Assembly: GCF_001894945.1 (NCBI RefSeq)
Contig: NZ_BCXE01000021.1
Span: forward strand, 1-64,000
Origin: Rhodococcus ruber NBRC 15591
GTDB lineage: Bacteria > Actinomycetota > Actinomycetes > Mycobacteriales > Mycobacteriaceae
Direction of reading: 5' to 3'
Length of the DNA stretch: 64,000 bases
In this document: positions 1-64,000 of the stretch, piece by piece
Position numbering within the stretch: the first letter of the stretch is position 1
How the letters are laid out: every line of letters starts with the position of its first letter
The notes under the pieces: generated by a model
What the model was told of the DNA's origin: nothing
The model's input: the letters and a program-made list of their open reading frames with translations, nothing else
Database searches by the model: none
Program-made: the position numbers and the translations under genes

Positions 1-49
1 GGTGTGCCACCCGGACGAGGTCGCCGGTACCGGTCGCCCACACCACTCG

Positions 50-87
50 ACGACGAAGGCCCTCCCGGTCGGGAGGGCCTTCGTCGT
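50..87. terminator. Bidirectional intrinsic terminator hairpin
   Basis: A perfect 17-bp inverted repeat (50-66 pairs with 71-87) with a 4-nt GGTC loop lies just past the stop of the LeuA-domain gene. The outer stem is A/T-containing (ACGACGAAGG, CCTTCGTCGT), so a short U-rich stretch appears in either direction. It probably ends the minus-strand transcript and any plus-strand gene located left of the window. Confidence 0.75.
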
Positions 88-99
88 GTCACCGCTCCC

Positions 100-612
100 T
101 CAGCGGGAAGCGTGCAGCCGGTTGGCTCCCGCGATCATCGCGCGCAGTGCCGATTCGGTTCCGGTCGCCGCGGCACCCATGCTCCAGAGCCGGCGCCCGT
201 CCGCCTCGCACAGCAGGAATGTCGTGTGGGTGTCGCCGAGGTCGAACTGGTGGAACGAGAGAATCTCGAGCGGCATCCCGAGGGTGTGCATCATGACGGT
301 CATGGCGGACACCGGACCGGTGGCCGTCGCCGCCGCCGTGTGGATGGTCTCTCCCACGCCGAAAGTGGCCTCGAAGTTCCGCCGACCGGCGCACGGAGCC
401 CCGGCCGACCAGCCACCGAGACGGACCGGCCCGTGCGGTGCATAGGTCGCGGTGAACTCGGTCCAGCTCGTGCCGAGCGCCTCGGCACGCAACTCGCGCG
501 GCAGGGATCGTCCGTAGCGGGCGGCGAACGGATCGATCGGCGCCGAGTATGCGGTCTCCGCGTCGCCGGCGGCGTAGGAGGTGCGGGGAGCGGTGGAGGT
601 GAAGGCGTTCAT
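100..612 (-). CDS. Stand-alone LeuA allosteric (regulatory) domain protein
   Basis: The 170-residue product resembles only the C-terminal leucine-binding/dimerisation domain of 2-isopropylmalate synthase. The last about 85 residues follow that fold's pattern: a GPVSAM segment, then LGMPLEILSF, a strand with LWSMG, and a final helix ESALRAMIAGANRL. There is no TIM barrel and no HxH metal site, so it cannot be a synthase itself. It might modulate full-length LeuA by hetero-association or act as a free amino-acid sensor; both are inferences. The ATG at 612-610 is the only good start and has no strong Shine-Dalgarno. A short ORF rich in Val/Leu codons and a hairpin lie upstream (685-726, 666-696), which suggests control by branched-chain amino acid supply. 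A terminator follows at 50-87. Confidence 0.65.
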   Translation of the reverse strand: MNAFTSTAPRTSYAAGDAETAYSAPIDPFAARYGRSLPRELRAEALGTSWTEFTATYAPHGPVRLGGWSAGAPCAGRRNFEATFGVGETIHTAAATATGPVSAMTVMMHTLGMPLEILSFHQFDLGDTHTTFLLCEADGRRLWSMGAAATGTESALRAMIAGANRLHASR

Positions 613-665
613 CGTAGGAGGTCTTCCGCGTGAAGGGAGGACCGACAGGTAGCTCGACGACCCGC

Positions 666-696
666 AGCGAGGGGTCGGTCCGAATCAGACCCCGCT
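666..696 (-). promoter_or_regulatory. Attenuator-type hairpin overlapping leader ORF stop
   Basis: Plus-strand 666-676 (AGCG, bulged A, GGGGTC) pairs with 688-696 (GACCCCGCT), giving about nine G/C-rich pairs. On the minus strand the 5' arm is the last codons of the 13-residue leader ORF and the loop contains its TGA. A ribosome reaching the stop would cover the 5' arm and keep the hairpin open, so translation of the leader and folding are mutually exclusive. No U-tract follows, so it may act through translation or Rho rather than as an intrinsic terminator. Confidence 0.45.
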
Positions 697-726
697 ACGG
701 CGGTGAACTACGAGTACGCGCTTCAT
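685..726 (-). CDS. Leader peptide MKRVLVVHRRSGV, candidate amino-acid attenuator
   Basis: A 13-codon ORF, ATG at 726-724 and TGA at 687-685, encodes MKRVLVVHRRSGV. Residues 4-7 are Val-Leu-Val-Val, a cluster of branched-chain amino acid codons as used in ilv/leu attenuation. A promoter with good hexamers and a 17-bp spacer ends only 8 nt before the ATG, so the transcript would start at or next to the start codon (leaderless), as is common for actinobacterial regulatory uORFs. The downstream gene encodes a LeuA regulatory domain, which fits the codon content. The call rests on codon content, promoter placement and the hairpin; conservation has not been tested. Confidence 0.5.
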   Translation of the reverse strand: MKRVLVVHRRSGV

Positions 727-734
727 GAGAGCCC

Positions 735-763
735 ACAGTAGAGCGTTGCCCGGCGGAAGGCAA
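735..763 (-). promoter_or_regulatory. Promoter of leader peptide / LeuA-domain gene
   Basis: On the minus strand TTGCCT (763-758) is followed by a 17-nt spacer and TACTGT (740-735), close to the SigA consensus. The predicted start site is about 725-728, at the leader ORF's ATG. Confidence 0.6.
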
Positions 764-806
764 CCACCCGGACGGCCGGCCCGTGACCCAACCGTGACCA
801 CCCCGG

Positions 807-836
807 TTGGAACCTGAGGGATTCCTCATGTATTGT
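807..836 (+). promoter_or_regulatory. Promoter of the 6C small RNA
   Basis: TTGGAA (807-812), an 18-nt spacer and TATTGT (831-836) predict a start at about 842-843, immediately before the first C-loop hairpin of the 6C RNA. It is divergent from the leader-peptide promoter at 735-763, about 45 bp away. Confidence 0.6.
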
Positions 837-841
837 CGGAG

Positions 842-905
842 ATGCCATCCCCCCGATGGTAATGAACCCCAGCCATGACCCCCCATCCAAGGCTGGGGTT
901 CAGCC
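842..905 (+). ncRNA. 6C small RNA
   Basis: There are two adjacent stem-loops, each displaying exactly six consecutive cytosines. The first stem is CCATC (845-849) with GATGG (855-859); the C-run is 849-854. The second is a perfect 12-bp stem, TGAACCCCAGCC (863-874) with GGCTGGGGTTCA (891-902), and a 16-nt loop holding C6 at 879-884. This is the defining architecture of the actinobacterial 6C RNA family (B11 of M. tuberculosis), reported to regulate by C-loop pairing to G-rich target mRNA sites, often near Shine-Dalgarno sequences. A SigA-like promoter (807-836) places the 5' end at about 842. The 3' end is uncertain because no U-tract follows the second hairpin. Confidence 0.85.
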
Positions 906-977
906 ATTTCCGGACGTCGAACGGATACCTGCCCCGACCGTCGGCGCGGTGCCCCGCCGAGTGATCTACTGGTTCCC

Positions 978-1538
978 ATGTCCACTCCGTCACTCGAGGA
1001 ATCGACCGCGAACGTCTCCGTCGAGCAGGCCGGCATCTGGGATGCCGAGACCATCGCCGATGTCGCAGCCACCACGTTCCCCCTGGCCTGCCCGGCCGAC
1101 GCCTCCCAGGAGGACATCGCCGCGTTCATCGACGACACCCTCTCGGCGGAACGGTTCAGCGAGTACCTCACCGACCCGACCCGCATCGTGCTCAAGGCGA
1201 CCGTCGGCGGCGAGATCGTGGGCTACCTCATGGCCGTCGATGCCGAACCGACGGACCCGGAAGTCCGTGAAGCCGTGACCGCGCTGCCCACCACCGAGAT
1301 CAGCAAGCTCTACGTGCTGCCGGGCAAGCACGGCACCGGAGTGGCGGCGGCCCTGATGGCTGCCGTCGTCGAGCATGCCCGGGCAGCCGGCTGCCGGGGG
1401 CTGTGGCTGGGGGTCAACCAGCAGAACTCTCGGGCCCGGCGGTTCTACGCCAAGAACGAGTTCGAGGTCGTGGGAACGCGCACGTTCCAGGTCGGCTCGC
1501 AGACCCATCACGACTACGTCATGCAACGCACCCTGTGA
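978..1538 (+). CDS. GNAT family N-acetyltransferase
   Basis: This 186-residue protein has the GNAT fold: the KLYVLPGKHGTGVAAALM stretch is the strand-4/helix-3 acetyl-CoA pyrophosphate loop (R/Q-x-x-G-x-G/A type, here GKHGTGVA), and the C-terminus has the typical GLWLGV...ARRFYAKNEFEVVG signature. The substrate cannot be predicted. Position and size match M. tuberculosis Rv2669. TCTACT (965-970) lies 7 nt before the ATG and there is no Shine-Dalgarno, so the message is probably leaderless. It is read away from the 6C RNA in the same direction, so read-through from the sRNA is possible. Confidence 0.85.
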   Translation: MSTPSLEESTANVSVEQAGIWDAETIADVAATTFPLACPADASQEDIAAFIDDTLSAERFSEYLTDPTRIVLKATVGGEIVGYLMAVDAEPTDPEVREAVTALPTTEISKLYVLPGKHGTGVAAALMAAVVEHARAAGCRGLWLGVNQQNSRARRFYAKNEFEVVGTRTFQVGSQTHHDYVMQRTL

Positions 1539-1580
1539 CGCGCGGACCCCGCCTGCGGCGGGGGCAGCCGGGAACCCGAC

Positions 1581-2597
1581 TCAGCTGGCGGCGGTCTCGA
1601 ACCGCGACAGCGCCAACAGGCGCGAGGTCGCACGCAGGTACTTCTTGCGGTAGCCGCCGGCGAGCATCTCGTCGGTGAAGATCTCGTCCAGCTTCGCGCC
1701 GGCGACGGTCACCGGAATGCTCGCGTCGTAGAGCCGGTCGGCGAGCACCACCAGACGCAGCGCCACGGACTGGTCGTGGGCGGCATGAACCCCGTTGAGG
1801 AAGACGGCCGCGACGCCCTCGACGAGCTTGCCGTACCGGGACGGATGCAGCGTGCTCAGGTGCGCGCACAGCTCGTCGAAGTCGTCGAGGGTGGCGCCGG
1901 GGACCGCATCGGCGCGATCGAGCAGCTCCTCGGAGCTGATCGGGTCCGGGGCCGGCGGCAGGTCGCGATGGCGGTAGTCGGGACCGTCCACGCGGATGGT
2001 CTCGAAGATCGAGGCGAGCTTCTTGATCTCGCGCAGGAAGTCCTGCGCCGCGAATCGCCCCTCTCCCAGCTGCCCGGGCAGGGTGTTGGACGTGGCGACG
2101 ATGGACACGCCCCGCGCCGAGAGTTCGGTCAGCAGGCGGGAGACCAGCATCGTGTCGCCCGGGTCGTCGAGCTCGAACTCGTCGATGCACAGCACGCTGT
2201 GGCCGGACAGCTCCTCGACGGCCTTGTTGAAGCCGAGAGCGCCGACGACGTGGGTCAGCTCCACGAAGGTGCCGAACGCCTTCGGCGACGGCGCCGCGTG
2301 GAAGATCGAGGCCAGCAGGTGGGTCTTGCCGACGCCGAAGCCGCCGTCGAGGTAGAGACCGGCGCCGGTGGACGGCGCCTTCCGTCCGAACAGGCCGCGC
2401 CGGCCGCCACCCCGGATCTTCGCGATCTTGTGGGCGAACTCCTCCGCCGTCGCGACAGCGGTCGCCTGGCTCGGCTCGTTCGGATCGGGGATGTAGGACG
2501 CGAAGCTCACGTCGTCGAACATCGCGGGCGGAACCATCTGGGCCACCAGTTGGTCGGACGGCACCACGGGATTGCGATCGACGAGACGTTCGTGCAT
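1581..2597 (-). CDS. zapE: ZapE/AFG1-type P-loop ATPase
   Basis: A 338-residue AAA-like ATPase. Walker A is GGFGVGKT (residues 85-92) and Walker B is VLCIDEF (135-141). The segments LYLDGGFGVGKTHL and FVELTHVVGALGF are characteristic of the AFG1/ZapE family. E. coli ZapE interacts with the divisome and mitochondrial AFG1 acts in protein quality control; the actinobacterial role is unknown. The start at 2597 begins MHERLVDRNP, at the usual family N-terminus. The gene is convergent with the GNAT gene (42 bp between stops) and corresponds in position to M. tuberculosis Rv2670c. The family assignment is secure, the cell-division role is inference. Confidence 0.85.
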   Translation of the reverse strand: MHERLVDRNPVVPSDQLVAQMVPPAMFDDVSFASYIPDPNEPSQATAVATAEEFAHKIAKIRGGGRRGLFGRKAPSTGAGLYLDGGFGVGKTHLLASIFHAAPSPKAFGTFVELTHVVGALGFNKAVEELSGHSVLCIDEFELDDPGDTMLVSRLLTELSARGVSIVATSNTLPGQLGEGRFAAQDFLREIKKLASIFETIRVDGPDYRHRDLPPAPDPISSEELLDRADAVPGATLDDFDELCAHLSTLHPSRYGKLVEGVAAVFLNGVHAAHDQSVALRLVVLADRLYDASIPVTVAGAKLDEIFTDEMLAGGYRKKYLRATSRLLALSRFETAAS

Positions 2598-2750
2598 TTC
2601 TCCAGGGTAGGGCCGTCGCTCGAGGCGACCGGTACACCCGGGGCAGATTGCGACCTACTTCACACCACGTACACCTGATCGTCACATCCGGCGGATCGGA
2701 CGATCCGGTCACGTGCGCGGGCCCGCGCACCGACCTGGCAGGCTGTGCGC

Positions 2751-4307
2751 ATGCGCAGAACCCGTGTGCTCACCGTGGGCATCGTCGTGCTCGGAACGAT
2801 GACCGCCGCGTGCGGGGCGGGCCCTTCGGTACGCCCCGACGTCGCGGTAGTGCAGGAGGCGGACGGCCGGGCCACTCCCACCGGCGAGGATCCGGCCCTC
2901 GCCCCGGAGCTACCGGTGCCGGCCCGGGACCTGGACTGGCGCGACTGCACCGCCGACACCCTCGCCGCCCAGCAGCTGCCGCCGGGACCCACCGGTCTCG
3001 TCCTCGAATGCGCCCAGCTTCCCGCTGCGATCGACGCCACAGGCACCGTGCCGGGTTCGTTTCCGCTCGACGTGCTGCGCGCCCGGCTGGCACAGACTCC
3101 CACCGATGCGGCCCCGCTCGTCATGACGACGGGCGCGGACATGCCCTCCTCGGGGGCGCTGGCCGCACTGTCGACCGGCTCGCTCGCCGAACTCGTGGCC
3201 TCCCGGCCGATCATCGCGGTGGATCGGCGCGGCCTCGGCGCCTCCCAGCCGATCGAGTGCATCTTCGGAGCGGACCGGCGCGCCCTGGCCGACCACGGAC
3301 AGTTCGGCCGCACCGGCGACGGTCCGGAGCGGGTCGCCGAACTCGGGCGGCAGGCCACCATCGCATGCACCGACTACCTGCAGCCGCAGGAACTGCTGTT
3401 CGACGCCGCCCACGCCGCCGACGATCTCGAGCAGCTGCGAACCACGTGGGGCGTCGATCGGATCGGCGTGCTCGGCATCGGCAACGGCGCCACGGTCGCC
3501 CTCGCCTACGCGTCGAAGTACCCGACCACCCTCGGCCGCCTCGTCCTCGACTCCCCCGCCGCCGCGACGGCCGACGCCGAACTGCTGGCCGAGAGCCGGG
3601 TGCGCGGCGCGGAGTCGGCGGTCGACGCGTTCGCCCGCCAGTGCGTCGCGCTGGCGTGCTCGCTGGGGCCGGACCCGCGGGCCGCGCTCGAGGACCTGCA
3701 CGCCCGCGCCGCGACCGGCGCTCTTGCACCGCTCTCGTCGAACGCCCTGCTCACCGCGGTGACGTGGTTTCTGGGAACCCCCCGCAGCGACGCGCAGGCC
3801 CGGGTCCGCGAGCTGTCCGACGCTCTGTCCGCCGCCGGTGCGGGAGACGTGACGCCGATGCTCGAACTCGTCGGCGCCGCCGAGGCCGTGCTGTCGTCCG
3901 ACGGGCAGTTCGTCTCCCGCTGCAGCGACGGTCAGCGATGGCCCACGACGGCCCGGGCCACCGAGCTGCAGCGAACGTGGTCGGCGAACTACCCCCTGTT
4001 CGGCGGCGACAGCGCGGTCGGTCTCACCGCGTGCAGCGCCTGGCCGAGCATGCCGACACCGCCGCTGCCGCCGGAGGTGCGCGTACCCGTGCTGGTGACG
4101 ACGGGTGCCGCCGATCCGCTCGTCGGCAGCGCGGGCCTCGAGTCGGTCACCGGCGCCCTCACCGCCGTCTCGGCCCGGTGGGCGGCGCTGTCCTGGCAGG
4201 GTGCCGGATACTCCGCGGTCCTGCACTCCGGCTGCGTCCAGGCACGCCTGGCGGCCTACCTCGACACCGGTGCCCTGCCGCCGAACGGCAGCCTGTGCCC
4301 GGCGTGA
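2751..4307 (+). CDS. Secreted alpha/beta-hydrolase-like lipoprotein lacking the nucleophile
   Basis: An exported lipoprotein of 518 residues: basic start, hydrophobic stretch and lipobox TAAC with Cys21. The body resembles tripeptidyl-aminopeptidase/SlpD-E type alpha/beta hydrolases with a C-terminal TAP-like domain (acid region around TGAADPL, His in VLHSGC). At the nucleophile elbow, where the family has GxSxG, it reads GIGNG (residues 242-246), so the catalytic Ser is replaced by Gly. It is therefore probably not a peptidase or uses another mechanism. It precedes aftC, as Rv2672 does in M. tuberculosis, suggesting an envelope role. A GTG at 2745 is an alternative start two codons earlier. 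Confidence 0.8.
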   Translation: MRRTRVLTVGIVVLGTMTAACGAGPSVRPDVAVVQEADGRATPTGEDPALAPELPVPARDLDWRDCTADTLAAQQLPPGPTGLVLECAQLPAAIDATGTVPGSFPLDVLRARLAQTPTDAAPLVMTTGADMPSSGALAALSTGSLAELVASRPIIAVDRRGLGASQPIECIFGADRRALADHGQFGRTGDGPERVAELGRQATIACTDYLQPQELLFDAAHAADDLEQLRTTWGVDRIGVLGIGNGATVALAYASKYPTTLGRLVLDSPAAATADAELLAESRVRGAESAVDAFARQCVALACSLGPDPRAALEDLHARAATGALAPLSSNALLTAVTWFLGTPRSDAQARVRELSDALSAAGAGDVTPMLELVGAAEAVLSSDGQFVSRCSDGQRWPTTARATELQRTWSANYPLFGGDSAVGLTACSAWPSMPTPPLPPEVRVPVLVTTGAADPLVGSAGLESVTGALTAVSARWAALSWQGAGYSAVLHSGCVQARLAAYLDTGALPPNGSLCPA

Positions 4308-4392
4308 ATCAGCGTGCGCCGCGTCCCGGGCCCGGCGCCGTCGGGTGGGGACGGTGGGCGGCCGCTCCCGGCTCTCGGTGTACCGTGCCGTA

Positions 4393-5661
4393 GTGTTCCT
4401 CAGCCGCCTCGAGCCCCGCACCGCCCGCACCACCGCGGAGGTGGTCAAGTGCGTGGTGTGGCCGTTGGCCGTGCTCACGGTGCTGCACCGTGTGGTGGTC
4501 AAAGCCGTCAACGGATTCCGCACCGACGACTTCACTCCCGTCTACAACGCGGCCCTGGCGTTTCTCAACCGCCGGCCGGTGTACACGGCGAACTTCGAGT
4601 GGGTGGACCCGCACTATCTGTACCCCCCGTCCGGGACGTTGCTGATCTCCCCGATCGCGGTAATCGACCCCGAACGCTCCCGGTGGCTGTTCATCATCGC
4701 CAACGCGATCGCGATCATCGTGGCGCTGTACCTGCTGCTGCGAATGTTCGGCTACGGTCTCGACTCGGTGCTCGCCCCGATCCTCCTGTTGGCGGCGTTC
4801 AGTTCCGAGACGGTGACGAACACCCTGGTCTTCACCAACATCAACGGCCTCGTCCTGCTCGGCGAGGTCGCCTTCCTGACGCTGTTGCTGAGCCGGCGCG
4901 ATCTGTGGGCGGGCGTCGCGATCGGGTTGACGTTCGCGGTCAAACCGATCCTCGCGCCCCTGCTGCTGATTCCGTTCGTGCGCCGGCAGTGGAAGGTGTT
5001 CGCCACTGCCGCGGCGGTGCCGCTCGGCCTGACGCTCGTCGCGTGGCCGCTCTCGGTGGACGCCTGGGCGTTCGTCGAGCGCACCACGCCGTACCTGTTC
5101 GAGGCACGCGACTACTTCAACAGCGCCATCGTCGGCAACGGCATGTACTACGGCCTGCCGGCGTGGCTGATCCTCGGGCTGCGCGTCGTCCTGGGCCTCA
5201 TGGTCGTCGTCTCGCTGTGGCTGCTGTACCGGTACTGCCGCCACGACGAGCTCTTCTTCGTCGGCACGAGCACGGGGGTGTTGCTCACCGCGTCGTTCCT
5301 GCTCGGTTCGCTCGGCCAGATGTACTACTCGATGATGCTGTTCCCGTTGCTGATGACGGTCGTGTTGCCCAATTCGGTGATGCGGAACTGGCCGGCCTGG
5401 CTGGCGGTCTACGGCTTCATGAGCTACGACAGCTGGCTGTCGGGGCGGTGGCCGGAGGCCGGGCGCGCCGCCGAGTACATGAAGACGACGTTCGGGTGGT
5501 CGCTGCTGCTCATCGTGATCTTCGCCGTGCTGCTCGACCGCTATCTGGCCGCCCGGCGGGAGGGCCGGCTGGCGGACGGCATCGAACCGTCGTTCCTGTT
5601 GCCGGCACACGAGCCCGCACCGCAGGGCGAGCTCGTGGCGACGAACCGCGGTGACGGCTAG
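4393..5661 (+). CDS. aftC: Alpha-(1->3)-arabinofuranosyltransferase AftC (GT87)
   Basis: A polytopic membrane glycosyltransferase (422 residues, about ten hydrophobic segments). Near the N-terminus FRTDDFTPVYNAA carries the acidic pair typical of the GT-C catalytic loop facing the periplasm. AftC uses decaprenyl-phosphoryl-arabinose to create the alpha-1,3 branch of arabinogalactan and lipoarabinomannan. Identification rests on length, topology and placement between the Rv2672-like lipoprotein and msrB, the same order as in M. tuberculosis. Start: GTG 4393 is chosen because TACCGT (4381-4386) lies 6 nt upstream (leaderless); GTG 4378 is possible. The C-terminal about 40 residues are a cytoplasmic tail. 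Confidence 0.85.
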   Translation: MFLSRLEPRTARTTAEVVKCVVWPLAVLTVLHRVVVKAVNGFRTDDFTPVYNAALAFLNRRPVYTANFEWVDPHYLYPPSGTLLISPIAVIDPERSRWLFIIANAIAIIVALYLLLRMFGYGLDSVLAPILLLAAFSSETVTNTLVFTNINGLVLLGEVAFLTLLLSRRDLWAGVAIGLTFAVKPILAPLLLIPFVRRQWKVFATAAAVPLGLTLVAWPLSVDAWAFVERTTPYLFEARDYFNSAIVGNGMYYGLPAWLILGLRVVLGLMVVVSLWLLYRYCRHDELFFVGTSTGVLLTASFLLGSLGQMYYSMMLFPLLMTVVLPNSVMRNWPAWLAVYGFMSYDSWLSGRWPEAGRAAEYMKTTFGWSLLLIVIFAVLLDRYLAARREGRLADGIEPSFLLPAHEPAPQGELVATNRGDG

Positions 5662-5671
5662 CGTGGAGTTC

Positions 5672-6100
5672 ATGGCTGACGCTGTCCCGACCGAACCCGC
5701 GCCGAAGGTATCCCGCAGCGACGACGAATGGCGCGCCCGCCTCACCGCCGCGGAGTACGCGGTGCTGCGGCAGGCCGGCACCGAGCGGCCCTTCGTCGGC
5801 GAATACACCGACACGGAGACCGAGGGTGTGTACGAGTGCCGCGCCTGCGGAGCCGAACTGTTCCGCAGCACCGAGAAGTTCCATTCGCACTGCGGGTGGC
5901 CCTCGTTCTTCGACCCGGCGTCGAGTGACGCGGTGATCCTGCGCTCCGACACGTCCCTCGGCATGCGCCGGGTGGAGGTACTGTGCGCGTCCTGCCACAG
6001 CCATCTCGGGCACGTGTTCGAGGGCGAGGGGTACCCGACTCCGACGGATCAGCGGTACTGCATCAACTCGATCTCCCTGCGCCTGGTTCCGAGGGACTGA
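5672..6100 (+). CDS. msrB: Methionine-R-sulfoxide reductase MsrB
   Basis: A complete 142-residue MsrB. It has the zinc site Cys56/Cys59 (CRAC) and Cys105/Cys108 (CASC), the CGWPSFF motif with Cys74 as probable resolving residue, and the catalytic Cys130 in RYCINS. It reduces Met-R-sulfoxide in proteins with thioredoxin. ATG 5672 is preferred over GTG 5651, which would start inside aftC. The last 38 bp overlap the 3' end of the convergent HAD gene, so both messages are complementary at their ends. A BisC-type enzyme able to reduce free Met sulfoxide lies 2 kb downstream. Confidence 0.95.
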   Translation: MADAVPTEPAPKVSRSDDEWRARLTAAEYAVLRQAGTERPFVGEYTDTETEGVYECRACGAELFRSTEKFHSHCGWPSFFDPASSDAVILRSDTSLGMRRVEVLCASCHSHLGHVFEGEGYPTPTDQRYCINSISLRLVPRD

Positions 6101-6788
6101 GGCCCGCCGCGAACAACGCGCGCCACAGTCCGCGGCGACGCTCGGCGGTGGGCAGCGGCTCGACGAGGGCGAAGGAGCAGCCGATGCGGCGGGCCGCACC
6201 GTCGGCTTCCTCACTGTCGCCCACCATCAGGGTGCGCTCCGGGGACACCCCGAGCGCCGCGGTCGCGTGCCGGAAGATCTCCGGCTCCGGTTTGACCGCG
6301 CCGACTTCGAAGGAAAGCACGAACTCCGACACCAGATCGTCGATACCGAGCGCCGCGAACGCCGGCCGGATGTCGAAGGCGATGTTGCTCAGCACGGCCA
6401 CCGCGAGGCCCTCGCCGGCGAGCGCCTCGATCACCGGCACCGTGTCCGGGTAGACCGTCCAGCAGCGCGGATCGGTCAGCTTGGTGTACAGGCCGAGGGC
6501 CTGCCCCTCGTCGGCGACTCCGGAACGGCGCAGCACCGTCAGGTATGCGTCCCGGTGCCAGCGGGGGTCGCGGTCGCGGTTGATCCAGGCGTGATGCTCG
6601 GCGGCGTCCATCTCGACGGGCTGACCGGTGGGGGCGGTCATCCGGCGCATCAGCTCGGCCTGCCGGTGCACGTCGAAGGGCTCGCCCCGCTCGTCGGTGA
6701 GGTCGGCCAGCCAGGATTCGTCCTCCTCGAGCCGGAACAACGTGCCGGAGAAGTCGAACAGCACGGCGTCGAACGGTTGAACGTTCAT
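6063..6788 (-). CDS. HAD-superfamily hydrolase
   Basis: A 241-residue haloacid dehalogenase-type protein with a C1 cap. Motif I is LFDFSGTL: Asp12 is the nucleophile, but the +2 acid/base Asp of classical phosphatases is Ser14. Motif II is VLSNIAF, the Lys motif is AVKPEPEIF and motif III is LMVGDSEEADG. The Ser at +2 could mean reduced phosphatase activity or a different reaction; substrate unknown. The ATG at 6788 is chosen because MNVQPFDAVLFDF is a normal HAD N-terminus. It is divergent from ldh (66 bp) and its 3' end overlaps msrB by 38 bp. Confidence 0.85.
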   Translation of the reverse strand: MNVQPFDAVLFDFSGTLFRLEEDESWLADLTDERGEPFDVHRQAELMRRMTAPTGQPVEMDAAEHHAWINRDRDPRWHRDAYLTVLRRSGVADEGQALGLYTKLTDPRCWTVYPDTVPVIEALAGEGLAVAVLSNIAFDIRPAFAALGIDDLVSEFVLSFEVGAVKPEPEIFRHATAALGVSPERTLMVGDSEEADGAARRIGCSFALVEPLPTAERRRGLWRALFAAGLSPSEPGAGRSS

Positions 6789-6854
6789 GATGCGAAGGCT
6801 AACGGCTGCACCGTCGGGGTGCGGATCGAGCGCGGAGCGACGACGATCGAATCC

Positions 6855-7817
6855 ATGTCGACGACCCGTGCGTCCAAGTCCAAGGTTTCGATCGTCGGCG
6901 CCGGCAGCGTCGGCACCGCCGTCGCCTACGCATGCCTGATCCGGGGCTCGGCGGATTCGCTGGCCCTGTTCGATCCGAACACCGACAAGGTGCGGGCCGA
7001 GGTGCTCGACCTGAACCACGGCACCCAGTTCGCCCCCGCGTGCCGCATCGACGGCGCCGACGACCTCGCCGTCACCGCCGGCTCCGATCTGATCGTCGTG
7101 ACGGCGGGCGCCAAGCAGAAGCCGGGCCAGTCACGGCTCGAGCTGGCGGCAGCGAACGTGCGCATCGTCCGGGAACTCACACCGGCGCTGCTCGCGCTCT
7201 CCCCCGAGGCGGTGGTGCTGTTCGTCAGCAACCCGGTCGACGTGGTGACGTATGCGGCGATCCGCGCAACGGACGCCCCCGACGGGCAGATCCTCGGGTC
7301 CGGCACGGTCCTCGACTCGGGACGGTTGCGCTTCCTCGTCGCGCAGCACGTCGGCGTCGCGGTGGAGAACGTGCACGCCCTCATCGTCGGCGAGCACGGC
7401 GATTCGGAGATCACCCTGTGGTCGAGCGCGACGGTGGGTGGGGTTCCGGCCACCGAGTACCGCGACGAGCACGGAGCGGCGGTGTTCGACGCCGCGGTCC
7501 GCGAGCAGATCTCCACCCGGGTGATGCGCAGCGCGTACGAGATCATCCAGGGCAAAGGCGCCACCAACCTGGCCATCGGCCTGTCCACCGCCCGCATCGT
7601 GGAGGCGGTGCTGCGGGATCAGCACCGGGTGCTGCCGGTCTCGACGCTGCAGCGCGGCGTGCACGGGATCGAAGGGGTGTGCCTGTCGCTGCCGACGATC
7701 GTCGACGGCCGCGGCGCCGGCCGGGTACTCGAGATCCCCCTCTCGCCCGACGAGGCCGCCGGGTTGCGGGCGTCGGCGCAGACGTTGCGGGAGGTGCAGC
7801 GCTCGCTGGGGTTGTGA
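6855..7817 (+). CDS. ldh: L-lactate dehydrogenase
   Basis: A 320-residue NAD-dependent 2-hydroxyacid dehydrogenase. The Rossmann motif is GAGSVG (15-20), the mobile loop KPGQSR has Gln92 (the residue that selects pyruvate/lactate rather than oxaloacetate/malate) and Arg94, LDSGR carries the Asp154/Arg157 pair, and the catalytic His181 is in GEHGDS. It interconverts pyruvate and L-lactate. Length and motifs are fully intact. The ATG at 6855 follows a 66-bp divergent spacer. This gene, the HAD gene and bisC are not in the corresponding M. tuberculosis segment as I remember it. Confidence 0.93.
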   Translation: MSTTRASKSKVSIVGAGSVGTAVAYACLIRGSADSLALFDPNTDKVRAEVLDLNHGTQFAPACRIDGADDLAVTAGSDLIVVTAGAKQKPGQSRLELAAANVRIVRELTPALLALSPEAVVLFVSNPVDVVTYAAIRATDAPDGQILGSGTVLDSGRLRFLVAQHVGVAVENVHALIVGEHGDSEITLWSSATVGGVPATEYRDEHGAAVFDAAVREQISTRVMRSAYEIIQGKGATNLAIGLSTARIVEAVLRDQHRVLPVSTLQRGVHGIEGVCLSLPTIVDGRGAGRVLEIPLSPDEAAGLRASAQTLREVQRSLGL

Positions 7818-7861
7818 CCGCCGGGCCCGGCTCCGACCGACGCATCGTCCATCTCCCGGGT

Positions 7862-7880
7862 AGCGACGGATACCGTCGCT
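7862..7880. terminator. Hairpin between convergent ldh and bisC
   Basis: An 8-bp perfect stem AGCGACGG/CCGTCGCT with an ATA loop lies in the 104-bp gap between the two convergent stop codons. No clear U-tract follows. Confidence 0.4.
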
Positions 7881-7921
7881 CGGCCCGCAGGTACCCGGGT
7901 GGCTCGGGCAGGTACCCCGCC

Positions 7922-10237
7922 TCAGCGGGTGCGGATCACCGGCGGGTCGTAGGCGCGGATCGGCGGCAGGTCCCCGTCGAAGCGTTCGATCTGCACGAGC
8001 GCGTGCTGGCCCGTGCAGCCGCGGGCCAGACTCGAGGTGCCCACGTCGGCGGTGAGCACGTTGGGATTTCCGTGCACACACATCGAGCCGGGATCGGCCG
8101 GATCGAGCGGGTCGTACCAGGCGCCGGTGGCCAGCTGCACCACCCCGGGCATCAGGCCGTCGTCGAGGACGGCGCCGGCCAGGCATGCGCCGCGGTCGTT
8201 GAACACCCGCACGACGTCGCCGCCCGCCACACCGCGGGCGGCCGCATCGGCCGGATGCATGCGGATCGGTTCGCGCCCGCGGATCTTCGAGGCCTGACTG
8301 ACGCCGCCGTGGTCGAGCTGGCTGTGCAGGCGGGTCTTGGGCTGGTTCGCGATCAGGTGCAGCGGGTAGTGCTGCGCGCGGGGGCCGCCGAGCCACTCCT
8401 CCGGCTCGAACCACGCAGGGTGCCCGGCGCAGTCGTCGTAGCCGAAGCCGTCGATGTCGGCGGAGAAGATCTCGATGCGCCCACTCGGGGTACGCAGGGG
8501 GTTGCGCTGGGGGTCGGCGCGGAACTCCTCGAACAGTGTCAGCTCGTCCTCGGTGCGCATCCGCACGTGTCCGCGCACCCAGAACTCGTCGAACTCCGGA
8601 GGGGATTCGACGCGGGCGTCGTCGGCGAGGACGAATCCGCGCCACTGCTCGTACAGGTGCTCGAGCCACTGCCGCGCCGTGCGGCCCTCGGTGAACCGGT
8701 CCCCGAAGCCGAGACGGTGCGCGAGCGCCGAGAACGTGTCGTAGTCGTCGCGGGCGGCGGCGAATCGCGGGGCGGCGGCGTGCATCGCGACCAGCAGCGG
8801 GTCGTTGCGGGTGCAGCTGAGATCCTCGCGTTCGAGGGATGTGGTGGACGGCACGACGATGTCGGCGTGCTTGGCCGTCGGCGTCCAGTACGGGTCGTGC
8901 ACGACGATCGTGTCCGGGCGGGCCAGGGCGCGGCGCAGCCGACCCAGGTCCTGATGGTGGTGGAACGGGTTGCCGCCGGCCCAGTACACGAGCCGGATGT
9001 CGGGGTACGTCAGGCGCCGGCCGTCGAAGTCGTACTCCTGGCCCGGCCGCAGCAGCAGGTCGGAGATCGCGGCCACGGGAATCAGGTCACCGACCGGATT
9101 GTCGCCCTGGAACAGGGTCGGGAGCGGGTACGGGACGGGCGCGATGCCGGGTTCGTTCATCGAGCCGTAGCCGTGACCGAACCCGCCGCCGGGCAGCCCG
9201 ATCTGGCCGAGCATCGCGGCGAGGGTCACCCCCGCCCACGGGGCCTGCTCGCCGTACCGGACCCGCTGCAGCGACCAGGTGACGGTGATCAGGGTGCGGC
9301 CGGCGGCCATGCGCCGGGCCAGCGCGGCGAGGGTCTCGGCGGACAGCCCGGACAGGGCGGCCGCCCACTGCGGTGTCTTGGCGACGCCGTCGGTGCGGCC
9401 GAGCAGATAGTCCTCGAACTTGTCGTAGCCGACGCAGTAGCGGTCGAGGAAGTCGCGGTCGGCGAGGCCCTCGGTGGCGAGCACGTAGGCGAGGGCGAGC
9501 ATGATCGCGACGTCCGTCCCGGGTCGCGGCGCGAGGCGTTCGGCGGCGCCGTGCAGATCGTCGTGCAGGGGGCTGACGGACACGACCGTCCCGCCGCGGG
9601 CGCGCAGAGCGTCGAGCGCCCCCCGCGTGGGATGGTTGCTGGTGCCGCCGTCGTTGACGGCCGTGTTCTTGAGCGGCACCCCGCCGAAACACACCATCAG
9701 GTCGGTGTCGCGGGCGATGACGTCCCAGTTCGTCGCACGGGCGAACAGCTTCCAGTGCGTGCCGACCACGCGCGGCATGATCACGCCGGTCGCACCGAGC
9801 GAATAGCTGTGCACCGAGCGGGTGTAGCCGCCGAGCATCTTCAGGAAGCGATGCACCTGACTCTGCGCGTGGTGGAACCGGCCCGGCGACGACCACCCGT
9901 ACGAACCGCCGAAGATCGCCCGGTTGCCGTGCGCGTCGATCACGCGCTGCAGCTCGCCGGCCAGCAGTTCGGTCAGCTCGTCCCAGGACACCGCGACGAA
10001 TTCGTCGTCGCCGCGGCGATCGCTCGGCCCCGGTCCGTGCTCGAGCCAGCCCCGGCGCACCGCCGGTCCCGCGACCCGCGAGCGGTGCCGCACCGAGCCG
10101 ACGGCATTGTCGAGAAACGGTGACGGATCGGCGTCGCCGCGGAAGGGATGCACGGCGCTGACATCGCCCTCGTGCGTCTCGACCTCGAACATCCCCCAGT
10201 GCGCCATGTGCTGGTACCGCACGGGCCGAGAACTCAT
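7922..10237 (-). CDS. bisC: Biotin/methionine sulfoxide reductase-type molybdoenzyme
   Basis: A 771-residue member of the DMSO reductase family, BisC/TorA branch. There is no N-terminal CxxC Fe-S motif; the protein starts directly with RYQHMAHWGMFEVE. Conserved parts are GGSYGWSSPGRFHHAQSQ, YSLGATGVIMP (the Ser in this segment is the expected Mo ligand), WAGGNPFHHHQD and VVPSTTSLERED. It needs bis-MGD. E. coli BisC (777 residues) reduces biotin sulfoxide and free Met-S-sulfoxide; there is no Tat signal, so it is cytoplasmic. With MsrB nearby, a role in Met-sulfoxide repair is plausible. The electron donor is unknown. ATG 10237 gives the standard N-terminus. Confidence 0.85.
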   Translation of the reverse strand: MSSRPVRYQHMAHWGMFEVETHEGDVSAVHPFRGDADPSPFLDNAVGSVRHRSRVAGPAVRRGWLEHGPGPSDRRGDDEFVAVSWDELTELLAGELQRVIDAHGNRAIFGGSYGWSSPGRFHHAQSQVHRFLKMLGGYTRSVHSYSLGATGVIMPRVVGTHWKLFARATNWDVIARDTDLMVCFGGVPLKNTAVNDGGTSNHPTRGALDALRARGGTVVSVSPLHDDLHGAAERLAPRPGTDVAIMLALAYVLATEGLADRDFLDRYCVGYDKFEDYLLGRTDGVAKTPQWAAALSGLSAETLAALARRMAAGRTLITVTWSLQRVRYGEQAPWAGVTLAAMLGQIGLPGGGFGHGYGSMNEPGIAPVPYPLPTLFQGDNPVGDLIPVAAISDLLLRPGQEYDFDGRRLTYPDIRLVYWAGGNPFHHHQDLGRLRRALARPDTIVVHDPYWTPTAKHADIVVPSTTSLEREDLSCTRNDPLLVAMHAAAPRFAAARDDYDTFSALAHRLGFGDRFTEGRTARQWLEHLYEQWRGFVLADDARVESPPEFDEFWVRGHVRMRTEDELTLFEEFRADPQRNPLRTPSGRIEIFSADIDGFGYDDCAGHPAWFEPEEWLGGPRAQHYPLHLIANQPKTRLHSQLDHGGVSQASKIRGREPIRMHPADAAARGVAGGDVVRVFNDRGACLAGAVLDDGLMPGVVQLATGAWYDPLDPADPGSMCVHGNPNVLTADVGTSSLARGCTGQHALVQIERFDGDLPPIRAYDPPVIRTR

Positions 10238-10289
10238 GGTGCACAGTCTGCCAGGGGGTGCACCGCGTCCTTCCGGCGAGCCGACGGCG

Positions 10290-10325
10290 CCCCCGGAGTC
10301 CGCGCAAGGGCGGCGTCTCCGGGGG
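10290..10325 (-). terminator. Hairpin after the heme genes
   Basis: CCCCCGGAG (10290-10298) pairs with CTCCGGGGG (10317-10325), loop 18 nt, in the 101-bp gap between chdC's stop and the bisC start. It may end the hemE-cgoX-chdC message. It is G/C-only and lacks a U-tract. Confidence 0.35.
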
Positions 10326-10338
10326 GTGACGGCGGGCG

Positions 10339-11034
10339 TCAGGGCAGCGCGGTGATCAGCGTCTCGAGGTCGACGCGCGGTCCGGTGAAGAACGGGGTCT
10401 CCTCCCGGACGTGCATGCGGGCCTCGGTGGCACGCAGGTCGCGCATGAGGTCGACGATGCGATCGAGTTCGGGGGCTTCGAATGCGAGGATCCACTCGTA
10501 GTCGCCGAGGGCGAACGCGGGCACGGTGTTGGCCCGCACGTCCGGGTAGCCGCGCGCGGCCTTGCCGTGGTCGGCGAGCATCTGGCGGCGTTCGGCGTCG
10601 GGGAGCAGGTACCACTCGTACGACCGCACGAACGGGTAGACGCAGACGTAGTTGCCGGGTTCCTCACCGGCGATGAAGGCGGGCAGGTGGCTCTTGTTGA
10701 ACTCGGCCGGCCGGTGCAGGCACACGTTCGACCACACCGGGGTGGTGGTGCGGCCGAGGACGGTGGTCCGGCGGAAATCGGCGTAGAGCTTCTGCAGGTC
10801 TTCGAGTCGCTCGGCGTGCGTCCAGATCATGAAGTCGGCGTCGGCGCGCACCCCGGCGACGTCGTAGATGCCGCGCACGACCAGATCGGTGCCGTCGTAG
10901 GCCGCGAAGAACTTCTGGGCGTCCTCGATCGCCGCGGAGCGGTCGTCGCCGAGGGCACCGGGCTGGACCCGGAACACCGAGAACATCGCGTAGCGCAGGG
11001 TGGAATTGAGCTTGTCGTAGTCGAGACGTGCCAT
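10339..11034 (-). CDS. chdC: Coproheme decarboxylase ChdC (HemQ)
   Basis: The 231-residue product is a chlorite-dismutase-like protein, almost the length of M. tuberculosis Rv2676c. Diagnostic stretches are [46 protein letters not shown] and [18 protein letters not shown]. It decarboxylates Fe-coproporphyrin III to protoheme, the last step of the coproporphyrin-dependent pathway. Start 11034 ([10 protein letters not shown]) has AGGA 8 nt upstream; an ATG at 11043 forms an ATGA overlap with the cgoX stop but has the purine run too close. Either way it is translationally linked to cgoX. Confidence 0.95.
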
Positions 11035-11039
11035 ACCGC

Positions 11040-12398
11040 TCATCCTGCCACTCGGGTTGCCAGGCGCGTCGCGGCCGTCGTGCCTGATGCGACACATGCC
11101 GGCACACCCACGCCGTGGAGCATCGCGCCGGCGACCTCGAGGCCGTCGACGGCGGCGACCGCGTCCTCGAGCGCCGCGACGATGTCGAGGTGCCCGGCCC
11201 GGTACTGCGGCAGGCCCCCGTGCCAGCGCTGGACGAACGCGGCCACGGGCTCGTCGGTGACACCGGTGACGGTGGCGAGGTCGATGCGCGCGCGGGCGAT
11301 CAGCTCGTCGTCGGGGGCGTCGACGATCGCGGCCTCGCCGTAGCGGCCGAACGATGCGCGGGCCAGCGCGACGTCGCGCCCGGCCAGGTGGGGCCACTTG
11401 CGGCTCGACAGGGTGAACGCCTTGGCGGACAAATCCTCGCCGGTGGCCACGAGGATCCCCGAGTTCTGCGGCAGTGCGGCACCGTCCGGCAGTGCCAGCG
11501 CGACCACCGCCGACGATGCGAGCGGGATCCGGGCCGCCTGGGCGGCTGCCGCCGGGACGGCGTCGGCGAGCAGTTCGGCGGCGCGGTCGGCGGGCACCGC
11601 GAGGACGACGCCGTCCACGGGCCCGATCGGGTCGAGGTCCCAGCGGCCGCCGCTGCGGCGCAGTCCGCTCGCGGTGACGTGCCGGATCTCGGCGTCGGCC
11701 GCCTTCTCGAGCGCGTCGAGCAACGTGCCGTAGCCGTCGCGCAGGGTGCCGAACACGGGTGTGTCCGAGGGCTCGGGCAGGGCTCGGACGACCGCCTCGC
11801 TCAGGCTCGGGGCCCCCGCGTCGAGGGCTGCGGCCAGAGCCGGCAGGGTGGCCCGCACGCCTGCGGTGTCCGAGAGCCCGGAGTAGACGCCGCCGAGGAG
11901 GGGGTCGACGGAGCGGCGCACCACCTGCTCGCCGAACCGGGCGGTCACCAGGTCGGCCACCGAGACGTCGCGGGTGCGGTCCCAGTGCAGCGGAACGGTG
12001 GGCTCGGCGGCGATTCGCGCAAGGGTCTCGGTGTCGACGAGACCGGTGAGCGCCCCGGCGTCGGCGGGGATCCCCATCAGGGTGCCGCCGGGCAGCGGGT
12101 GCAGCGCGGCGCCGGCGTAGATCAGCGGCCGGGCCCCGGACGGGTGGACGATCCGGTCGCTCAGGCCCAGCTCCGCGAGCAGCGCCGGGACCTCGGGGCG
12201 GCGACCGATGAACGCTTCCGCTCCCACGTCGACCGGATCGCCGGCGAGCGGCACCGTGTGCAGCTTTCCGCCGAGCCGATCGGCGCCCTCGAGCAGGACG
12301 ATCCGGGCGTGCGCGCCGAGCAGGCGACGGAGCCGGTACGCCGCGACGAGCCCGGTGATGCCGCCCCCGACGACGGCGAGGCTCGGCGTACCGCTCAC
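11040..12398 (-). CDS. cgoX: Coproporphyrinogen III oxidase CgoX (HemY-type)
   Basis: A 452-residue FAD enzyme: dinucleotide-binding [11 protein letters not shown] at the N-terminus, the family [11 protein letters not shown] motif, [13 protein letters not shown], and a C-terminal [11 protein letters not shown] segment closing the FAD site. In actinobacteria this HemY-type oxidase makes coproporphyrin III, not protoporphyrin IX. GTG 12398 overlaps the hemE stop by 4 bp (GTGA), and its own stop lies 5 bp before chdC's start, so hemE, cgoX and chdC form one translationally coupled operon. Confidence 0.93.
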
Positions 12399-13492
12399 AA
12401 CGAGTGCACCAGGTCGACGACCGCGGTGAGGACGTCCGGGTCGGTGTCCGGGAGGACACCGTGCCCGAGGTTGAAGATGTGCCCGGTGGCTCCCGCGGCG
12501 CGGGCGCGGTCCCCCTCGGCGACGATGCGCCGCACCTCTGCCTGGACGACGTCGGGTCCGGCGAACAGGATCGCGGGATCGAGGTTGCCCTGCAAGGCCT
12601 TTCCGGCCCCCACCCGGGTGGCGGCGACGTCCAGCGGCACCCGCCAGTCCACGCCGACCACGTCGGCGCCGGCCTCACCCATCGCGCCGAGCAGCTCGCC
12701 GGTGCCGACGCCGAAGTGGATGCGCGGCACGCCGGCGGACTCGACCTCGGCGAACACCCGTTCCGAGTGGGGCAGCACGAACTCGCGGTAGTCGGCCAGC
12801 GACAGCGCGCCCGCCCACGAGTCGAACAGCTGGACCGCGTCGACGCCGGCGTGCAGCTGGGCCTGCAGGAACGCGATCGTGATGTCGGCGAGCCGCCCCA
12901 GGAGGGCGTGCCACGTGCGCGGCTCGGCGTGCATGAGGGCCTTGGTGCGCTCGTGGTTGCGGCTGGGACCGCCCTCGACGAGGTAGGAGGCGAGGGTGAA
13001 CGGCGCCCCGGCGAAACCGATGAGCGGGACGTCGCCGAGCTCGCGGGTGAGCAGCCCGACCGCCCGTGCGACGGCACCGACCTCGTCGTGCTCGAGGATC
13101 GGCAGCTTCGCCACGTCCGCCGCGGTGCGCACGGGGTCGGCGATCACCGGTCCGGTCCCGGCCACGATGTCGAGGTCGATCCCCGCGGCCTTGAGCGGAA
13201 CTACGATGTCCGAGAACAGGATCGCAGCATCGACGCGATGACGGCGCACCGGCTGCAGGGTGATCTCGCACACCAGCTCGGGATCGAAGCAGGACTCGAG
13301 CATGCCGATGTTCGCCCGGATCTCCCGGTACTCGGGAAGCGAGCGACCGGCCTGTCGCATGAACCACACGGGCCGGTGTGCCGGCTCGAGTCCCCGCGCG
13401 GCGGCGAGCAGGGGCGCCTGCGGGAGCTGGCGCCGCGTCGGGTACTCCACACGCGGGGTGGAGCCGACGTTCGTGTTCTCCAGGCCGGTCAT
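12395..13492 (-). CDS. hemE: Uroporphyrinogen decarboxylase
   Basis: A full-length 365-residue HemE. It has the signature [17 protein letters not shown] (substrate-binding Arg/Asp region), [32 protein letters not shown] and the C-terminal [15 protein letters not shown]. It converts uroporphyrinogen III to coproporphyrinogen III. The ATG at 13492 gives a short extension before PLLAAARG as usual in this group. It is the first gene of the heme operon hemE-cgoX-chdC and is divergent from the DUF3000 gene (116 bp). Confidence 0.95.
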
Positions 13493-13608
13493 CGATCCTC
13501 GTTCGTCCAGGGGCACGGGTCGCCGCCCATGCTGCCACGTCCGGCCACCCCTCCGGAATCGGCGCGCCTCCCGCGTGGCCCCGGTCACCCGGTCTAACGT
13601 CCGCAGTC

Positions 13609-14184
13609 GTGACCACCTCGCCCGCCGAGCCGGCTCAGTTCCGCGCGGCCATCGACTCGATGAACGCGGCCACCGTGCGGCCGGAAATCGAGGTGGGTCC
13701 GATCCGGCCGCCGCAGCGGCTGGCTCCGTACAGCTACGCGCTGGGCGCGGAGGTGCTTCATCCGGACACCGATCTGGTGCCCGAGCAGTCGGAGGGCGAC
13801 GCGTTCGGCAGGCTGATCCTGCTGCACGATCCGGACGGCGACGAGGCCTGGAACGGCACCATGCGGCTCGTCGCCTACATCCAGGCGGACGTGGACGCCT
13901 CGCTGGCTGCCGATCCCCTGCTTCCGGAGGTGGCCTGGAGCTGGCTGGTCGATGCCCTCGACGCGCACGGCGAGCCGCTGACGGCGCTCGGCGGCACCGT
14001 GACGTCGACGAGTTCGGTGCGCTTCGGTGACATCGCCGGCCCGGCCCGAGCGCATCAGCTCGAGCTGCGGGCCTCGTGGACCGCGCAGTCCGGTGAACTC
14101 GGCCCGCACGTGGAGGCGTTCTGCGAGGTGCTCGCGTACGCGGCGGGCCTGCCCCCGGCGGGCGTGACGCAGCTTCAGCCCTGA
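13609..14184 (+). CDS. DUF3000 family protein
   Basis: A 191-residue soluble protein conserved across actinobacteria with unknown function, corresponding in place to M. tuberculosis Rv2680. There are no membrane segments or catalytic motifs I can name. GTG 13609 is supported by TAACGT at 13595-13600, 8 nt upstream (leaderless pattern). It usually neighbours RNase D and heme genes; here two WS/DGAT genes separate it from rnd. A 14-bp unit is tandemly repeated from the A of its stop codon onward (14184-14219). Confidence 0.85.
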
Positions 14185-14219
14185 ATCGTCGGCACGGAAT
14201 CGTCGGCACGGAATCGTCG
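14184..14219. repeat. 14-bp tandem repeat at DUF3000 stop codon
   Basis: The unit AATCGTCGGCACGG occurs at 14184-14197 and 14198-14211, followed by a partial third copy at 14212-14219. The first base is the last base of the TGA stop. Comparable 3'-end duplications occur at 30054-30095 and 38771-38845. Confidence 0.8.
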
Positions 14220-14277
14220 CCGCCGGCGCCCGGGTTCCCGACGGGCCGGAACGGGTGTACGGGGCACGTCGCGGTCC

Positions 14278-14283
14278 TATGAT
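14278..14283 (+). promoter_or_regulatory. -10 element of WS/DGAT 1, leaderless
   Basis: TATGAT (14278-14283) lies 6 nt before ATG 14290, so transcription would begin at or beside the start codon. Confidence 0.5.
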
Positions 14284-14289
14284 CGAGGC

Positions 14290-15702
14290 ATGCGGCGGCT
14301 CAGCGGGCTCGACGCCGCGCTTCTCTACACCGACACACCCGGGCAGCCGGTACAGATCGGTGGCCTCGCCCTGCTCGACGTCTCCACCGTGCCGGGGGGC
14401 TACTCCTTCGAACGGCTGGGATCCGACCTGGCGGCGCGGGTCGCGGCAGTGCCGCTGCTGCGCCGGCGAGTGGTCGATTCCCGGTTCAATCCCGGCCACC
14501 CCGCGTGGGTGGACGACCCGGGTTTCGACGTCGGCCGGCATCTGCGCCGGTTCACCGTGCCACCGCCGGGTACCGCCGCCGAACTGGCGGTGCTCTGCGG
14601 GCAGCGCTTCGCGCAGCGGTTCGACCGGTCCGGGCCACTGTGGGAGACCGCGGTGTTCGAGGGGCTGGCCGACGGCTCGGTCGCGGTGCTGACACGCATC
14701 CACCACGCCGTGGTGGACGGCCTCGCCGGAGCGACCCTGCTGGCGCAGTTGTGTGACCTCGAACCGGGGGCGCCGCCCCCGCAACCCGAGTCGCCCGGCG
14801 TCGGCGGGGGCAACCGCCTGAGCGTCGCCGCGGGCGGCATCGCCGATCTCGCCGCGCGTCCGCTGCACCTGGCCCGGGCGGTACGGTCCAGCGCGGCGCT
14901 GGTGCCCGGTTGGGTGGGCCGGGCCCGGCGGGGCGAGGCGATGGCGGTTCCGCTCACGGCCCCGCGGACGTCGTTCAACCGCCGCGTGACCGGCCGCCGC
15001 AACGTCGCATTCGTGACGCTGGATTTCACGGCCGTGAAGGCGGTCAAGCGGGCGTTCGGCGTCACCGTCAACGACGTCGTGCTCGCGCTGTGTTCCTCGG
15101 TTCTGCGCCGGTATCTCGCCGCCCGCCGTGAGCTGCCGGCCTCTCCCCTGTTGGCGGCCGTCCCGGTCTCGGTGCACGGACGCGCCCGGGGCGACGCCGG
15201 CAACCAGATCTCGGTACTGATCGGGCGGCTGCACACCGAGATCGCCGACCCGGTGGTGCGGCTGCATGCCGTGGCGGCGGACCAGACCGCGGCGAAGGCG
15301 CATCAGGCCACGTTCGACCCGGATCTGCTCGGCAGCTGGGGCCAGGTGACCCCGGGAGCGGCGTTCGGTGCGGTGCTGCGGCTGTATTCGGCGCTGCGAC
15401 TGCCCGACGTGCTCCCCGTGCTCAACAACCTCGTCGTCTCCGATATCCCCGGGCCGAAGGACACGCTGTACTACCTGGGCGCGCGGATCACCGCGCTCTA
15501 CCCGTTCGGGCCGATCTACCACGGCGCAGGCCTGAACATCACCGTCCTGTCGCTCGACGGCGGCCTGCACTTCGGTCTGCAGTCGTGCCCGGACCTGCTA
15601 CCGGACCTGTGGCAGCTGGCCGGCGGTTTCCCGGCCGCGCTCGCGGAGCTGGCCGACCGGCTTCCCGGCACGCCGCCGGCCCCGCTCGCCACGCCGGGCT
15701 GA
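14290..15702 (+). CDS. Wax ester synthase/diacylglycerol acyltransferase (WS/DGAT) 1
   Basis: A 470-residue bifunctional acyltransferase with the catalytic HHxxxDG motif as HHAVVDG (138-144), N-terminal [19 protein letters not shown] and C-terminal [11 protein letters not shown] with [17 protein letters not shown]. It esterifies diacylglycerol or fatty alcohol with acyl-CoA at the membrane/lipid-body surface for storage. A second paralogue follows 106 bp downstream, so the pair arose by tandem duplication. The position corresponds to echA15 in M. tuberculosis as I recall, making this a lineage-specific insertion. Confidence 0.92.
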
Positions 15703-15784
15703 CTGCCGCCGCGGCTGCGGACACCCGGAGAACGCCGGCCGGGGTGGGTTCGCGCACGTGGAGCGATCGTTCCCGTGCAGATTC

Positions 15785-15798
15785 TAGAACTCGTTCTA
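15785..15798. promoter_or_regulatory. KstR-type operator upstream of WS/DGAT 2
   Basis: TAGAACTCGTTCTA is a perfect palindrome and matches the KstR consensus TnnAACnnGTTnnA at every fixed position. The right half overlaps the probable -10 (TTCTAC/TCTACC, 15795-15800) of the gene starting at 15809, so binding would block transcription. KstR is the TetR repressor of sterol catabolism, relieved by 3-oxo-cholestenoyl-CoA. Confidence 0.65.
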
Positions 15799-15808
15799 CC
15801 ATGAGGGC

Positions 15809-17185
15809 ATGCATCGACTCAGCGGCCTCGACGCCGGATTCCTGTACCTCGAGACGCCGACGCAGCTGCTGCACGTGTGCGGACTGATCGTCCTCGACCC
15901 GACCACGATTCCGGACGGATACCGCTTCGAGACGCTCCGCGCCGGACTCGCCGCCCGCCTTCCGGCCGTACCGTTGTTCCGGCAGAAGATCGCCGACAGC
16001 CCGTTCAATCTCGACCATCCGGTGTGGGTGGACGATCCGGACTTCGACCTCGACCGGCACCTGCACCGGGTCGCGGTCCCGGCGCCCGGGCGCCGGGAGG
16101 AACTCGCGGAACTGTGCGGGCACATCGCTGCGCAGCCGCTCGACCGCTCCCGGCCCCTGTGGGAGATGACCGTGATCGAGGGTCTCGAGGACGGGTCGGT
16201 CGCCGTCATGACGAAGATCCACCACGCGGGCGCGGACGGCGTCACCGGCGCCGAACTCGTGGCACAGCTGTGCAGTCTCGAACCCGATGCACCGCGGCCC
16301 GATCCGGTCGCCGACGGTGCCGGCGGGGGGTCGGCGCTCGAGATCGCCCTCGGCGGCCTGTTCAACGTCGCCACCCGCCCCTTGGGTCTGGTGCGGGCGC
16401 TGCCCAAGACCGTGGAACTGCTGCCCCGATGGATCACCCGGGCCCGCAGGGGCGAGGCCATGCCGGCGCCGTTCACCGCTCCGCGCACGTCCTTCAACGG
16501 CACCATCACCGGTCACCGCAGTGTCGGGTTCACGCGATTCGACCTGGACCGGGTCAAGGCGGTGAAGGACGCGCACGGCGTGAAGGTCAACGACGTCGTC
16601 ATGGCGGTGTGCGCCGGGGCGCTGCGCCGCTACCTCACCGAGCGCGACGAACTTCCCGACCCCCCACTGATCGGCATGGTCCCGGTGTCGGTGCGCGGCA
16701 CGTCGGACCGGCCCGGGCGCAATCAGGTCTCGCCGATGTTCGCGAGCCTGCACACCCACATCACGGATCCGATCGAGCGACTGCACGCGATCGCCGATGC
16801 GAACGCGTGCGCCAAAGAACACAATTCGGCACTGGGTGCGAGCCTGCTGCAGGACTGGACGCAGTTCATGGCACCGGCGGTGTTCGGCACCGCGATGCGC
16901 ATGTACGCGTCGCTGCGGCTGGCGGAACGCCACCCCGTCGTGCACAACCTGGTGGTGTCGAACGTGCCGGGTCCCGCCGTGCCCCTGTACTTTCTCGGCG
17001 CACGGATCCGGGGCATGTATCCGCTGGGGCCGATCTTCCACGGTGTCGGACTCAACGTCACCGTGATGTCGCTGGACGGCGCGCTCGATGTGGGCGTACT
17101 CGCGTGCCCCGAACTGGTTCCCGACCTCTGGTCGCTCGTCGACGGTTTCCCCGCGGCGCTCGAGGAACTCGAAACGAGCCGATGA
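15809..17185 (+). CDS. Wax ester synthase/diacylglycerol acyltransferase (WS/DGAT) 2
   Basis: A 458-residue paralogue of the preceding gene, with catalytic HHAGADG (138-144), LSGLDAGFLYLETPTQ, PLWEM and NLVVSNVPGP. It is predicted to form triacylglycerol or wax esters. Unlike its neighbour it has a KstR-like operator in its promoter, suggesting induction during sterol catabolism so that acyl-CoA from side-chain degradation is stored; this is inference. ATG 15809 matches the conserved N-terminus MHRLSGLD; the ATG at 15801 is out of frame. Confidence 0.92.
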   Translation: MHRLSGLDAGFLYLETPTQLLHVCGLIVLDPTTIPDGYRFETLRAGLAARLPAVPLFRQKIADSPFNLDHPVWVDDPDFDLDRHLHRVAVPAPGRREELAELCGHIAAQPLDRSRPLWEMTVIEGLEDGSVAVMTKIHHAGADGVTGAELVAQLCSLEPDAPRPDPVADGAGGGSALEIALGGLFNVATRPLGLVRALPKTVELLPRWITRARRGEAMPAPFTAPRTSFNGTITGHRSVGFTRFDLDRVKAVKDAHGVKVNDVVMAVCAGALRRYLTERDELPDPPLIGMVPVSVRGTSDRPGRNQVSPMFASLHTHITDPIERLHAIADANACAKEHNSALGASLLQDWTQFMAPAVFGTAMRMYASLRLAERHPVVHNLVVSNVPGPAVPLYFLGARIRGMYPLGPIFHGVGLNVTVMSLDGALDVGVLACPELVPDLWSLVDGFPAALEELETSR

Positions 17186-17271
17186 TCCGCCCTGTGCCTT
17201 TCGTCACGCCGGGAATCGACGTGGGGACCGCGCGGTTGACCGGGTCGACGCCCCCGTTTCCGCCACCCGGA

Positions 17272-17277
17272 TAGAGT
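17272..17277 (+). promoter_or_regulatory. -10 element of rnd, leaderless
   Basis: TAGAGT (17272-17277) lies 8 nt before ATG 17286, leaving no room for a Shine-Dalgarno. Confidence 0.45.
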
Positions 17278-17285
17278 CACGAAGC

Positions 17286-18524
17286 ATGTCGGTAGCCAAC
17301 GAGCACGAGCCCGCGCGGGCAGCGGTCCCGTTGCTGACCCCGCGGGACGGGGTCCCCGAGGTCGTCACCACGGCTGCCGGAGTGGCCGCGGCCGCGGAAG
17401 CACTCGCCGCGGGCCGGGGACCACTCGCCGTCGACGCGGAACGCGCCTCGGGTTTCCGGTACTCCGCGCGGGCCTACCTGGTGCAACTGCGACGGGCCGG
17501 CGCCGGCACGGTACTGCTCGACCCGATCCCGACGGCCGGGGCGCTCGCCCCGCTCGCCTCGGCGATCAACGATCTCGAGTGGGTGCTGCACTCCGCCGAC
17601 CAGGACCTGCCCGGCCTCGACGAGCTGGGGCTGCGACCTGCGGTGCTCTACGACACCGAGCTGGCCGGACGGCTGGCCGGCTTCGATCGAGTGGGGCTGG
17701 CCGCCATCGTCGAACGCACCCTCGGTTTCGAACTGCGCAAGGGGCACGGGGCTGCGGACTGGTCCACCCGGCCGCTTCCCGACGCCTGGCTGAACTACGC
17801 GGCACTCGATGTCGAGATCCTCGTCGAGCTCCGGGACGCGATGGCGGACGAGCTCGAGCGGCAGGGCAAGTCGGAGTGGGCCGCGCAGGAGTTCGAGCAC
17901 ATCCGTCGCGCCGGGCCCCCCGCCCCCAAACCCGACCGCTGGCGCCGCACCTCCCGGATCCACACCCTCAAGGATTCGCGGCGGCTCGCGATCGTGCGCG
18001 AGTTGTGGACTGCGCGAGACGAACTCGCGGCGCGGCGCGATATCGCACCCGGACGGGTACTGCCGGACTCGGCGATCGTCGCCGCCGCGGAGGCCGCGCC
18101 CCGCACGGTCGAGGAACTGCGCGCCCTGCCGGTGTTCGGAGGCCCCCGTCAGCGCCGGTCGTCGCGGATATGGCTGGGCGCGATCGAGCGGGCCCGGGCA
18201 CTGCCGAAATCGGACCTGCCCCCCGTCACGCAGCCGTTCACCGGCCCGCCGCCGGCCAACCGCTGGGCCCGGCACGACCCCGAAGCCGCGGCGCGGCTCA
18301 CCGCGGCCCGGTCCGCGCTCGCCGAGCTGAGCGAGCAGGTGCAGGTGCCGGTGGAGAATCTGGTCGGCCCCGAAATGGTGCGCCGGCTGTGCTGGGAGTG
18401 GCAGGTGCCGGCGGATGCGGACGTGGTCGCGTACATCGAGGAACGGTTCGCCGCCGACGGGGCACGGCCCTGGCAGCGGGAACTGACGGTGCCGCGGCTG
18501 GCGAAGGCGCTGTCCGCGGACTGA
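17286..18524 (+). CDS. rnd: Ribonuclease D-type 3'-5' exoribonuclease with HRDC domain
   Basis: A 412-residue DEDD exonuclease. AVDAERASGF supplies the first Asp/Glu pair, HSADQDL the second Asp, and YAALDVEILVEL the last Asp region. The HRDC domain follows after about residue 220 (LAIVRELWTARDELAARRDIAPGRVLPD). It probably trims 3' ends of tRNA or other stable RNAs. Matches the position and size class of Rv2681. Long 3' tail with RWARHDPEAA and a C-terminal helical region is typical of actinobacterial versions. Confidence 0.9.
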   Translation: MSVANEHEPARAAVPLLTPRDGVPEVVTTAAGVAAAAEALAAGRGPLAVDAERASGFRYSARAYLVQLRRAGAGTVLLDPIPTAGALAPLASAINDLEWVLHSADQDLPGLDELGLRPAVLYDTELAGRLAGFDRVGLAAIVERTLGFELRKGHGAADWSTRPLPDAWLNYAALDVEILVELRDAMADELERQGKSEWAAQEFEHIRRAGPPAPKPDRWRRTSRIHTLKDSRRLAIVRELWTARDELAARRDIAPGRVLPDSAIVAAAEAAPRTVEELRALPVFGGPRQRRSSRIWLGAIERARALPKSDLPPVTQPFTGPPPANRWARHDPEAAARLTAARSALAELSEQVQVPVENLVGPEMVRRLCWEWQVPADADVVAYIEERFAADGARPWQRELTVPRLAKALSAD

Positions 18525-18773
18525 CCCCCCGGATCCCCTCCTTCGCGACGGTCGAGCTCGGCGCGCCGCGATCGTCACCGTCCGCCTCGTGCCCGAGCGC
18601 GCGCTCGCCGGTGCCCCCGAGCGCGCTCGCGCCGGTGCTGCAGCCGTCCGAAGCCGGCGACGAGAACTGCCACGGGCAGGATCGCCGGTCACGACCGTCC
18701 ACGGCCGTCGGCCGCGCCGCCGGAACGGCAGCCCGCGGCGCACCCCTCCCGCCACCCCGGACACGGGTGGTAA
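18525..18773. other. Non-coding gap before fadA
   Basis: The 355-bp gap between rnd and fadA (18525-18879) has no convincing ORF. Its left part holds a near-direct repeat (GAGCGCGCTCGCCGGTGCC / GAGCGCGCTCGCGCCGGTGC, about 18595-18637). Its right part holds the TetR-type operator (18774-18789) and the fadA ribosome-binding site. Confidence 0.5.
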
Positions 18774-18789
18774 GTTACCGGTCGGTAAC
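18774..18789. promoter_or_regulatory. TetR-type palindromic operator of fadAB
   Basis: GTTACCGGTCGGTAAC has 7-bp arms (GTTACCG/CGGTAAC) around a GT centre, about 90 bp before the fadA start. The size and symmetry fit a TetR-family fatty-acid regulator binding site. No regulator gene is adjacent, so it must act in trans. Confidence 0.5.
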
Positions 18790-18879
18790 ACGCCGGCGTC
18801 CGGGCTCCCGTCGCCGGATGTTCCCGGAACCCTGGCCTCGCCCACGGCGGCGAGCATCGCTCCATCGGGAGGAATACGC

Positions 18880-20088
18880 GTGGCGTCAACCACCACAACT
18901 CAACGCACTGTCGTCTTCGTCGACGGCGTACGCACCCCGTTCGGGAAGGCGGGCCCGAAGGGCATCTACGCGGAGACCCGCGCCGACGACCTCGTCGTCA
19001 AGACCATCAGGGAACTGCTGCGCCGCAACCCTCAGCTCGACCCCGCGCGCATCGACGAGGTCGCCGTCGCCGCAACCACCCAGACCGGCGATCAGGGCCT
19101 GACCATCGGCCGCACCTCCGCGATCCTCGCCGGCCTGCCCGAGACCGTGCCGGGCTTCGCGATCGACCGGATGTGCGCGGGCGCGATGACCGCGGTCACC
19201 ACCACCGCCTCCGGGATCGGCTTCGGCCAGTACGACGTCGTCGTCGCCGGCGGCGTCGAGCACATGGGCCGCCACCCGATGGGCGAGGGCGCCGATCCGA
19301 ATCCCCGCTTCCTCGCCGACAAGCTCGTCGATCCCAGCGCCCTGGTGATGGGCAACACCGCGGAGAACCTGCACGACCGCTTCCCCGGCATCACCAAGGC
19401 CCGTACCGACGCCTACGCCGTCGCCAGCCAGAACAAGTACGACGCCGCGAAGAAGGCCGGCCACCTCGCCGACACCCTCGTACCCGTCGCGACGCGGTCC
19501 GCGAGCGGATGGGGCCTGGCCACCGAGGACGAGCCGCCGCGTCCGGGCACCACGCTCGAGGATCTCGCGACGCTCAAGACCCCGTTCCGTCCCGCCGGCC
19601 GCATCACCGCCGGCAACGCCGCCGGCCTCAACGACGGCGCGACGGCCTGCATCCTCGCCGGCGAGGACACCGCCCGCGAACTCGGCCTGCAGATCGGGAT
19701 GCGCATGGTCGGGTTCGCCTTCCAGGGTGTCGATCCGGCCGTGATGGGCATCGGCCCGGTGCCGGCGACCGAGAAGGTCCTGGCCCGCACCGGTCTGACC
19801 ATCGACGACATCGGTCTGTTCGAGATCAACGAAGCCTTCGCCGTGCAGGTCCTCGCCTTCCTCGAGCACTTCGGCATCGACGACGACGACCCGCGAGTCA
19901 ACCAGTGGGGCGGTGCCATCGCCTGCGGCCACCCGCTCGCCTCGTCCGGCGTGCGTCTGATGACCCAGCTCTCCCGGCAGTTCGCGCAGCACCCCGAGGT
20001 GCGTTACGGCCTGACCACGATGTGCATCGGCCTCGGCATGGGCGGCACCGTGATCTGGGAGAACCCCAACTTCGAGGGAGACAAGTAG
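18880..20088 (+). CDS. fadA: Acetyl-CoA acyltransferase (3-ketoacyl-CoA thiolase)
   Basis: A 402-residue degradative thiolase. The acyl-accepting Cys99 is in DRMCAGAM, the His of ACGHPLASSG and the second Cys in TMCIGLGMGG complete the active site, and NEAFAVQ is the conserved NEAF motif. It cleaves 3-ketoacyl-CoA to acetyl-CoA and shortened acyl-CoA. GTG 18880 follows GGGAGGA with good spacing. fadB begins 2 bp after its stop, forming the beta-oxidation trifunctional pair; the orthologous pair in M. tuberculosis (fadA-fadB) lies elsewhere in the genome. Confidence 0.94.
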   Translation: MASTTTTQRTVVFVDGVRTPFGKAGPKGIYAETRADDLVVKTIRELLRRNPQLDPARIDEVAVAATTQTGDQGLTIGRTSAILAGLPETVPGFAIDRMCAGAMTAVTTTASGIGFGQYDVVVAGGVEHMGRHPMGEGADPNPRFLADKLVDPSALVMGNTAENLHDRFPGITKARTDAYAVASQNKYDAAKKAGHLADTLVPVATRSASGWGLATEDEPPRPGTTLEDLATLKTPFRPAGRITAGNAAGLNDGATACILAGEDTARELGLQIGMRMVGFAFQGVDPAVMGIGPVPATEKVLARTGLTIDDIGLFEINEAFAVQVLAFLEHFGIDDDDPRVNQWGGAIACGHPLASSGVRLMTQLSRQFAQHPEVRYGLTTMCIGLGMGGTVIWENPNFEGDK

Positions 20089-20090
20089 TC

Positions 20091-22196
20091 ATGAGCGAGC
20101 TTTCGTCCCTGTTCGCCGACGAGGTCGTCACGAACGCCTACACCAAGATCCTCCGGGTGCCCGGCATCGACGGTCCCGTCGCGCTGATCACGCTGGACAA
20201 CGGGTTCGACCACACCAAGCCGAACTCGTTCGGCCCTGCCGGCCTCGCCGCATTCGACGCCGCGCTCGACGAGGCGTTCGCCGCCGATCCTGCCGCCGTC
20301 GCCGTCACCGGCAAGCCGTTCATCTTTGCCGCGGGTGCCGATCTCAAGGGCGTGCCCGCGATCACCACCCGCGAGCAGGGCATCGAACTCGGCCGGCTCG
20401 GCCACCGGGTCTTCCGGCGGCTGCGCGAGTCGGCCGTCCCGACCTTCGCGTTCGTCAACGGGCTCGCGCTCGGCGGCGGCCTCGAGGTCGGGCTGCACTG
20501 CCACTACCGCACCTACGCCGACAACGTGCCCGCGCTCGGTCTGCCCGAGACCATGCTCGGCCTGGTTCCCGGCTGGGGCGGCACGCAGCTGCTGCCGAAT
20601 CTGATCGGACCCGACGCGGCCGTCACCCTGATCCTCCAGAACCCGCTCGACAACGGCAAAGTGATCCGTGCGAAGCAGGCCGAGCAGATCGGCCTCGCCG
20701 ACGCGGTGTTCGGATCGGCGGATTTCCTCGAGCAGTCCTTGGCCTGGGCCGCGAAGGTACTCGCAGGGCAGATCACCCCCGCCCGCCCCGAGATCGACCG
20801 CGGCGCAGGCTGGGACAGCGCCCTCGAGCGGGCGAAGGCGCTCGTCGCGGCGAAGACTCGCGGCTTCGCGCCCGCCCCCGCCCGGGCGATCGAGCTGCTC
20901 GATCTCGCCCGCAACACCGACATCGGTGACCCGCAGTCGCTGTCGGCCGGCTTCGCCGCCGAGGACGAGGCGCTGGCGGACCTGCTCATGTCCGACGAAC
21001 TGCGAGCCGGACTGTACGCGTTCGACCTGGTCAACAAGCGCGCCAAACGTCCCGCGGGGGCCCCGGACAAGTCACTGGCCCGCAAGGTCACCGGCGTCGG
21101 CATCGTCGGCGCGGGCCTGATGGCCAGCCAGCTGGCGCTGCTGTTCGTCCGGCAGCTGAAGGTGCCGGTGATCCTCACCGACATCGACCAGGAGCGCATC
21201 GACAAGGGCGTCGGCTACGTCCATACCGAGATCGACAAGCTGCAGGGCAAGGGCCGGCTCTCGCCCGACGCGGCGAACCGCCTCAAGGCGCTGGTGTCCG
21301 GCTCGCTGGACAAGGCCGCGTTCGCGGACACCGACTTCGTCATCGAGGCCGTGTTCGAGAACATGGACGTCAAGAAGCAGGTGTTCGCCGATCTCGAGCA
21401 GCATCTCTCGCCCGAGACGATTCTCGCGACCAACACCTCGTCGCTGTCGATCACGGAGATGGCTGCGGATCTGAAGCACCCCGAGCGCGTAGTCGGCTTC
21501 CACTTCTTCAACCCCGTCGCCGTGCTCCCGTTGCTCGAGATCATCAAGGGCGCGCAGACGGACGACGCGACCCTGGCCACGGCCTTCGCCACCGCCAGGG
21601 CACTGAAGAAGTCGGCCGTACTGTGCGCGGACAAGCCGGGATTCGTGTTCAACCGCCTCGTCACCCGCACCCTCGGCGAGGTCATGACCGCCGTGGATGA
21701 GGGCACCCCGTTCGAGGTGGCGGACAACGCCGTCGGCGCGCTCGGCATGCCCATGAGCCCGTTCACCCTGCTCGCGCTCGTCGGCCCGGCCGTCGCGCTG
21801 CACACCGGCGAGACCCTGCAGGCCGCCTACCCCGAGCGCTTCGTCTCCTCCCCGGGCCTCGAGGCACTCGTCGAGGCCCGCAAGCCCGGCGTGTGGACGT
21901 ACGTCGACGGCAAGCAGGTCGTCGACCCGGACGTCGCCGCGCTCTGGCCGCAGGGCGACAGGCCCTCCACCGCCGAGGAGGTGCTCGAGCGGACCCGCCG
22001 CGCGTTCGCGGAGGAGATCCGGATCATGCTCGAGGAGGGCGTCGTCGCCGCCCCCGAGGACATCGACCTGTGCCTGATCCTCGGTGGCGGCTTCGGATTC
22101 TGGAACGGGGGCATCACCCCGTACCTGGATCGCACCGGCACCTCGGAGGCCGTCAACGGCGCACGCTTCCTCGCACCGGGAGTGGCGAGCGTCTGA
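20091..22196 (+). CDS. fadB: Trifunctional beta-oxidation protein alpha subunit (enoyl-CoA hydratase/3-hydroxyacyl-CoA dehydrogenase)
   Basis: A 701-residue two-part enzyme. Residues about 10-260 are a crotonase domain (GADLKGVPAI oxyanion loop, LALGGGLEVGLHC, PETMLGLVPGWGGTQLLP with the catalytic Glu). Residues about 325-600 are the NAD-binding dehydrogenase (GVGIVGAGLMAS, ATNTSSLSITEMA, VVGFHFFNPVAVLPLLEI with the catalytic His), followed by the dehydrogenase C-terminal domains. It hydrates enoyl-CoA and oxidises 3-hydroxyacyl-CoA for FadA. It lies 2 bp after fadA, and an 18-bp-stem terminator follows at 22214-22259. Confidence 0.95.
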   Translation: MSELSSLFADEVVTNAYTKILRVPGIDGPVALITLDNGFDHTKPNSFGPAGLAAFDAALDEAFAADPAAVAVTGKPFIFAAGADLKGVPAITTREQGIELGRLGHRVFRRLRESAVPTFAFVNGLALGGGLEVGLHCHYRTYADNVPALGLPETMLGLVPGWGGTQLLPNLIGPDAAVTLILQNPLDNGKVIRAKQAEQIGLADAVFGSADFLEQSLAWAAKVLAGQITPARPEIDRGAGWDSALERAKALVAAKTRGFAPAPARAIELLDLARNTDIGDPQSLSAGFAAEDEALADLLMSDELRAGLYAFDLVNKRAKRPAGAPDKSLARKVTGVGIVGAGLMASQLALLFVRQLKVPVILTDIDQERIDKGVGYVHTEIDKLQGKGRLSPDAANRLKALVSGSLDKAAFADTDFVIEAVFENMDVKKQVFADLEQHLSPETILATNTSSLSITEMAADLKHPERVVGFHFFNPVAVLPLLEIIKGAQTDDATLATAFATARALKKSAVLCADKPGFVFNRLVTRTLGEVMTAVDEGTPFEVADNAVGALGMPMSPFTLLALVGPAVALHTGETLQAAYPERFVSSPGLEALVEARKPGVWTYVDGKQVVDPDVAALWPQGDRPSTAEEVLERTRRAFAEEIRIMLEEGVVAAPEDIDLCLILGGGFGFWNGGITPYLDRTGTSEAVNGARFLAPGVASV

Positions 22197-22213
22197 CGTC
22201 CGGTTGCTCGTCG

Positions 22214-22259
22214 GGGCGGCCCGCGGTCCGCGCACTCCGCTGCGGACCGCGGGCCGCCC
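22214..22259 (+). terminator. Strong hairpin after fadB
   Basis: A perfect 18-bp inverted repeat (22214-22231 with 22242-22259), 10-nt loop, starts 18 bp after the fadB stop. All-G/C stem with little U-tract, the usual form of terminators in this GC range. Confidence 0.65.
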
Positions 22260-22322
22260 TCGGTGCATATCGCCCCGGCCACGGTGCCCGCCGAAGCGGC
22301 CCCCTCGGTGCACCGTCAGGCG

Positions 22323-22328
22323 TACCGT
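22323..22328 (+). promoter_or_regulatory. -10 element of sugar transporter gene, leaderless
   Basis: TACCGT (22323-22328) is exactly 7 nt before GTG 22336. Confidence 0.45.
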
Positions 22329-22335
22329 CCAGCCT

Positions 22336-23775
22336 GTGACCGACAGTTCCCACCTCCCCCATTCGAGGCTCGAACAGCAGCACACGGTGACCCGGGCGGT
22401 GCTGTTCGCCGCCGCGGCCGCACTCGGCGGATTCCTGTTCGGGTACGACACCGCCGTCATCAACGGCGCCGTCGGAGCCATCCGTGAGCGCTACGAGGTC
22501 GGTGCCGGCGCGATCGGATTGTCGGTGTCGCTGACCCTGGTCGGCGCGGCGCTGGGCGCGTGGATCGCGGGCAGCGTCGCCGACCGGCTGGGCCGGATCC
22601 GGGTCATGCAGATCGCCGCGATCCTGTTCATGATCAGCGCCCTCGGGTCGGCGTTCCCCTTCAGCATCTACGACCTGACGTTCTGGCGCACCGTCGGCGG
22701 TGTCGGCGTCGGCTTCGCCTCCGTCATCGCGCCGGCCTACATCGCCGAGATCTCGCCGGCCGCGGTGCGCGGCCGCCTCGGCTCGATGTACCAGCTCGCC
22801 ATCGTCCTGGGTATCGCGATTTCCCAGCTCGTCAACTATGCGCTGGCCGCGGCCGCGGGTGGGGCCGGCGAGAACCTGCTCGGCATCCAGGCCTGGCAGT
22901 GGATGCTGGCGCTGGAGGTCGTTCCCGCCGGCTTGTATCTGCTGCTGACCTTCCCCATCCCGGAGTCGCCGCGGTTCCTCGTGCGGATCGGCCGGGAGGA
23001 CGCGGCGCGGCGGATCGTCTCGGCGGTCGAGGGCGGCGACCAGGTGGCGGTCGCCGAGCGCATCGCCACCATCCGCGAGACCCTGCATCTCGAGGCGGCG
23101 CGGCCCGGCGTGCGGGACGTGTTCACCCGGCGCTTCGGCGTCGCCACACTCGTCTACGTCGGTATCGCCCTGGCCGCGCTGCAGCAGTTCGTCGGCATCA
23201 ACGTGATCTTCTACTACTCGTCGACGCTGTGGCAGGCAGTCGGGTTCGGTGAGGATCGGTCCCTGCTCATCAGCGTCGTCAGCGCGCTGGTCAACATCGT
23301 CGGCACCTTCGTGGCCATCGCCGTGATCGACAAGATCGGACGCAAGCCGCTGCTGCTGGTCGGTTCGGTGGGCATGGCGCTCTCGCTGGGCACCGCGGCG
23401 GTGTGCTTCCACTCGGCGACGTTCGTCGTCGACGAGGACGGGGAGAAGGTCGCTACGCTGTCCGACACCTACGGGATGATCGCCCTGCTCGCGGCCAACG
23501 CCTTCGTGTTCTTCTTCGCCCTGTCGTGGGGGCCGGTCGTATGGGTCCTCATCAGCGAGATGTTCCCGAACCGGGTGCGCGCCGTCGCCGTCGGCATCGC
23601 GACCGCGTCCAACTGGATCGCCAACTTCCTCGTGTCTGCGACATTCCCCGCGCTGGCCGACTGGAACCTGTCGTTCACCTACGCCGGCTACGCGGCGATG
23701 GCCGCGCTGTCGCTGCTGGTGGTGATCAAGTTCGTGCCCGAAACCCGCGGACGGACGCTCGAGGAAGCCGGCTGA
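22336..23775 (+). CDS. MFS sugar:H+ symporter
   Basis: A 479-residue, 12-TM major facilitator of the sugar porter family: GGFLFGYDTAVINGAVG in TM1, the DRLGR loop motif (VADRLGRIRVMQ), PESPRFLV after TM6, QQFVGINVIFYYSSTLW in TM7, DKIGRKPLLL, and the terminal PETRGRTLEE. These are hallmarks of XylE/GlcP-type hexose or pentose symporters; the exact sugar is unknown. GTG 22336 is chosen because of the leaderless -10 and the natural N-terminal tail. It is transcribed alone, between terminators at 22214 and 23781. Confidence 0.92.
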   Translation: MTDSSHLPHSRLEQQHTVTRAVLFAAAAALGGFLFGYDTAVINGAVGAIRERYEVGAGAIGLSVSLTLVGAALGAWIAGSVADRLGRIRVMQIAAILFMISALGSAFPFSIYDLTFWRTVGGVGVGFASVIAPAYIAEISPAAVRGRLGSMYQLAIVLGIAISQLVNYALAAAAGGAGENLLGIQAWQWMLALEVVPAGLYLLLTFPIPESPRFLVRIGREDAARRIVSAVEGGDQVAVAERIATIRETLHLEAARPGVRDVFTRRFGVATLVYVGIALAALQQFVGINVIFYYSSTLWQAVGFGEDRSLLISVVSALVNIVGTFVAIAVIDKIGRKPLLLVGSVGMALSLGTAAVCFHSATFVVDEDGEKVATLSDTYGMIALLAANAFVFFFALSWGPVVWVLISEMFPNRVRAVAVGIATASNWIANFLVSATFPALADWNLSFTYAGYAAMAALSLLVVIKFVPETRGRTLEEAG

Positions 23776-23780
23776 ACGAT

Positions 23781-23814
23781 CGGCGGGCCGACCGCAGGTG
23801 CGGTCGGCCCGCCG
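23781..23814. terminator. Bidirectional terminator between sugar MFS and dxs
   Basis: CGGCGGGCCGACCGCA (23781-23796) is followed by its exact complement at 23799-23814, giving a 15-16-bp stem. It sits between two convergent stop codons 50 bp apart. Confidence 0.7.
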
Positions 23815-23824
23815 ACAGCAGCAC

Positions 23825-25798
23825 TCAGCGGCCGGGGTCCCGGCGGACGACGACGTCGCCCGCGGACTCCTCGCCGGCCGATCCGTCCACGGCCGGCTCT
23901 GTCTTCTGGGCGGCGCCGAGCCCGACCACCCAACCGGTGACCTGACGTGCGACGTCCTGCGCGGTCAGACCCAGCTCGCGGTGGATCTGCTCCCGCGATG
24001 CGTGATCCAGGAACCGTTGCGGCACACCGAGTTCGCGCGTGGGAACGTCCACGCCGGACGAGCGCAGTGCCGACGAGACCGCCGAACCGACGCCGCCGTG
24101 CATGCCGCCGTCCTCCACGGTGACGACGAGCCGGAAGTCCCGCGCCAGTCGGGCGAGGGCCGCCGGCACGGGCAGCACCCAGCGCGGGTCGACGACGGCG
24201 GCGGTGAGGCCGTGCTGCTCGAGTCGCTCCGCCGCGTCGAGGGCCAGGCCGGCGAACGCTCCGACCGCGACGATCAGCACGTCACCGCGGCGCCCGGACG
24301 GCATCCGCAGCACGTCGACGGTGCCGTCGATGCGCTCGACCGCGGGAATGTCGGGACCGACCGCCCCCTTCGGGAACCGGAGTACGGTCGGGCCGTCCGC
24401 GACGGCGAGCGCCTCGCCGAACTCCTCGCGCAGGGTTGCGCCGTCGCGTGGCGACGCCACCCGGATCCCCGGGATCACACCGAGCAGGGAGAAGTCCCAC
24501 ATGCCGTTGTGACTGGCGCCGTCGGCGCCGGTGATGCCCGCCCGGTCGAGCACGACGGTCACGGGGAGTTTCAGCAGCGCCACGTCCATCAGCAGCTGGT
24601 CGAAGGCACGGTTGAGGAACGTCGAGTACACCGCGACCACGGGGTGCATCCCGCCGAGCGCGAGGCCCGCGGCGGAGGTGACGGCGTGCTGTTCGGCGAT
24701 GCCGACGTCGAACATCCGGTCGGGGTAGCGTTCGCCGAAGGCCGACAGGCCCGTGGGTCCCGGCATCGCGGCGGTGATCGCCACGACGTCCTGGCGGCGG
24801 CCGCCCTGCACGAGCAGTTCGTCGGAGAACACCGACGTCCAGTCCGGTGCCGACGCTGCCGCCGTGGCGCGGCCGGTGACCGGGTCGATGACACCGGTGG
24901 CGTGCATCTGATCGGCGACGTGGTTCTCGGCCGGTGCGTACCCGGCGCCCTTGCGGGTGACGGCGTGCACGATCACCGGCCCGCCGAACGACTTGGCCCG
25001 CCGGAAGGCCGCCTCGAGCGCGGCCTCGTCGTGCCCGTCGACCGGCCCGAGGTACTTCAGGCCGAGATCGGTGAACAGCACCTGCGGGCTGACCGCGTCC
25101 TTGATACCGACCTTCATCCCGTGCAGCACGGAGTACGCGGCCGCCCCGATCCACGGCAGCCGCTTCACGAAGCGGCGGCCGTTGTCGAGGACCCGCTCGT
25201 AGCCGGGTTGCAGCCGCAGCGCCGCGAGGTGCTCGGCGAGTCCCCCGATCGTGGGCGCGTAGGAGCGGCCGTTGTCGTTGACGACGATCACGAGCGGGCG
25301 GTCCCGTCCGGCTGCGATGTTGTTCAGCGCCTCCCAGCACATTCCGCCGGTGAGCGCGCCGTCGCCGACCACGGCGACCACGGTCCGGTCCTGCTGGTCC
25401 GACAGCTCGTAGGCCTTGGCGAGGCCGTCGGCGTAGGACAGGGCCGCCGAGGCGTGCGAGGACTCGATCCAGTCGTGCTCGCTTTCGGCGCGACAGGGAT
25501 ATCCCGACAGGCCGCCCTGCTTGCGCAGCGTGTCGAAGCCGTCCTTGCGGCCGGTCAGGATCTTGTGGACGTAGGCCTGATGGCCGGTGTCGAAGATGAT
25601 CGGGTCGTGGGGTGAGTCGAACACCCGGTGCAGTGCGATGGTCAGTTCGACGACGCCGAGGTTGGGGCCGAGGTGTCCCCCGGTCGCCGCCACCTTCTCC
25701 ACCAGGAACCGCCGGATCTCCTCGGCGAGTTCCCGGATCTCGGGTTGGCTGAGCCGGCGCAGGTCCTCGGGCGACTCGATGCGGGACAGGACACCCAA
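23825..25798 (-). CDS. dxs: 1-deoxy-D-xylulose-5-phosphate synthase
   Basis: A complete Dxs of 657 residues. Thiamine-diphosphate and substrate motifs are [41 protein letters not shown] (Mg/ThDP motif), [20 protein letters not shown] and [15 protein letters not shown]. It makes DXP from pyruvate and glyceraldehyde-3-phosphate, the entry to the MEP isoprenoid pathway (quinones, decaprenyl phosphate for AftC-type enzymes). The TTG at 25798 (MGVLSRIES) is preferred over the ATG at 25852 because GGAGGGAG lies about 8 nt upstream and the homologous N-terminus begins there. Confidence 0.94.
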
Positions 25799-26083
25799 CT
25801 GGTATTGCTCCCTCCGGCTCGGTCCCGCACGTTTCCGCGCGGGCGGTTCCACCCAGTCTACGGAGCGTCGGGGGTGGCCGACTCGTCACGTCGCGCCGCC
25901 GGTCCGTCTCACACCGTGTCCCTCACCTCATTATGCCGGTGCTGTGATGCTGCACACCCTTCCGACGGGGCCGGTTGCGGGATCCCTCGTCGCCGGGGGT
26001 GGGCACCACCCGCGGCCACGGCGGGCCGGTCGAATCCGACAAAACCGATTGCCGCGCCCGGCACCGTGGGCAAGGCTGGAGCC

Positions 26084-27058
26084 ATGCCCCCTGCACTGGC
26101 CATCGAGACCTCGGGCTTGATCAAACGTTTCGGCGCGGACACCGCCGTGGACGGCATCGACCTCGCCGTGCCCGCCGGCGGCGTCTACGGCGTGCTCGGC
26201 CCGAACGGCGCCGGGAAGACGACCACGATCCGGATGCTCGCGACACTGCTTGCACCGGACGGCGGCACCGCGACCGTCCTCGGGCACGACGTGCGCCTCG
26301 AACCCGAGCGGGTTCGCCGCCGGGTCTCGCTCACCGGTCAGTTCGCCTCGCTCGACGAGGATCTGACCGGTTCCGAGAACCTGGTGCTGCTCGCGCGGCT
26401 GCTGGGATTCTCCAGGGCGGGTGCCCGGTCCCGGGCCGGACAGCTGCTGGCCGCGTTCGACCTGGAAGCGGCCGCGGGCCGTCAGGTGAAGCTGTACTCC
26501 GGAGGTATGCGGCGGCGTCTCGACATCGCCGCGAGCCTCATCGTCGCACCCGAACTGATCTTCCTGGACGAGCCGACGACGGGACTCGACCCGCGGAGCC
26601 GGAACCAGGTGTGGGAGATCGTGCGAGCCCTGGTGTCCGCCGGGACGACGGTGCTGCTGACGACGCAGTACCTCGACGAGGCGGACCAGCTCGCCGATCG
26701 GGTCGCGGTCATCGACCGGGGCCGGGTGATCGCCGAGGGCACCCCGGGCGAACTCAAGGCGTCCGTCGGGTCCGGTTCGCTGCACGTGCGGGTGGTCGAT
26801 CCTGCGCGCCGGGACGATGCGGCGGCCGTGCTGGGCGCGGCGCTGGGGATGGCGGTGACGGCCGGCTCCGACCCGGCGGCGCTGACCGCGCGGGTGGACG
26901 ATCCACGGGCCGCGGCGGCGGCTCTGACCGCCCTCGACACCGCGGACATCGGGGTCACGACGTTCGCCCTCGGGCAGCCGAGCCTCGACGAGGTCTTCCT
27001 CGCCCTCACCGGCCATCCCACGGAAGTTCCCGACGAAGACGAGGAGATCGCATCGTGA
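26084..27058 (+). CDS. Daunorubicin-resistance-type (DrrA) ABC transporter ATPase
   Basis: A 324-residue ABC ATPase: Walker [10 protein letters not shown] (39-47), signature YSGGM (138-142), Walker B LIFLDEP (158-164) and a DrrA-type C-terminal domain of about 90 residues ending [15 protein letters not shown]. Such ATPases pair with an ABC-2 permease to export drugs or lipids. The permease gene starts inside its last codons (GTGA overlap). In M. tuberculosis the syntenic position holds a different antibiotic ABC set (Rv2686c-Rv2688c), as I recall. No specific substrate can be inferred. Confidence 0.92.
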
Positions 27059-27894
27059 CCTCGACCGCCGACCGACGGGCAGGCACGCCCGCCGCCGTCG
27101 TGGACGTCCTGCACGTCGCCGGACCGCCCCCGACTCCGGCGTCCGCGTTCGCCGCGTCGCTGTCGTTCGGGTGGCGGGCGCTGCTGCGGATCAAGCACGT
27201 TCCCGAGCAGCTGTTCGACGTGACCGTGTTCCCGCTGATGTTCACGCTGCTGTTCACGTTCCTGTTCGGCGGTGCGCTGGCCGGATCGACCGATGCGTAC
27301 GTGCAGTTCCTCATCCCCGGGATCCTGGTCCAGACGGTGTGCACCATCACGATGTACACGGGCATGACGCTCAACCGCGACATCGAGAAGGGGGTGTTCG
27401 ACCGGTTCCGGTCCATGCCGGTGTGGCGGCCCGCACCGCTCGTCGGCGCCTTGTTCGGCGATCTCGCCCGTTACACGCTGGCGTCGGTGATCGTGCTGAC
27501 GCTCGGGATCGTGCTCGGGTTCCGGCCGGCGGGCGGTCCGGTCGGCGCGGCCGCGGCGGTGGCGCTCGTGCTGCTGTTCGCGTTCAGTCTCTCGTGGGTG
27601 TGGACGATGCTGGCGATGCTGCTGCGCACCGAGCAGGCGGTCATGGGTGTGTCGATGACCATCCTGTTCCCGCTCACCTTCGCGTCGAACGTGTTCGTCG
27701 ATCCCGCGACGATGCCGAGCTGGCTGCAGGGCTTCGTGACGGTCAATCCCATCAGCCGCCTCGTCACAGCCGTCCGGGACCTGACGGCGGGTACGCCGGA
27801 CGCCGCGCACCTCGCGATGGTGTTCGGGTGGTGCGCGGCGCTGGTGGTGCTGTTCGGCCCGGCGACGATGTGGTTGTACAACCGCCGGTCCTGA
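27055..27894 (+). CDS. ABC-2 type (DrrB-like) multidrug/lipid permease
   Basis: A 279-residue permease with six predicted TM segments and the DrrB/ABC-2 signature [22 protein letters not shown] in the cytoplasmic loop, followed by [30 protein letters not shown]. It begins with GTG inside the ATPase stop (27055-27058), so the two are translationally coupled and form one exporter. Its TGA abuts the stop of the convergent DHA2 exporter gene with no intergenic base. Confidence 0.9.
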
Positions 27895-29490
27895 TCAGCG
27901 CCCCGCCGCGGCGGGCTGCTCCTCGGTGACGATATCGATGGTCTTCCGCAGGGGACGGTTCGGGATGAACACGACCGCGGCGACGGTGACCAGCGCGATG
28001 ATCGCGGCGACGAGGAACAGCAACCCGGTGGCGTCGCCGTAGGCGTGACGGATGATCTCCGCGACCGGCTCGGGCAGGGCCGCGAGGTCGAGGTTGCCGC
28101 CACCGCCGGCCGAGCCGGTGTCGATGCCGAGGGCGGCGAAGCCGTCTGCGGACAGCGTGGTCACCCGGGTGGCGAGGATCGATCCGAGCACGGACACCCC
28201 GATCGCTCCGCCGAAGGTGCGGAAGAACGCGACCGAGCTGCTCGCGGCTCCGATGTTGCGGACACTGACGGTGTTCTGCACGGCGAGCACGAGGTTCTGC
28301 ATGAGCATGCCCGTGCCGAGGCCGACGATCGCGATGTACACACCGATCAGCCACATCGGGGTGGCGTGGTCGAGGAAGCCGAGCAGACCGAAGCCGACCA
28401 CCTGCAGGACCGCGCCGAGCACCAGGAACGGCTTCCACCGGCCGAAGCGCGTGATGAGCTGACCGGAGACCACCGAGGCCACGAGCGAGCCGAACACCAT
28501 GGGGATGGTGAGCAGGCCGGCGGCCGTCGGGCTGTAGCCGCGGGCCGTCTGGAAGTACTGGCCGAGGAAGGCGGTGGCGCCGAACATCCCGACGCCGACG
28601 GCGACCGACGCGATGATCGCGAGTGCGGTGGTGCGCTCGGTGACGATCTTCAGCGGGATGATCGGGTCGGCGACCTTGGACTCGACGACGACGGTGGCGG
28701 CGAGCAGTCCGACACCGACGCCGACGTACGCGAGGGTCTCCCACGACAGCCACCCGTAGTAGCCGGCCTTGCCCGCGAAGGACACCCAGATCAGCAGGAC
28801 GCTGACACCGGCCGTCAGCAGCGTGGCGCCGAGCCAGTCGATGCTCACGTCCTGCTTGCGTTCGGTCACGATGTGCAGGGTGCGCTGCAGCAGCGCCATG
28901 GCGGCGACGGCGATCGGGATGGAGATGAAGAAGCACCAGCGCCAGCCGAGCGGGCTGTCGACGATGACGCCGCCGAGGATCGGCCCGCCCGACATGGACA
29001 CGGCCATCACCGCGCCCATGTAACCGGAGTACCGGCCGCGTTCGCGGGGCGGGATGATGCTGCCGATGACCGCGACGACGAGCGCGGTGAGGCCGCCCAT
29101 CCCGATGCCCTGGATCACGCGGGCGGCGAGCAGGACGGGCACGTTGGTGGCGAGGCCGGCAACGATCGAGCCTGCCACGAAGATGAGGATCGCCGTCTGG
29201 ACCAGCAGCTTCTTGTTGAACAGGTCCGCGAGCTTGCCCCAGATCGGCGTCGAGGCCGCGTTGGCGAGCAGGGCGGTGGTGATGATCCACGCGAACTGGG
29301 TCTGGGATCCGTTCAGGTCCGCGATGATCGTGGGGAGCGCAACCGCCACGATGGTGCTGCTCAGCAGCGCCGTGAAGAGGGCGGCGAGCAGCCCCGCGAG
29401 AGCCTCGAGGATCTCGCGGTGCGTCATGGTGGTTTCGGCGGCGCCCGGGGCGCTCATCGAGGAGGGGGGACTGACAGCTGCGGCGCTCAC
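27895..29490 (-). CDS. DHA2-family (EmrB/QacA) drug:H+ antiporter
   Basis: A 531-residue, 14-TM major facilitator. Motif A-like GKLADLFNKK, motif C-like SGGPILGGVIV (antiporter motif) and the TM1 motif with LLSSTIVAVALPTI, typical of EmrB/QacA exporters. GTG 29490 has AAGGA 7 nt upstream. It overlaps the marR stop by 4 bp (GTGA), so regulator and pump are one operon, marR first. The likely role is efflux of hydrophobic or cationic compounds, induced through the MarR protein. Confidence 0.92.
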   Translation of the reverse strand: MSAAAVSPPSSMSAPGAAETTMTHREILEALAGLLAALFTALLSSTIVAVALPTIIADLNGSQTQFAWIITTALLANAASTPIWGKLADLFNKKLLVQTAILIFVAGSIVAGLATNVPVLLAARVIQGIGMGGLTALVVAVIGSIIPPRERGRYSGYMGAVMAVSMSGGPILGGVIVDSPLGWRWCFFISIPIAVAAMALLQRTLHIVTERKQDVSIDWLGATLLTAGVSVLLIWVSFAGKAGYYGWLSWETLAYVGVGVGLLAATVVVESKVADPIIPLKIVTERTTALAIIASVAVGVGMFGATAFLGQYFQTARGYSPTAAGLLTIPMVFGSLVASVVSGQLITRFGRWKPFLVLGAVLQVVGFGLLGFLDHATPMWLIGVYIAIVGLGTGMLMQNLVLAVQNTVSVRNIGAASSSVAFFRTFGGAIGVSVLGSILATRVTTLSADGFAALGIDTGSAGGGGNLDLAALPEPVAEIIRHAYGDATGLLFLVAAIIALVTVAAVVFIPNRPLRKTIDIVTEEQPAAAGR

Positions 29491-29945
29491 AGGCAGTTCC
29501 TTCCGGTGGTGTCGTGGACGGAAAGGGTGTCGTTCAGGTGCGCGAGCGCGCCGAGGGCGGATTCGGCTTGCGCCTGGTCCCAGCCGCCGAGCAGCTCGTG
29601 CAATCGGGAGGCGCGACGGTCGCGGATCTCGCGCAGGGCTCTGTGCCCGGTCTCCGACACGCTGACGCGGTGGGCCCGCCGGTCGTCGGGGTCGCGGTGA
29701 CGGTCCACCATTCCCCGTTCGACGAGTTCGCCCAGCTGCCGGCTCAACGCGGACTGGCTCATACACAGTTCCGCGGCGAGTTCGCTGGGACGGCACTCCC
29801 CCATCCGCCACAGGACGAACAGAACTCCGGTCAGGGCGTTGGGCAGCTCGTCGCCCGTCGAGTTGGCCAGGGCCGTGCGCAGCGTGCGACCGAACAGGAA
29901 GATCGCGTCGACGAGCGCGTGCGCGGTGTCGGGCTGGACGGCCAC
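29487..29945 (-). CDS. MarR family transcriptional regulator
   Basis: A 152-residue winged-helix regulator. The HTH is PSELAAELCMSQSALSRQLGELVERG and the wing is RHRDPDDRRAHRVSVSETG, the canonical MarR D-x-R-D-x-R/K motif. GTG 29945 is used because GGAGG lies 7 nt upstream; the longer ORF would cross the operator. It probably represses itself and the downstream exporter by binding the large inverted repeat at 29970-30015, releasing DNA when a phenolic or drug ligand binds. Confidence 0.92.
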   Translation of the reverse strand: MAVQPDTAHALVDAIFLFGRTLRTALANSTGDELPNALTGVLFVLWRMGECRPSELAAELCMSQSALSRQLGELVERGMVDRHRDPDDRRAHRVSVSETGHRALREIRDRRASRLHELLGGWDQAQAESALGALAHLNDTLSVHDTTGRNCL

Positions 29946-29969
29946 GGATCGCCTCCGAATCGATATTAA

Positions 29970-30015
29970 TTGCTTGCAACACGCAACTATACATTTAGTT
30001 GCGTGTTGCAAGCAA
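29970..30015 (-). promoter_or_regulatory. Large palindromic operator with embedded promoter of marR-exporter operon
   Basis: A perfect 20-bp inverted repeat (29970-29989 and 29996-30015, arm TTGCTTGCAACACGCAACTA, spacer 6 nt). Each arm holds its own smaller palindrome TTGCTTGCAA. On the minus strand the repeat contains TTGCTT (30015-30010), an 18-nt spacer and TATAGT (29991-29986), so the promoter of marR lies wholly inside the operator. Confidence 0.8.
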
Positions 30016-30053
30016 CCACGAAGGCGCGGGACCCTACGACGAGGGCAGCCCCG

Positions 30054-30095
30054 ATCAGCGGGTGAACATCAGCGGGTGAACATCAGCGGGTGAAC
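30054..30095. repeat. 14-bp tandem triplication at 3' end of the RNA methyltransferase gene
   Basis: ATCAGCGGGTGAAC occurs three times head to tail (30054-30067, 30068-30081, 30082-30095). The third copy contains the last codons and TGA (30085-30083) of the minus-strand gene, so the gene end FTR-stop has been copied twice downstream. Confidence 0.9.
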
Positions 30096-31351
30096 AAGGC
30101 CAGACACTCCACGTGGTGCGTCGAGGGGAACGCCGCGTAGACGCGCAGGTCGGCAAGCTCGAAGCCGTGGTCCCGGTACAGGCCGACATCGCGGCCGAAG
30201 GCCGCCGGATCGCATCCGACGTGCACGACGCGCTCCGGCCCCGCCGCCGCGACGGCCGCCACCACATCCCGCCCGGCGCCGGCCCGGGGCGGGTCGAGCA
30301 CCACGACCTGCGGGGCGGGAAGCTCCGGGAGCAACTGCTCCACCCGGCCCGCATGGAACCGCACCTGTCCGAGATCCGAGAGTGCCTCGGCCCCGTCCTG
30401 CGCCGCCCGGCGGGACAGTTCCACCGCCTCGACCCGGCCGCCGGTGCCGACCTGATCGGCCAGGACGGCGGCGAACACCCCCACCCCGCCGTAGAGATCC
30501 CACGCCGTCGCGCCCGGCGACACCGCTGCCCACTCCCCCACGGTGTCCGAATAGGCCTGCGCTGCCCCGCGATGCGCCTGCCAGAAGCCGGTTGCCGCCA
30601 CGTGCCATTCGCGGCCGCCGACGCGCTCGACCGCCCGCCCCGAGCCTTCGACCACCTTCTCGGCGCGGGGCGCACCGGCCGCCGCGCGGCGGGCTGCCGC
30701 TCCCCGCCGCCCCGGGCTGCGACGGCCCGTGCGGGACACGGGCGGCGGTGCGATCTCGATCACGTGCCGCGTCCCGTCCGCATCGAGGACCACCTGGACC
30801 TCGGAACCAGGTCGCCACACCCGTTCCGCCAGCCCCTCGTAGGCCCGGGCCTCGATCTGCGGGCAGGCCAGGTCGGTCTCGATCTCGTGGCTGCGGTAGC
30901 GCCGGTACCCCGCTCGGCCCGCGGCGTCGACCGCCAGGCGCACCCGGGTGCGCCACCGGGTGCCGTCGAGCGCACCACCCGGCAACTCCTCGACGAGCAC
31001 GTCCCGCTCGACCCCGCCGAGACGGCGCAACTGCTCCGCGACCACCGCGGCCCCGAAGGCCCGCTGGGCCGGCACCGTCGCGTGGGACAGGTCGCAGCAT
31101 CCCGATCCGCCGGGCCCGGCGATCGGGCACACCCGCTCCCTCCGGTCCGGCGAGGCCTCGAGAATGTGCACGGCGTCGGCGCGGCAGAACGAGCCGCCTC
31201 GGTCCTCCGTCACCGACGCGACGACCCGCTCGCCGGGTAGGCCGTGCCGGACGAACACGACCCGGCCCTCGTGCCGCGCGACGCAGAACCCCCCGTGCGC
31301 CGGGTTGCCCAGTGTCACCTCGAGCCGGCGTCCGGACCAGTCGACACTCAT
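30083..31351 (-). CDS. RumA/TrmA-type 23S rRNA or tRNA (uracil-5) methyltransferase
   Basis: A 422-residue protein: N-terminal TRAM domain (LEVTLGNPAHGGFCVARHEGRVVFV), a cysteine cluster (CPIAGPGGSGCCDLSH and the later LACPQI) that fits a 4Fe-4S site, and a Rossmann methyltransferase with WDLYGGVGVFAAVLA (SAM), VLDPPRAGAG and a catalytic Cys in HVGCDPAAFGRD. The usual SCNP is GCDP here. It methylates C5 of a uridine in RNA. ATG 31351 overlaps the upstream transporter stop by 4 bp (ATGA). Position matches Rv2689c. Which RNA it modifies cannot be told. Confidence 0.88.
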   Translation of the reverse strand: MSVDWSGRRLEVTLGNPAHGGFCVARHEGRVVFVRHGLPGERVVASVTEDRGGSFCRADAVHILEASPDRRERVCPIAGPGGSGCCDLSHATVPAQRAFGAAVVAEQLRRLGGVERDVLVEELPGGALDGTRWRTRVRLAVDAAGRAGYRRYRSHEIETDLACPQIEARAYEGLAERVWRPGSEVQVVLDADGTRHVIEIAPPPVSRTGRRSPGRRGAAARRAAAGAPRAEKVVEGSGRAVERVGGREWHVAATGFWQAHRGAAQAYSDTVGEWAAVSPGATAWDLYGGVGVFAAVLADQVGTGGRVEAVELSRRAAQDGAEALSDLGQVRFHAGRVEQLLPELPAPQVVVLDPPRAGAGRDVVAAVAAAGPERVVHVGCDPAAFGRDVGLYRDHGFELADLRVYAAFPSTHHVECLALFTR

Positions 31352-33339
31352 CGTTCCTCCTCGAATCCCCGCCGCACCGATCCCGGCGCGGAATCCAGAC
31401 GTTCCGCGCGGGCGTGGGCGGACGAACTCAGCTGCCACGGGACGCTGGTGACCATGACACCGGGCTGGAACAACAGCCGGCTCTTCAGCCGCAGCGCGCT
31501 CTGGTTGTGCAGGATCTGCTCCCACCAGTGACCGACGACGTACTCCGGGATGAACACGGTCACCACGTCGCGCGGTGAATCCCGCCGCACCCGCCGGACG
31601 TATTCGAGGACGGGACGGGTGATCTCCCGGTACGGCGACTCGACGACCTTGAGCGGGACGGTGATGTCGCTGCGTTCCCATTCGCGCACCAGCATCCGCG
31701 TGTCGGCGTCGTCGACGTTGACCGTGACCGCTTCGAGTGTGTCCGGACGGGTCGCCCGCGCGTACGCCAGCGCTCGCAGGGTCGGCATGTGCAGCTTGGA
31801 CACCAGCACGATCGAATGGGTGCGACTGGGCAACACCCCGTCCCATTCGGTGTTCTCCAGTTCCTCGGCCACGCTGTCGTAGTGACGGTGGATGGCCTTC
31901 ATCACGCCGAAGATCGCGACCATCGCCACGATCGCGATCCACGCGCCCGCCGCGAACTTCGTCACCAGCACGATCACCAGCACGGACGCGGTCATGGCCA
32001 GGCCGATCGTGTTGACGATCCGCGACCGCTGCATGCGTCTGCGCTGCTCGGGATCGGTCTCGGACGCCAGATGCCTCGTCCAGTGCCGGATCATGCCGGT
32101 CTGACTGAGGGTGAACGAGACGAACACACCGACGATGTAGAGCTGGATCAGCTTCGTGACCTCCGCGTCGAAGGCCCACACGAACACGATGGCCACGCCC
32201 GAGAGGAACAGGATGCCGTTGCTGAAGGCCAGCCGGTCGCCGCGGGTGTGCAGCTGCCGGGGCAGGTAGCGGTCCTGCGCCAACACCGAGGCCAGCACCG
32301 GGAAGCCGTTGAACGCCGTGTTGGCGGCCAGCACCAGGATCAGCGCCGTCACGACGGTGATCAGCACGAAGCCGAGCGGGAAGCCCTCGAACACCGCGTG
32401 CGCCAACTGTGCGACGAGCGTCTTCTGCTGGTAGTCGTCCGGCGCGCCGCGCAGCTGGGTCTCGGGATGCTCGGCGATGACCACACCCACCTTGTTCGCG
32501 AGCAGGATCATGCCGAGAAGCAGCACGATCGCGATCCCACCGAGCATGAGCAGGGTCGTGGCAGCGTTCCGGGACTTCGGCTTGCGGAACGCGGGCACCC
32601 CGTTGCTGATGGCCTCGACCCCGGTCAGGGCCGCACACCCGGACGAGAACGCGCGGGCGATGAGGAACACGAACGCGATCGCCGTCAGACCGGACTGCTC
32701 GGCGACCAACTCGAAGCCGGCCGACTCGGCCCGGACGTCCTCGCCGAACACGAAGATGCGCACCAGCCCCCAGCCCAACATCACGAGCATGCCGATCATG
32801 AAGGCGTAGGTGGGAATCGCGAAGGCCGTGCCGGCCTCGCGGAGGCCACGCAGATTGATCGCGGTCAGCACGACGATCGCGGCGACCGCGAAGAGCACCT
32901 TGTGCTGCGCCACGAACGGGACCGCCGAGCCGATGTTCGCCGCAGCCGAGGAGATCGAGACGGCGACGGTGAGCACGTAGTCGACCATCAGGGCGCTGCC
33001 GACGGTCAGGCCGGCGGTCGGGCCCAGATTCTTGGTCGCCACCTCGTAGTCTCCGCCCCCCGACGGATAGGCGTGCACGTTCTGCCGGTAGCTCGCGACG
33101 ACGACCGCGAGGACGAGCGCCACCGCGACGCCGATCCACGGGGTGAACACATACGCCGACAGACCCGCGACCGACAGGACGAGGAAGATCTCCTCCGGGG
33201 CGTACGCCACCGACGACAGCGCGTCGGATGCGAACACCGGCAGGGCGATTCGCTTGGGCAGCAACGTGTGACCGAGCGTGTCGCTGCGAAACGGCCTACC
33301 CAACAACAACCGCTTCGTGGCGGTCGAGAGCTTGGACAC
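31348..33339 (-). CDS. KimA-type potassium importer (APC superfamily)
   Basis: A 663-residue protein with about 12 TM segments (to residue 480) and a cytoplasmic C-terminal domain. From memory it shares with B. subtilis KimA (YdaO) the blocks FASDALSSVAYAPEEI, YPSGGGDYEVATKNLG, LMVDYVLTVAVSISS, FSSGCAALTGVEAISN, LAANTAFNGFP, RGDRLAFSNGI and the C-terminal ILHNQSALRLKSRL. KimA is a K+/H+ symporter inhibited by c-di-AMP. It is divergent from the RCK genes ceoB-ceoC, a strong hint of K+ transport. GTG 33339 (VSKLSTATKRLLLGRPFRSD) is preferred over TTG 33345. It overlaps the methyltransferase gene by 4 bp. M. tuberculosis Rv2690c is the counterpart. Confidence 0.82.
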   Translation of the reverse strand: MSKLSTATKRLLLGRPFRSDTLGHTLLPKRIALPVFASDALSSVAYAPEEIFLVLSVAGLSAYVFTPWIGVAVALVLAVVVASYRQNVHAYPSGGGDYEVATKNLGPTAGLTVGSALMVDYVLTVAVSISSAAANIGSAVPFVAQHKVLFAVAAIVVLTAINLRGLREAGTAFAIPTYAFMIGMLVMLGWGLVRIFVFGEDVRAESAGFELVAEQSGLTAIAFVFLIARAFSSGCAALTGVEAISNGVPAFRKPKSRNAATTLLMLGGIAIVLLLGMILLANKVGVVIAEHPETQLRGAPDDYQQKTLVAQLAHAVFEGFPLGFVLITVVTALILVLAANTAFNGFPVLASVLAQDRYLPRQLHTRGDRLAFSNGILFLSGVAIVFVWAFDAEVTKLIQLYIVGVFVSFTLSQTGMIRHWTRHLASETDPEQRRRMQRSRIVNTIGLAMTASVLVIVLVTKFAAGAWIAIVAMVAIFGVMKAIHRHYDSVAEELENTEWDGVLPSRTHSIVLVSKLHMPTLRALAYARATRPDTLEAVTVNVDDADTRMLVREWERSDITVPLKVVESPYREITRPVLEYVRRVRRDSPRDVVTVFIPEYVVGHWWEQILHNQSALRLKSRLLFQPGVMVTSVPWQLSSSAHARAERLDSAPGSVRRGFEEER

Positions 33340-33516
33340 TCGCAAAGCCTAAGCCGTCCCGCCGGCCACCCGCCGGGCGCCCGGGGTCGTGTCCGAAATG
33401 CACCGCTGCCGGGGCACCTTCGCCGGGCACTGCACACCGGTCCTGCGCGAGCGGTACGGTTCGGTTCTGCGCGTCGCGACCGGGCGACACGGCAAGCAAG
33501 AGAATCGGAGCGAACG

Positions 33517-34182
33517 GTGTACGTGGTGGTCATGGGTTGCGGCCGGGTGGGTTCCTCCCTGGCTGCGGCGCTCGTCCGGCTGGGCAACGAGGTGGCCGTC
33601 ATCGATCGCGACCCGAGCGCGTTCCTTCGGCTCGGCCCGGACTTCCCGGGACACACGATCGTGGGGATGGGCTTCGATCGGGACGTGCTGGTGCGGTCCG
33701 GCATCGAGCGGGCCGACGCGTTCGCCGCGGTCTCGTCCGGGGACAATTCGAACATCATCTCGGCCCGGGTGGCCCGGGAGACCTTCGGTGTCGAGCGCGT
33801 CGTCGCCCGCATCTACGATGCCAAGCGCGCCGCGGTGTACGAGCGCCTCGGGATCCCGACCGTCGCCACGGTGCCGTGGACGACCGACCGGTTCCTGCAC
33901 AACCTCACCCACGAGAGCCAGACCGCCAAGTGGCGGGATCCGACGGGCACCGTCGCCGTCGCCGAGGTCTCGGTGCACGAGGACTGGATCGGCCGCAACG
34001 TCACCGACTTCGAGGCGGCGACCCATTCGCGGGTCGCGTTCGTCATCCGCTTCGGCACCGGGGTCCTACCCGACCGGAAGACGGTGCTGCAGGCCGACGA
34101 CCAGGTCTACATCGCGGCCGTCTCGGGCACCGTCGCCGAGGCGATCGCCCTCGCCGAACAGCCCCCCGCGGCCGACGACTGA
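33517..34182 (+). CDS. ceoB: K+ transport regulator CeoB (RCK/TrkA type)
   Basis: A 221-residue RCK protein: Rossmann NAD(H)/nucleotide site VMGCGRVGSSLAAAL, an acidic residue closing strand 2 (VAVIDRD), then a C-terminal RCK_C (TrkA_C) domain from about residue 140 with VLQADDQVYIAAV. Such subunits gate K+ channels or transporters in response to nucleotides. GTG 33517 follows GGAG with 6-nt spacing; GTGs further in would cut the Rossmann strand. ceoC follows after 61 bp, and the KimA-type importer is divergent 177 bp away. Confidence 0.9.
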   Translation: MYVVVMGCGRVGSSLAAALVRLGNEVAVIDRDPSAFLRLGPDFPGHTIVGMGFDRDVLVRSGIERADAFAAVSSGDNSNIISARVARETFGVERVVARIYDAKRAAVYERLGIPTVATVPWTTDRFLHNLTHESQTAKWRDPTGTVAVAEVSVHEDWIGRNVTDFEAATHSRVAFVIRFGTGVLPDRKTVLQADDQVYIAAVSGTVAEAIALAEQPPAADD

Positions 34183-34243
34183 CCGTCCGGTGCCAGCAGG
34201 CGCAGCCGAACACACGACCCGGACATCACCGAGAGGATCGCCG

Positions 34244-34897
34244 ATGAAGGTGGCCATTGCGGGGGCGGGAGCCGTCGGGCGCTCCATCGCGCGCGAACTG
34301 ATCCGCAACCACCACGACGTCATGCTGCTCGAGCGCAAGCTCGAGCACGTCGAGCCCGACTCCGTGCCCGATGCCAAGTGGGTGCACGCCGACGCCTGCG
34401 AGCTGAGCCTGCTCGAGGCCGCACAACTCGAGCAGTACGACGTGGTGATCGCCGCGACCGGCGACGACAAGGCGAACCTGGTGCTGAGCCTGCTTGCCAC
34501 CACCGAGTTCGGGGTCGCGCGGGTCGTCGCGCGCGTCAACGACCCGCGCAACGAGTGGCTGTTCGACGAGTCGTGGGGGGTCGACGTCGCCGTCTCCACG
34601 CCGCGCATGCTGGCGTCGCTGGTCGAGGAGGCCGTCTCGGTCGGCGATCTGGTCCGGCTGATGACACTGCGCAAGGGCGCGAACCTGGTCGAGATCACCC
34701 TGCCGGACACCACCGCGCTGGCCGGGAAACCGGTGCGCAAACTGCAACTGCCCCGGGACGCGGCCCTGGTGACGATCCTGCGCGGGGGCCGCGTCATCGT
34801 CCCGCAGCCCGACGACCCGCTCGAAGGCGGCGACGAACTGCTGTTCGTCGCCGCGGACGAGGTGGAACAGGAACTGCGGGGAGCGCTCGGGCTCTAG
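34244..34897 (+). CDS. ceoC: K+ transport regulator CeoC (RCK/TrkA type)
   Basis: A second RCK protein (217 residues) with IAGAGAVGRSIARELIRNHHDVMLLERK as nucleotide-binding fold, VIAATGDDKANLVLSLLA, and a C-terminal RCK_C domain with LEGGDELLFVA. It is a paralogue of CeoB; the two probably form hetero-oligomers. Stop 34897 lies 4 bp before the stop of the convergent DUF3159 gene. M. tuberculosis Rv2691-Rv2692 are arranged the same way. Confidence 0.9.
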   Translation: MKVAIAGAGAVGRSIARELIRNHHDVMLLERKLEHVEPDSVPDAKWVHADACELSLLEAAQLEQYDVVIAATGDDKANLVLSLLATTEFGVARVVARVNDPRNEWLFDESWGVDVAVSTPRMLASLVEEAVSVGDLVRLMTLRKGANLVEITLPDTTALAGKPVRKLQLPRDAALVTILRGGRVIVPQPDDPLEGGDELLFVAADEVEQELRGALGL

Positions 34898-34901
34898 CGG
34901 A

Positions 34902-35579
34902 TCAGCGGACGTCCTGGTCGGGGCCGTCGGCGGCCCGGCCCGGCCCGGTCTCGATCGGCTCGTCGACCGTCTCGGGCGCCGGTTCGACGACCCGATCAGC
35001 GCGGCGCACGGCCCACAACGTGACCAGCAACGCCACCGCAGTCAGCGGCCATCCCATGCCGATGCGGGCCACGGCGAGCCAGCCGGTCCGGTCGGCGTCG
35101 TACAGCTCGTGTTGCACGAGGTAGCGGGCCGCGAACACGAGCGCCCACGCCGCCGTCGCGATGTCGTAGGCGCGCACGGCGACACGGTGCCGCCGCCAGG
35201 ACGATCCCTGCCCGTTGAGCATGCCCCAGATCACGCCGACCAGGGGTCGCCGCACCAGGACGGACAGGACGAAGCCGGCGGCGTACAGCAGACTGGTGTA
35301 GATGCCGAAGAGGAAGTATCCCTTGGCGTCGCCGGTGCGATAGGCGATGAACGCGCACACACCCACACCGAGGAACCCTGAGACGGCGGGTTGGACGGGA
35401 GTGCGCTGGACGAGCCGCCACACGAGCACGGCGGTGGCCGCGGCGAGGGCGGCCCAGATCGCGGCGGTCAGACCCCAGATGCTGTTGACCGGAACGAACA
35501 CCAGCACGGGCACGGTCGACGAGACCAACCCGCTGAGTCCACCGAGTTGTTCCAGAACCGTCTGCTGCTTCTCGCTCAC
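34902..35579 (-). CDS. DUF3159 membrane protein
   Basis: A 225-residue protein with about five to six TM segments (SSTVPVLVFVPVNSIWGL, IWAALAAATAVLVW, AYDIATAAWALVFAARYLV, WPLTAVALLVTLWAV). Actinobacteria-specific family of unknown function, counterpart of Rv2693c. The C-terminal 30 residues are acidic and Pro-rich. GTG 35579 (VSEKQQTVLEQLGG) is chosen at the conserved N-terminus. Its constant placement beside the K+ regulators and an OB-fold protein hints at, but does not show, a link to ion transport. Confidence 0.83.
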   Translation of the reverse strand: MSEKQQTVLEQLGGLSGLVSSTVPVLVFVPVNSIWGLTAAIWAALAAATAVLVWRLVQRTPVQPAVSGFLGVGVCAFIAYRTGDAKGYFLFGIYTSLLYAAGFVLSVLVRRPLVGVIWGMLNGQGSSWRRHRVAVRAYDIATAAWALVFAARYLVQHELYDADRTGWLAVARIGMGWPLTAVALLVTLWAVRRADRVVEPAPETVDEPIETGPGRAADGPDQDVR

Positions 35580-35649
35580 TCCTACGAGGGTGCCACAGCT
35601 CAGCTCAGGGGCGGGTGGCGCCGGGTACGGGCGCGGGGCGACGACCGGG

Positions 35650-36027
35650 TCAGGCCCGCTCGCGCAGTTCGTAATACGGGTTGTAGAGGACCTTCGCGCC
35701 GTCGCGTTCGCCGACGCGGCCGCGCACGAGCAGCGTCTTGCCCGGCTCGATGCCCGGGATGCGGCGACGTCCGATCCACACGAGCTTGACGGCTTCGGTG
35801 CCGTCGAACAGTTCCGCCTCGACGGCGGCGCTGGCGGCCTTCGGGCACGCCTCGACACTGCGGAGGCGGCCGAACATGGTCACTTCCTCCCCGCGCGCAC
35901 AGTCGCAAGCGCGGCGGGCCCCGGTCGCCTGGGCGGTTTCGGCGATCTCCTCGGCGTCGAGCTGTTCGAGATCTTCCGTGAGCCGACGGGTGAGTCGGCG
36001 GAAGTAACCGGCTGCGGCGGTTGCCAT
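35650..36027 (-). CDS. OB-fold nucleic acid binding domain protein
   Basis: A 125-residue protein. An N-terminal helix (YFRRLTRRLTEDLEQLDAEEI) precedes a five-strand OB-fold region (EVTMFGRLRSV...VEAELFDGTEAVKLVWIGRRRIPGI...LLVRGRVGERDGAKVLYNPYYEL). The fold resembles tRNA-synthetase-like anticodon or RecG-type wedge domains, suggesting nucleic-acid binding. ATG 36027 has GGAG 6 nt upstream. It is the counterpart of Rv2694c. No partner is evident beyond the DUF3159 neighbour 70 bp downstream, with which it may be co-transcribed. Confidence 0.85.
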   Translation of the reverse strand: MATAAAGYFRRLTRRLTEDLEQLDAEEIAETAQATGARRACDCARGEEVTMFGRLRSVEACPKAASAAVEAELFDGTEAVKLVWIGRRRIPGIEPGKTLLVRGRVGERDGAKVLYNPYYELRERA

Positions 36028-36162
36028 AGCGTGCTCCTGGAACGGGCGCGGCACGGGTCGCGGGCCGCGCATGGGGCTTTCCTGAGGGCCACTGTAGACC
36101 TATCGGGACAGGGCAACCACTCCGGTTCCCACCTGCGCCGACGGGTCCGGCAGGATCGGGGC

Positions 36163-36891
36163 ATGCCCTCCGTGAACAGCTCCCCCGAACGCCACGCGAC
36201 CAGGGCTGTCGTCGCCGTGATCCTGCCCGGAACAGGCTCCGACGCGCACTTCGCCGAGCGTGCGTTCGCGGGTCCGCTCGCCGCCACCGGAGTACGCACC
36301 GTCGCGGTCGACCCGGATCCGGCACGCGTGGTCGGCAGCTACGTCGATGCCCTCGACCGGGCCGCGGCCGAGGGGCCGGTGCTGGTGGGCGGCGTATCGC
36401 TCGGGGCCGCGGTCGCACTGCGATGGGCGGCCGAGAATCCCGGACGCACCGTCGGCGTGCTGGCTGCGCTGCCGGCGTGGACGGGCTCACCGGACGCCGC
36501 ACCGGCGGCGGCGAGCGCCCGATGGACCGCCGGGGAGCTACGTACCCACGGGCTGGCTGCGGTGACCGCCGCGATGGTGGCGTCCAGCCCCGCGTGGCTC
36601 GGGACGGAACTGGCCCGCTCCTGGCGGTCGCAGTGGCCGGGCCTGCCGGCGGCGCTCGACGAGGCATCCCGATACCGGGCCCTGGACCTGCACGAGCTGC
36701 AGGCCGTGGAGGTGCCGGTCGGCATCGCCGCCGCCGTGGACGACGCGGTCCATCCCCTCGCGGTCGCGCAGGAATGGTGTGCCCACCTGACGCGGGCCGC
36801 GCTGGGCACCGTCACCCTCGCCGAGATCGGCGCCGACCCGTCCGTACTGGGAACGACCTGCCTGAAGGCGCTGCGGCGCGTCCGGGGCTGA
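36163..36891 (+). CDS. Small alpha/beta-fold hydrolase
   Basis: A 242-residue alpha/beta hydrolase. It has an oxyanion segment ILPGTGSDAHF, the nucleophile elbow GGVSLGA (GxSxG intact) and a C-terminal Asp/His region with AAVDDAVHPLAVA. No signal peptide, so cytoplasmic. Substrate unknown. It corresponds to Rv2695. ATG 36163 is preceded at 6 nt by CAGGAT, a possible leaderless -10. It is convergent with DUF3710 (12 bp between stops). Confidence 0.8.
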   Translation: MPSVNSSPERHATRAVVAVILPGTGSDAHFAERAFAGPLAATGVRTVAVDPDPARVVGSYVDALDRAAAEGPVLVGGVSLGAAVALRWAAENPGRTVGVLAALPAWTGSPDAAPAAASARWTAGELRTHGLAAVTAAMVASSPAWLGTELARSWRSQWPGLPAALDEASRYRALDLHELQAVEVPVGIAAAVDDAVHPLAVAQEWCAHLTRAALGTVTLAEIGADPSVLGTTCLKALRRVRG

Positions 36892-36903
36892 CGGATCGGA
36901 CCG

Positions 36904-37740
36904 TCAGAAACCGAGCTGCTGCATCGCCGAGCCCGACTCGCCGTGCCGCGGGCGCGTCTGTGGTGCCGGCTGCTGAGGCGGTGCCGGCTGCTGAGGTGCC
37001 GGCTGCTGAGGTCCCGGCTGCTGAGGTCCCGGCTGCTGAGGTCCCGGCTGCTGGGGCGTCGGCTGCGCTGCCTGCTGCGCGGCTGCGTGCTGCTGCTGCT
37101 GTGCGGCGGCGGCTAGTTGCTCGGCAAGAGCCTTCGGCAGCACCACCGGCAACGGCGTGCGCACCGGGTGCGGATCCTGGCCGCGACGCACGACGGTTTC
37201 GGCGACGATGCTGCGTGCGGTCTCCACCAGCGGCGAATCAGCCGTCACCGAACCGGCCGGCCCGGCGACCACGCAGCGGATCATCCACCGGTAACCGTCG
37301 ACCCCCAGAAAGCGCAGATCCGCGTTCGGGGTGCTGCCCTGCAGTTCCCGGCCCCACGGTCCGCTCTCGATGCTGACCGTCGCATTGTCGCGGCGCAGCG
37401 ATTCGGCCAGCTCGGCAGCCACCTCCCGCCACTGCCCCGGAGACTTCGGCGCCGCGTACGCGGAGACGGTGATCCGTCCGTGCTGGGTCACCAGATGCAC
37501 GGCCTGGGGTTGACCGTTCGGCGCCATCTCCACCTGGATCTGCCCACCCGGCGGCAGCGGCACGAGGACCGACCCGAGGTCGAGCCGGCCGCCGACCGCG
37601 TCCTCGCCGATGTCGTCGATGTCGTAGGGACCGCCCTGCGGCACCGGTGTCTCGTCTTCCCCGGGCATGGGCGCGAACTCAGCCTCGTCCGCGAGTCCGG
37701 GTGCTTCGGCGTCCCGGTTCTTCCGGCGTCGTCCGAACAT
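36904..37740 (-). CDS. DUF3710 family protein with Gln/Pro repeat tail
   Basis: A 278-residue protein. Residues about 35-210 are the DUF3710 core (LVPLPPGGQIQVEM, HLVTQHGRITVSAYAAPKSPGQWREVAAELAESL, LRFLGVDGYRWMIRCVVAGPAG). The tail from about 215 is Gln/Ala-rich then has PQQPG/PQQPA pentapeptide repeats encoded by 15-bp DNA repeats (about 36966-37058), ending GSAMQQLGF. Unknown function, counterpart of Rv2696c. The dut gene ends 1 bp upstream of its ATG, so the two are probably one operon with dut first. Confidence 0.88.
   Translation of the reverse strand: MFGRRRKNRDAEAPGLADEAEFAPMPGEDETPVPQGGPYDIDDIGEDAVGGRLDLGSVLVPLPPGGQIQVEMAPNGQPQAVHLVTQHGRITVSAYAAPKSPGQWREVAAELAESLRRDNATVSIESGPWGRELQGSTPNADLRFLGVDGYRWMIRCVVAGPAGSVTADSPLVETARSIVAETVVRRGQDPHPVRTPLPVVLPKALAEQLAAAAQQQQHAAAQQAAQPTPQQPGPQQPGPQQPGPQQPAPQQPAPPQQPAPQTRPRHGESGSAMQQLGF
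36966..37058. repeat. 15-bp repeats coding PQQPx tail of DUF3710 protein
   Basis: About six imperfect copies of a 15-bp unit (GGCTGCTGAGGTCCC and variants) encode PQQPG or PQQPA. Copy number can change without a frameshift. Confidence 0.75.
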
Positions 37741-37741
37741 G

Positions 37742-38218
37742 TCAGGAACCTTCCTTCACCAGACCTGCGTGCCCACCGCTCGATCCGTATCCTCCGGCGC
37801 CTCGGCTGGTGTCGTCGAGAGAGTCGACCTCGACGAAGTCGACGAGTTCCACCTTCTGCACGAGCAGTTGGGCGATGCGGTCGCCACGACGCAGCTCGAC
37901 CGCGCGGTCGGGATCGTGGTTGATCAGGCACACCTTGATCTCGCCGCGGTAGCCCGCATCCACCGTCCCGGGGGTATTGACCACCGAGAGCCCGAACTTC
38001 GCGGCCAGGCCGGAACGCGGATGGATCAGACCCACCGTGCCGACGGGCAGGGCCACCGCGATGCCGGTCCCCACCAGCGCTCGCCGCCCGGGCTCGAGGG
38101 TCACGTCCACCGTGGTGCACAAGTCCACGCCGGCGTCGCCGGTGTGTGCGCGGGCGGGCACAGGAATCCCCGGGTCCAGACGGAGCAGAGGGACGGCTGG
38201 AAGATCGGTCACGTGCAC
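37742..38218 (-). CDS. dut: Deoxyuridine triphosphatase
   Basis: A 158-residue trimeric dUTPase with all five motifs: [10 protein letters not shown] (I), [11 protein letters not shown] (II), [20 protein letters not shown] (III), [10 protein letters not shown] (IV) and the Gly-rich C-terminal arm [14 protein letters not shown] (V). It hydrolyses dUTP to dUMP. GTG 38218 and GTG 38212 are both possible starts. It is divergent from the DUF3093 gene (13 bp apart), so the two promoters overlap. Confidence 0.95.
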
Positions 38219-38231
38219 CGAGACTACTCTG

Positions 38232-38741
38232 ATGGACGTGTCTCGAACCTCTCGACCCGACGCGGATGCGCAGCAGACGACCGACGTGCCGGTCTACTCC
38301 GAACGGATGTGGGTGCCGCTGTGGTGGTGGCCCCTCGGCCTGGGCGTGGCCGCGCTGCTGGCCGCGGAACTGCACATGGGGGCGCCCGGTCTGCAAGCCT
38401 GGCTGCCGTACGTGCTGCTGCTGCCGTTCCCTGTCTGGGCGCTCGTGTGGCTGTCCCGTCTGCGGTTGGAGGTGACGGGCGGGGAACTGATCGTCGGCCG
38501 GGCGCACCTGCCGCTCGAGGTGATCTCCCGCGCTGTCGTGGTGCCGGCGTCGGCGAAGAGCGCCGCCCTGGGCCGCCAGCTCGACCCGGCGGCATACGTC
38601 CAGCACCGCCCGTGGATCGGGACGATGGTGCTCGTCGTGCTGGACGACCCGGACGACCCCACCCCGTACTGGCTGATCAGCACCAGGCGGCCCGCGGAGC
38701 TGCAGGCCGCCCTGGGATGCGCCGACCACTCCGGACACTGA
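38232..38741 (+). CDS. DUF3093 membrane protein
   Basis: A 169-residue protein with two adjacent TM segments ([34 protein letters not shown]) followed by a soluble beta-rich C-terminal domain ([20 protein letters not shown]...[16 protein letters not shown]). Unknown function, counterpart of Rv2698. TACTCT (38225-38230) lies 7 nt before GTG 38238, so a leaderless start at 38238 (two codons later) is equally likely. Confidence 0.88.
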
Positions 38742-38770
38742 ACCGGGCACGGCCGGTCAGCGCGATCGTC

Positions 38771-38845
38771 CGGGACTCAGCGTGGACAGTCCCGCCGGGA
38801 CTCAGGCTGCACAGTCCCGCCGGGACTCAGGCTGCACAGTCCCGG
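38771..38845. repeat. 25-bp tandem triplication at 3' end of DUF4193 gene
   Basis: Three head-to-tail 25-bp units (38771-38795, 38796-38820, 38821-38845); the last two are identical except at the final base, the first has a few changes. Each unit begins CGGGACT and ends AGTCCCG(C), so each can fold into a 7-bp-stem hairpin. The third unit contains the end of the minus-strand gene (RDCAA-stop). Confidence 0.85.
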
Positions 38846-39129
38846 CAGATCATCACGCCGTTCTCGTCGCTGGCGAGCCGGCTGCGGTGGTGTACCAGGA
38901 AACAGCTCGAGCAGGTGAACTCGTCGGCCTGCTTGGGCACCACCCGGACCGACAGCTCCTCGCCGGACAGATCGGCGCCGGGCAGCTCGAAGGACTCCGC
39001 GGTATCCGACTCGTCGACGTCCACGACGGCGGACTGCGCCTCGTTGCGTCGCGCCTTCAGTTCTTCGAGTGAATCCTCCGACACCTCGTCGGTTTCGGTT
39101 CGCCTCGGTGCGTCGTAGTCAGTCGCCAT
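38827..39129 (-). CDS. DUF4193 zinc-ribbon protein
   Basis: A 100-residue acidic protein. The C-terminal half has CSSC (residues about 77-80) and CRDC (about 95-98), a likely zinc ribbon. The N-terminal part (DYDAPRRTETDEVSEDSLEELKARRNEAQSAVVD) is charged and helical. Small conserved actinobacterial protein of unknown function (Rv2699c counterpart). It resembles RNA-polymerase-associated zinc proteins only in general terms. ATG 39129 is preceded by GAGGTAGAGG. Its last codons are tandemly repeated downstream. Confidence 0.9.
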   Translation of the reverse strand: MATDYDAPRRTETDEVSEDSLEELKARRNEAQSAVVDVDESDTAESFELPGADLSGEELSVRVVPKQADEFTCSSCFLVHHRSRLASDENGVMICRDCAA

Positions 39130-39496
39130 TTCCTCTACCTCTAGTCCTCGTGCAGGTGCCCGGCCGGAGGACACTGTTCATGTCCTTCGGCGGGGGCAAC
39201 GCCCGACCGTCTCCGGAAGTTCCCGCCGACCGTGTCCGGGTCCCGGACACGACCCGGGCCTCCCGCTGTCGAAAGCCCGATCATCGAATCTTCGACGACC
39301 TGGGCCGCCGAACAATAGCGGAAGTACCCACAGAAGCCGTAACCGATACACGCGATCCGGGGAAATGTCGGTCAATTGTCACCAACACCACAGCAACTCG
39401 AGACATTCCACCGTTCGCCCGCCTTCGCGGACCCCCCCGGGGATGCCCTCTACAGTGGTCGCACACACCCCTTGGAGATGCGAGAGGCAGGGCGCC
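39130..39496. other. 367-bp divergent intergenic region DUF4193/cei
   Basis: No supported ORF lies here; a 65-codon minus-strand ORF starting with TTG is low-complexity Arg/Pro-rich and rejected. The sequence is less G/C-rich in 39310-39410. TACAGT (39451-39456) is a possible -10 for cei, and TATTGT on the minus strand near 39315 a possible -10 for DUF4193. It probably holds both promoters. Confidence 0.4.
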
Positions 39497-40180
39497 GTGG
39501 TTTCCCTGATCACCGAAGGCCGGGCGCGTGACGAACGCGGCCGGCCGTTCCCCCGCCGCCGCGTCGTGCCGGCCGCGGCACTGTTCGCGATTCTGGCTAC
39601 GGTCGGGATCGTGGTGTGGGCATCGGTGTTCGCCGGTTCCGACCCGGTATCCCGGACCGTGGCATGCAACGCCCCGCCGACCGTGCCGTCGGAGCCCGGA
39701 GGACCGCAACCGGCCCCCCTCGGCGAGGTGGTCGACCGGTCCGTCCTGCTCGACGTCGAGCCCGCTCCCCTGGCGGCGACGCGGGTGCGGGTGTTCAACG
39801 CCAACGGTGAACGTGGCCAGGCGACCCATGTGGCCACCCAGCTGGCCGAGTACGGCTTCGCGAGCGCACCGGACGTCCAGGCGGGCAACGACCCCGTCTA
39901 CGTCGACCAGAACATGCAGTGCCACGGTCAGATCAGGTTCGGGGCGGCCGGAGCCGCAGCTGCCAGCACGGTGTGGCTGGTCGCACCGTGCGCCGAACTC
40001 GTCCGCGACGACCGTGCCGACGACACCGTCGACCTCGCCCTGGGCACCTACTCCAAGGAGATCGCGCCCAACGCCGATGCCGAGGAGGTGCTGCAGTCGC
40101 TGCGGGAGGCGCCGGTGGGTGCGGCCGCCGCGCCGCTGGACATCGACCTGCTGGCGGCGGCCCGCGACGCCCGCTGCTGA
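39497..40180 (+). CDS. cei: Cell envelope integrity protein Cei (LytR_C domain)
   Basis: A 227-residue protein with a basic cytoplasmic start, one TM segment (VVPAAALFAILATVGIVVWASVF) and an extracytoplasmic LytR_C domain (RVRVFNANGERGQATHVATQLAEYGF...LGTYSKEIAPNADAEEVLQSL). M. tuberculosis Rv2700 is needed for envelope integrity; LytR_C domains are associated with cell-wall glycopolymer attachment proteins. GTG 39497 is chosen. Cys residues at two places may form a disulfide outside the membrane. It is convergent with suhB (13 bp between stops). Confidence 0.87.
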   Translation: MVSLITEGRARDERGRPFPRRRVVPAAALFAILATVGIVVWASVFAGSDPVSRTVACNAPPTVPSEPGGPQPAPLGEVVDRSVLLDVEPAPLAATRVRVFNANGERGQATHVATQLAEYGFASAPDVQAGNDPVYVDQNMQCHGQIRFGAAGAAAASTVWLVAPCAELVRDDRADDTVDLALGTYSKEIAPNADAEEVLQSLREAPVGAAAAPLDIDLLAAARDARC

Positions 40181-40193
40181 GCGCCGCGGACCG

Positions 40194-41090
40194 TCAGGCC
40201 GGGATCGGAGCGTCGGCGCCGAACGTGGCGAGCAGGTCCGCGAGCTGTGCTGCGACGCCGGGTGCAGCGGCGACGGTGATCTCGCCGACGTCGCCGCCAC
40301 CGGTCGGTAGCCGCACCCAGGCGCCCGCCTCCGCGGCGATCAGCGCACCGGCGGCCCAGTCCCACGGTTGCAGCCCGTGTTCGTAGTGGGCATCGACCCG
40401 GCCCGAAGCCACCATGCACAGGTCCAGGGCGGCCGCGCCGATCCGGCGGATGTCCCGCACTCTCGGCAGCAGCTCCGCCACCAGAAGGCCCTGTCGTTCG
40501 CGCCGGTGCGGCGCGTAGGAGAAGCCGGTCGCGACGAGTGCGTGGGCGATGTCCCCGACCGGGTTGCAGCGCAGACGCGTCACCGATCCCCCGGCGTCGG
40601 TGCGGGTGGCCCCCTCTCCGCGCGCGGCCGAGTAGACATCTCCGGCGGCGACATCGACCACCGCTCCCGCCACGGATCTTCCACCGACCTGGGCTGCTAT
40701 CGAGACCGCGTACGCGGGGATGCCGTACACGAAGTTCACCGTGCCGTCGATGGGGTCGACAACCCATCGGACACCGGTCGACCCGGCATCGGCGCCGCCC
40801 TCCTCTCCGAGGATCGCGTCGCCCGGCCGCGACCGGGTCAGCAGTCGCCGGATGAGGTCCTCGGTCTCGGTGTCCGCCATCGTCACCGGATCGGTGTCGG
40901 TGCTCTTCGATCGCACCGCGCCGGCCGTGCGAGCACCCGGGTCGGCGGCCGGGAACAGCTCGGGCCGCCGGGCGCGCACGTGGGCGGCGGCCGCCACCGC
41001 GACGTCCACGGCGATCTCCCGCAGCCGGGCCGGGTCCGTGGTGGCGTCGCGGGAAAGGGTGCAAGGGTGGGGATCCGGGGTGTCGGGCAC
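40194..41090 (-). CDS. suhB: Inositol-1-monophosphatase family protein SuhB
   Basis: A 298-residue Mg2+-dependent phosphatase: motif GEEGG, WVVDPIDGTVNFVYGIP (the DPxDGT metal motif) and QPWDWAAGALIAAEAGA. It dephosphorylates inositol-1-phosphate for phosphatidylinositol, LAM and mycothiol synthesis. Start is ambiguous: GTG 41090 is used, an upstream start at 41126 and later starts are possible. It is divergent from ppgK (122 bp), the same arrangement as in M. tuberculosis. Confidence 0.92.
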   Translation of the reverse strand: MPDTPDPHPCTLSRDATTDPARLREIAVDVAVAAAAHVRARRPELFPAADPGARTAGAVRSKSTDTDPVTMADTETEDLIRRLLTRSRPGDAILGEEGGADAGSTGVRWVVDPIDGTVNFVYGIPAYAVSIAAQVGGRSVAGAVVDVAAGDVYSAARGEGATRTDAGGSVTRLRCNPVGDIAHALVATGFSYAPHRRERQGLLVAELLPRVRDIRRIGAAALDLCMVASGRVDAHYEHGLQPWDWAAGALIAAEAGAWVRLPTGGGDVGEITVAAAPGVAAQLADLLATFGADAPIPA

Positions 41091-41153
41091 CCGAGTATCC
41101 GAACACACTGCGCGGTACGGCACCACCCGCGTTGCCGCCGCGTTCGCATTAGG

Positions 41154-41163
41154 GTGACGTCAC
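41154..41163. promoter_or_regulatory. GTGACGTCAC palindrome upstream of ppgK
   Basis: A perfect 10-bp palindrome in the 122-bp suhB/ppgK divergent spacer, about 50 bp before ppgK. It could be an operator for either gene; no regulator is known to me for this site. Confidence 0.25.
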
Positions 41164-41212
41164 GACAGCGGTTGCCCGCGGTGACTGTTCCGGTGACGAG
41201 AGGGAGCGCGAG

Positions 41213-41998
41213 ATGACGCAGACGACCCAGCCGGCCATGCCGGATCCGGACCTTCTGGGATTCGGTGTCGACGTCGGGGGCAGCGGCATCAAGGGCGGGG
41301 TCGTCGACATGTCCACGGGTGTTCTGGTGGGTGAGCGCATCAAGATCCTGACTCCCCAGCCGTCGACTCCGCAGGCGGTCGCGGACACCGTCGCCCGAAT
41401 CGTGGAGCAGGCGCAGTGGACCGGACCGGTGGGGGTCACCCTGCCCAGTGTGGTGACCGGTGGGGTGGCGCGTACGGCCGCGAACATCGATCCGGCATGG
41501 ATCGGCACCGACGCCCGGGCGTTGTTCGCTTCGGCTCTGGGGGATCGCCCAATCAGCGTGCTGAACGACGCGGATGCCGCCGGTCTCGCCGAGGACCGCT
41601 TCGGTGCGGCCAGGGACGCGTCGGGAGTGGTCGTCCTGCTCACCTTCGGAACAGGGATCGGCTCGGCGGTGCTGCACAACGGCGTTCTGTTGCCGAACAC
41701 CGAGTTCGGGCACATGGAGGTCGACGGGATGGAAGCCGAGCACCGCGCGGCGTCGTCGGTCAAGGAGAGCAACGAGTGGTCGTACAAGCGGTGGGCCAAG
41801 GAGGTCTCGCTGGTGCTGTCGCGGTTCGAGGCCCTGCTGTGGCCCGACCTGTTCATCGCCGGCGGCGGCATCAGCCGCAAGCACGAGAAGTGGATCCCGC
41901 TGCTGACCAACCGCACGCCCGTCGTTCCGGCCGCGTTGCGCAACACCGCCGGCATCATCGGGGCCGCGTGGGCTGCGAAAACAGGCGTCCACCCCTGA
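41213..41998 (+). CDS. ppgK: Polyphosphate glucokinase
   Basis: A 261-residue ROK-type kinase. GVDVGGSGIKGGVVD is the phosphate-1 motif, LNDADAAGLAEDRFG the glucose site, LLTFGTGIGSAVLHNG phosphate-2, and NTEFGHMEVDGMEAE carries the glucose-binding Glu/His. It phosphorylates glucose with polyphosphate or ATP. ATG 41213 has GGGAGCGCG upstream. sigA lies 134 bp downstream. Confidence 0.94.
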   Translation: MTQTTQPAMPDPDLLGFGVDVGGSGIKGGVVDMSTGVLVGERIKILTPQPSTPQAVADTVARIVEQAQWTGPVGVTLPSVVTGGVARTAANIDPAWIGTDARALFASALGDRPISVLNDADAAGLAEDRFGAARDASGVVVLLTFGTGIGSAVLHNGVLLPNTEFGHMEVDGMEAEHRAASSVKESNEWSYKRWAKEVSLVLSRFEALLWPDLFIAGGGISRKHEKWIPLLTNRTPVVPAALRNTAGIIGAAWAAKTGVHP

Positions 41999-42029
41999 GT
42001 CCTGCACATCGCGCACGACGGCGATCGTT

Positions 42030-42035
42030 ACAATG
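42030..42035 (+). promoter_or_regulatory. sigA: -10 element of sigA
   Basis: TACAAT (42030-42035) is close to the TATAAT consensus and lies in the 134-bp ppgK/sigA gap, giving a 5' UTR of about 91 nt. The -35 is weak (TGCACA at 42004-42009, 20-nt spacer). Confidence 0.5.
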
Positions 42036-42132
42036 GTGCACAGCCGGCTGCGAACCGGCCTGATCCCGACAGACCTCTCCGCCGGAACCCCTCTGGCGCG
42101 ACGCCGCACTACCTCGTCACGAAAGGGCGTAC

Positions 42133-43497
<1,365 letters not shown>

Positions 43498-43505
43498 GGA
43501 TCCAC

Positions 43506-44726
43506 CTAGAACTCCTCCGCTTCACGGCGATCGGCCGTCGGCTCCGCAGCCGGCGGCCGTTCGCGTAGCCGGGGTACCACGGCGCGGGTCGCCGGCTCGA
43601 CGAACCGCGCCGCCACGGGGCCGAGCACCGCCGTGATGAGCACGTACGCCGAAGCGAGGGCTGCGAGCTCGGCGTCCACGTGACCCGAGGTGACGGCGAG
43701 TCCGGCGATGACGATGGAGAACTCACCGCGGGCGATGAGGGCGGCGCCCGCGCGAGCGCGGCCCATGGTGGCGATGCCGTGCTGTCGCGCCGCCCACCAG
43801 CCGGTGGCGACCTTCGTCAGCGCCGTGACGACGGCGAGCAGCGCCGCCCACCCCAGTACCGGAGGAATGGCGGTCGGATCGGTGTTGAGGCCGAAGAACA
43901 CGAAGAAGATCGCCGCGAAGAGATCCCGCAGCGGCTCGAGGACGCGGGCCGCGTTGTGGGCGGTCGAGCCGGAGATCGCGATGCCGAGCAGAAACGCGCC
44001 GACCGCCGCCGAGACCTGCATCGCCGAGCTGACACCGGCGACCAGCAGCGCGGCGCCGAGAAGCTTGAGCAGCAGCGTCTCGCTGTCCGGGCTGTCGAGC
44101 ACCGCGGAGACGTAACGCCCGTATCGCAGCACCAGCACGAGCACGACCGTGACCAGCCCCAGCGCGATCGCGACGGCCTCGAGCCCACCGATCAGGCTGA
44201 CCCCTGCGAGCACCGCGGTCAGGATCGGCAGGTACACCGCCATCGCGAGGTCCTCGAAGACGAGGATCGACAGCACCACGGGAGTCTCCCGGTTACCCAG
44301 GCGACCGAGGTCGGTCAGGGTCTTGGCGATGATGCCCGAGGACGAGATGTAGGTGATGCCACCGAGGACGAACGCCCCCGTCGCGCCCCACCCGAGCAGC
44401 AGCGCGATCACCACTCCCGGCGCGGCGTTGAGTACGAGATCGAGCAGGCCTGCCGCGCGGGACCGTTTGAGCCCGGTGACGAGTTCGGAGGCCGTGTACT
44501 CCAGGCCGAGGAGCAGCAGCAGCAGGACCACGCCGATCTCACTGGCAACGTGACTGAACTCGCTGATGTCACCCAGCTGGATGAACCCACCGGTGCCGAA
44601 CGCGAGACCGCCGAGGAGGTAGAACGGGATCGGCGACATGGCGAAGCGCGCGGCGAGGCGTCCGAGCACGCCGAGGGCGAAGAACACCGCCCCCAGTTCG
44701 ATCAGGGCGAGCGTGGTCGAATTCAT
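43506..44726 (-). CDS. khtU: KhtU-type K+/H+ antiporter (CPA2)
   Basis: A 406-residue membrane protein with 12-13 TM segments of the monovalent cation:proton antiporter-2 family: GRLAARFAMSPIPFYLLGGLAFG, a GxxLLLFLLGLE-like EIGVVLLLLLLGLEYTASEL stretch, SILVFEDLAMAVYLPIL (acidic TM5 motif) and a late ARGEFSIVIAGLA. It lacks a C-terminal RCK domain; that function is supplied by the preceding gene khtT, which ends 3 bp before its ATG. The pair exports K+ (NH4+) in exchange for H+, as in B. subtilis KhtTU. Confidence 0.88.
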   Translation of the reverse strand: MNSTTLALIELGAVFFALGVLGRLAARFAMSPIPFYLLGGLAFGTGGFIQLGDISEFSHVASEIGVVLLLLLLGLEYTASELVTGLKRSRAAGLLDLVLNAAPGVVIALLLGWGATGAFVLGGITYISSSGIIAKTLTDLGRLGNRETPVVLSILVFEDLAMAVYLPILTAVLAGVSLIGGLEAVAIALGLVTVVLVLVLRYGRYVSAVLDSPDSETLLLKLLGAALLVAGVSSAMQVSAAVGAFLLGIAISGSTAHNAARVLEPLRDLFAAIFFVFFGLNTDPTAIPPVLGWAALLAVVTALTKVATGWWAARQHGIATMGRARAGAALIARGEFSIVIAGLAVTSGHVDAELAALASAYVLITAVLGPVAARFVEPATRAVVPRLRERPPAAEPTADRREAEEF

Positions 44727-44729
44727 CGG

Positions 44730-45212
44730 TCAGCCGTTGCGCAGGATCCTGGCCGCGGCGTCCAGGCCGTCGGCCGTGCCGACGGCGACGAGGATGTCTC
44801 CCCCGGTGAGTACGAAGTCCGGCCCCGGCGAGGGCGTCACCTGCCCGGCGCGCATCACCGCGACGACGGACACACCCGTGCGGGTACGCATCGCCGTGTC
44901 CCCGAGCACTGCCCCGTCGAAACGGGAGCTGTCGTGGATGTGCAGCTGCCGGGTGATGATCCCGGGCAGTTCCCGGTGGTCCTCCTGGAGCTGGGCGACG
45001 AGTTGCGGCGCGCCGAGCAGGTTGCTCAGGGTGGCGGCCTCCTCGACGGTCAGCGGCAGGGAGGCCGCACAGGCATCGGGATCGTCCGCCTTCGAGACGA
45101 TGAGGTCCGAATGGCCGTCCCGATGCGTGATGACCCCGATCCGCCGACCCGACGCCAGCTCGAAGTCCTTGCGCACGCCGATTCCGGGAAGCGGCGTCAC
45201 TTCGACGTTCAT
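44730..45212 (-). CDS. khtT: KhtT-type regulatory subunit with TrkA-C domain
   Basis: A 160-residue cytoplasmic protein. Residues about 1-75 form the KhtT N-terminal domain (MNVEVTPLPGIGVRKDFELASGRRIGVITHRDGHSDL); about 85-160 is RCK_C (TrkA_C): LGDTAMRTRTGVSVVAVMRAG...LTGGDILVAVGTADGLDAAARIL. B. subtilis KhtT inhibits the KhtU antiporter and its RCK_C domain binds c-di-AMP. Coupled to khtU downstream by a 3-bp gap. M. tuberculosis has no obvious pair here as I recall. Confidence 0.88.
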   Translation of the reverse strand: MNVEVTPLPGIGVRKDFELASGRRIGVITHRDGHSDLIVSKADDPDACAASLPLTVEEAATLSNLLGAPQLVAQLQEDHRELPGIITRQLHIHDSSRFDGAVLGDTAMRTRTGVSVVAVMRAGQVTPSPGPDFVLTGGDILVAVGTADGLDAAARILRNG

Positions 45213-45257
45213 GCCGCCAGAGTAGGACTCACAGTCCACCCGGGTGACGGCGCACCC

Positions 45258-45602
45258 TCAGGGATCCCCGAAAAGTCCGTTTCCCCCGGGGCGATAGTCC
45301 ACCACCGCGGTGACCGCAGCGACCGGCAGCGGGCCGTAGAGGTGCGGAAACGTCATCCCCTCCGGATCGTCCGGGAGGCCCGGCTCCCATCGCACTTCGT
45401 CCGCGAGCCGCGCCGGGTCGAGATGCAGCAGCACCAGGTCCGTGCGGCCGGCGAACAACCGGTTCGCCGGCAGGTGCACCTGTTCCGGGGTCGACAGGTG
45501 CACGAACCCGTGCGTGGCGAGCGAGTCGGGGGCAAGCTCTCCTTGGCGCTGCGCCCGCTCCCAGTCGGCTCGCGCGCAGATGTGTACCAGCCGATTCGTC
45601 AC
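45258..45602 (-). CDS. DUF952 family protein
   Basis: A 114-residue protein of the DUF952 (glutathione S-transferase-like in some annotations) family. The family motif is ADWERAQRQGELAPDSLATHGFVHLST, followed by LVLLHLDPARLADEVRWE and FPHLYGPLPVAAV. Structurally these resemble ADP-ribosyltransferase-like folds; function unknown. GTG 45602 (VTNRLVHICAR) is the conserved N-terminus. Convergent or coupled neighbours give no clue. Confidence 0.87.
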   Translation of the reverse strand: MTNRLVHICARADWERAQRQGELAPDSLATHGFVHLSTPEQVHLPANRLFAGRTDLVLLHLDPARLADEVRWEPGLPDDPEGMTFPHLYGPLPVAAVTAVVDYRPGGNGLFGDP

Positions 45603-45857
45603 CGCAGCCTCTCCCGGTGGCCGTTCCGGGCCCGCGACACCGCCGAGGGCTCTGCGCTGTGAGCGAACACCCGCAGCCCCGAAACCGCACGTCGTGGGCG
45701 TTCGGGGGGGTCGGGGGTGAAACTCGACACGATTTTCGGAGGATTGGAACAACGCGTGAACGGGAATCGTCTGACACAGTAGTTCCACCGCGCCGGCCCG
45801 GTGCGGCGGACCAGACCCCAGGCAACCGACGACAGTGGTGGCCAGTTTGGAGGAGTC

Positions 45858-46052
45858 ATGCCCGGAACGTTGACCAGCCCGAAGTTGACCGCCGCAGACC
45901 GCTGCGATCGGTGCAGTGCAGCCGCTCGCGTCCGTGCCGTCCTTGCCACCGGTGGCGAGCTGCTCTTCTGCGGCCACCACGCCAAGGAGCACACCGACCG
46001 GCTGCGTGAACTCGGCGCCACGATCGAGTCCGACGCCGAAGCCGCCGTCTGA
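45858..46052 (+). CDS. Small zinc-binding protein (DUF7455 type)
   Basis: A 64-residue protein with a likely zinc site: CDRC (16-19), then C38 and HH (40-41) in LLFCGHHAKEHTDRLRE. A short helix-rich tail follows. It is regularly found near sigA in actinobacteria. ATG 45858 has GGAGGAG at 6-9 nt, a strong Shine-Dalgarno. A GGAACA (about 45747-45752) in the 255-bp upstream gap could be the -35 of an ECF-type promoter, but the matching -10 is uncertain. Terminator at 46091-46127. Confidence 0.85.
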   Translation: MPGTLTSPKLTAADRCDRCSAAARVRAVLATGGELLFCGHHAKEHTDRLRELGATIESDAEAAV

Positions 46053-46090
46053 TCCACCGTTCCGGAGCCGGACGACTCCGAGACCCGAGC

Positions 46091-46127
46091 CGAAACGGGC
46101 GACCACCGCGGGTGGTCGCCCGTTTCG
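46091..46127. terminator. Bidirectional terminator between DUF7455 gene and helicase
   Basis: A perfect 17-bp inverted repeat (46091-46107 with 46111-46127), loop GCG, between convergent stops. The outer CGAAAC/GTTTCG gives a short U-run on both strands. Confidence 0.75.
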
Positions 46128-46155
46128 CCGTTTCGGGGGTGCGTCGGCAGTGGGT

Positions 46156-47880
46156 TCACCACTGGCGCAGCAGCGCGATGCGGTCGCCGAGTTGCTCGGC
46201 CGTGGCGATCGCGGTCGGCGGACCCCCGCACTGCCGTCGCAACTCCCCGTGGATGACCCCGTGCGGCTTACCGGTCCGGTGGTGGTGCATCGCGACGAGC
46301 GAGTTCAGTTCCTTGCGCAGCCGGGCCAGCGAGTCGGCGGTCGCCACCCGCTCGGCCACCTGCGGCGGCGGAGCGGGTGCGGGGACCGGCGTCGGCTTGT
46401 CCAGCTGCTCCTGCTGCCGGCGACGCAGCAGCGCCCGCATCTGTTCGGCGTCGAGCAGCCCGGGCAGACCCAGGTAGTCGGCCTCTTCCTCGCTGCCGGA
46501 GAACGTCGCCGTGCCGAACGAGGAGCCGTCGTAGATCACCTGGTCGAGTTCGGCCTCCGCGCCGAGCGCGGTGAACGCCTTCTCCTCCTCGCCCGGTTCG
46601 TCCTTGGTCCGGTTGGCGTCGGCGAGCAGGTCGTCGTCGAAGCCCTCCTTCACGCGGTGCGGCTTACCGAGCACGTGGTCCCGCTGCGCCTCGAGCTGGC
46701 TGGCCAGGTCGAGAAGCACCGGCACGGACGGCAGGAACACGCTCGCGGTCTCGCCCTTGCGTCGCGACCGCACGAAACGGCCGATGGCCTGGGCGAAGAA
46801 CAGCGGCGTCGAGGCGCTGGTGGCGTACACGCCCACCGCGAGCCGAGGGACGTCGACGCCTTCGGACACCATGCGCACCGCCACCATCCAGCGCTGCGTG
46901 CTCGCGTCGAACTCCGAGATGCGCCGCGACGCGGTCGGGTCGTCGGACAGGACGAGGGCGGGCGTCTCACCGGTGAGCTGCTCGAGGATCTTGGCGTACG
47001 CGCGGGCCACCGTCTGGTCGCTGGCGATGACCAGTCCGCCCGCATCGGGCATCCCGCCCTGGCGCAGTTGCTCGAGCCGCGTGTTGGCGGCGGTGAGGAC
47101 GGCCGGGATCCAGTCGCCGGCCGGATCGAGAGCGGTCCGCCACGCGCGTGCGGTCTGCTCGGCGCTGAGCGGCTCACCGAGTCGTGCCGAGTACTCCTCC
47201 CCCGCGTTGTTGCGCCATCGGGCTTCGCCGGAGTAGGCGAGGAAGACCACCGGACGCACGACACCGTCCGCGAGGGCGTCGGCGTAGCCGTACGCATGGT
47301 CGGCCCTGGACTGCATGAAGCCGTCGGTGTTCGGTTCGTATGTCACGAACGGGATGGCGCTGTCGTCGCTGCGGAACGGGGTACCGGTCAGGGCGAGCCG
47401 GCGGGTGGCGTCGCCGAACGCCTCCCGGATTCCCTCACCCCAGCTCTTGGCGTCGCCGCCGTGGTGGATCTCGTCGAGGATCACCAGGGTGCGGCGGGCC
47501 TCGGTGCGGACGCGGTGTTTGAACGGGTGCGAGGCCACCTGCGCGTAGGTCACCACGACGCCGTGGAAGTCGCTCGACGTCTGGCCGGTGGAGTTGGTGA
47601 AGTTCGAGTCCAGGGCGATGCCGGAGCGCGCGGCCGAAGCGGCCCACTGGTGCTTGAGATGCTCGGTGGGGGCGACGACCGTCACCTGGTCGACGGTGCG
47701 GTCGCGCAGCAGTTCGCCCGCGACTCGAAGCGCGAACGTGGTCTTACCGGCGCCGGGGGTCGCGACGGCGAGAAAGTCCCGCGGGCTCGTCGCGAGGTAC
47801 TTCGTCAGGGCTCGGCGCTGCCAGGCGCGCAGCTGTCCGGCCGGGGCGGAGGGCGCTGTTCCGACGGTCTCGGTGCTCAC
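46156..47880 (-). CDS. SF2 DEAD/DEAH-type helicase
   Basis: A 574-residue superfamily 2 helicase of the type III restriction/UvrB-like branch. Motif I is ATPGAGKTT, motif II DEIHHGG, motif III LTGTPFRS, and the C-terminal core has EGVDVPRLAVGVYATSAS and motif VI QAIGRFVRSRR. No nuclease or methyltransferase neighbours, so not part of a restriction system. Nucleic-acid substrate unknown. The GTG at 47880 begins VSTETVGTAP. It has an acidic/charged C-terminal extension (residues about 420-574) ending in a helical tail. Confidence 0.87.
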   Translation of the reverse strand: MSTETVGTAPSAPAGQLRAWQRRALTKYLATSPRDFLAVATPGAGKTTFALRVAGELLRDRTVDQVTVVAPTEHLKHQWAASAARSGIALDSNFTNSTGQTSSDFHGVVVTYAQVASHPFKHRVRTEARRTLVILDEIHHGGDAKSWGEGIREAFGDATRRLALTGTPFRSDDSAIPFVTYEPNTDGFMQSRADHAYGYADALADGVVRPVVFLAYSGEARWRNNAGEEYSARLGEPLSAEQTARAWRTALDPAGDWIPAVLTAANTRLEQLRQGGMPDAGGLVIASDQTVARAYAKILEQLTGETPALVLSDDPTASRRISEFDASTQRWMVAVRMVSEGVDVPRLAVGVYATSASTPLFFAQAIGRFVRSRRKGETASVFLPSVPVLLDLASQLEAQRDHVLGKPHRVKEGFDDDLLADANRTKDEPGEEEKAFTALGAEAELDQVIYDGSSFGTATFSGSEEEADYLGLPGLLDAEQMRALLRRRQQEQLDKPTPVPAPAPPPQVAERVATADSLARLRKELNSLVAMHHHRTGKPHGVIHGELRRQCGGPPTAIATAEQLGDRIALLRQW

Positions 47881-48133
47881 CGGCTACTCGTGCTCCTTCT
47901 CCGGTCGTGCGGGTGGTCTCGCTCTGCGGCCCGCCGTCGGGCGGACGGACACCGCCGTGCGGTCGCCGGACGGACGACGGCCGTCGAGCAGCCTATCCCG
48001 GTCCGCCGGCCCCGCCCGCATCCGAGCCGCCGGCCGTGACGCGGGCGACAGGAGACGATCATGTCAGAATTCGCGGTGTCGTCGGCCCGCCGCCGCGCAC
48101 TGCGGCGTGTCGTCAGGAATGCTGGAAGTACCC

Positions 48134-49309
48134 ATGAGCAACACACCTCCTCCGGCCGGATCGACCGCCGCACCGCGCCCGCGGCGGCGGCCGGTGCATC
48201 GCGGGCTGCAGGTGCTCGCCCGGACGGCGGTCAAGGCATGGGACGACTCCATCTTCAGCAAGGCCGCGGCGGCCGCCTTCTGGCAGACGCTGTCGCTGCC
48301 CCCGCTGCTGCTGGGGCTGCTGGGCAGTCTCGGCTACGTCGCCGGGTGGTTCGGACCCGATACGGTGGAGATCATCCAGTCCAAGATCGTGACGTTCTCC
48401 CGCACCATGTTCAGCGAGAACGTGGTCGACGACATCATCGGGCCCACGGTGCAGGACGTGCTGCTGCGGGGCCGCGCCGACGTGATGTCCCTCGGATTCC
48501 TGCTGTCGCTGTGGGCGGGTTCGTCGGCGATCTCCACGTTCGTCGACTCCATCGACGAGGCACACGACCAGCACGACCACCGTCATCCCGTCTGGCAGCG
48601 GTTCTTCGCCCTGCTGCTGTACGTGGTGTTCCTCGTCCTGGCGGTGTTCACGCTGCCGCTCGTCGCGCTCGGGCCGACCATGATCGGACGGGCGCTGCCG
48701 GAGGCGTGGTACGACGTCGGGTCCCGGTTGCTGGACACCTTCTACTACCCCGGGGTGGGCCTGCTGCTGCTCGTGGGCCTGACGACGCTGTACAAGGTGG
48801 CGTTGCCGAGGTCCCTGCCGTGGCATCGCCTGCTGGGTGGTGCGATCCTGGCGGGCACGTTCTTCATGGCATCGAGCGCGGCGCTGCGCTGGTACCTGCG
48901 ATGGGTCTCCGGGACCGGATACACCTACGGAGCGCTCGCCACCCCGATCGCGTTCCTGCTGTTCACCTTCTTCCTCGGCTTCGCCGTCGTGCTGGGAGCC
49001 GAGTTCAACGCGACGGTGCAGGAGTTCTGGCCGGCGCGCGAGACCCGCATCGAACAGATGCGCCGGTGGCTCGCCGAGCGGGCGGCCGCAGCGCCCGCAC
49101 CGGCCGCGGTGACCGGCCTGACCCGGCGGCTGGGGACGGCACCGATCCCGATCCGGCTACCGGACATCATGCGGCCGGGGCAGCGGGAACCCGAGTCGTG
49201 CCCCGTGGACGCGCCGCACCCACGCGCAGCGGAGGGCATCGTCGGCGCACCCGCGCCGGCGGCCCCGGACGAGGCGGTCGATCAGTCGCCCTTGCGCAGA
49301 CCCTCGTAG
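48134..49309 (+). CDS. YihY/virulence factor BrkB family inner-membrane protein
   Basis: A 391-residue protein with six TM segments in the YihY fold (TVKAWDDSIFSKAAAAAFWQTLSLPPLLLGLLG, LGFLLSLWAGSSAISTFVDSIDEAH, FFALLLYVVFLVLAVFTLPLVALG, YPGVGLLLLVGLTTLYKVALP, GGAILAGTFFMASSAALRWYL, YGALATPIAFLLFTFFLGFAVVLGAEF). Function unknown. The C-terminal 80 residues are a Pro/Ala-rich tail. ATG 48134 is chosen. Its last 28 bp overlap the 3' end of the convergent DUF3039 gene. Confidence 0.87.
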   Translation: MSNTPPPAGSTAAPRPRRRPVHRGLQVLARTAVKAWDDSIFSKAAAAAFWQTLSLPPLLLGLLGSLGYVAGWFGPDTVEIIQSKIVTFSRTMFSENVVDDIIGPTVQDVLLRGRADVMSLGFLLSLWAGSSAISTFVDSIDEAHDQHDHRHPVWQRFFALLLYVVFLVLAVFTLPLVALGPTMIGRALPEAWYDVGSRLLDTFYYPGVGLLLLVGLTTLYKVALPRSLPWHRLLGGAILAGTFFMASSAALRWYLRWVSGTGYTYGALATPIAFLLFTFFLGFAVVLGAEFNATVQEFWPARETRIEQMRRWLAERAAAAPAPAAVTGLTRRLGTAPIPIRLPDIMRPGQREPESCPVDAPHPRAAEGIVGAPAPAAPDEAVDQSPLRRPS

Positions 49310-49518
49310 ACCTTCTTGCATTCCGGGCACACCGGTGACCCCGGCTTCGGGGAGCGCGTCACCGGGAAGACTTCGCCGCACAGCGCGACGACATGGGTAC
49401 CCATGACCGCACTCTCGGCGATCTTGTCCTTCTTGACGTAGTGGAAGAACTTGGGAGTGTCGTCGTCGGTGGTTTCGTCGGTGGTGGTATCCGGCCGTTC
49501 CTTGATGTCGGTGCTCAC
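49282..49518 (-). CDS. DUF3039 zinc-ribbon protein
   Basis: A 78-residue protein. It ends KFFHYVKKDKIAESAVMGTHVVALCGEVFPVTRSPKPGSPVCPECKKVYEGLRKG, with C47 and CPEC (64-67) as a likely zinc site and conserved His residues. Actinobacterial family of unknown function (Rv2708c counterpart). GTG 49518 is chosen. It overlaps the yihY-like gene's 3' end by 28 bp and is divergent from DUF3099 (72 bp). Confidence 0.88.
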   Translation of the reverse strand: MSTDIKERPDTTTDETTDDDTPKFFHYVKKDKIAESAVMGTHVVALCGEVFPVTRSPKPGSPVCPECKKVYEGLRKGD

Positions 49519-49590
49519 CGTTACATGATGCCGCACCCCGGGTGCGGATGTGTATGTGCATTCCGTGGACGCGAGTGGGACAGTAGAAGG

Positions 49591-49950
49591 ATGTCGAGAA
49601 CTCCGGGTTTCCATGGGGACTACGACGACGGGTCACCCGAGAAACCGGTTCTGATCACCGAGGCGGCGTCGTCGCTGGAGGAGCAGCACCGAGCGAGGGT
49701 CCGCAAGTACCTGACGCTCATGTCCTTCCGCATCCCCGCCATGATCCTCGCTGCGCTCGCGTACGCGGCGTTCGCCAATCCGTGGCTGGCGGTGGGCATC
49801 CTCGCTCTGTCGGTCCCCCTTCCCTGGGTGGCGGTGCTCATCGCCAACGATCGCCCACCGCGGTCGAAGGACGAGCCCAGCCGTTGGGACGGCCGCGCCG
49901 ACGACACCACGGCGCTCGAGGGCCCACAGCCGCGCATCATCGAGGGCTGA
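49591..49950 (+). CDS. DUF3099 membrane protein
   Basis: A 119-residue protein with two TM segments (LMSFRIPAMILAALAYAAF, WLAVGILALSVPLPWVAVLIAN), a cytoplasmic N-terminus (EKPVLITEAASSLEEQHRARVRKY) and an acidic C-terminal tail ending EGPQPRIIEG. Unknown function; Rv2709 counterpart, placed just before sigB in many actinobacteria. No Shine-Dalgarno at a good distance. Confidence 0.87.
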   Translation: MSRTPGFHGDYDDGSPEKPVLITEAASSLEEQHRARVRKYLTLMSFRIPAMILAALAYAAFANPWLAVGILALSVPLPWVAVLIANDRPPRSKDEPSRWDGRADDTTALEGPQPRIIEG

Positions 49951-50001
49951 CCCGATTCCCCGGCCCGGGGCGCGGCACCAGGGTGCTGCCACAATGCGTG
50001 G

Positions 50002-51483
50002 ATGGACCGCGACCTGCTGCTTTCGATCTGTCCCGCGCTGCGCACGGCACTCACTCGCGCACGGTTCGACACCGACACGATGCTCGAGCTGCTCGGTCCC
50101 GACGCGCACGCCGCGCTGGGACGCGGCGAACCCGTGCCGGTGCGACGGGCCGCGGCGGGCGGCGGTGATCTCGGCACCCTCGTGCGCCTGTTCCTCGTGT
50201 GCGACACGCTTCCCGCCGACGAGGTGGGCGACGCGCTCGCACCACTCGACGTGGCGACGGCGATCGCGTCCGGGCTGCTCGAACGCGACGGCGACGGTGT
50301 GCGCGCAGCGCTGGATCTGCGACCGCTCGACGCCGGCACCGGGACGCGCTGGATGCTGTCGGACCTCGACGGGGCGATGCGTCCCCGGCGCGCCCGCGAG
50401 GATCATGTGCTCGGCGTCGGACACGCGTCGCTGTCGCTGCTGCAGGCCATGCCCACCGATCCGGTCGGCTCGGTGCTGGACCTGGGCACCGGCTGCGGCG
50501 TGCAGGCTGTACGCGCGACCGATTTCGCCGACACTGTCACCGCCACCGACGTCAATGCCCGGGCACTGGTTCTGGCCGCCGCCACGGCCGCGCTCAACGA
50601 GGTCGAGATCGAACTGCTCGAGGGGTCGTGGTTCGAGCCGGTGGCCGGCCGTCGCTTCGACCGGATCGTCGCGAACCCGCCGTTCGTGGTGAGTACGGGA
50701 CGGGTCGAGCACACCTACCGGGACTCGGGCCTGGACCTCGACGGCGCGAGCGAACTGATGATCTCGCGCGCCGCCGAGCACCTGAACCCGGGCGGGACCG
50801 CGGCGATGCTGGCTTCGTGGGTGCACCTCGAAGGCGAGGACTGGCGCCGCCGGATCGCGTCCTGGCTGCCCGCCCACGGAGTCGACGCGTGGATCGTGCA
50901 GCGCGACGTCGCCGACCCCGCCTTCTACGTGGGCACGTGGCTGCGCGACGGCGACGCCGACCCGCGGGATCCGGCGGTGGCGGCACGCGCCGAGGCCTGG
51001 CTCGACCACTTCGCGCGGCACGGGGTCGAGGGCATCGGCTTCGGATTCGTCTACCTGCGGCGCACCGACGCGCCGAGCGACGTCCTCGCCGAGGACCTGC
51101 GGCACGGCTTCACGGACCCGCTCGGGGCGGAGGCCGTCGCGTACTTCGACCGGCTGGCCTGGCTGCGTGACCACGACGTCCTGGAGGCGCGGTTCGTCGT
51201 CCGGCCCGACACCGCCCTCGAACGGGTGTACCTCCCCGGGGAGGACGGCTGGCGGCAGGTGGTGACGCGCGTGCACCGCGGCGGGGGCCCGAACTGGCAG
51301 CACGAGGTGGACGAGCCGGCGGCAGCGCTGCTGGCGGGGATGCGGGCCGACGGCCTGCCGCTGGCGGACCTGGTTGCGCTGCTCGCCGTCGCGCACGGCG
51401 AGGACGAACAGGCGCTGACCGAACGGGCGGTGGCTCTGGTACAGGCGCTCGTGCGGCACGGGCTCGTCGAGCCGGTCCGGTAG
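50002..51483 (+). CDS. Class I SAM-dependent methyltransferase (HemK/RlmG-like)
   Basis: A 493-residue protein. Residues about 1-130 are an N-terminal helical domain; about 130-330 is a Rossmann methyltransferase with [13 protein letters not shown] (SAM motif I), [10 protein letters not shown] and the catalytic VANPPFV (NPPF, residues about 225-231), which indicates N-methylation of an amide or an exocyclic amino group. About 330-493 is a C-terminal winged-helix-like domain. Probably an RNA or protein N-methyltransferase; the target is unknown. CACAAT lies 6 nt before ATG 50002 (leaderless pattern). Confidence 0.85.
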
Positions 51484-51601
51484 GGCGTTCCGGGCGGGCC
51501 GAAAGTTACCGGCCGGTTCCCCCGGTGGTGTGTTCTCAGCAACTTCTCAGGACCTCCGTGCCGTTTGCGCAGGTCAGAGCAGTTCCGGCAATGGAACCTC
51601 G

Positions 51602-51628
51602 GGAACTTTCCCAGGGGCCTGGCGCGTT
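51602..51628 (+). promoter_or_regulatory. sigB: ECF-sigma (SigE/SigH-type) promoter of sigB
   Basis: GGAACT (51602-51607), a 17-nt spacer and CGTT (51625-51628) match the GGAAC...GTT consensus of SigE/SigH-dependent promoters. The same arrangement precedes sigB in mycobacteria. The predicted start is about 51635, giving a 30-nt leader with AGGAGG. Confidence 0.65.
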
Positions 51629-51664
51629 GAACGCTTCGAGACACCACCGATGAGGAGGCACGTC

Positions 51665-52627
51665 ATGGCACGCCCCGATACCACCGCCCGCGTCGATTCC
51701 GACCTCGACAGCCAGAGCCCGGCCGCAGACCTGGTCCGCGTCTATCTGAACGGGATCGGCCGCACGGCCCTGCTGAGCGCTGCGGACGAGGTGGAACTGG
51801 CCAAGCGGATCGAGGCCGGCCTGTACGCCCAGCACCTGCTGGAGACCAAGAAGCGGCTCACCGCAGCGAAGAAGCGCGACCTCGCGATCCTGGTGCGCGA
51901 CGGACAGGCCGCTCGCAGCCATCTGCTCGAGGCGAACCTGCGTCTGGTCGTGTCGCTGGCCAAGCGTTACACCGGCCGTGGCATGCCCCTGCTGGACCTG
52001 ATCCAGGAGGGCAACCTCGGACTGATCCGCGCCATGGAGAAGTTCGACTACGCCAAGGGCTTCAAGTTCTCGACCTACGCCACCTGGTGGATCCGTCAGG
52101 CCATCACCCGCGGTATGGCCGACCAGAGCCGCACGATCCGGCTCCCCGTCCATCTCGTCGAGCAGGTCAACAAGCTGGCCCGGATCAAGCGGGAACTGCA
52201 CCAGCAGCTCGGCCGGGAGGCGACCGACGACGAACTGTCCGCGGAGTCCGGCATCCCGGTCGAGAAGATCGGCGACCTGCTGGACCACAGCCGCGACCCG
52301 GTGAGCCTGGACATGCCGGTCGGCAACGACGAGGAGGCCCCGCTCGGCGACTTCATCGAGGATGCCGAGGCGACGTCCGCGGAGAACGCGGTGATCGCCG
52401 GGCTGTTGCACAGCGACGTGCGCAGCGTCCTGGCCACCCTGGACGAGCGCGAGCAGCAGGTGATCCGTCTGCGTTACGGCCTCGACGACGGCCAGCCCCG
52501 CACCCTCGACCAGATCGGCAAGCTCTTCGGCCTCTCCCGTGAGCGAGTCCGCCAGATCGAACGCGAGGTGATGGGCAAGCTCCGCGAGGGCGACCGCGCC
52601 GAACGTCTGCGCGCCTACGCCAGCTGA
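51665..52627 (+). CDS. sigB: Principal-like sigma factor SigB
   Basis: A 320-residue group 2 sigma factor, a shortened paralogue of SigA: region 1.2 [31 protein letters not shown], 2.1-2.4 [38 protein letters not shown]...[15 protein letters not shown], 4.2 [31 protein letters not shown]. No lysine-rich N-terminus. SigB directs stress and stationary-phase genes. ATG 51665 ([10 protein letters not shown]) follows AGGAGG at 7 nt; ATG 51650 is in frame but lacks a site. Ends with a strong terminator (52646-52679). Confidence 0.96.
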
Positions 52628-52645
52628 CCGGGCAGTCGGCCGGAC

Positions 52646-52679
52646 GATCCCCGAGAACCGGGCTGGGTTCTCGGGGATC
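52646..52679 (+). terminator. Intrinsic terminator after sigB
   Basis: GATCCCCGAGAACC (52646-52659) pairs with GGTTCTCGGGGATC (52666-52679), 14 bp with a 6-nt loop, followed by TTTGTCTCT. This is a classic rho-independent terminator. Confidence 0.85.
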
Positions 52680-52761
52680 TTTGTCTCTGTGGCCGGTCCA
52701 GCGCAGCCGGCGGGACCGGCGTGGTCCGTCTGGCAGAGCCGGCCGGACCGCCGTGGTCCGT

Positions 52762-55647
52762 TCAACGCAGCCGGCGCGGGCCGAGGTCGAGTGGGTGCGG
52801 CTCGGGACCGATCCGCAGGTGCGCGTCGGTGAGCTCGGCGCCGGTGGGGGACGCGAGGACCGGTTCGCACGCGATCTCCCGTACCTCCGGTAGGTCGTCG
52901 GCAAGGGCGGAGATGCGCTGGACCAGGTCGACGAGTGCCGACTTGCTGACCGGTTCGGTGTTGCGGTAGCCGGACAGCAGTGGCGCCGCCTTGGGGGCGT
53001 CGATCAGCTCGACGGCCTCGTCCTCGGTGACCGGCAGGACCCGGAAGGCGCGGTCGCCGAGCAGGTCGGAGATGACTCCGGCCAGACCGAACGAGATCAG
53101 CGACCCGAACGACGGGTCGTCCTGGACCTGCACGACGCATCCGATGCCCTTGGTGGCCATCTTCTGCACGTGCAGCAACGGCTCCCCCGAGACCGCGGCG
53201 AGGTCTCGGTACGCGATCCGCACCGCCTCGGGTCCGAGCAGATCCAGCCGCACACCGCTCAGGTCCGGCCGGTGCCGCCAGTGGGCGCCGGTGGCCTTCA
53301 CCGCGACGGGAAACCCGATCTCCTCCGCGGCGGCGACGGCTTCCTCGGCAGTGGTCACCGCCCGGAACTCCGCGATGTGCACGCCGTAGCACGCGAGCAG
53401 GAGTGCGGCCTCGGTGTCCGAGAGCCAGCGCCCCTCCGGCGACGTCGCGAGCCAACCCTCGACGAGGGTGCGGGCCTTCTCTGCGTCGATGCCCGCCGGG
53501 CGGACGACCTGGGAGGCGGGACGGCTGCGCCACTTGGCATACCGCCATGCCCGGGCCAGCGCGAGGGCCGCCCGCTCGGGACCCGGATACGAGGGCACCG
53601 AACCTCGGGTGGGGTGACCGTCGGGTCCGCGCACCGCGAGGACGTCGGGCAGGCCCTCGGTGGCGAGGAACGTCGTGAGCACCGGCTTGTCGGTGCCGGC
53701 AACGGCGTCGCGCAGGGCCTGCGCGTACGGCTCGACCGTCACGGCGACCGGCGGTACGAACACTGCGATCACCGCGTCGACATCGGTGGATTCGAGTGCG
53801 TGGGTGACGGCCGCCGCGAACTGCTGTGGGGACGCCGCGGCCCCCAGATCGACGGGTTCGCCGACGTGCAGGCCCTCACTCCGGGCGGCGTCGACGGCGA
53901 GCACACCCAGCGCCGTGGAGTTGCCCACCACCGCGACGCGCGGGCCGGCCGGCAGCGGCTGATAGCCGAACAACAGGGCCGAATCGAACAACTGGGAGAT
54001 CGAACCCACCTGCACGACCCCGGCCTGCTCGAACAGGTCCCGCACGATGGTGTCGTCCATTTCCCCCGTCCGGGCGGCCAGGACGGGGGGCACGGCGTGC
54101 CGACCGCTCTTGACGGCGACGATCGGCTTGCTGCGAGCCACGCGCCGGGCGATGCGCGAGAACTTGCGCGGATTGCCGAAGCTCTCGAGGTACAGCAGCA
54201 CCACCTCGGTGGCCGGATCGGTGTCCCAGTACTGCAGCAGGTCGTTGCCCGACAGGTCGGCGCGGTTGCCGGCGGAGACGAACGAGGACAGGCCGACGCC
54301 GGTCTTGGCGGCCTCGTCGAGGATCGCGATGCCCAGCGCGCCGGACTGGCAGAAGAAGCCGACGTTGCCGGCCGCGGGCAGCACGGGCGCGAGGGTGGCG
54401 TTGAGACGGACCTCGGGGTCGTTGTTGGCGACACCGAGGGCGTTCGGACCGATCAGCCGCATGCCGTGTGCCCGTGCCGCGTGCGCGAGGCGGCGTTCCG
54501 CGGCCCGGCCTTCCGGTCCGGTCTCGCCGAAGCCGGACGACACGACGAGCAGCGCCTTGACGCCCTTGGCGAGGCAGTCGTCGAGCACCGCGTCGATGGC
54601 CTCGGCCGGGACCGCCGCGATCGCGAGGTCGATGTCGTCGGGGATGTCGCGGACGGTCGGATAGGCCCGCACGCCGCGCACCGAGCGGTGCTCGGCGTTG
54701 ACCGGATAGACCGGGCCGGTGAAGCCGCTGCGCAGCATGTTGACCAGGACCGCGTTACCGACCTTGCGACTGTCGGTGGACGCGCCGATGACGGCGGCGC
54801 TGCCCGGGCTGAGCAGGTTGCGGACGCTCCGCGCCTCGGCGGCCCGTTCGCGGGCATTGCGTACCGACACCAGCGCCTCGGTGGGGTCGATGGCGAATTC
54901 GAGCCGCACCACGCCGCCCTCGAAACTACGGCTGACCTGGTATCCGGCCTCGCGGAACACCGTGACCATGTTGCGGTTCTCGGCGAGTACCTCCGCGACG
55001 AAGGTGTGGATGCCGTTCTCGGCGGCGGCGCCTGCCAGGTGCTCGAGCAGGATGGGGCCGAGACCGCGGCCCTGATGCGCGTCGGCGACGGTGAAGGCGA
55101 CCTCGGCGGACAGGCCGTCGCCCTCGGGCAGTCCCTCGTAGCGGCCGACCGCGATGATCTCCCCGCCGAGCAGGGCCACGAAGGCGACCCGGCGGTGGTG
55201 GTCGACCACGGTGAAGTTGAACAGGTCCCGTTTCGACATCGTCGGGTAGGGACCGAAGTAGCGAAGGTAGCGGGTGCGCTCCGAGAGTTTGCTGTGGAAA
55301 TCCACGAGCAGGTCCGCGTCCTCGGGGACGATGGGCCGCAGGTGCACGGCCTTCCCGTCGGAGGCCAGGACGTCCGCCACCCAGTGCTTGGGGTAGTTCC
55401 GCGCGACGGCGAGTGCCCGCTCCCGGGCGGCGTCCTTCTCCGCCTGGGCGCGCGCTGCGGCGTCGGCCTGCGTGCCGGCGGGTGCGTCGCCGTCGGGCGT
55501 CTGTCCCGCGGGGCCGTGAGGCGTGCCCTCGGATGCGGTGCTCTCGGATGCTGTGCTCTCGGATGCTGTGCTCTCGGATGCTGTGCTCTCGGATGCTGTG
55601 CTCTCGGATGCTGTGCTCTCGGATGCTGTGCTCTCGGATTCAGTCAC
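52762..55647 (-). CDS. GNAT/acyl-CoA synthetase (NDP-forming) fusion, Pat-like protein acetyltransferase
   Basis: A 961-residue fusion. Residues 5-39 are seven ESTAS repeats; about 65-95 a charged helix; about 95-250 GNAT (acetyl-CoA loop QGRGLG, 191-196); about 275-390 CoA-binding domain; about 400-700 succinyl-CoA-ligase-like; about 720-950 ATP-grasp. The phospho-His stretch SHTGAL of true acetyl-CoA synthetases reads AARTGEM, so the synthetase half is probably inactive and serves as a sensor, as known for Pat/Pka acetyltransferases. It probably acetylates lysines of acyl-CoA synthetases. Start GTG 55647 overlaps the acuC stop by 8 bp, so the deacetylase gene acuC is translated first and this gene is coupled to it. 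Confidence 0.88.
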   Translation of the reverse strand: MTESESTASESTASESTASESTASESTASESTASESTASEGTPHGPAGQTPDGDAPAGTQADAAARAQAEKDAARERALAVARNYPKHWVADVLASDGKAVHLRPIVPEDADLLVDFHSKLSERTRYLRYFGPYPTMSKRDLFNFTVVDHHRRVAFVALLGGEIIAVGRYEGLPEGDGLSAEVAFTVADAHQGRGLGPILLEHLAGAAAENGIHTFVAEVLAENRNMVTVFREAGYQVSRSFEGGVVRLEFAIDPTEALVSVRNARERAAEARSVRNLLSPGSAAVIGASTDSRKVGNAVLVNMLRSGFTGPVYPVNAEHRSVRGVRAYPTVRDIPDDIDLAIAAVPAEAIDAVLDDCLAKGVKALLVVSSGFGETGPEGRAAERRLAHAARAHGMRLIGPNALGVANNDPEVRLNATLAPVLPAAGNVGFFCQSGALGIAILDEAAKTGVGLSSFVSAGNRADLSGNDLLQYWDTDPATEVVLLYLESFGNPRKFSRIARRVARSKPIVAVKSGRHAVPPVLAARTGEMDDTIVRDLFEQAGVVQVGSISQLFDSALLFGYQPLPAGPRVAVVGNSTALGVLAVDAARSEGLHVGEPVDLGAAASPQQFAAAVTHALESTDVDAVIAVFVPPVAVTVEPYAQALRDAVAGTDKPVLTTFLATEGLPDVLAVRGPDGHPTRGSVPSYPGPERAALALARAWRYAKWRSRPASQVVRPAGIDAEKARTLVEGWLATSPEGRWLSDTEAALLLACYGVHIAEFRAVTTAEEAVAAAEEIGFPVAVKATGAHWRHRPDLSGVRLDLLGPEAVRIAYRDLAAVSGEPLLHVQKMATKGIGCVVQVQDDPSFGSLISFGLAGVISDLLGDRAFRVLPVTEDEAVELIDAPKAAPLLSGYRNTEPVSKSALVDLVQRISALADDLPEVREIACEPVLASPTGAELTDAHLRIGPEPHPLDLGPRRLR
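55531..55635. repeat. Seven 15-bp repeats encoding ESTAS at fusion N-terminus
   Basis: Seven consecutive copies of a 15-bp unit (CTCTCGGATGCTGTG on the plus strand) encode residues 5-39. Six are near-identical in sequence; the most promoter-distal has GCGGTG instead of GCTGTG. Low divergence indicates recent expansion; unit length of 15 keeps the reading frame. Confidence 0.9.
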
Positions 55648-56911
55648 GCGGGTCCTCCGGGTCCAGGCCGAGCAGCGGGAAGCAGGCCCGACGGGTGGCG
55701 ACGATGGCCGAGTCGACTCGGCTGAGGGCACGATCGAACGAGGCGACGCCGGTCTCGGGGGTGCCGCCGGGACCGTCCCACGGCAGATACGCCACGTCGC
55801 CGCCCTCCCCCATCACGGTCGGCAGATCGACCCCCGGTGCCATCGCAGCGACCCGCTCCCGCCATTCGCCGGGAATCGGCGTAGCGGGGTCGATCTCGCG
55901 GTCGAGCACGGCGGCGATCAGGTGGGTCCACGATCGCGGTACCACCCGCACCAGCCCGTAGCCACCCCCTCCGACGGCGAGCCACCGACCCTCGCAGTGC
56001 CGGTCCGCGAGCTCACGCATCGCCAGGTACGCCGCGCGTTGACCGTCGACGGTCAACGAGAGGTCGGCCAGCGGATCCTCCCGGTGGCTGTCGGCACCGC
56101 ACTGGCTGATGATGATCTGCGGCCGGAACGCGGCGACCGCCGCGGGGACGACGGCGTGGAACGCGCGCAGCCACAGGGCGTCGACGGTGCCGGGCAGGAC
56201 CGGCAGGTTGACCGCGGTGCCCTCGGCGGCACCGGTACCGATCTCGCTGGACCAGCCGGTGTTCGGCCACAGCGTCGCGGGGTGCTGGTGGACGGAGACG
56301 GTGAGCACCCGGGGATCGCCGAGGAACGCGTGCTGCACTCCGTCGCCGTGGTGGGCGTCGACATCGAGGTAGGCGATCCGGTCGAAGCCGTTGTCGAGGA
56401 GCCACGAGATCGCGATGGCGGCGTCGTTGTAGACGCAGAATCCGGCGGCCCAGTCGGCCATCGCGTGGTGCATCCCGCCGCCGATGCTCACCGCCCGCCG
56501 GGTGCGGCCGGCCGCGATCTCGCGCGCGGCCGCGAGGGTGCCGCCCGCGAGGACGGCGCTCGCCTCGTGCATGCGCGGGAAGATCGGGTTGTCCTCGGTG
56601 CCGAGACCGTGCGGGGCCTCCGGTCCGGCGGTCGAGCCGGGAGGCAGGTTGCCGGCGTGCTTGACGGCCTCGACGTAGGCGGGGGTGTGGATGCGCAGCA
56701 GATCGGCGTCGGTCGCGGCCGGCGGGCGCAGGGTCTCCACCCCCTCGAGCAGGCCGAGACCCCGGGACAACGCCATCGTGAGATCGAGCCGGGTGGGGTT
56801 CATCGGGTGGGACGGACCCCACCGGTAGTCGAGGTAGTCCGGACTCCACACCACCACTCGGTCGCCGCTCGGATGTGTCGGATCGCCCGTCGCGGCGGAG
56901 GTCGTGGTCAT
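55640..56911 (-). CDS. acuC: Acetoin-utilisation-type deacetylase AcuC (class I HDAC fold)
   Basis: A 423-residue arginase/deacetylase-fold enzyme. Zinc and catalytic residues lie in GGGMHHAMADWAAGFCVYNDAAIAI (tandem His), DVDAHHGDGVQHAF (D-x-H) and QCGADSHREDPLADLSLT (second Asp); the GGGGYG motif is VGGGGYGLVRV. It removes acetyl groups from lysine, notably of acetyl-CoA synthetase in B. subtilis (acuABC). Its 8-bp overlap with the downstream Pat-like acetyltransferase gene suggests opposing enzymes made from one message. ATG 56911 (MTTTSAATGD) is chosen. Divergent from ideR by 150 bp. Confidence 0.93.
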   Translation of the reverse strand: MTTTSAATGDPTHPSGDRVVVWSPDYLDYRWGPSHPMNPTRLDLTMALSRGLGLLEGVETLRPPAATDADLLRIHTPAYVEAVKHAGNLPPGSTAGPEAPHGLGTEDNPIFPRMHEASAVLAGGTLAAAREIAAGRTRRAVSIGGGMHHAMADWAAGFCVYNDAAIAISWLLDNGFDRIAYLDVDAHHGDGVQHAFLGDPRVLTVSVHQHPATLWPNTGWSSEIGTGAAEGTAVNLPVLPGTVDALWLRAFHAVVPAAVAAFRPQIIISQCGADSHREDPLADLSLTVDGQRAAYLAMRELADRHCEGRWLAVGGGGYGLVRVVPRSWTHLIAAVLDREIDPATPIPGEWRERVAAMAPGVDLPTVMGEGGDVAYLPWDGPGGTPETGVASFDRALSRVDSAIVATRRACFPLLGLDPEDPRD

Positions 56912-57030
56912 GGCCACAAAGCTACTGCGCCGCTCCGGGTGACGCGAGTGCCCGAAGACCTCGGCGTGCCCACCGCCCACCGCGCCGGGCGGGGCCGCTC
57001 GGGGTTCACCCGCCGGGGGTTTCGCCCGGT

Positions 57031-57036
57031 TAGAAT
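57031..57036 (+). promoter_or_regulatory. ideR: -10 element of ideR
   Basis: TAGAAT (57031-57036) would start ideR transcription at about 57043, 19 nt before GTG 57062, with GAAGGGG as ribosome-binding site. No -35 consensus and no IdeR-box palindrome is visible here. Confidence 0.5.
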
Positions 57037-57061
57037 CGGCCGCAGACGAAGGGGTGTGAGA

Positions 57062-57748
57062 GTGAAGGACCTGGTCGATACCACGGAGATGTACCTCCGG
57101 ACGATCTACGACTTGGAGGAAGAGGGCGTCGTGCCGCTGCGTGCGCGCATCGCCGAACGCCTGGAGCAGAGCGGCCCGACTGTGAGTCAGACCGTCGCCC
57201 GGATGGAGCGGGACGGGCTGCTGCGGGTGGCGGGCGACCGGCACCTCGAGCTGACCGAGAAGGGCCGCGATCTGGCGGTGTCGGTCATGCGCAAGCATCG
57301 GCTCGCCGAGCGGCTGCTCGTGGACGTGATCGGCCTCGACTGGGAGAACGTGCACGCCGAGGCCTGCCGCTGGGAACACGTGATGAGCGAGGAGGTCGAG
57401 CGCCGCCTCGTCGAGGTGCTGCACAACCCCACGACGTCGCCGTACGGCAACCCCATCCCCGGACTGGACCAGCTCGGCCTGGACCGGCCGGTGGCGGCGG
57501 ACGAGCCGCTGGTCCGGCTCACCGAGATTCCGCCGGGTAAGCCGACCGCCGTGGTCGTGCGACGGCTCGCCGAATACGTGCAGTCCGATCACGAGGTGAT
57601 CGGCCGGCTGCGGGAGGCGGGGATCGTGCCCGACGCACGCGTTACAGTCGAGACGAAGCCTGGGTCGGTGGTCATCAACGTGCCCGGCCACGACGGCTTC
57701 GAACTTTCCGACGAAATGGCCCACGCGGTGCAGGTGAAGCAGGTCTGA
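57062..57748 (+). CDS. ideR: Iron-dependent repressor IdeR (DtxR family)
   Basis: A 228-residue DtxR-type repressor. [30 protein letters not shown]. All metal ligands are present: Met10, Cys102, Glu105, His106 (primary/ancillary site 2) and His79, Glu83, His98 (site 1). The C-terminal SH3-like domain starts at about residue 150. With Fe2+ it represses siderophore genes and activates storage. GTG 57062 aligns Met10 with the known ligand. A hairpin 11 bp after the stop separates it from galE. Confidence 0.96.
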
Positions 57749-57758
57749 GGCAGGCCCG

Positions 57759-57785
57759 TTCGCCGGCCCTGCGCGGGCCGGCGAA
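57759..57785 (+). terminator. Hairpin between ideR and galE
   Basis: TTCGCCGGCCC (57759-57769) pairs with GGGCCGGCGAA (57775-57785), 11 bp with a 5-nt loop, ending 15 nt before the galE GTG. No U-tract follows. It may be a weak terminator/attenuator or simply an mRNA processing signal. Confidence 0.4.
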
Positions 57786-57800
57786 GAAGGGGCGCACAGC

Positions 57801-58793
57801 GTGAGGCTTCTGGTGACCGGCGGCGCCGGGTATGTGGGCAGCGTCTGCAGCACGGTGCTGCTCGAGCAGGGACACGAGGTGGTGGTCCTCGACGATCTGT
57901 CCACCGGCAACGCCGACGCCGTGCCGGCCGGCGCGGAGTTCGTCGAGGGCGACATCGCCACCGCCGCCGCGACGGTGCTCGGCGACGGCGCTCGGCCCCG
58001 ATTCGACGGTGTGCTGCATTTCGCGGCGCAGTCGCTGGTCGGCGAGTCCGTCGAACAGCCGGACAAGTACTGGCACGGCAACGTCGTCGCGACCCTCGCC
58101 CTGCTCGACGCGATCCGGCGATCGGGAACTCCGCGGCTGGTGTTCTCGTCGACGGCGGCGACGTACGGCGAACCGGAGCAGGTCCCGATCACCGAGGACG
58201 CCCCCGCCCGTCCCACCAACCCGTACGGCGCCACGAAACTCGCCATCGACCATGCGATCTCGTCCTACACGCGGGCCTACGGGCTGGCCGCGACGAGCCT
58301 GCGTTACTTCAACGTCGCGGGTGCGTACCACGGCGCCGGGGAGAACCGCGTGGTCGAGACCCACCTGATTCCGCTCGTGCTGCAGGTGGCCCTCGGCCAG
58401 CGCGAGCACATCTCGGTGTTCGGCACCGACTGGCCGACCAAGGACGGTACGGCGGTGCGGGACTACATCCATGTCAAGGACCTCGCCGACGCCCATCTTC
58501 TGGCACTGGAGTCCGCCCGTCCCGGCGAACACGCCGTCTACAACCTCGGCAGCGGTGAGGGTTTCACCGTCCGGGAGGTCATCGAGGCGTGTCGCCGGGT
58601 GACGGGGCTGCCTATCACGGTCGTCGACGCCGCCCGGCGTGCCGGGGACCCGGCCGTGCTGATCGCCTCGAGCCGCCGCGCCGTCGAGGAACTGGGCTGG
58701 AAGCCGCAGCACACGAGCCTCGACGAGATCGTCACCGACGCGTGGGCCTACCTGCAGGGGCTCGGCGACCGGTCGCACGCGGCACGGCGCTGA
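57801..58793 (+). CDS. galE: UDP-glucose 4-epimerase
   Basis: A 330-residue extended short-chain dehydrogenase/reductase. The NAD site is GGAGYVGS (7-14), the catalytic Ser/Tyr/Lys are in [11 protein letters not shown] and NPYGATK, and [17 protein letters not shown] and [12 protein letters not shown] are the typical GalE segments. It interconverts UDP-glucose and UDP-galactose, supplying galactan for arabinogalactan. Adjacent to ideR as dtxR-galE is in corynebacteria. GTG 57801; separated from ideR by 52 bp and a hairpin. Confidence 0.93.
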
Positions 58794-58803
58794 GCGGCCG
58801 AGG

Positions 58804-59937
58804 TCACGCCGCCGGCTCCGGCGGGGGCATTCGCACCCCGAGCCGCGCGGCGATCTCGTAGCCGGTGTCGGCGAGACCGCGCACGGTGTGCGGCCGCAAC
58901 CCGGCCTGCAGGGCCTGGTCGAGAAGGTCGGCCAGCCGGTGCCGCGGATTCGATTCGAGTGCGACACCCAAAGCGACCCCGGCGAGCGGCCCGTCGCCAC
59001 GTACGTATGCGCTGTAGCCGACGAGAGCGGCGGCCTCGGCTCGTTCCGGGTCCGGGAGACGCCGGGTGAGCGCGATCCACAATCGTTCGGCAGTGTCGGA
59101 CTCGGCACCCGTCGCGAGGGCCATCACCGCGTCCCGCACGGTCGAGTTCGACAGCAGGACTGCGAGTTCGGCGAGTTCGGGGGCGAGCAGTTCGGCGCCG
59201 TCGCCGTGCCGGGCGATGTGACTCAGGACGGCCTCGAGTTCCTGACGGTCGGCGCGCTCGCGGCCGCCGGCACGGACGGCGAGTTCGTAGGCGAGGTCGC
59301 GGGTGTCGATCGCCTCGTCGATGTGGTCGGCGACCTGCAGCCGTCCGGGCATCGGCACGGGGGCCAGCAGGTCGGCGAGTTCGGCGCGCGACCGTCGGAT
59401 GGCTCCGCCCTCGAAGACCCGAGCGGCGGCGACGGGTGAGGCCTGCGGGTCCGGCACCGTCCCGTGCACGCCGCCGACGAGCGCGAACCATATCTTGCCA
59501 CAGGCGACTTCGGAGACGGCGTGGGCGCCGGCGATGCGGATCCCGTGACGATCGAGACGGACGGCGAAGTCGTCGAGCAAGCGGCAGGCTGCGGCGACGG
59601 CGGGGGCGTCCGGATGGTCGAGGCGGTCGTCGACGAGGACGACGAGCACGGCGTCGGCGCCCTCCCGGTCGCAGAGCGCACCGAACCGCTCGAAGACGTC
59701 ACGCATCGCGGCCGGTACCGGATCGTCCTCGCCGGGAGGCAGCATCAGGTCGTGGCGCATGACGGCGCCGACGGCCGCGGACCGGGCGCCGTCGCGTCCG
59801 CCACCCGCGTCGGACGCGAGACTCAGCACGATCAGCGACCGCGCGGGAAGGAAGCCGAGCATGGCCGGCACGGCGGCGATCAGTTCACCCGGATCGGTGA
59901 GTCGCAGCGGGCGGGGCGAGGAAGTCGATGTGGTCAT
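58804..59937 (-). CDS. DUF4192 family protein
   Basis: A 377-residue protein. N-terminal LTDPGELIAAVPAMLGFLPARSLIVLSL is the family signature (PxxLGFxPxxSxV), and the C-terminus (ALVGYSAYVRGDGPLAGVALGVALESNPRHRLADLLDQAL) is helical. Large actinobacterial family of unknown function, counterpart of Rv2712c. No motif for catalysis is seen. It is soluble. ATG 59937. Convergent with galE by 10 bp. Confidence 0.87.
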   Translation of the reverse strand: MTTSTSSPRPLRLTDPGELIAAVPAMLGFLPARSLIVLSLASDAGGGRDGARSAAVGAVMRHDLMLPPGEDDPVPAAMRDVFERFGALCDREGADAVLVVLVDDRLDHPDAPAVAAACRLLDDFAVRLDRHGIRIAGAHAVSEVACGKIWFALVGGVHGTVPDPQASPVAAARVFEGGAIRRSRAELADLLAPVPMPGRLQVADHIDEAIDTRDLAYELAVRAGGRERADRQELEAVLSHIARHGDGAELLAPELAELAVLLSNSTVRDAVMALATGAESDTAERLWIALTRRLPDPERAEAAALVGYSAYVRGDGPLAGVALGVALESNPRHRLADLLDQALQAGLRPHTVRGLADTGYEIAARLGVRMPPPEPAA

Positions 59938-60101
59938 GGCCCGACTGTCCCCGACGGTCCGCGCCCCCGGAGACCGTGCGACCCGGATTCGCCGAATCTG
60001 GGGACGAACGCCCCGGTTGTGGACAACTACGGCGGTTGCGGGAGTCCGGACCGCCCGTTGTCGGCGGGCGCTGGTAGCGTGCCGCGCTCGAGCGACTGCA
60101 C

Positions 60102-60860
60102 TCAGGCGGCGCGAACACGCTCCACGCTCGCGTCGAAGACCCGGGTGAGGCCGCCGGTGTCGGCGGGCCCGGCACCGAAGGACATGTAGGTCACCAGCAC
60201 CCGCACGTCGCCGAGCTGGGCGATGCGGCTGGTCATCGACTGGGTGACCACCTCCCGGCCCTCCCCCGACCGGACGGTCCGGGTGAAGGCGAGGGTCTCG
60301 ACCCCCGGGGGCGCCGGGGGCGCCGACGGGTCGAGCGTGGTGGTCACGGTGGCGGTGACGCCCCGGCGGGTCGCCGCGACGACGGGGCATTCGACGAGAT
60401 GCTCGCGGTAGGCGGCCAGCTCGTCGGTGACGGCGACGAGTTCCACCGAGATGGTGGCCCGGCTGTCGTTGTCCGTGCCGACCACCATCGCGGTCCCGTC
60501 CGGGCCGAAATTCTGCGGCGGTGGCAGGCAGCCGGGTGGATCCACCTTGGCACCCTCGGGCACGCCCGTGAGATCGGGAGCGGCCTGGGCGACCGCCTGC
60601 GGCGGGAGTACCACCGCGTCGTACGGCTCGGGGAACTCCTCGGGGGGCAGCAGCAGTTCGGCGAGGGGGCGGCTCGCGGTCGCGGCGTCGCCCGTGGTGG
60701 CCAGCGCGGCCGGCTCGGGCTGGGGTGTCCCGCCGACGGTCGACGAGCACCCGGCGGCGAGCAGCAGCACCGCGCCGAACGCGGTGGCGCCCAGCCGGCG
60801 GCCGGGGGCCGGGGGGCGGCGCGGCGGCCGGACGTCGTCTCCTGCGCTGTGGGGTGCCAC
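60102..60860 (-). CDS. Secreted lipoprotein, unknown function
   Basis: A 252-residue lipoprotein: basic start (RPPRRPPAPGRR), hydrophobic LGATAFGAVLLLAAG and lipobox LAAGC with Cys38. The body contains FPEPYDAVVL, PPGCLPPPQNFGPDGTAMVVG and a later CPVVAA, so two Cys may form a disulfide outside; this resembles mycobacterial DUF5642/sensor-type lipoproteins only weakly. GTG 60860 is the start. It may be transcribed with the DUF4192 gene 164 bp downstream. Confidence 0.75.
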   Translation of the reverse strand: MAPHSAGDDVRPPRRPPAPGRRLGATAFGAVLLLAAGCSSTVGGTPQPEPAALATTGDAATASRPLAELLLPPEEFPEPYDAVVLPPQAVAQAAPDLTGVPEGAKVDPPGCLPPPQNFGPDGTAMVVGTDNDSRATISVELVAVTDELAAYREHLVECPVVAATRRGVTATVTTTLDPSAPPAPPGVETLAFTRTVRSGEGREVVTQSMTSRIAQLGDVRVLVTYMSFGAGPADTGGLTRVFDASVERVRAA

Positions 60861-60998
60861 CGGACCTCCGCTGTCGCGTTCCGCCGGGTCACGCCCCGGC
60901 GGAAGCTGATCATCAGTTCAACTAGACTCGAACTCCACCATGCCACGCCGGGGACCCGGCGGTATCACGGCGCCCCGGATCGAACGGAGGATGTTCGC

Positions 60999-61952
60999 AT
61001 GGACGACCAGTCCCGCATGTACGAGCTCGAGTTCCCTGCGCCCCGGTTGACGTCCGCGGACGGCGAGGGCCCCGTCCTGGTGCACGGCCTCGAAGGGTTC
61101 GCCGACGCGGGGCATGCGGTACGGCTCGCCACCACACACCTGCGGGAGAGCCTCGAAAGCGAGCTCGTCGCGTCGTTCGCCGTGGACGAGCTGATCGACT
61201 ACCGGTCCCGGCGCCCGACCATGACGTTCAAGGCCGATCACTTCTCGGATTACGCCGCCCCGGAACTCAACCTGTACGCCCTGATCGACACCGCCGGTAC
61301 TCCCTTCCTGCTTCTCGCCGGCGCGGAGCCCGACCTGAAATGGGAGCGGTTCATCACCGCGGTGCGCCTGCTGGCCGAGCAGTTCGGCGTCCGGCGCACG
61401 ATCGGGATCAGCGCGATCCCGATGGCGATTCCCCACACCCGCCCACTGGGCGTGACCGCGCACTCGACGAACAAGGACCTGATCGCCGATCACCATCGCT
61501 GGACGGGCGAACTGCAGGTGCCGGCGGGGGTGTCGTCACTGCTCGAGCTGCGGATGGCGCAGCACGGTCACGAGTCGGTGGGGTTCTCGGTCCACGTGCC
61601 GCACTACCTGGCACAGACCGACTATCCGGGTGCCGCCGAGACGCTGCTCGAGAACGTCGCCGAAGCCGGGGGCCTCGGGCTGCCCCTGGCCGCGCTCGGC
61701 GAAGCCGCCGCGCGCGTGCGCGAGCAGATCGACGAGCACATCGCCCAGAACGAGGAAGTGCAGGCGGTGGTCCGGGGACTCGAGCGGCAGTACGACAGCT
61801 ATGTCGCCGCGCAGGAGCAGCAGGCTGCCCAGCTGCCGACGGACGAGAATCTGCCGACCGGCGAGGAGATCGGCGCCGAGTTCGAACGTTTCCTCGCCGA
61901 GTACGAGGATCGCGGCGGAAACGGGCCGGGTGAGGCGGAACCGCCCGCCTGA
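60999..61952 (+). CDS. PAC2 family (proteasome assembly chaperone-like) protein
   Basis: A 317-residue protein. The PAC2 fold is in VLVHGLEGFADAGHAVRLATTHL...FLLLAGAEPDLKWERFITAVRLLAEQFGVRRTIGISAIPMAIPHTRP...STNKDLIADHHRW...GFSVHVPHYLAQTDYP. A C-terminal helical region (EQIDEHIAQNEEVQAVVRGLERQYDSYVAAQEQQ) is coiled-coil-like. Eukaryotic PAC2 helps proteasome assembly; actinobacteria have 20S proteasomes, but a bacterial role is unproven. ATG 60999 follows GGAGG by 8 nt; Rv2714 counterpart. Confidence 0.9.
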   Translation: MDDQSRMYELEFPAPRLTSADGEGPVLVHGLEGFADAGHAVRLATTHLRESLESELVASFAVDELIDYRSRRPTMTFKADHFSDYAAPELNLYALIDTAGTPFLLLAGAEPDLKWERFITAVRLLAEQFGVRRTIGISAIPMAIPHTRPLGVTAHSTNKDLIADHHRWTGELQVPAGVSSLLELRMAQHGHESVGFSVHVPHYLAQTDYPGAAETLLENVAEAGGLGLPLAALGEAAARVREQIDEHIAQNEEVQAVVRGLERQYDSYVAAQEQQAAQLPTDENLPTGEEIGAEFERFLAEYEDRGGNGPGEAEPPA

Positions 61953-62134
61953 CCGGGTTCGAATCGCCGCCGGTCCGACCCCTGATCATTACTCTCTCGT
62001 TACCTTTGACGTTGTGCAGGTCACATACAGTCAGTACGCTCGGTTCGACGAGTTGAGCGGAAGGGTCGGGCCGGCGACGGTCCGGCGCCTCGGACGACAC
62101 AGGTCGACGAGGATCCGGCGGTCAGGAGACGCAC

Positions 62135-63172
62135 ATGGGTTCATCACGCACACGCACGCTCCGGCCGGTACCGGATGCGGAGACTCGGGTGGTCTTCCGG
62201 ACCATCCACGGTTACCGCCGCGCGTTCCGGCTCGCCGGCGACGGGCCCGCGCTGCTGCTGATCCACGGGATCGGCGACAACTCCTCGACCTGGCAGGAAG
62301 TCATCCCGCACCTGGCCCGTAAGTACACCGTCATCGCCCCGGACCTGCTCGGCCACGGCCGCTCCGACAAGCCCCGCGCCGACTATTCGGTCGCCGCGTA
62401 CGCCAACGGGGTCCGAGATCTGCTGTCGGTCCTGGGCATCGAGCACGTCACGGTGGTCGGGCATTCCCTCGGCGGCGGCGTCGCGATGCAGTTCGCGTAC
62501 CAGTTCCCGCAGATGGTCGACCGGCTCATCCTGGTCTCGGCAGGCGGCGTCACCAAGGACGTCCATCCCGCCCTGCGCCTGCTGTCCATGCCGGGCCTGA
62601 GCGAGGTCCTCAAGCTGCTCCGGCTGCCGGGCGCGATGCCCGCGGTACGCGTCGCCGGCGGCCTGCTGGGGCAGTTGCACGACACGCCGCTGCGGCCGGG
62701 GGTCTTCCTGCACGACACGTCGGATCTGATCCGCGTCCTGAGCGGATTGCCCGATCCCACCGCCTACGAGGCGTTCCTGCGCACACTGCGGGCCGTCGTG
62801 GACTGGCGCGGGCAGGTGGTGACGATGCTCGACCGCTGTTACCTGACCGAGAACCTGCCCGTGCAGCTGATCTGGGGAGATCACGACAGCGTGATCCCGG
62901 TGAGCCACGGTTACCTGGCGCATTCGGCGATGCCGAATTCCCGGCTCGACGTCTTCCGCGGCGCCGGTCACTTCCCGTTCCGCGACGACCCCATCCGGTT
63001 CCTGCGGGTGGTCGAGGAGTTCCTCGACTCGACCGCGCCTCTCGTGTTCGACGAGGAGCGCTGGCGTGAGTTGCTGATCAACGGCGTCAGCGAGAGCCAG
63101 ATCACCGGCGGCCCGGCCACCCGGCAGGCCGTGCTCGGTGCGATGGGCGCCGACGAGCGCAGCGCCACCTGA
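62135..63172 (+). CDS. Alpha/beta hydrolase (epoxide hydrolase/MhpC-like)
   Basis: A 345-residue alpha/beta hydrolase with all three catalytic residues: oxyanion HG in LLIHGIGDNSSTW, nucleophile Ser in VVGHSLGGGVAMQFA (GHSLGG), Asp in IWGDHDSVIP and His in AGHFPFRDDP. No signal peptide. Substrate unknown; Rv2715 is the counterpart. CAGGAGA precedes ATG 62135 by 6-8 nt. The gene stands alone, 182 bp after the PAC2 gene. Confidence 0.9.
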   Translation: MGSSRTRTLRPVPDAETRVVFRTIHGYRRAFRLAGDGPALLLIHGIGDNSSTWQEVIPHLARKYTVIAPDLLGHGRSDKPRADYSVAAYANGVRDLLSVLGIEHVTVVGHSLGGGVAMQFAYQFPQMVDRLILVSAGGVTKDVHPALRLLSMPGLSEVLKLLRLPGAMPAVRVAGGLLGQLHDTPLRPGVFLHDTSDLIRVLSGLPDPTAYEAFLRTLRAVVDWRGQVVTMLDRCYLTENLPVQLIWGDHDSVIPVSHGYLAHSAMPNSRLDVFRGAGHFPFRDDPIRFLRVVEEFLDSTAPLVFDEERWRELLINGVSESQITGGPATRQAVLGAMGADERSAT

Positions 63173-63280
63173 GCGCCCCGCCCACCGTGGCGAGCGGCGG
63201 ACTCGACGGGGACGGGCGCCGCGGTCCGCGGCCGGCCGGCGCGTCGGCGCGGTCCCGCCGGCAACAACTAGCCTGGAGCG

Positions 63281-64000
63281 GTGCTGCTTCCGGAACTGAT
63301 CCCCGACATCGTCGACGAGGACTCGTTGTTCGACGCCTTCACCGCCTTCACGACCGGGCGCGGCCTCTCGCTGTATCCGGCGCAGGAGGAGGCGCTGCTC
63401 GAACTGGTCTCCGGGTCGAACGTCATCCTCGCGACGCCCACCGGGTCGGGCAAGTCGATGGTCGCACTCGGTGCGCACTTCTTCGCCCTGGCCACCGGTA
63501 AGCGCACGTTCTACACGGCCCCGATCAAGGCCCTGGTCAGTGAGAAGTTCTTCGCGCTGTGCGAGGTGTTCGGCGCCGATCGGGTCGGGATGATGACCGG
63601 TGACGCCTCGGTGAACCCCGGTGCCCCGATCGTCTGCGCCACCGCCGAGATCGTCGCCAATCTGGCGCTGCGCGAGGGCGCCGACTCGGACATCGGCCAG
63701 GTGGTGATGGACGAGTTCCACTTCTACTCCGAGCCGGACCGTGGCTGGGCCTGGCAGGTGCCCCTCGTCGAGCTGCCCCGTGCGCAGTTCCTGTTGATGT
63801 CGGCGACCCTCGGCGACGTCACGTTCCTGCAGAAGGACCTGACCCGTCGCACCGGCCGCCCCACCACCGAGGTCTCCGGCTCCGAGCGGCCGGTGCCGCT
63901 GTCGTTCACCTATTCCCAGAAGCCGATCGGCGAAGAGATCGAGGAACTGGTCACCACCCATCAGGCCCCCGTCTACGTCGTCCACTTCACCCAGGCCGCC
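63281..64000 (+). CDS. DExH-box helicase (DUF3516 type), 5' part only
   Basis: The first 240 residues of a large SF2 helicase running off the window. The sequence LSLYPAQEEALLELVSG is a Q-motif-like element, motif I is ATPTGSGKS, Ia TAPIKALVSEKFF, II MDEFHFY (DExH), III MSATLGD. Similar actinobacterial proteins have a C-terminal DUF3516; they are related to Ski2/Mtr4-type RNA helicases in the core, but a role in RNA decay is inference. GTG 63281 is the first in-frame start; TAGCCT lies 6 nt upstream. Confidence 0.85.
   Translation, partial: MLLPELIPDIVDEDSLFDAFTAFTTGRGLSLYPAQEEALLELVSGSNVILATPTGSGKSMVALGAHFFALATGKRTFYTAPIKALVSEKFFALCEVFGADRVGMMTGDASVNPGAPIVCATAEIVANLALREGADSDIGQVVMDEFHFYSEPDRGWAWQVPLVELPRAQFLLMSATLGDVTFLQKDLTRRTGRPTTEVSGSERPVPLSFTYSQKPIGEEIEELVTTHQAPVYVVHFTQAA

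Follow-up and report, generated by a model that had tools for sequence, protein, structure and literature searches.

The locus and its genes

The window is a stretch of 64,000 nucleotides of Rhodococcus ruber NBRC 15591 (contig NZ_BCXE01000021.1, positions 1 to 64,000), and the features described here lie near its start on the minus strand, where a putative promoter, a 13-codon leader ORF and a gene for a 170-residue protein follow one another. The gene (100–612, minus strand, as are all features below unless stated otherwise) begins 72 nt past the leader stop and encodes the linker helices and the regulatory (dimerisation) domain of LeuA without the catalytic barrel. The initial annotation had read it as a solo LeuA domain lacking the synthase, which is right but weak by sequence alone (18.8 bits against Pfam LeuA_dimer, PF08502, below the gathering cut-off of 24.9). 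The assignment was settled by orthologues, profile comparison and fold, and the same evidence rules out a wrong gene call: 36 of 42 orthologues match PF08502 at E<=0.01, and the solo protein has the fold of the LeuA regulatory domain. Of the solo rows, 19 lie over the cut-off and 19 under it (own reading, with a few other short-frame rows omitted). Compared with that domain (PF08502; PDB 1sr9, 3fig), the solo protein is distinguished by the missing barrel and by a remodelled leucine-closing loop, which is shorter and lacks residues invariant in 20 LeuA proteins. In LeuA of M. abscessus, A555 is placed on the loop that closes over leucine (PMC11057210, excerpt). The N-terminus of the solo protein, NAFTS, resembles DAFTS of its LeuA, a likeness that is little guide to origin because it is short and its codons also lie in the long-range stem described below. 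The solo protein of locus L094 carries an insertion containing FVHRAQDN repeats.

A strong GC-rich hairpin, read from the sequence, follows the solo gene at 55–82 and recurs with small changes in locus L003 of the same genus; the transcript therefore probably has this one gene. Behind the solo gene of L003, L005, L013 and L016 (all of the genus) and of L047 lies a tRNA cluster of Val(GAC), Gly, Val(GAC), Cys and Gly, with an additional tRNA-Val(CAC) in the first four, and the contig start at window positions 1–48 partly resembles the end of such a cluster. A link between the solo gene and tRNA-Val was considered and rejected, the cluster being seen in the four genus loci and L047 and not in nine loci of other groups.

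Putative promoter and predicted leaderless start

Upstream of the leader, a -35-like hexamer TTGCCT (758–763) is separated by a spacer of 17 nt from a -10 hexamer TACTGT (735–740), which begins 14 nt ahead of the leader ATG at 726, so that transcription would begin at or near the start codon and the leader would be leaderless. A promoter whose start site coincides with this ATG had been proposed at the outset, and comparison upholds it: a TANNNT box begins 12–16 nt before the start in 60 of the 67 in-frame leaders (0.8% at random places), and 58 of these 60 also carry TTG in the -35 position, spaced 17–18 nt from the box (3.3% at random). A consensus promoter tool found no sigma-70-type promoter in window positions 1–1000, and the case for the promoter is therefore wholly comparative. 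In L075–L080 (genus g23), the leader core is intact (LVV, then RRSGV) and the TANNNT box is absent from its usual place; these leaders may use a different promoter or start. Further upstream, between a GNAT gene and the leader promoter, window positions 842–907 on the plus strand give a weak match to 6C RNA (24.6 bits, cut-off 47), and nine relatives, some of whose loci have little upstream sequence, gave no 6C match over the gathering cut-off.

The leader ORF and its candidate control codons

The leader ORF (685–726), which encodes MKRVLVVHRRSGV followed by a stop, had been described as a Val/Leu-rich peptide of 13 codons, and both its frame and its codons proved to be conserved, so that the proposed refutation by lack of conservation did not materialise. 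The comparison comprised 69 element loci from 301 genomes of the family, 17 of them within the genus (picked by the protein) and 52 elsewhere (picked by the element). The leader is present in all 17 genus loci with the solo protein, its 42 nt being identical in 16 and changed by one H to R substitution in the other, and the frame to the same stop is retained in 67 of the 69 loci. The two exceptions, L074 and L083, have frame-shifted leaders with an early stop inside hairpin H2 (MKRMKLVFRP and MQRLLVVHP) and an intact RNA structure; they are omitted from the codon and promoter counts (n=67). Among these 67, the start codon is ATG in 43, GTG in 23 and TTG in 1, and with starts as assigned by the script, leader length changes by whole codons from 10 to 18.

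The candidate control codons of the window, CTC GTA GTT (Leu-Val-Val; 706–714), occupy positions -9 to -7 from the stop. In the 36 distinct solo leaders, codon -7 is valine in all 36, codon -8 is valine in 31 and leucine in five, and codon -9 is leucine in 29 and valine in four. The valine codon at -7 is GTA in 20 and GTT in 16, and never GTC or GTG; across 28 gene-like ORFs in the window, 92% of the valine codons are GTC or GTG, with GTA and GTT at about 4% each. In addition, the arginine at -11 is encoded as CGC, CGA or AGG among the leaders, the end RRSGV is conserved beside the stop, and codons -5 to -1 lie within H2 and are near-fixed at the nucleotide level.

A further 23 loci beyond the 69 were picked by the protein and searched by a script for leaders with the Leu/Val pattern, while L174, L175, L176 and L178 were read by eye. 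Leaders were found in 19 of the 23, for instance MTCLLVVAHP, MRSLLVARRRSGV, MRKILVVTGRNGA and MHAARLLVVRRSRL. Of the three control codons, L174 and L175 retain the valine at -7 alone, and the leaders of the Corynebacterium-like loci L176, L177 and L178 are very different from the others. L176 and L178 belong to genus g3 and have solo genes; the leader of L176 reads MQTNILKRVAKATNPGGGRQD by eye, and its GGACTAACC and GGTTGGTCC are arms still able to form the crossing helix. In four of the 23 (L183, L184, L185 and L188, all of that same Corynebacterium-like genus), the leader ORF is absent from the stretch read; L185 nevertheless has arms resembling those of the pseudoknot.

Hairpin, pseudoknot and possible Shine-Dalgarno pairing

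A hairpin whose 5' arm is formed by the last codons of the ORF had also been noted, and this part of the earlier description stands; the correction is that the hairpin is part of a pseudoknot. Hairpin H2 (5' arm 690–700, 3' arm 662–674) is paired in 98.9% of the cells of an alignment of 49 sequences. Its loop holds GGACCGA (675–681), right after the leader stop, which pairs with TCGGTCC (639–645) in 99.4% of cells, and 17 cells, at two of the seven pairs, have changes on both sides. A local stem between 705–711, inside the valine codons, and 649–655 is weaker, its two parts being paired in 88% and 70% of cells; its 5' strand is nearly invariant, its 3' strand drifts across the 49 sequences, and it is a rival of the long-range stem described below. 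For the structure as a whole, three of the five covariation measures (the score itself, the fraction of cells that are paired and the count of cells changed on both sides) lie above all 500 shuffles, while the other two, the pairs with both-sided changes (150/500) and the further pair types (274/500), do not exceed the shuffles. Pairing drops to about half in slid versions of the structure. A chance hairpin is ruled out by the pairing and covariation over the 49 sequences.

A further possible pairing involves the SD-like motif of the solo gene. GGAAGACC (620–627) consists of an SD-like GGAAG (627–623) and a conserved tail GACC; the script placed an SD-like motif in 62 loci, and in 50 of them GACC comes directly after it. 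GGAAGACC may pair with the possible sequestering arm GGTCCTCCC (635–643), which has GGTCC in common with the pseudoknot. In swap tests with 2000 permutations, those as good numbered 2 for the pseudoknot, 38 for the SD pairing (a modest result) and 95 for H2; both the swap tests and the tree leave some relatedness among the loci in place. Seven loci without an SD-like motif at the expected distance were omitted from the swap, stem and folding-state analyses.

A long-range stem over the start of the solo gene

In the minimum-energy fold of the window leader (z -2.3), leader codons 1–7 (708–725) pair with 600–617, a strand that comprises the start codon and first codons of the solo gene, in a duplex of -19.5 kcal/mol. 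The partner of the leader codons is thus the start codon region and not the SD-like motif at 627–623. The assignment of both strands draws on fold, duplex energies and permutation: across 52 distinct loci, the own stem pairs better than all 2000 permutations. When each of 16 genera was represented by one locus, the median share of permutations that were as good was 0.002 and the worst draw 0.05, compared with 0.22 and 0.28 for two control regions. For instance, L085, L089 and L091 have GTGCCG at the leader start (codons 1–2) opposite CGGCAC just upstream of the ATG of the gene.

Spread of the element

The family of Rhodococcus also includes Mycobacterium, Nocardia, Gordonia and Corynebacterium. 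By BLAST at E<=0.01, the 102-nt leader region is matched in 231 of the 301 family genomes and 27 of the 31 genera, although rows near E 0.005 may be chance, and R1, a covariance model of the element, matches in 268 of the 301, with leuA leaders counted in. Within the genus, 17 of 18 genomes have a match to the 170-residue protein, and an order-wide search at E<=1e-20 used 200 genomes, part of which are listed. A solo LeuA domain lies behind the element in all 69 loci studied, a figure that is partly a result of choice, as the loci were partly picked by the protein or the element; the solo protein was extracted from 54 of them, and separate searches show the remaining 15 to be solo as well. No second copy of the element was found in the window genome, where the one further match of the covariance model at E<0.01 is the leuA leader. 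A BLAST match of 29 nt (90%, E 5.7e-4) to the part comprising H2 and the crossing arm lies elsewhere in the same genome (G000:C14:27804-27832). The leader has no match to a known Rfam element up to E 5, and in nine relatives only tRNAs exceeded the gathering cut-off.

Kinship with the leuA leader

In the window genome, leuA lies on another contig and has a leader of its own, MQRALLLGRRGGI, which by our reading has the same layout: a -10 box before the start codon, an ORF ending in a hairpin, crossing arms and an SD-like GGAG. A script-based survey for Leu/Val/Ile-rich ORFs showed LLL in every leader of the 30 leuA loci read. Of 20 leuA loci searched with R1, 17 gave the leader at E<=5e-4, two gave weak matches and one was missed. 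R1 also gave 42 rows in 16 genomes, and of the 18 rows read, 16 lie before full leuA genes, second leuA paralogues among them, whose leaders have LLL, and the other two lie before solo genes whose leaders have LVV. The matches of one model to both, together with LLL in one and LVV in the other, point to sister leaders that differ consistently in their codons among those read. Such a leader with LLL also precedes the second leuA paralogues of L151, L155 and L160 (MAFRGLLLHRRDGV, MRSFAFLLLRRHGGA and MTRVLLLSRRGGA). We infer that the solo gene derives from a copy of leuA that kept its leader and lost the catalytic barrel, and that the leader went from coding for leucine to coding for leucine plus valine.

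Proposed mechanism and alternative readings

The reading that we favour, with moderate confidence and from sequence comparison, takes the element for a leader-peptide attenuator with a leaderless start, a sister copy of leuA's LEU element, in control of the solo LeuA regulatory-domain gene. The original suggestion of a leader of the branched-chain amino acid type is borne out as regards a putatively leaderless peptide whose codons are conserved beyond the genus, and is refined to a probable valine-plus-leucine leader related to the LEU element. When no ribosome is present, or when it has finished the leader, codons 1–7 would fold onto the start codon of the solo gene and close it, while a ribosome awaiting charged Val or Leu tRNA at the control codons would cover the leader strand and leave the start open. 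The waiting ribosome would thereby cover the very strand that closes the start, and the long-range stem is therefore the simplest way for it to act. The pseudoknot could help by holding GGTCC apart from the SD-like GGAAGACC. The leader strand showed no intrinsic terminator, so the output would be translation start or Rho.

Three folding models were applied, one of the RNA downstream of the ribosome, the same with the pseudoknot added at three penalties, and one of both sides of the ribosome, with the footprint size taken from PMC13236596 (excerpt). Computed without tertiary stacking and kinetics, they give no average difference in SD accessibility over the 62 loci (0.21 stalled, 0.20 at the stop), and for the start region 0.44 stalled against 0.45 at the stop, with higher values when stalled in 16 loci and lower values in 19. 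The window sequence gives 0.52 stalled and 0.27 at the stop for the start region, as the attenuator asks, and 0.06 stalled and 0.21 at the stop for the SD in the downstream-only model, opposite to it. The pseudoknot is rarely populated in the folding model (<=0.11 on average). The strands able to close the start or the SD co-vary with the leader, while the folding models show no average difference between states.

This lack of an average ribosome-dependent switch is also what would be expected if the leader RNA were a pseudoknot that binds a protein or small molecule, with the ORF as a mere ribosome loader or relic, and the extreme conservation of H2 and the pseudoknot fits such a ligand. Codon changes in the S. 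coelicolor leuA leader likewise did not have the effect expected under classical attenuation, and the authors preferred a LEU element bound by a protein, namely ML1624 and its orthologues, which are helicase-like (Seliverstov et al., 2005, PMC1262725, excerpt). A bound ligand is nonetheless unlikely here, since it leaves unexplained why the frame and codons are kept, with valine at -7 in 36 of 36 leaders and A or T as its third base while the partner strand in the local stem drifts, and why the control codons of solo and leuA leaders differ consistently. Moreover, Seliverstov et al. (2005, PMC1262725) report that conserved unpaired nucleotides suited to a ligand pocket were not seen in the LEU element.

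The conserved RRSGV beside the stop raises another reading, in which the nascent chain, through its LVVxRRSGV end, and not tRNA charging, stalls the ribosome in response to a metabolite. Known arrest peptides have a conserved end beside the stop. RRSGV, however, lies within the 5' arm of H2, where RNA pairing is enough to conserve it, and leaders with other ends (MTCLLVVAHP, VHIKLVTRP) keep the Leu-Val codons, so that an arrest peptide is highly improbable. Least credible is an untranslated ORF with the peptide as a by-product, its conservation reflecting only RNA structure including the stem with the gene start, for although codons -5 to -1 are almost fixed within H2 and codons 1–7 co-vary with the gene start site, 60 of 67 leaders have the promoter box tied to their start codon, starts vary among ATG (43), GTG (23) and TTG (1), the frame is kept in 67 of 69 loci through whole-codon length changes from 10 to 18, and Arg -11 appears as CGC, CGA or AGG.

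Possible role of the solo protein

LeuA consumes 2-ketoisovalerate, the direct precursor of valine. Under the attenuator, low charged valine tRNA would, through the Leu-Val-Val leader, switch on a LeuA regulatory domain that has no enzyme. The solo protein might then act as a free-standing brake on LeuA in valine shortage, pairing with LeuA and reducing its activity, which would leave 2-ketoisovalerate for valine and pantothenate; this is a tentative and rather doubtful proposal, in which the change of task would have left its trace in the leader, as Leu-Val-Val in place of Leu-Leu-Leu. Together, the leader and the solo LeuA domain in Rhodococcus and most relatives examined suggest an unstudied valine/leucine control circuit, and searches of open-licence PubMed Central papers brought up no account of a solo LeuA domain behind such a leader. 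If this holds, the family has kept a second, valine-coded copy of its leucine switch before a detached allosteric domain, a possible sign of a regulatory subunit of branched-chain amino acid synthesis that has gone unstudied. The two leaders would then form a natural sister pair that differs mainly in the amino acid read, making the mechanism of the LEU element testable by codon swaps.

Comparison with known systems

Leaderless short ORFs with polycysteine in mycobacteria reportedly act as attenuators (described by Canestrari and colleagues in 2020). They resemble the window leader in being leaderless attenuator ORFs and differ in their cysteine codons and in the genes they precede, and we know of no such pseudoknot among them. 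The ilvB leader attenuators of C. glutamicum and M. tuberculosis (ilvB1) likewise place a short leader with Val/Leu codons before a gene of branched-chain amino acid synthesis. The M. tuberculosis ilvB1 leader carries LVVI, was tested with reporters and uses an intrinsic terminator (PMC13236596, excerpt), whereas none was found on the leader strand of the window. Several observations concern leuA itself: in C. glutamicum, RNA-seq described a leader peptide of leuA that contains four leucine codons (PMC4046766, excerpt), and in M. abscessus, ribosome profiling gave a protected uORF before MAB_3424c, termed leuA there (PMC4974804, excerpt), with the synthase given elsewhere as MAB_0337c (PMC11057210, excerpt).

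The closest known system is the LEU element, which lies upstream of leuA in most Actinobacteria and has a base stem in which the leucine codons pair with the gene's SD (Seliverstov et al., 2005, PMC1262725, excerpt); the available part of that paper makes no mention of a solo LeuA-domain gene. The two share a short upstream ORF with branched-chain codons, a pseudoknot and a LeuA-type protein behind it, and in both, leader codons can pair with the translation start of the gene. The LEU element has a leucine run and precedes leuA, whereas the window element has Leu-Val-Val and precedes a gene without the catalytic domain; the base stem of the former covers the SD, and that of the window covers the start codon region instead. 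As two of the LEU features (the leucine run and leuA) are thus absent and a third (the base stem) is altered, the window element is, by sequence comparison, a sister variant of the LEU element of leuA and not a member of it.
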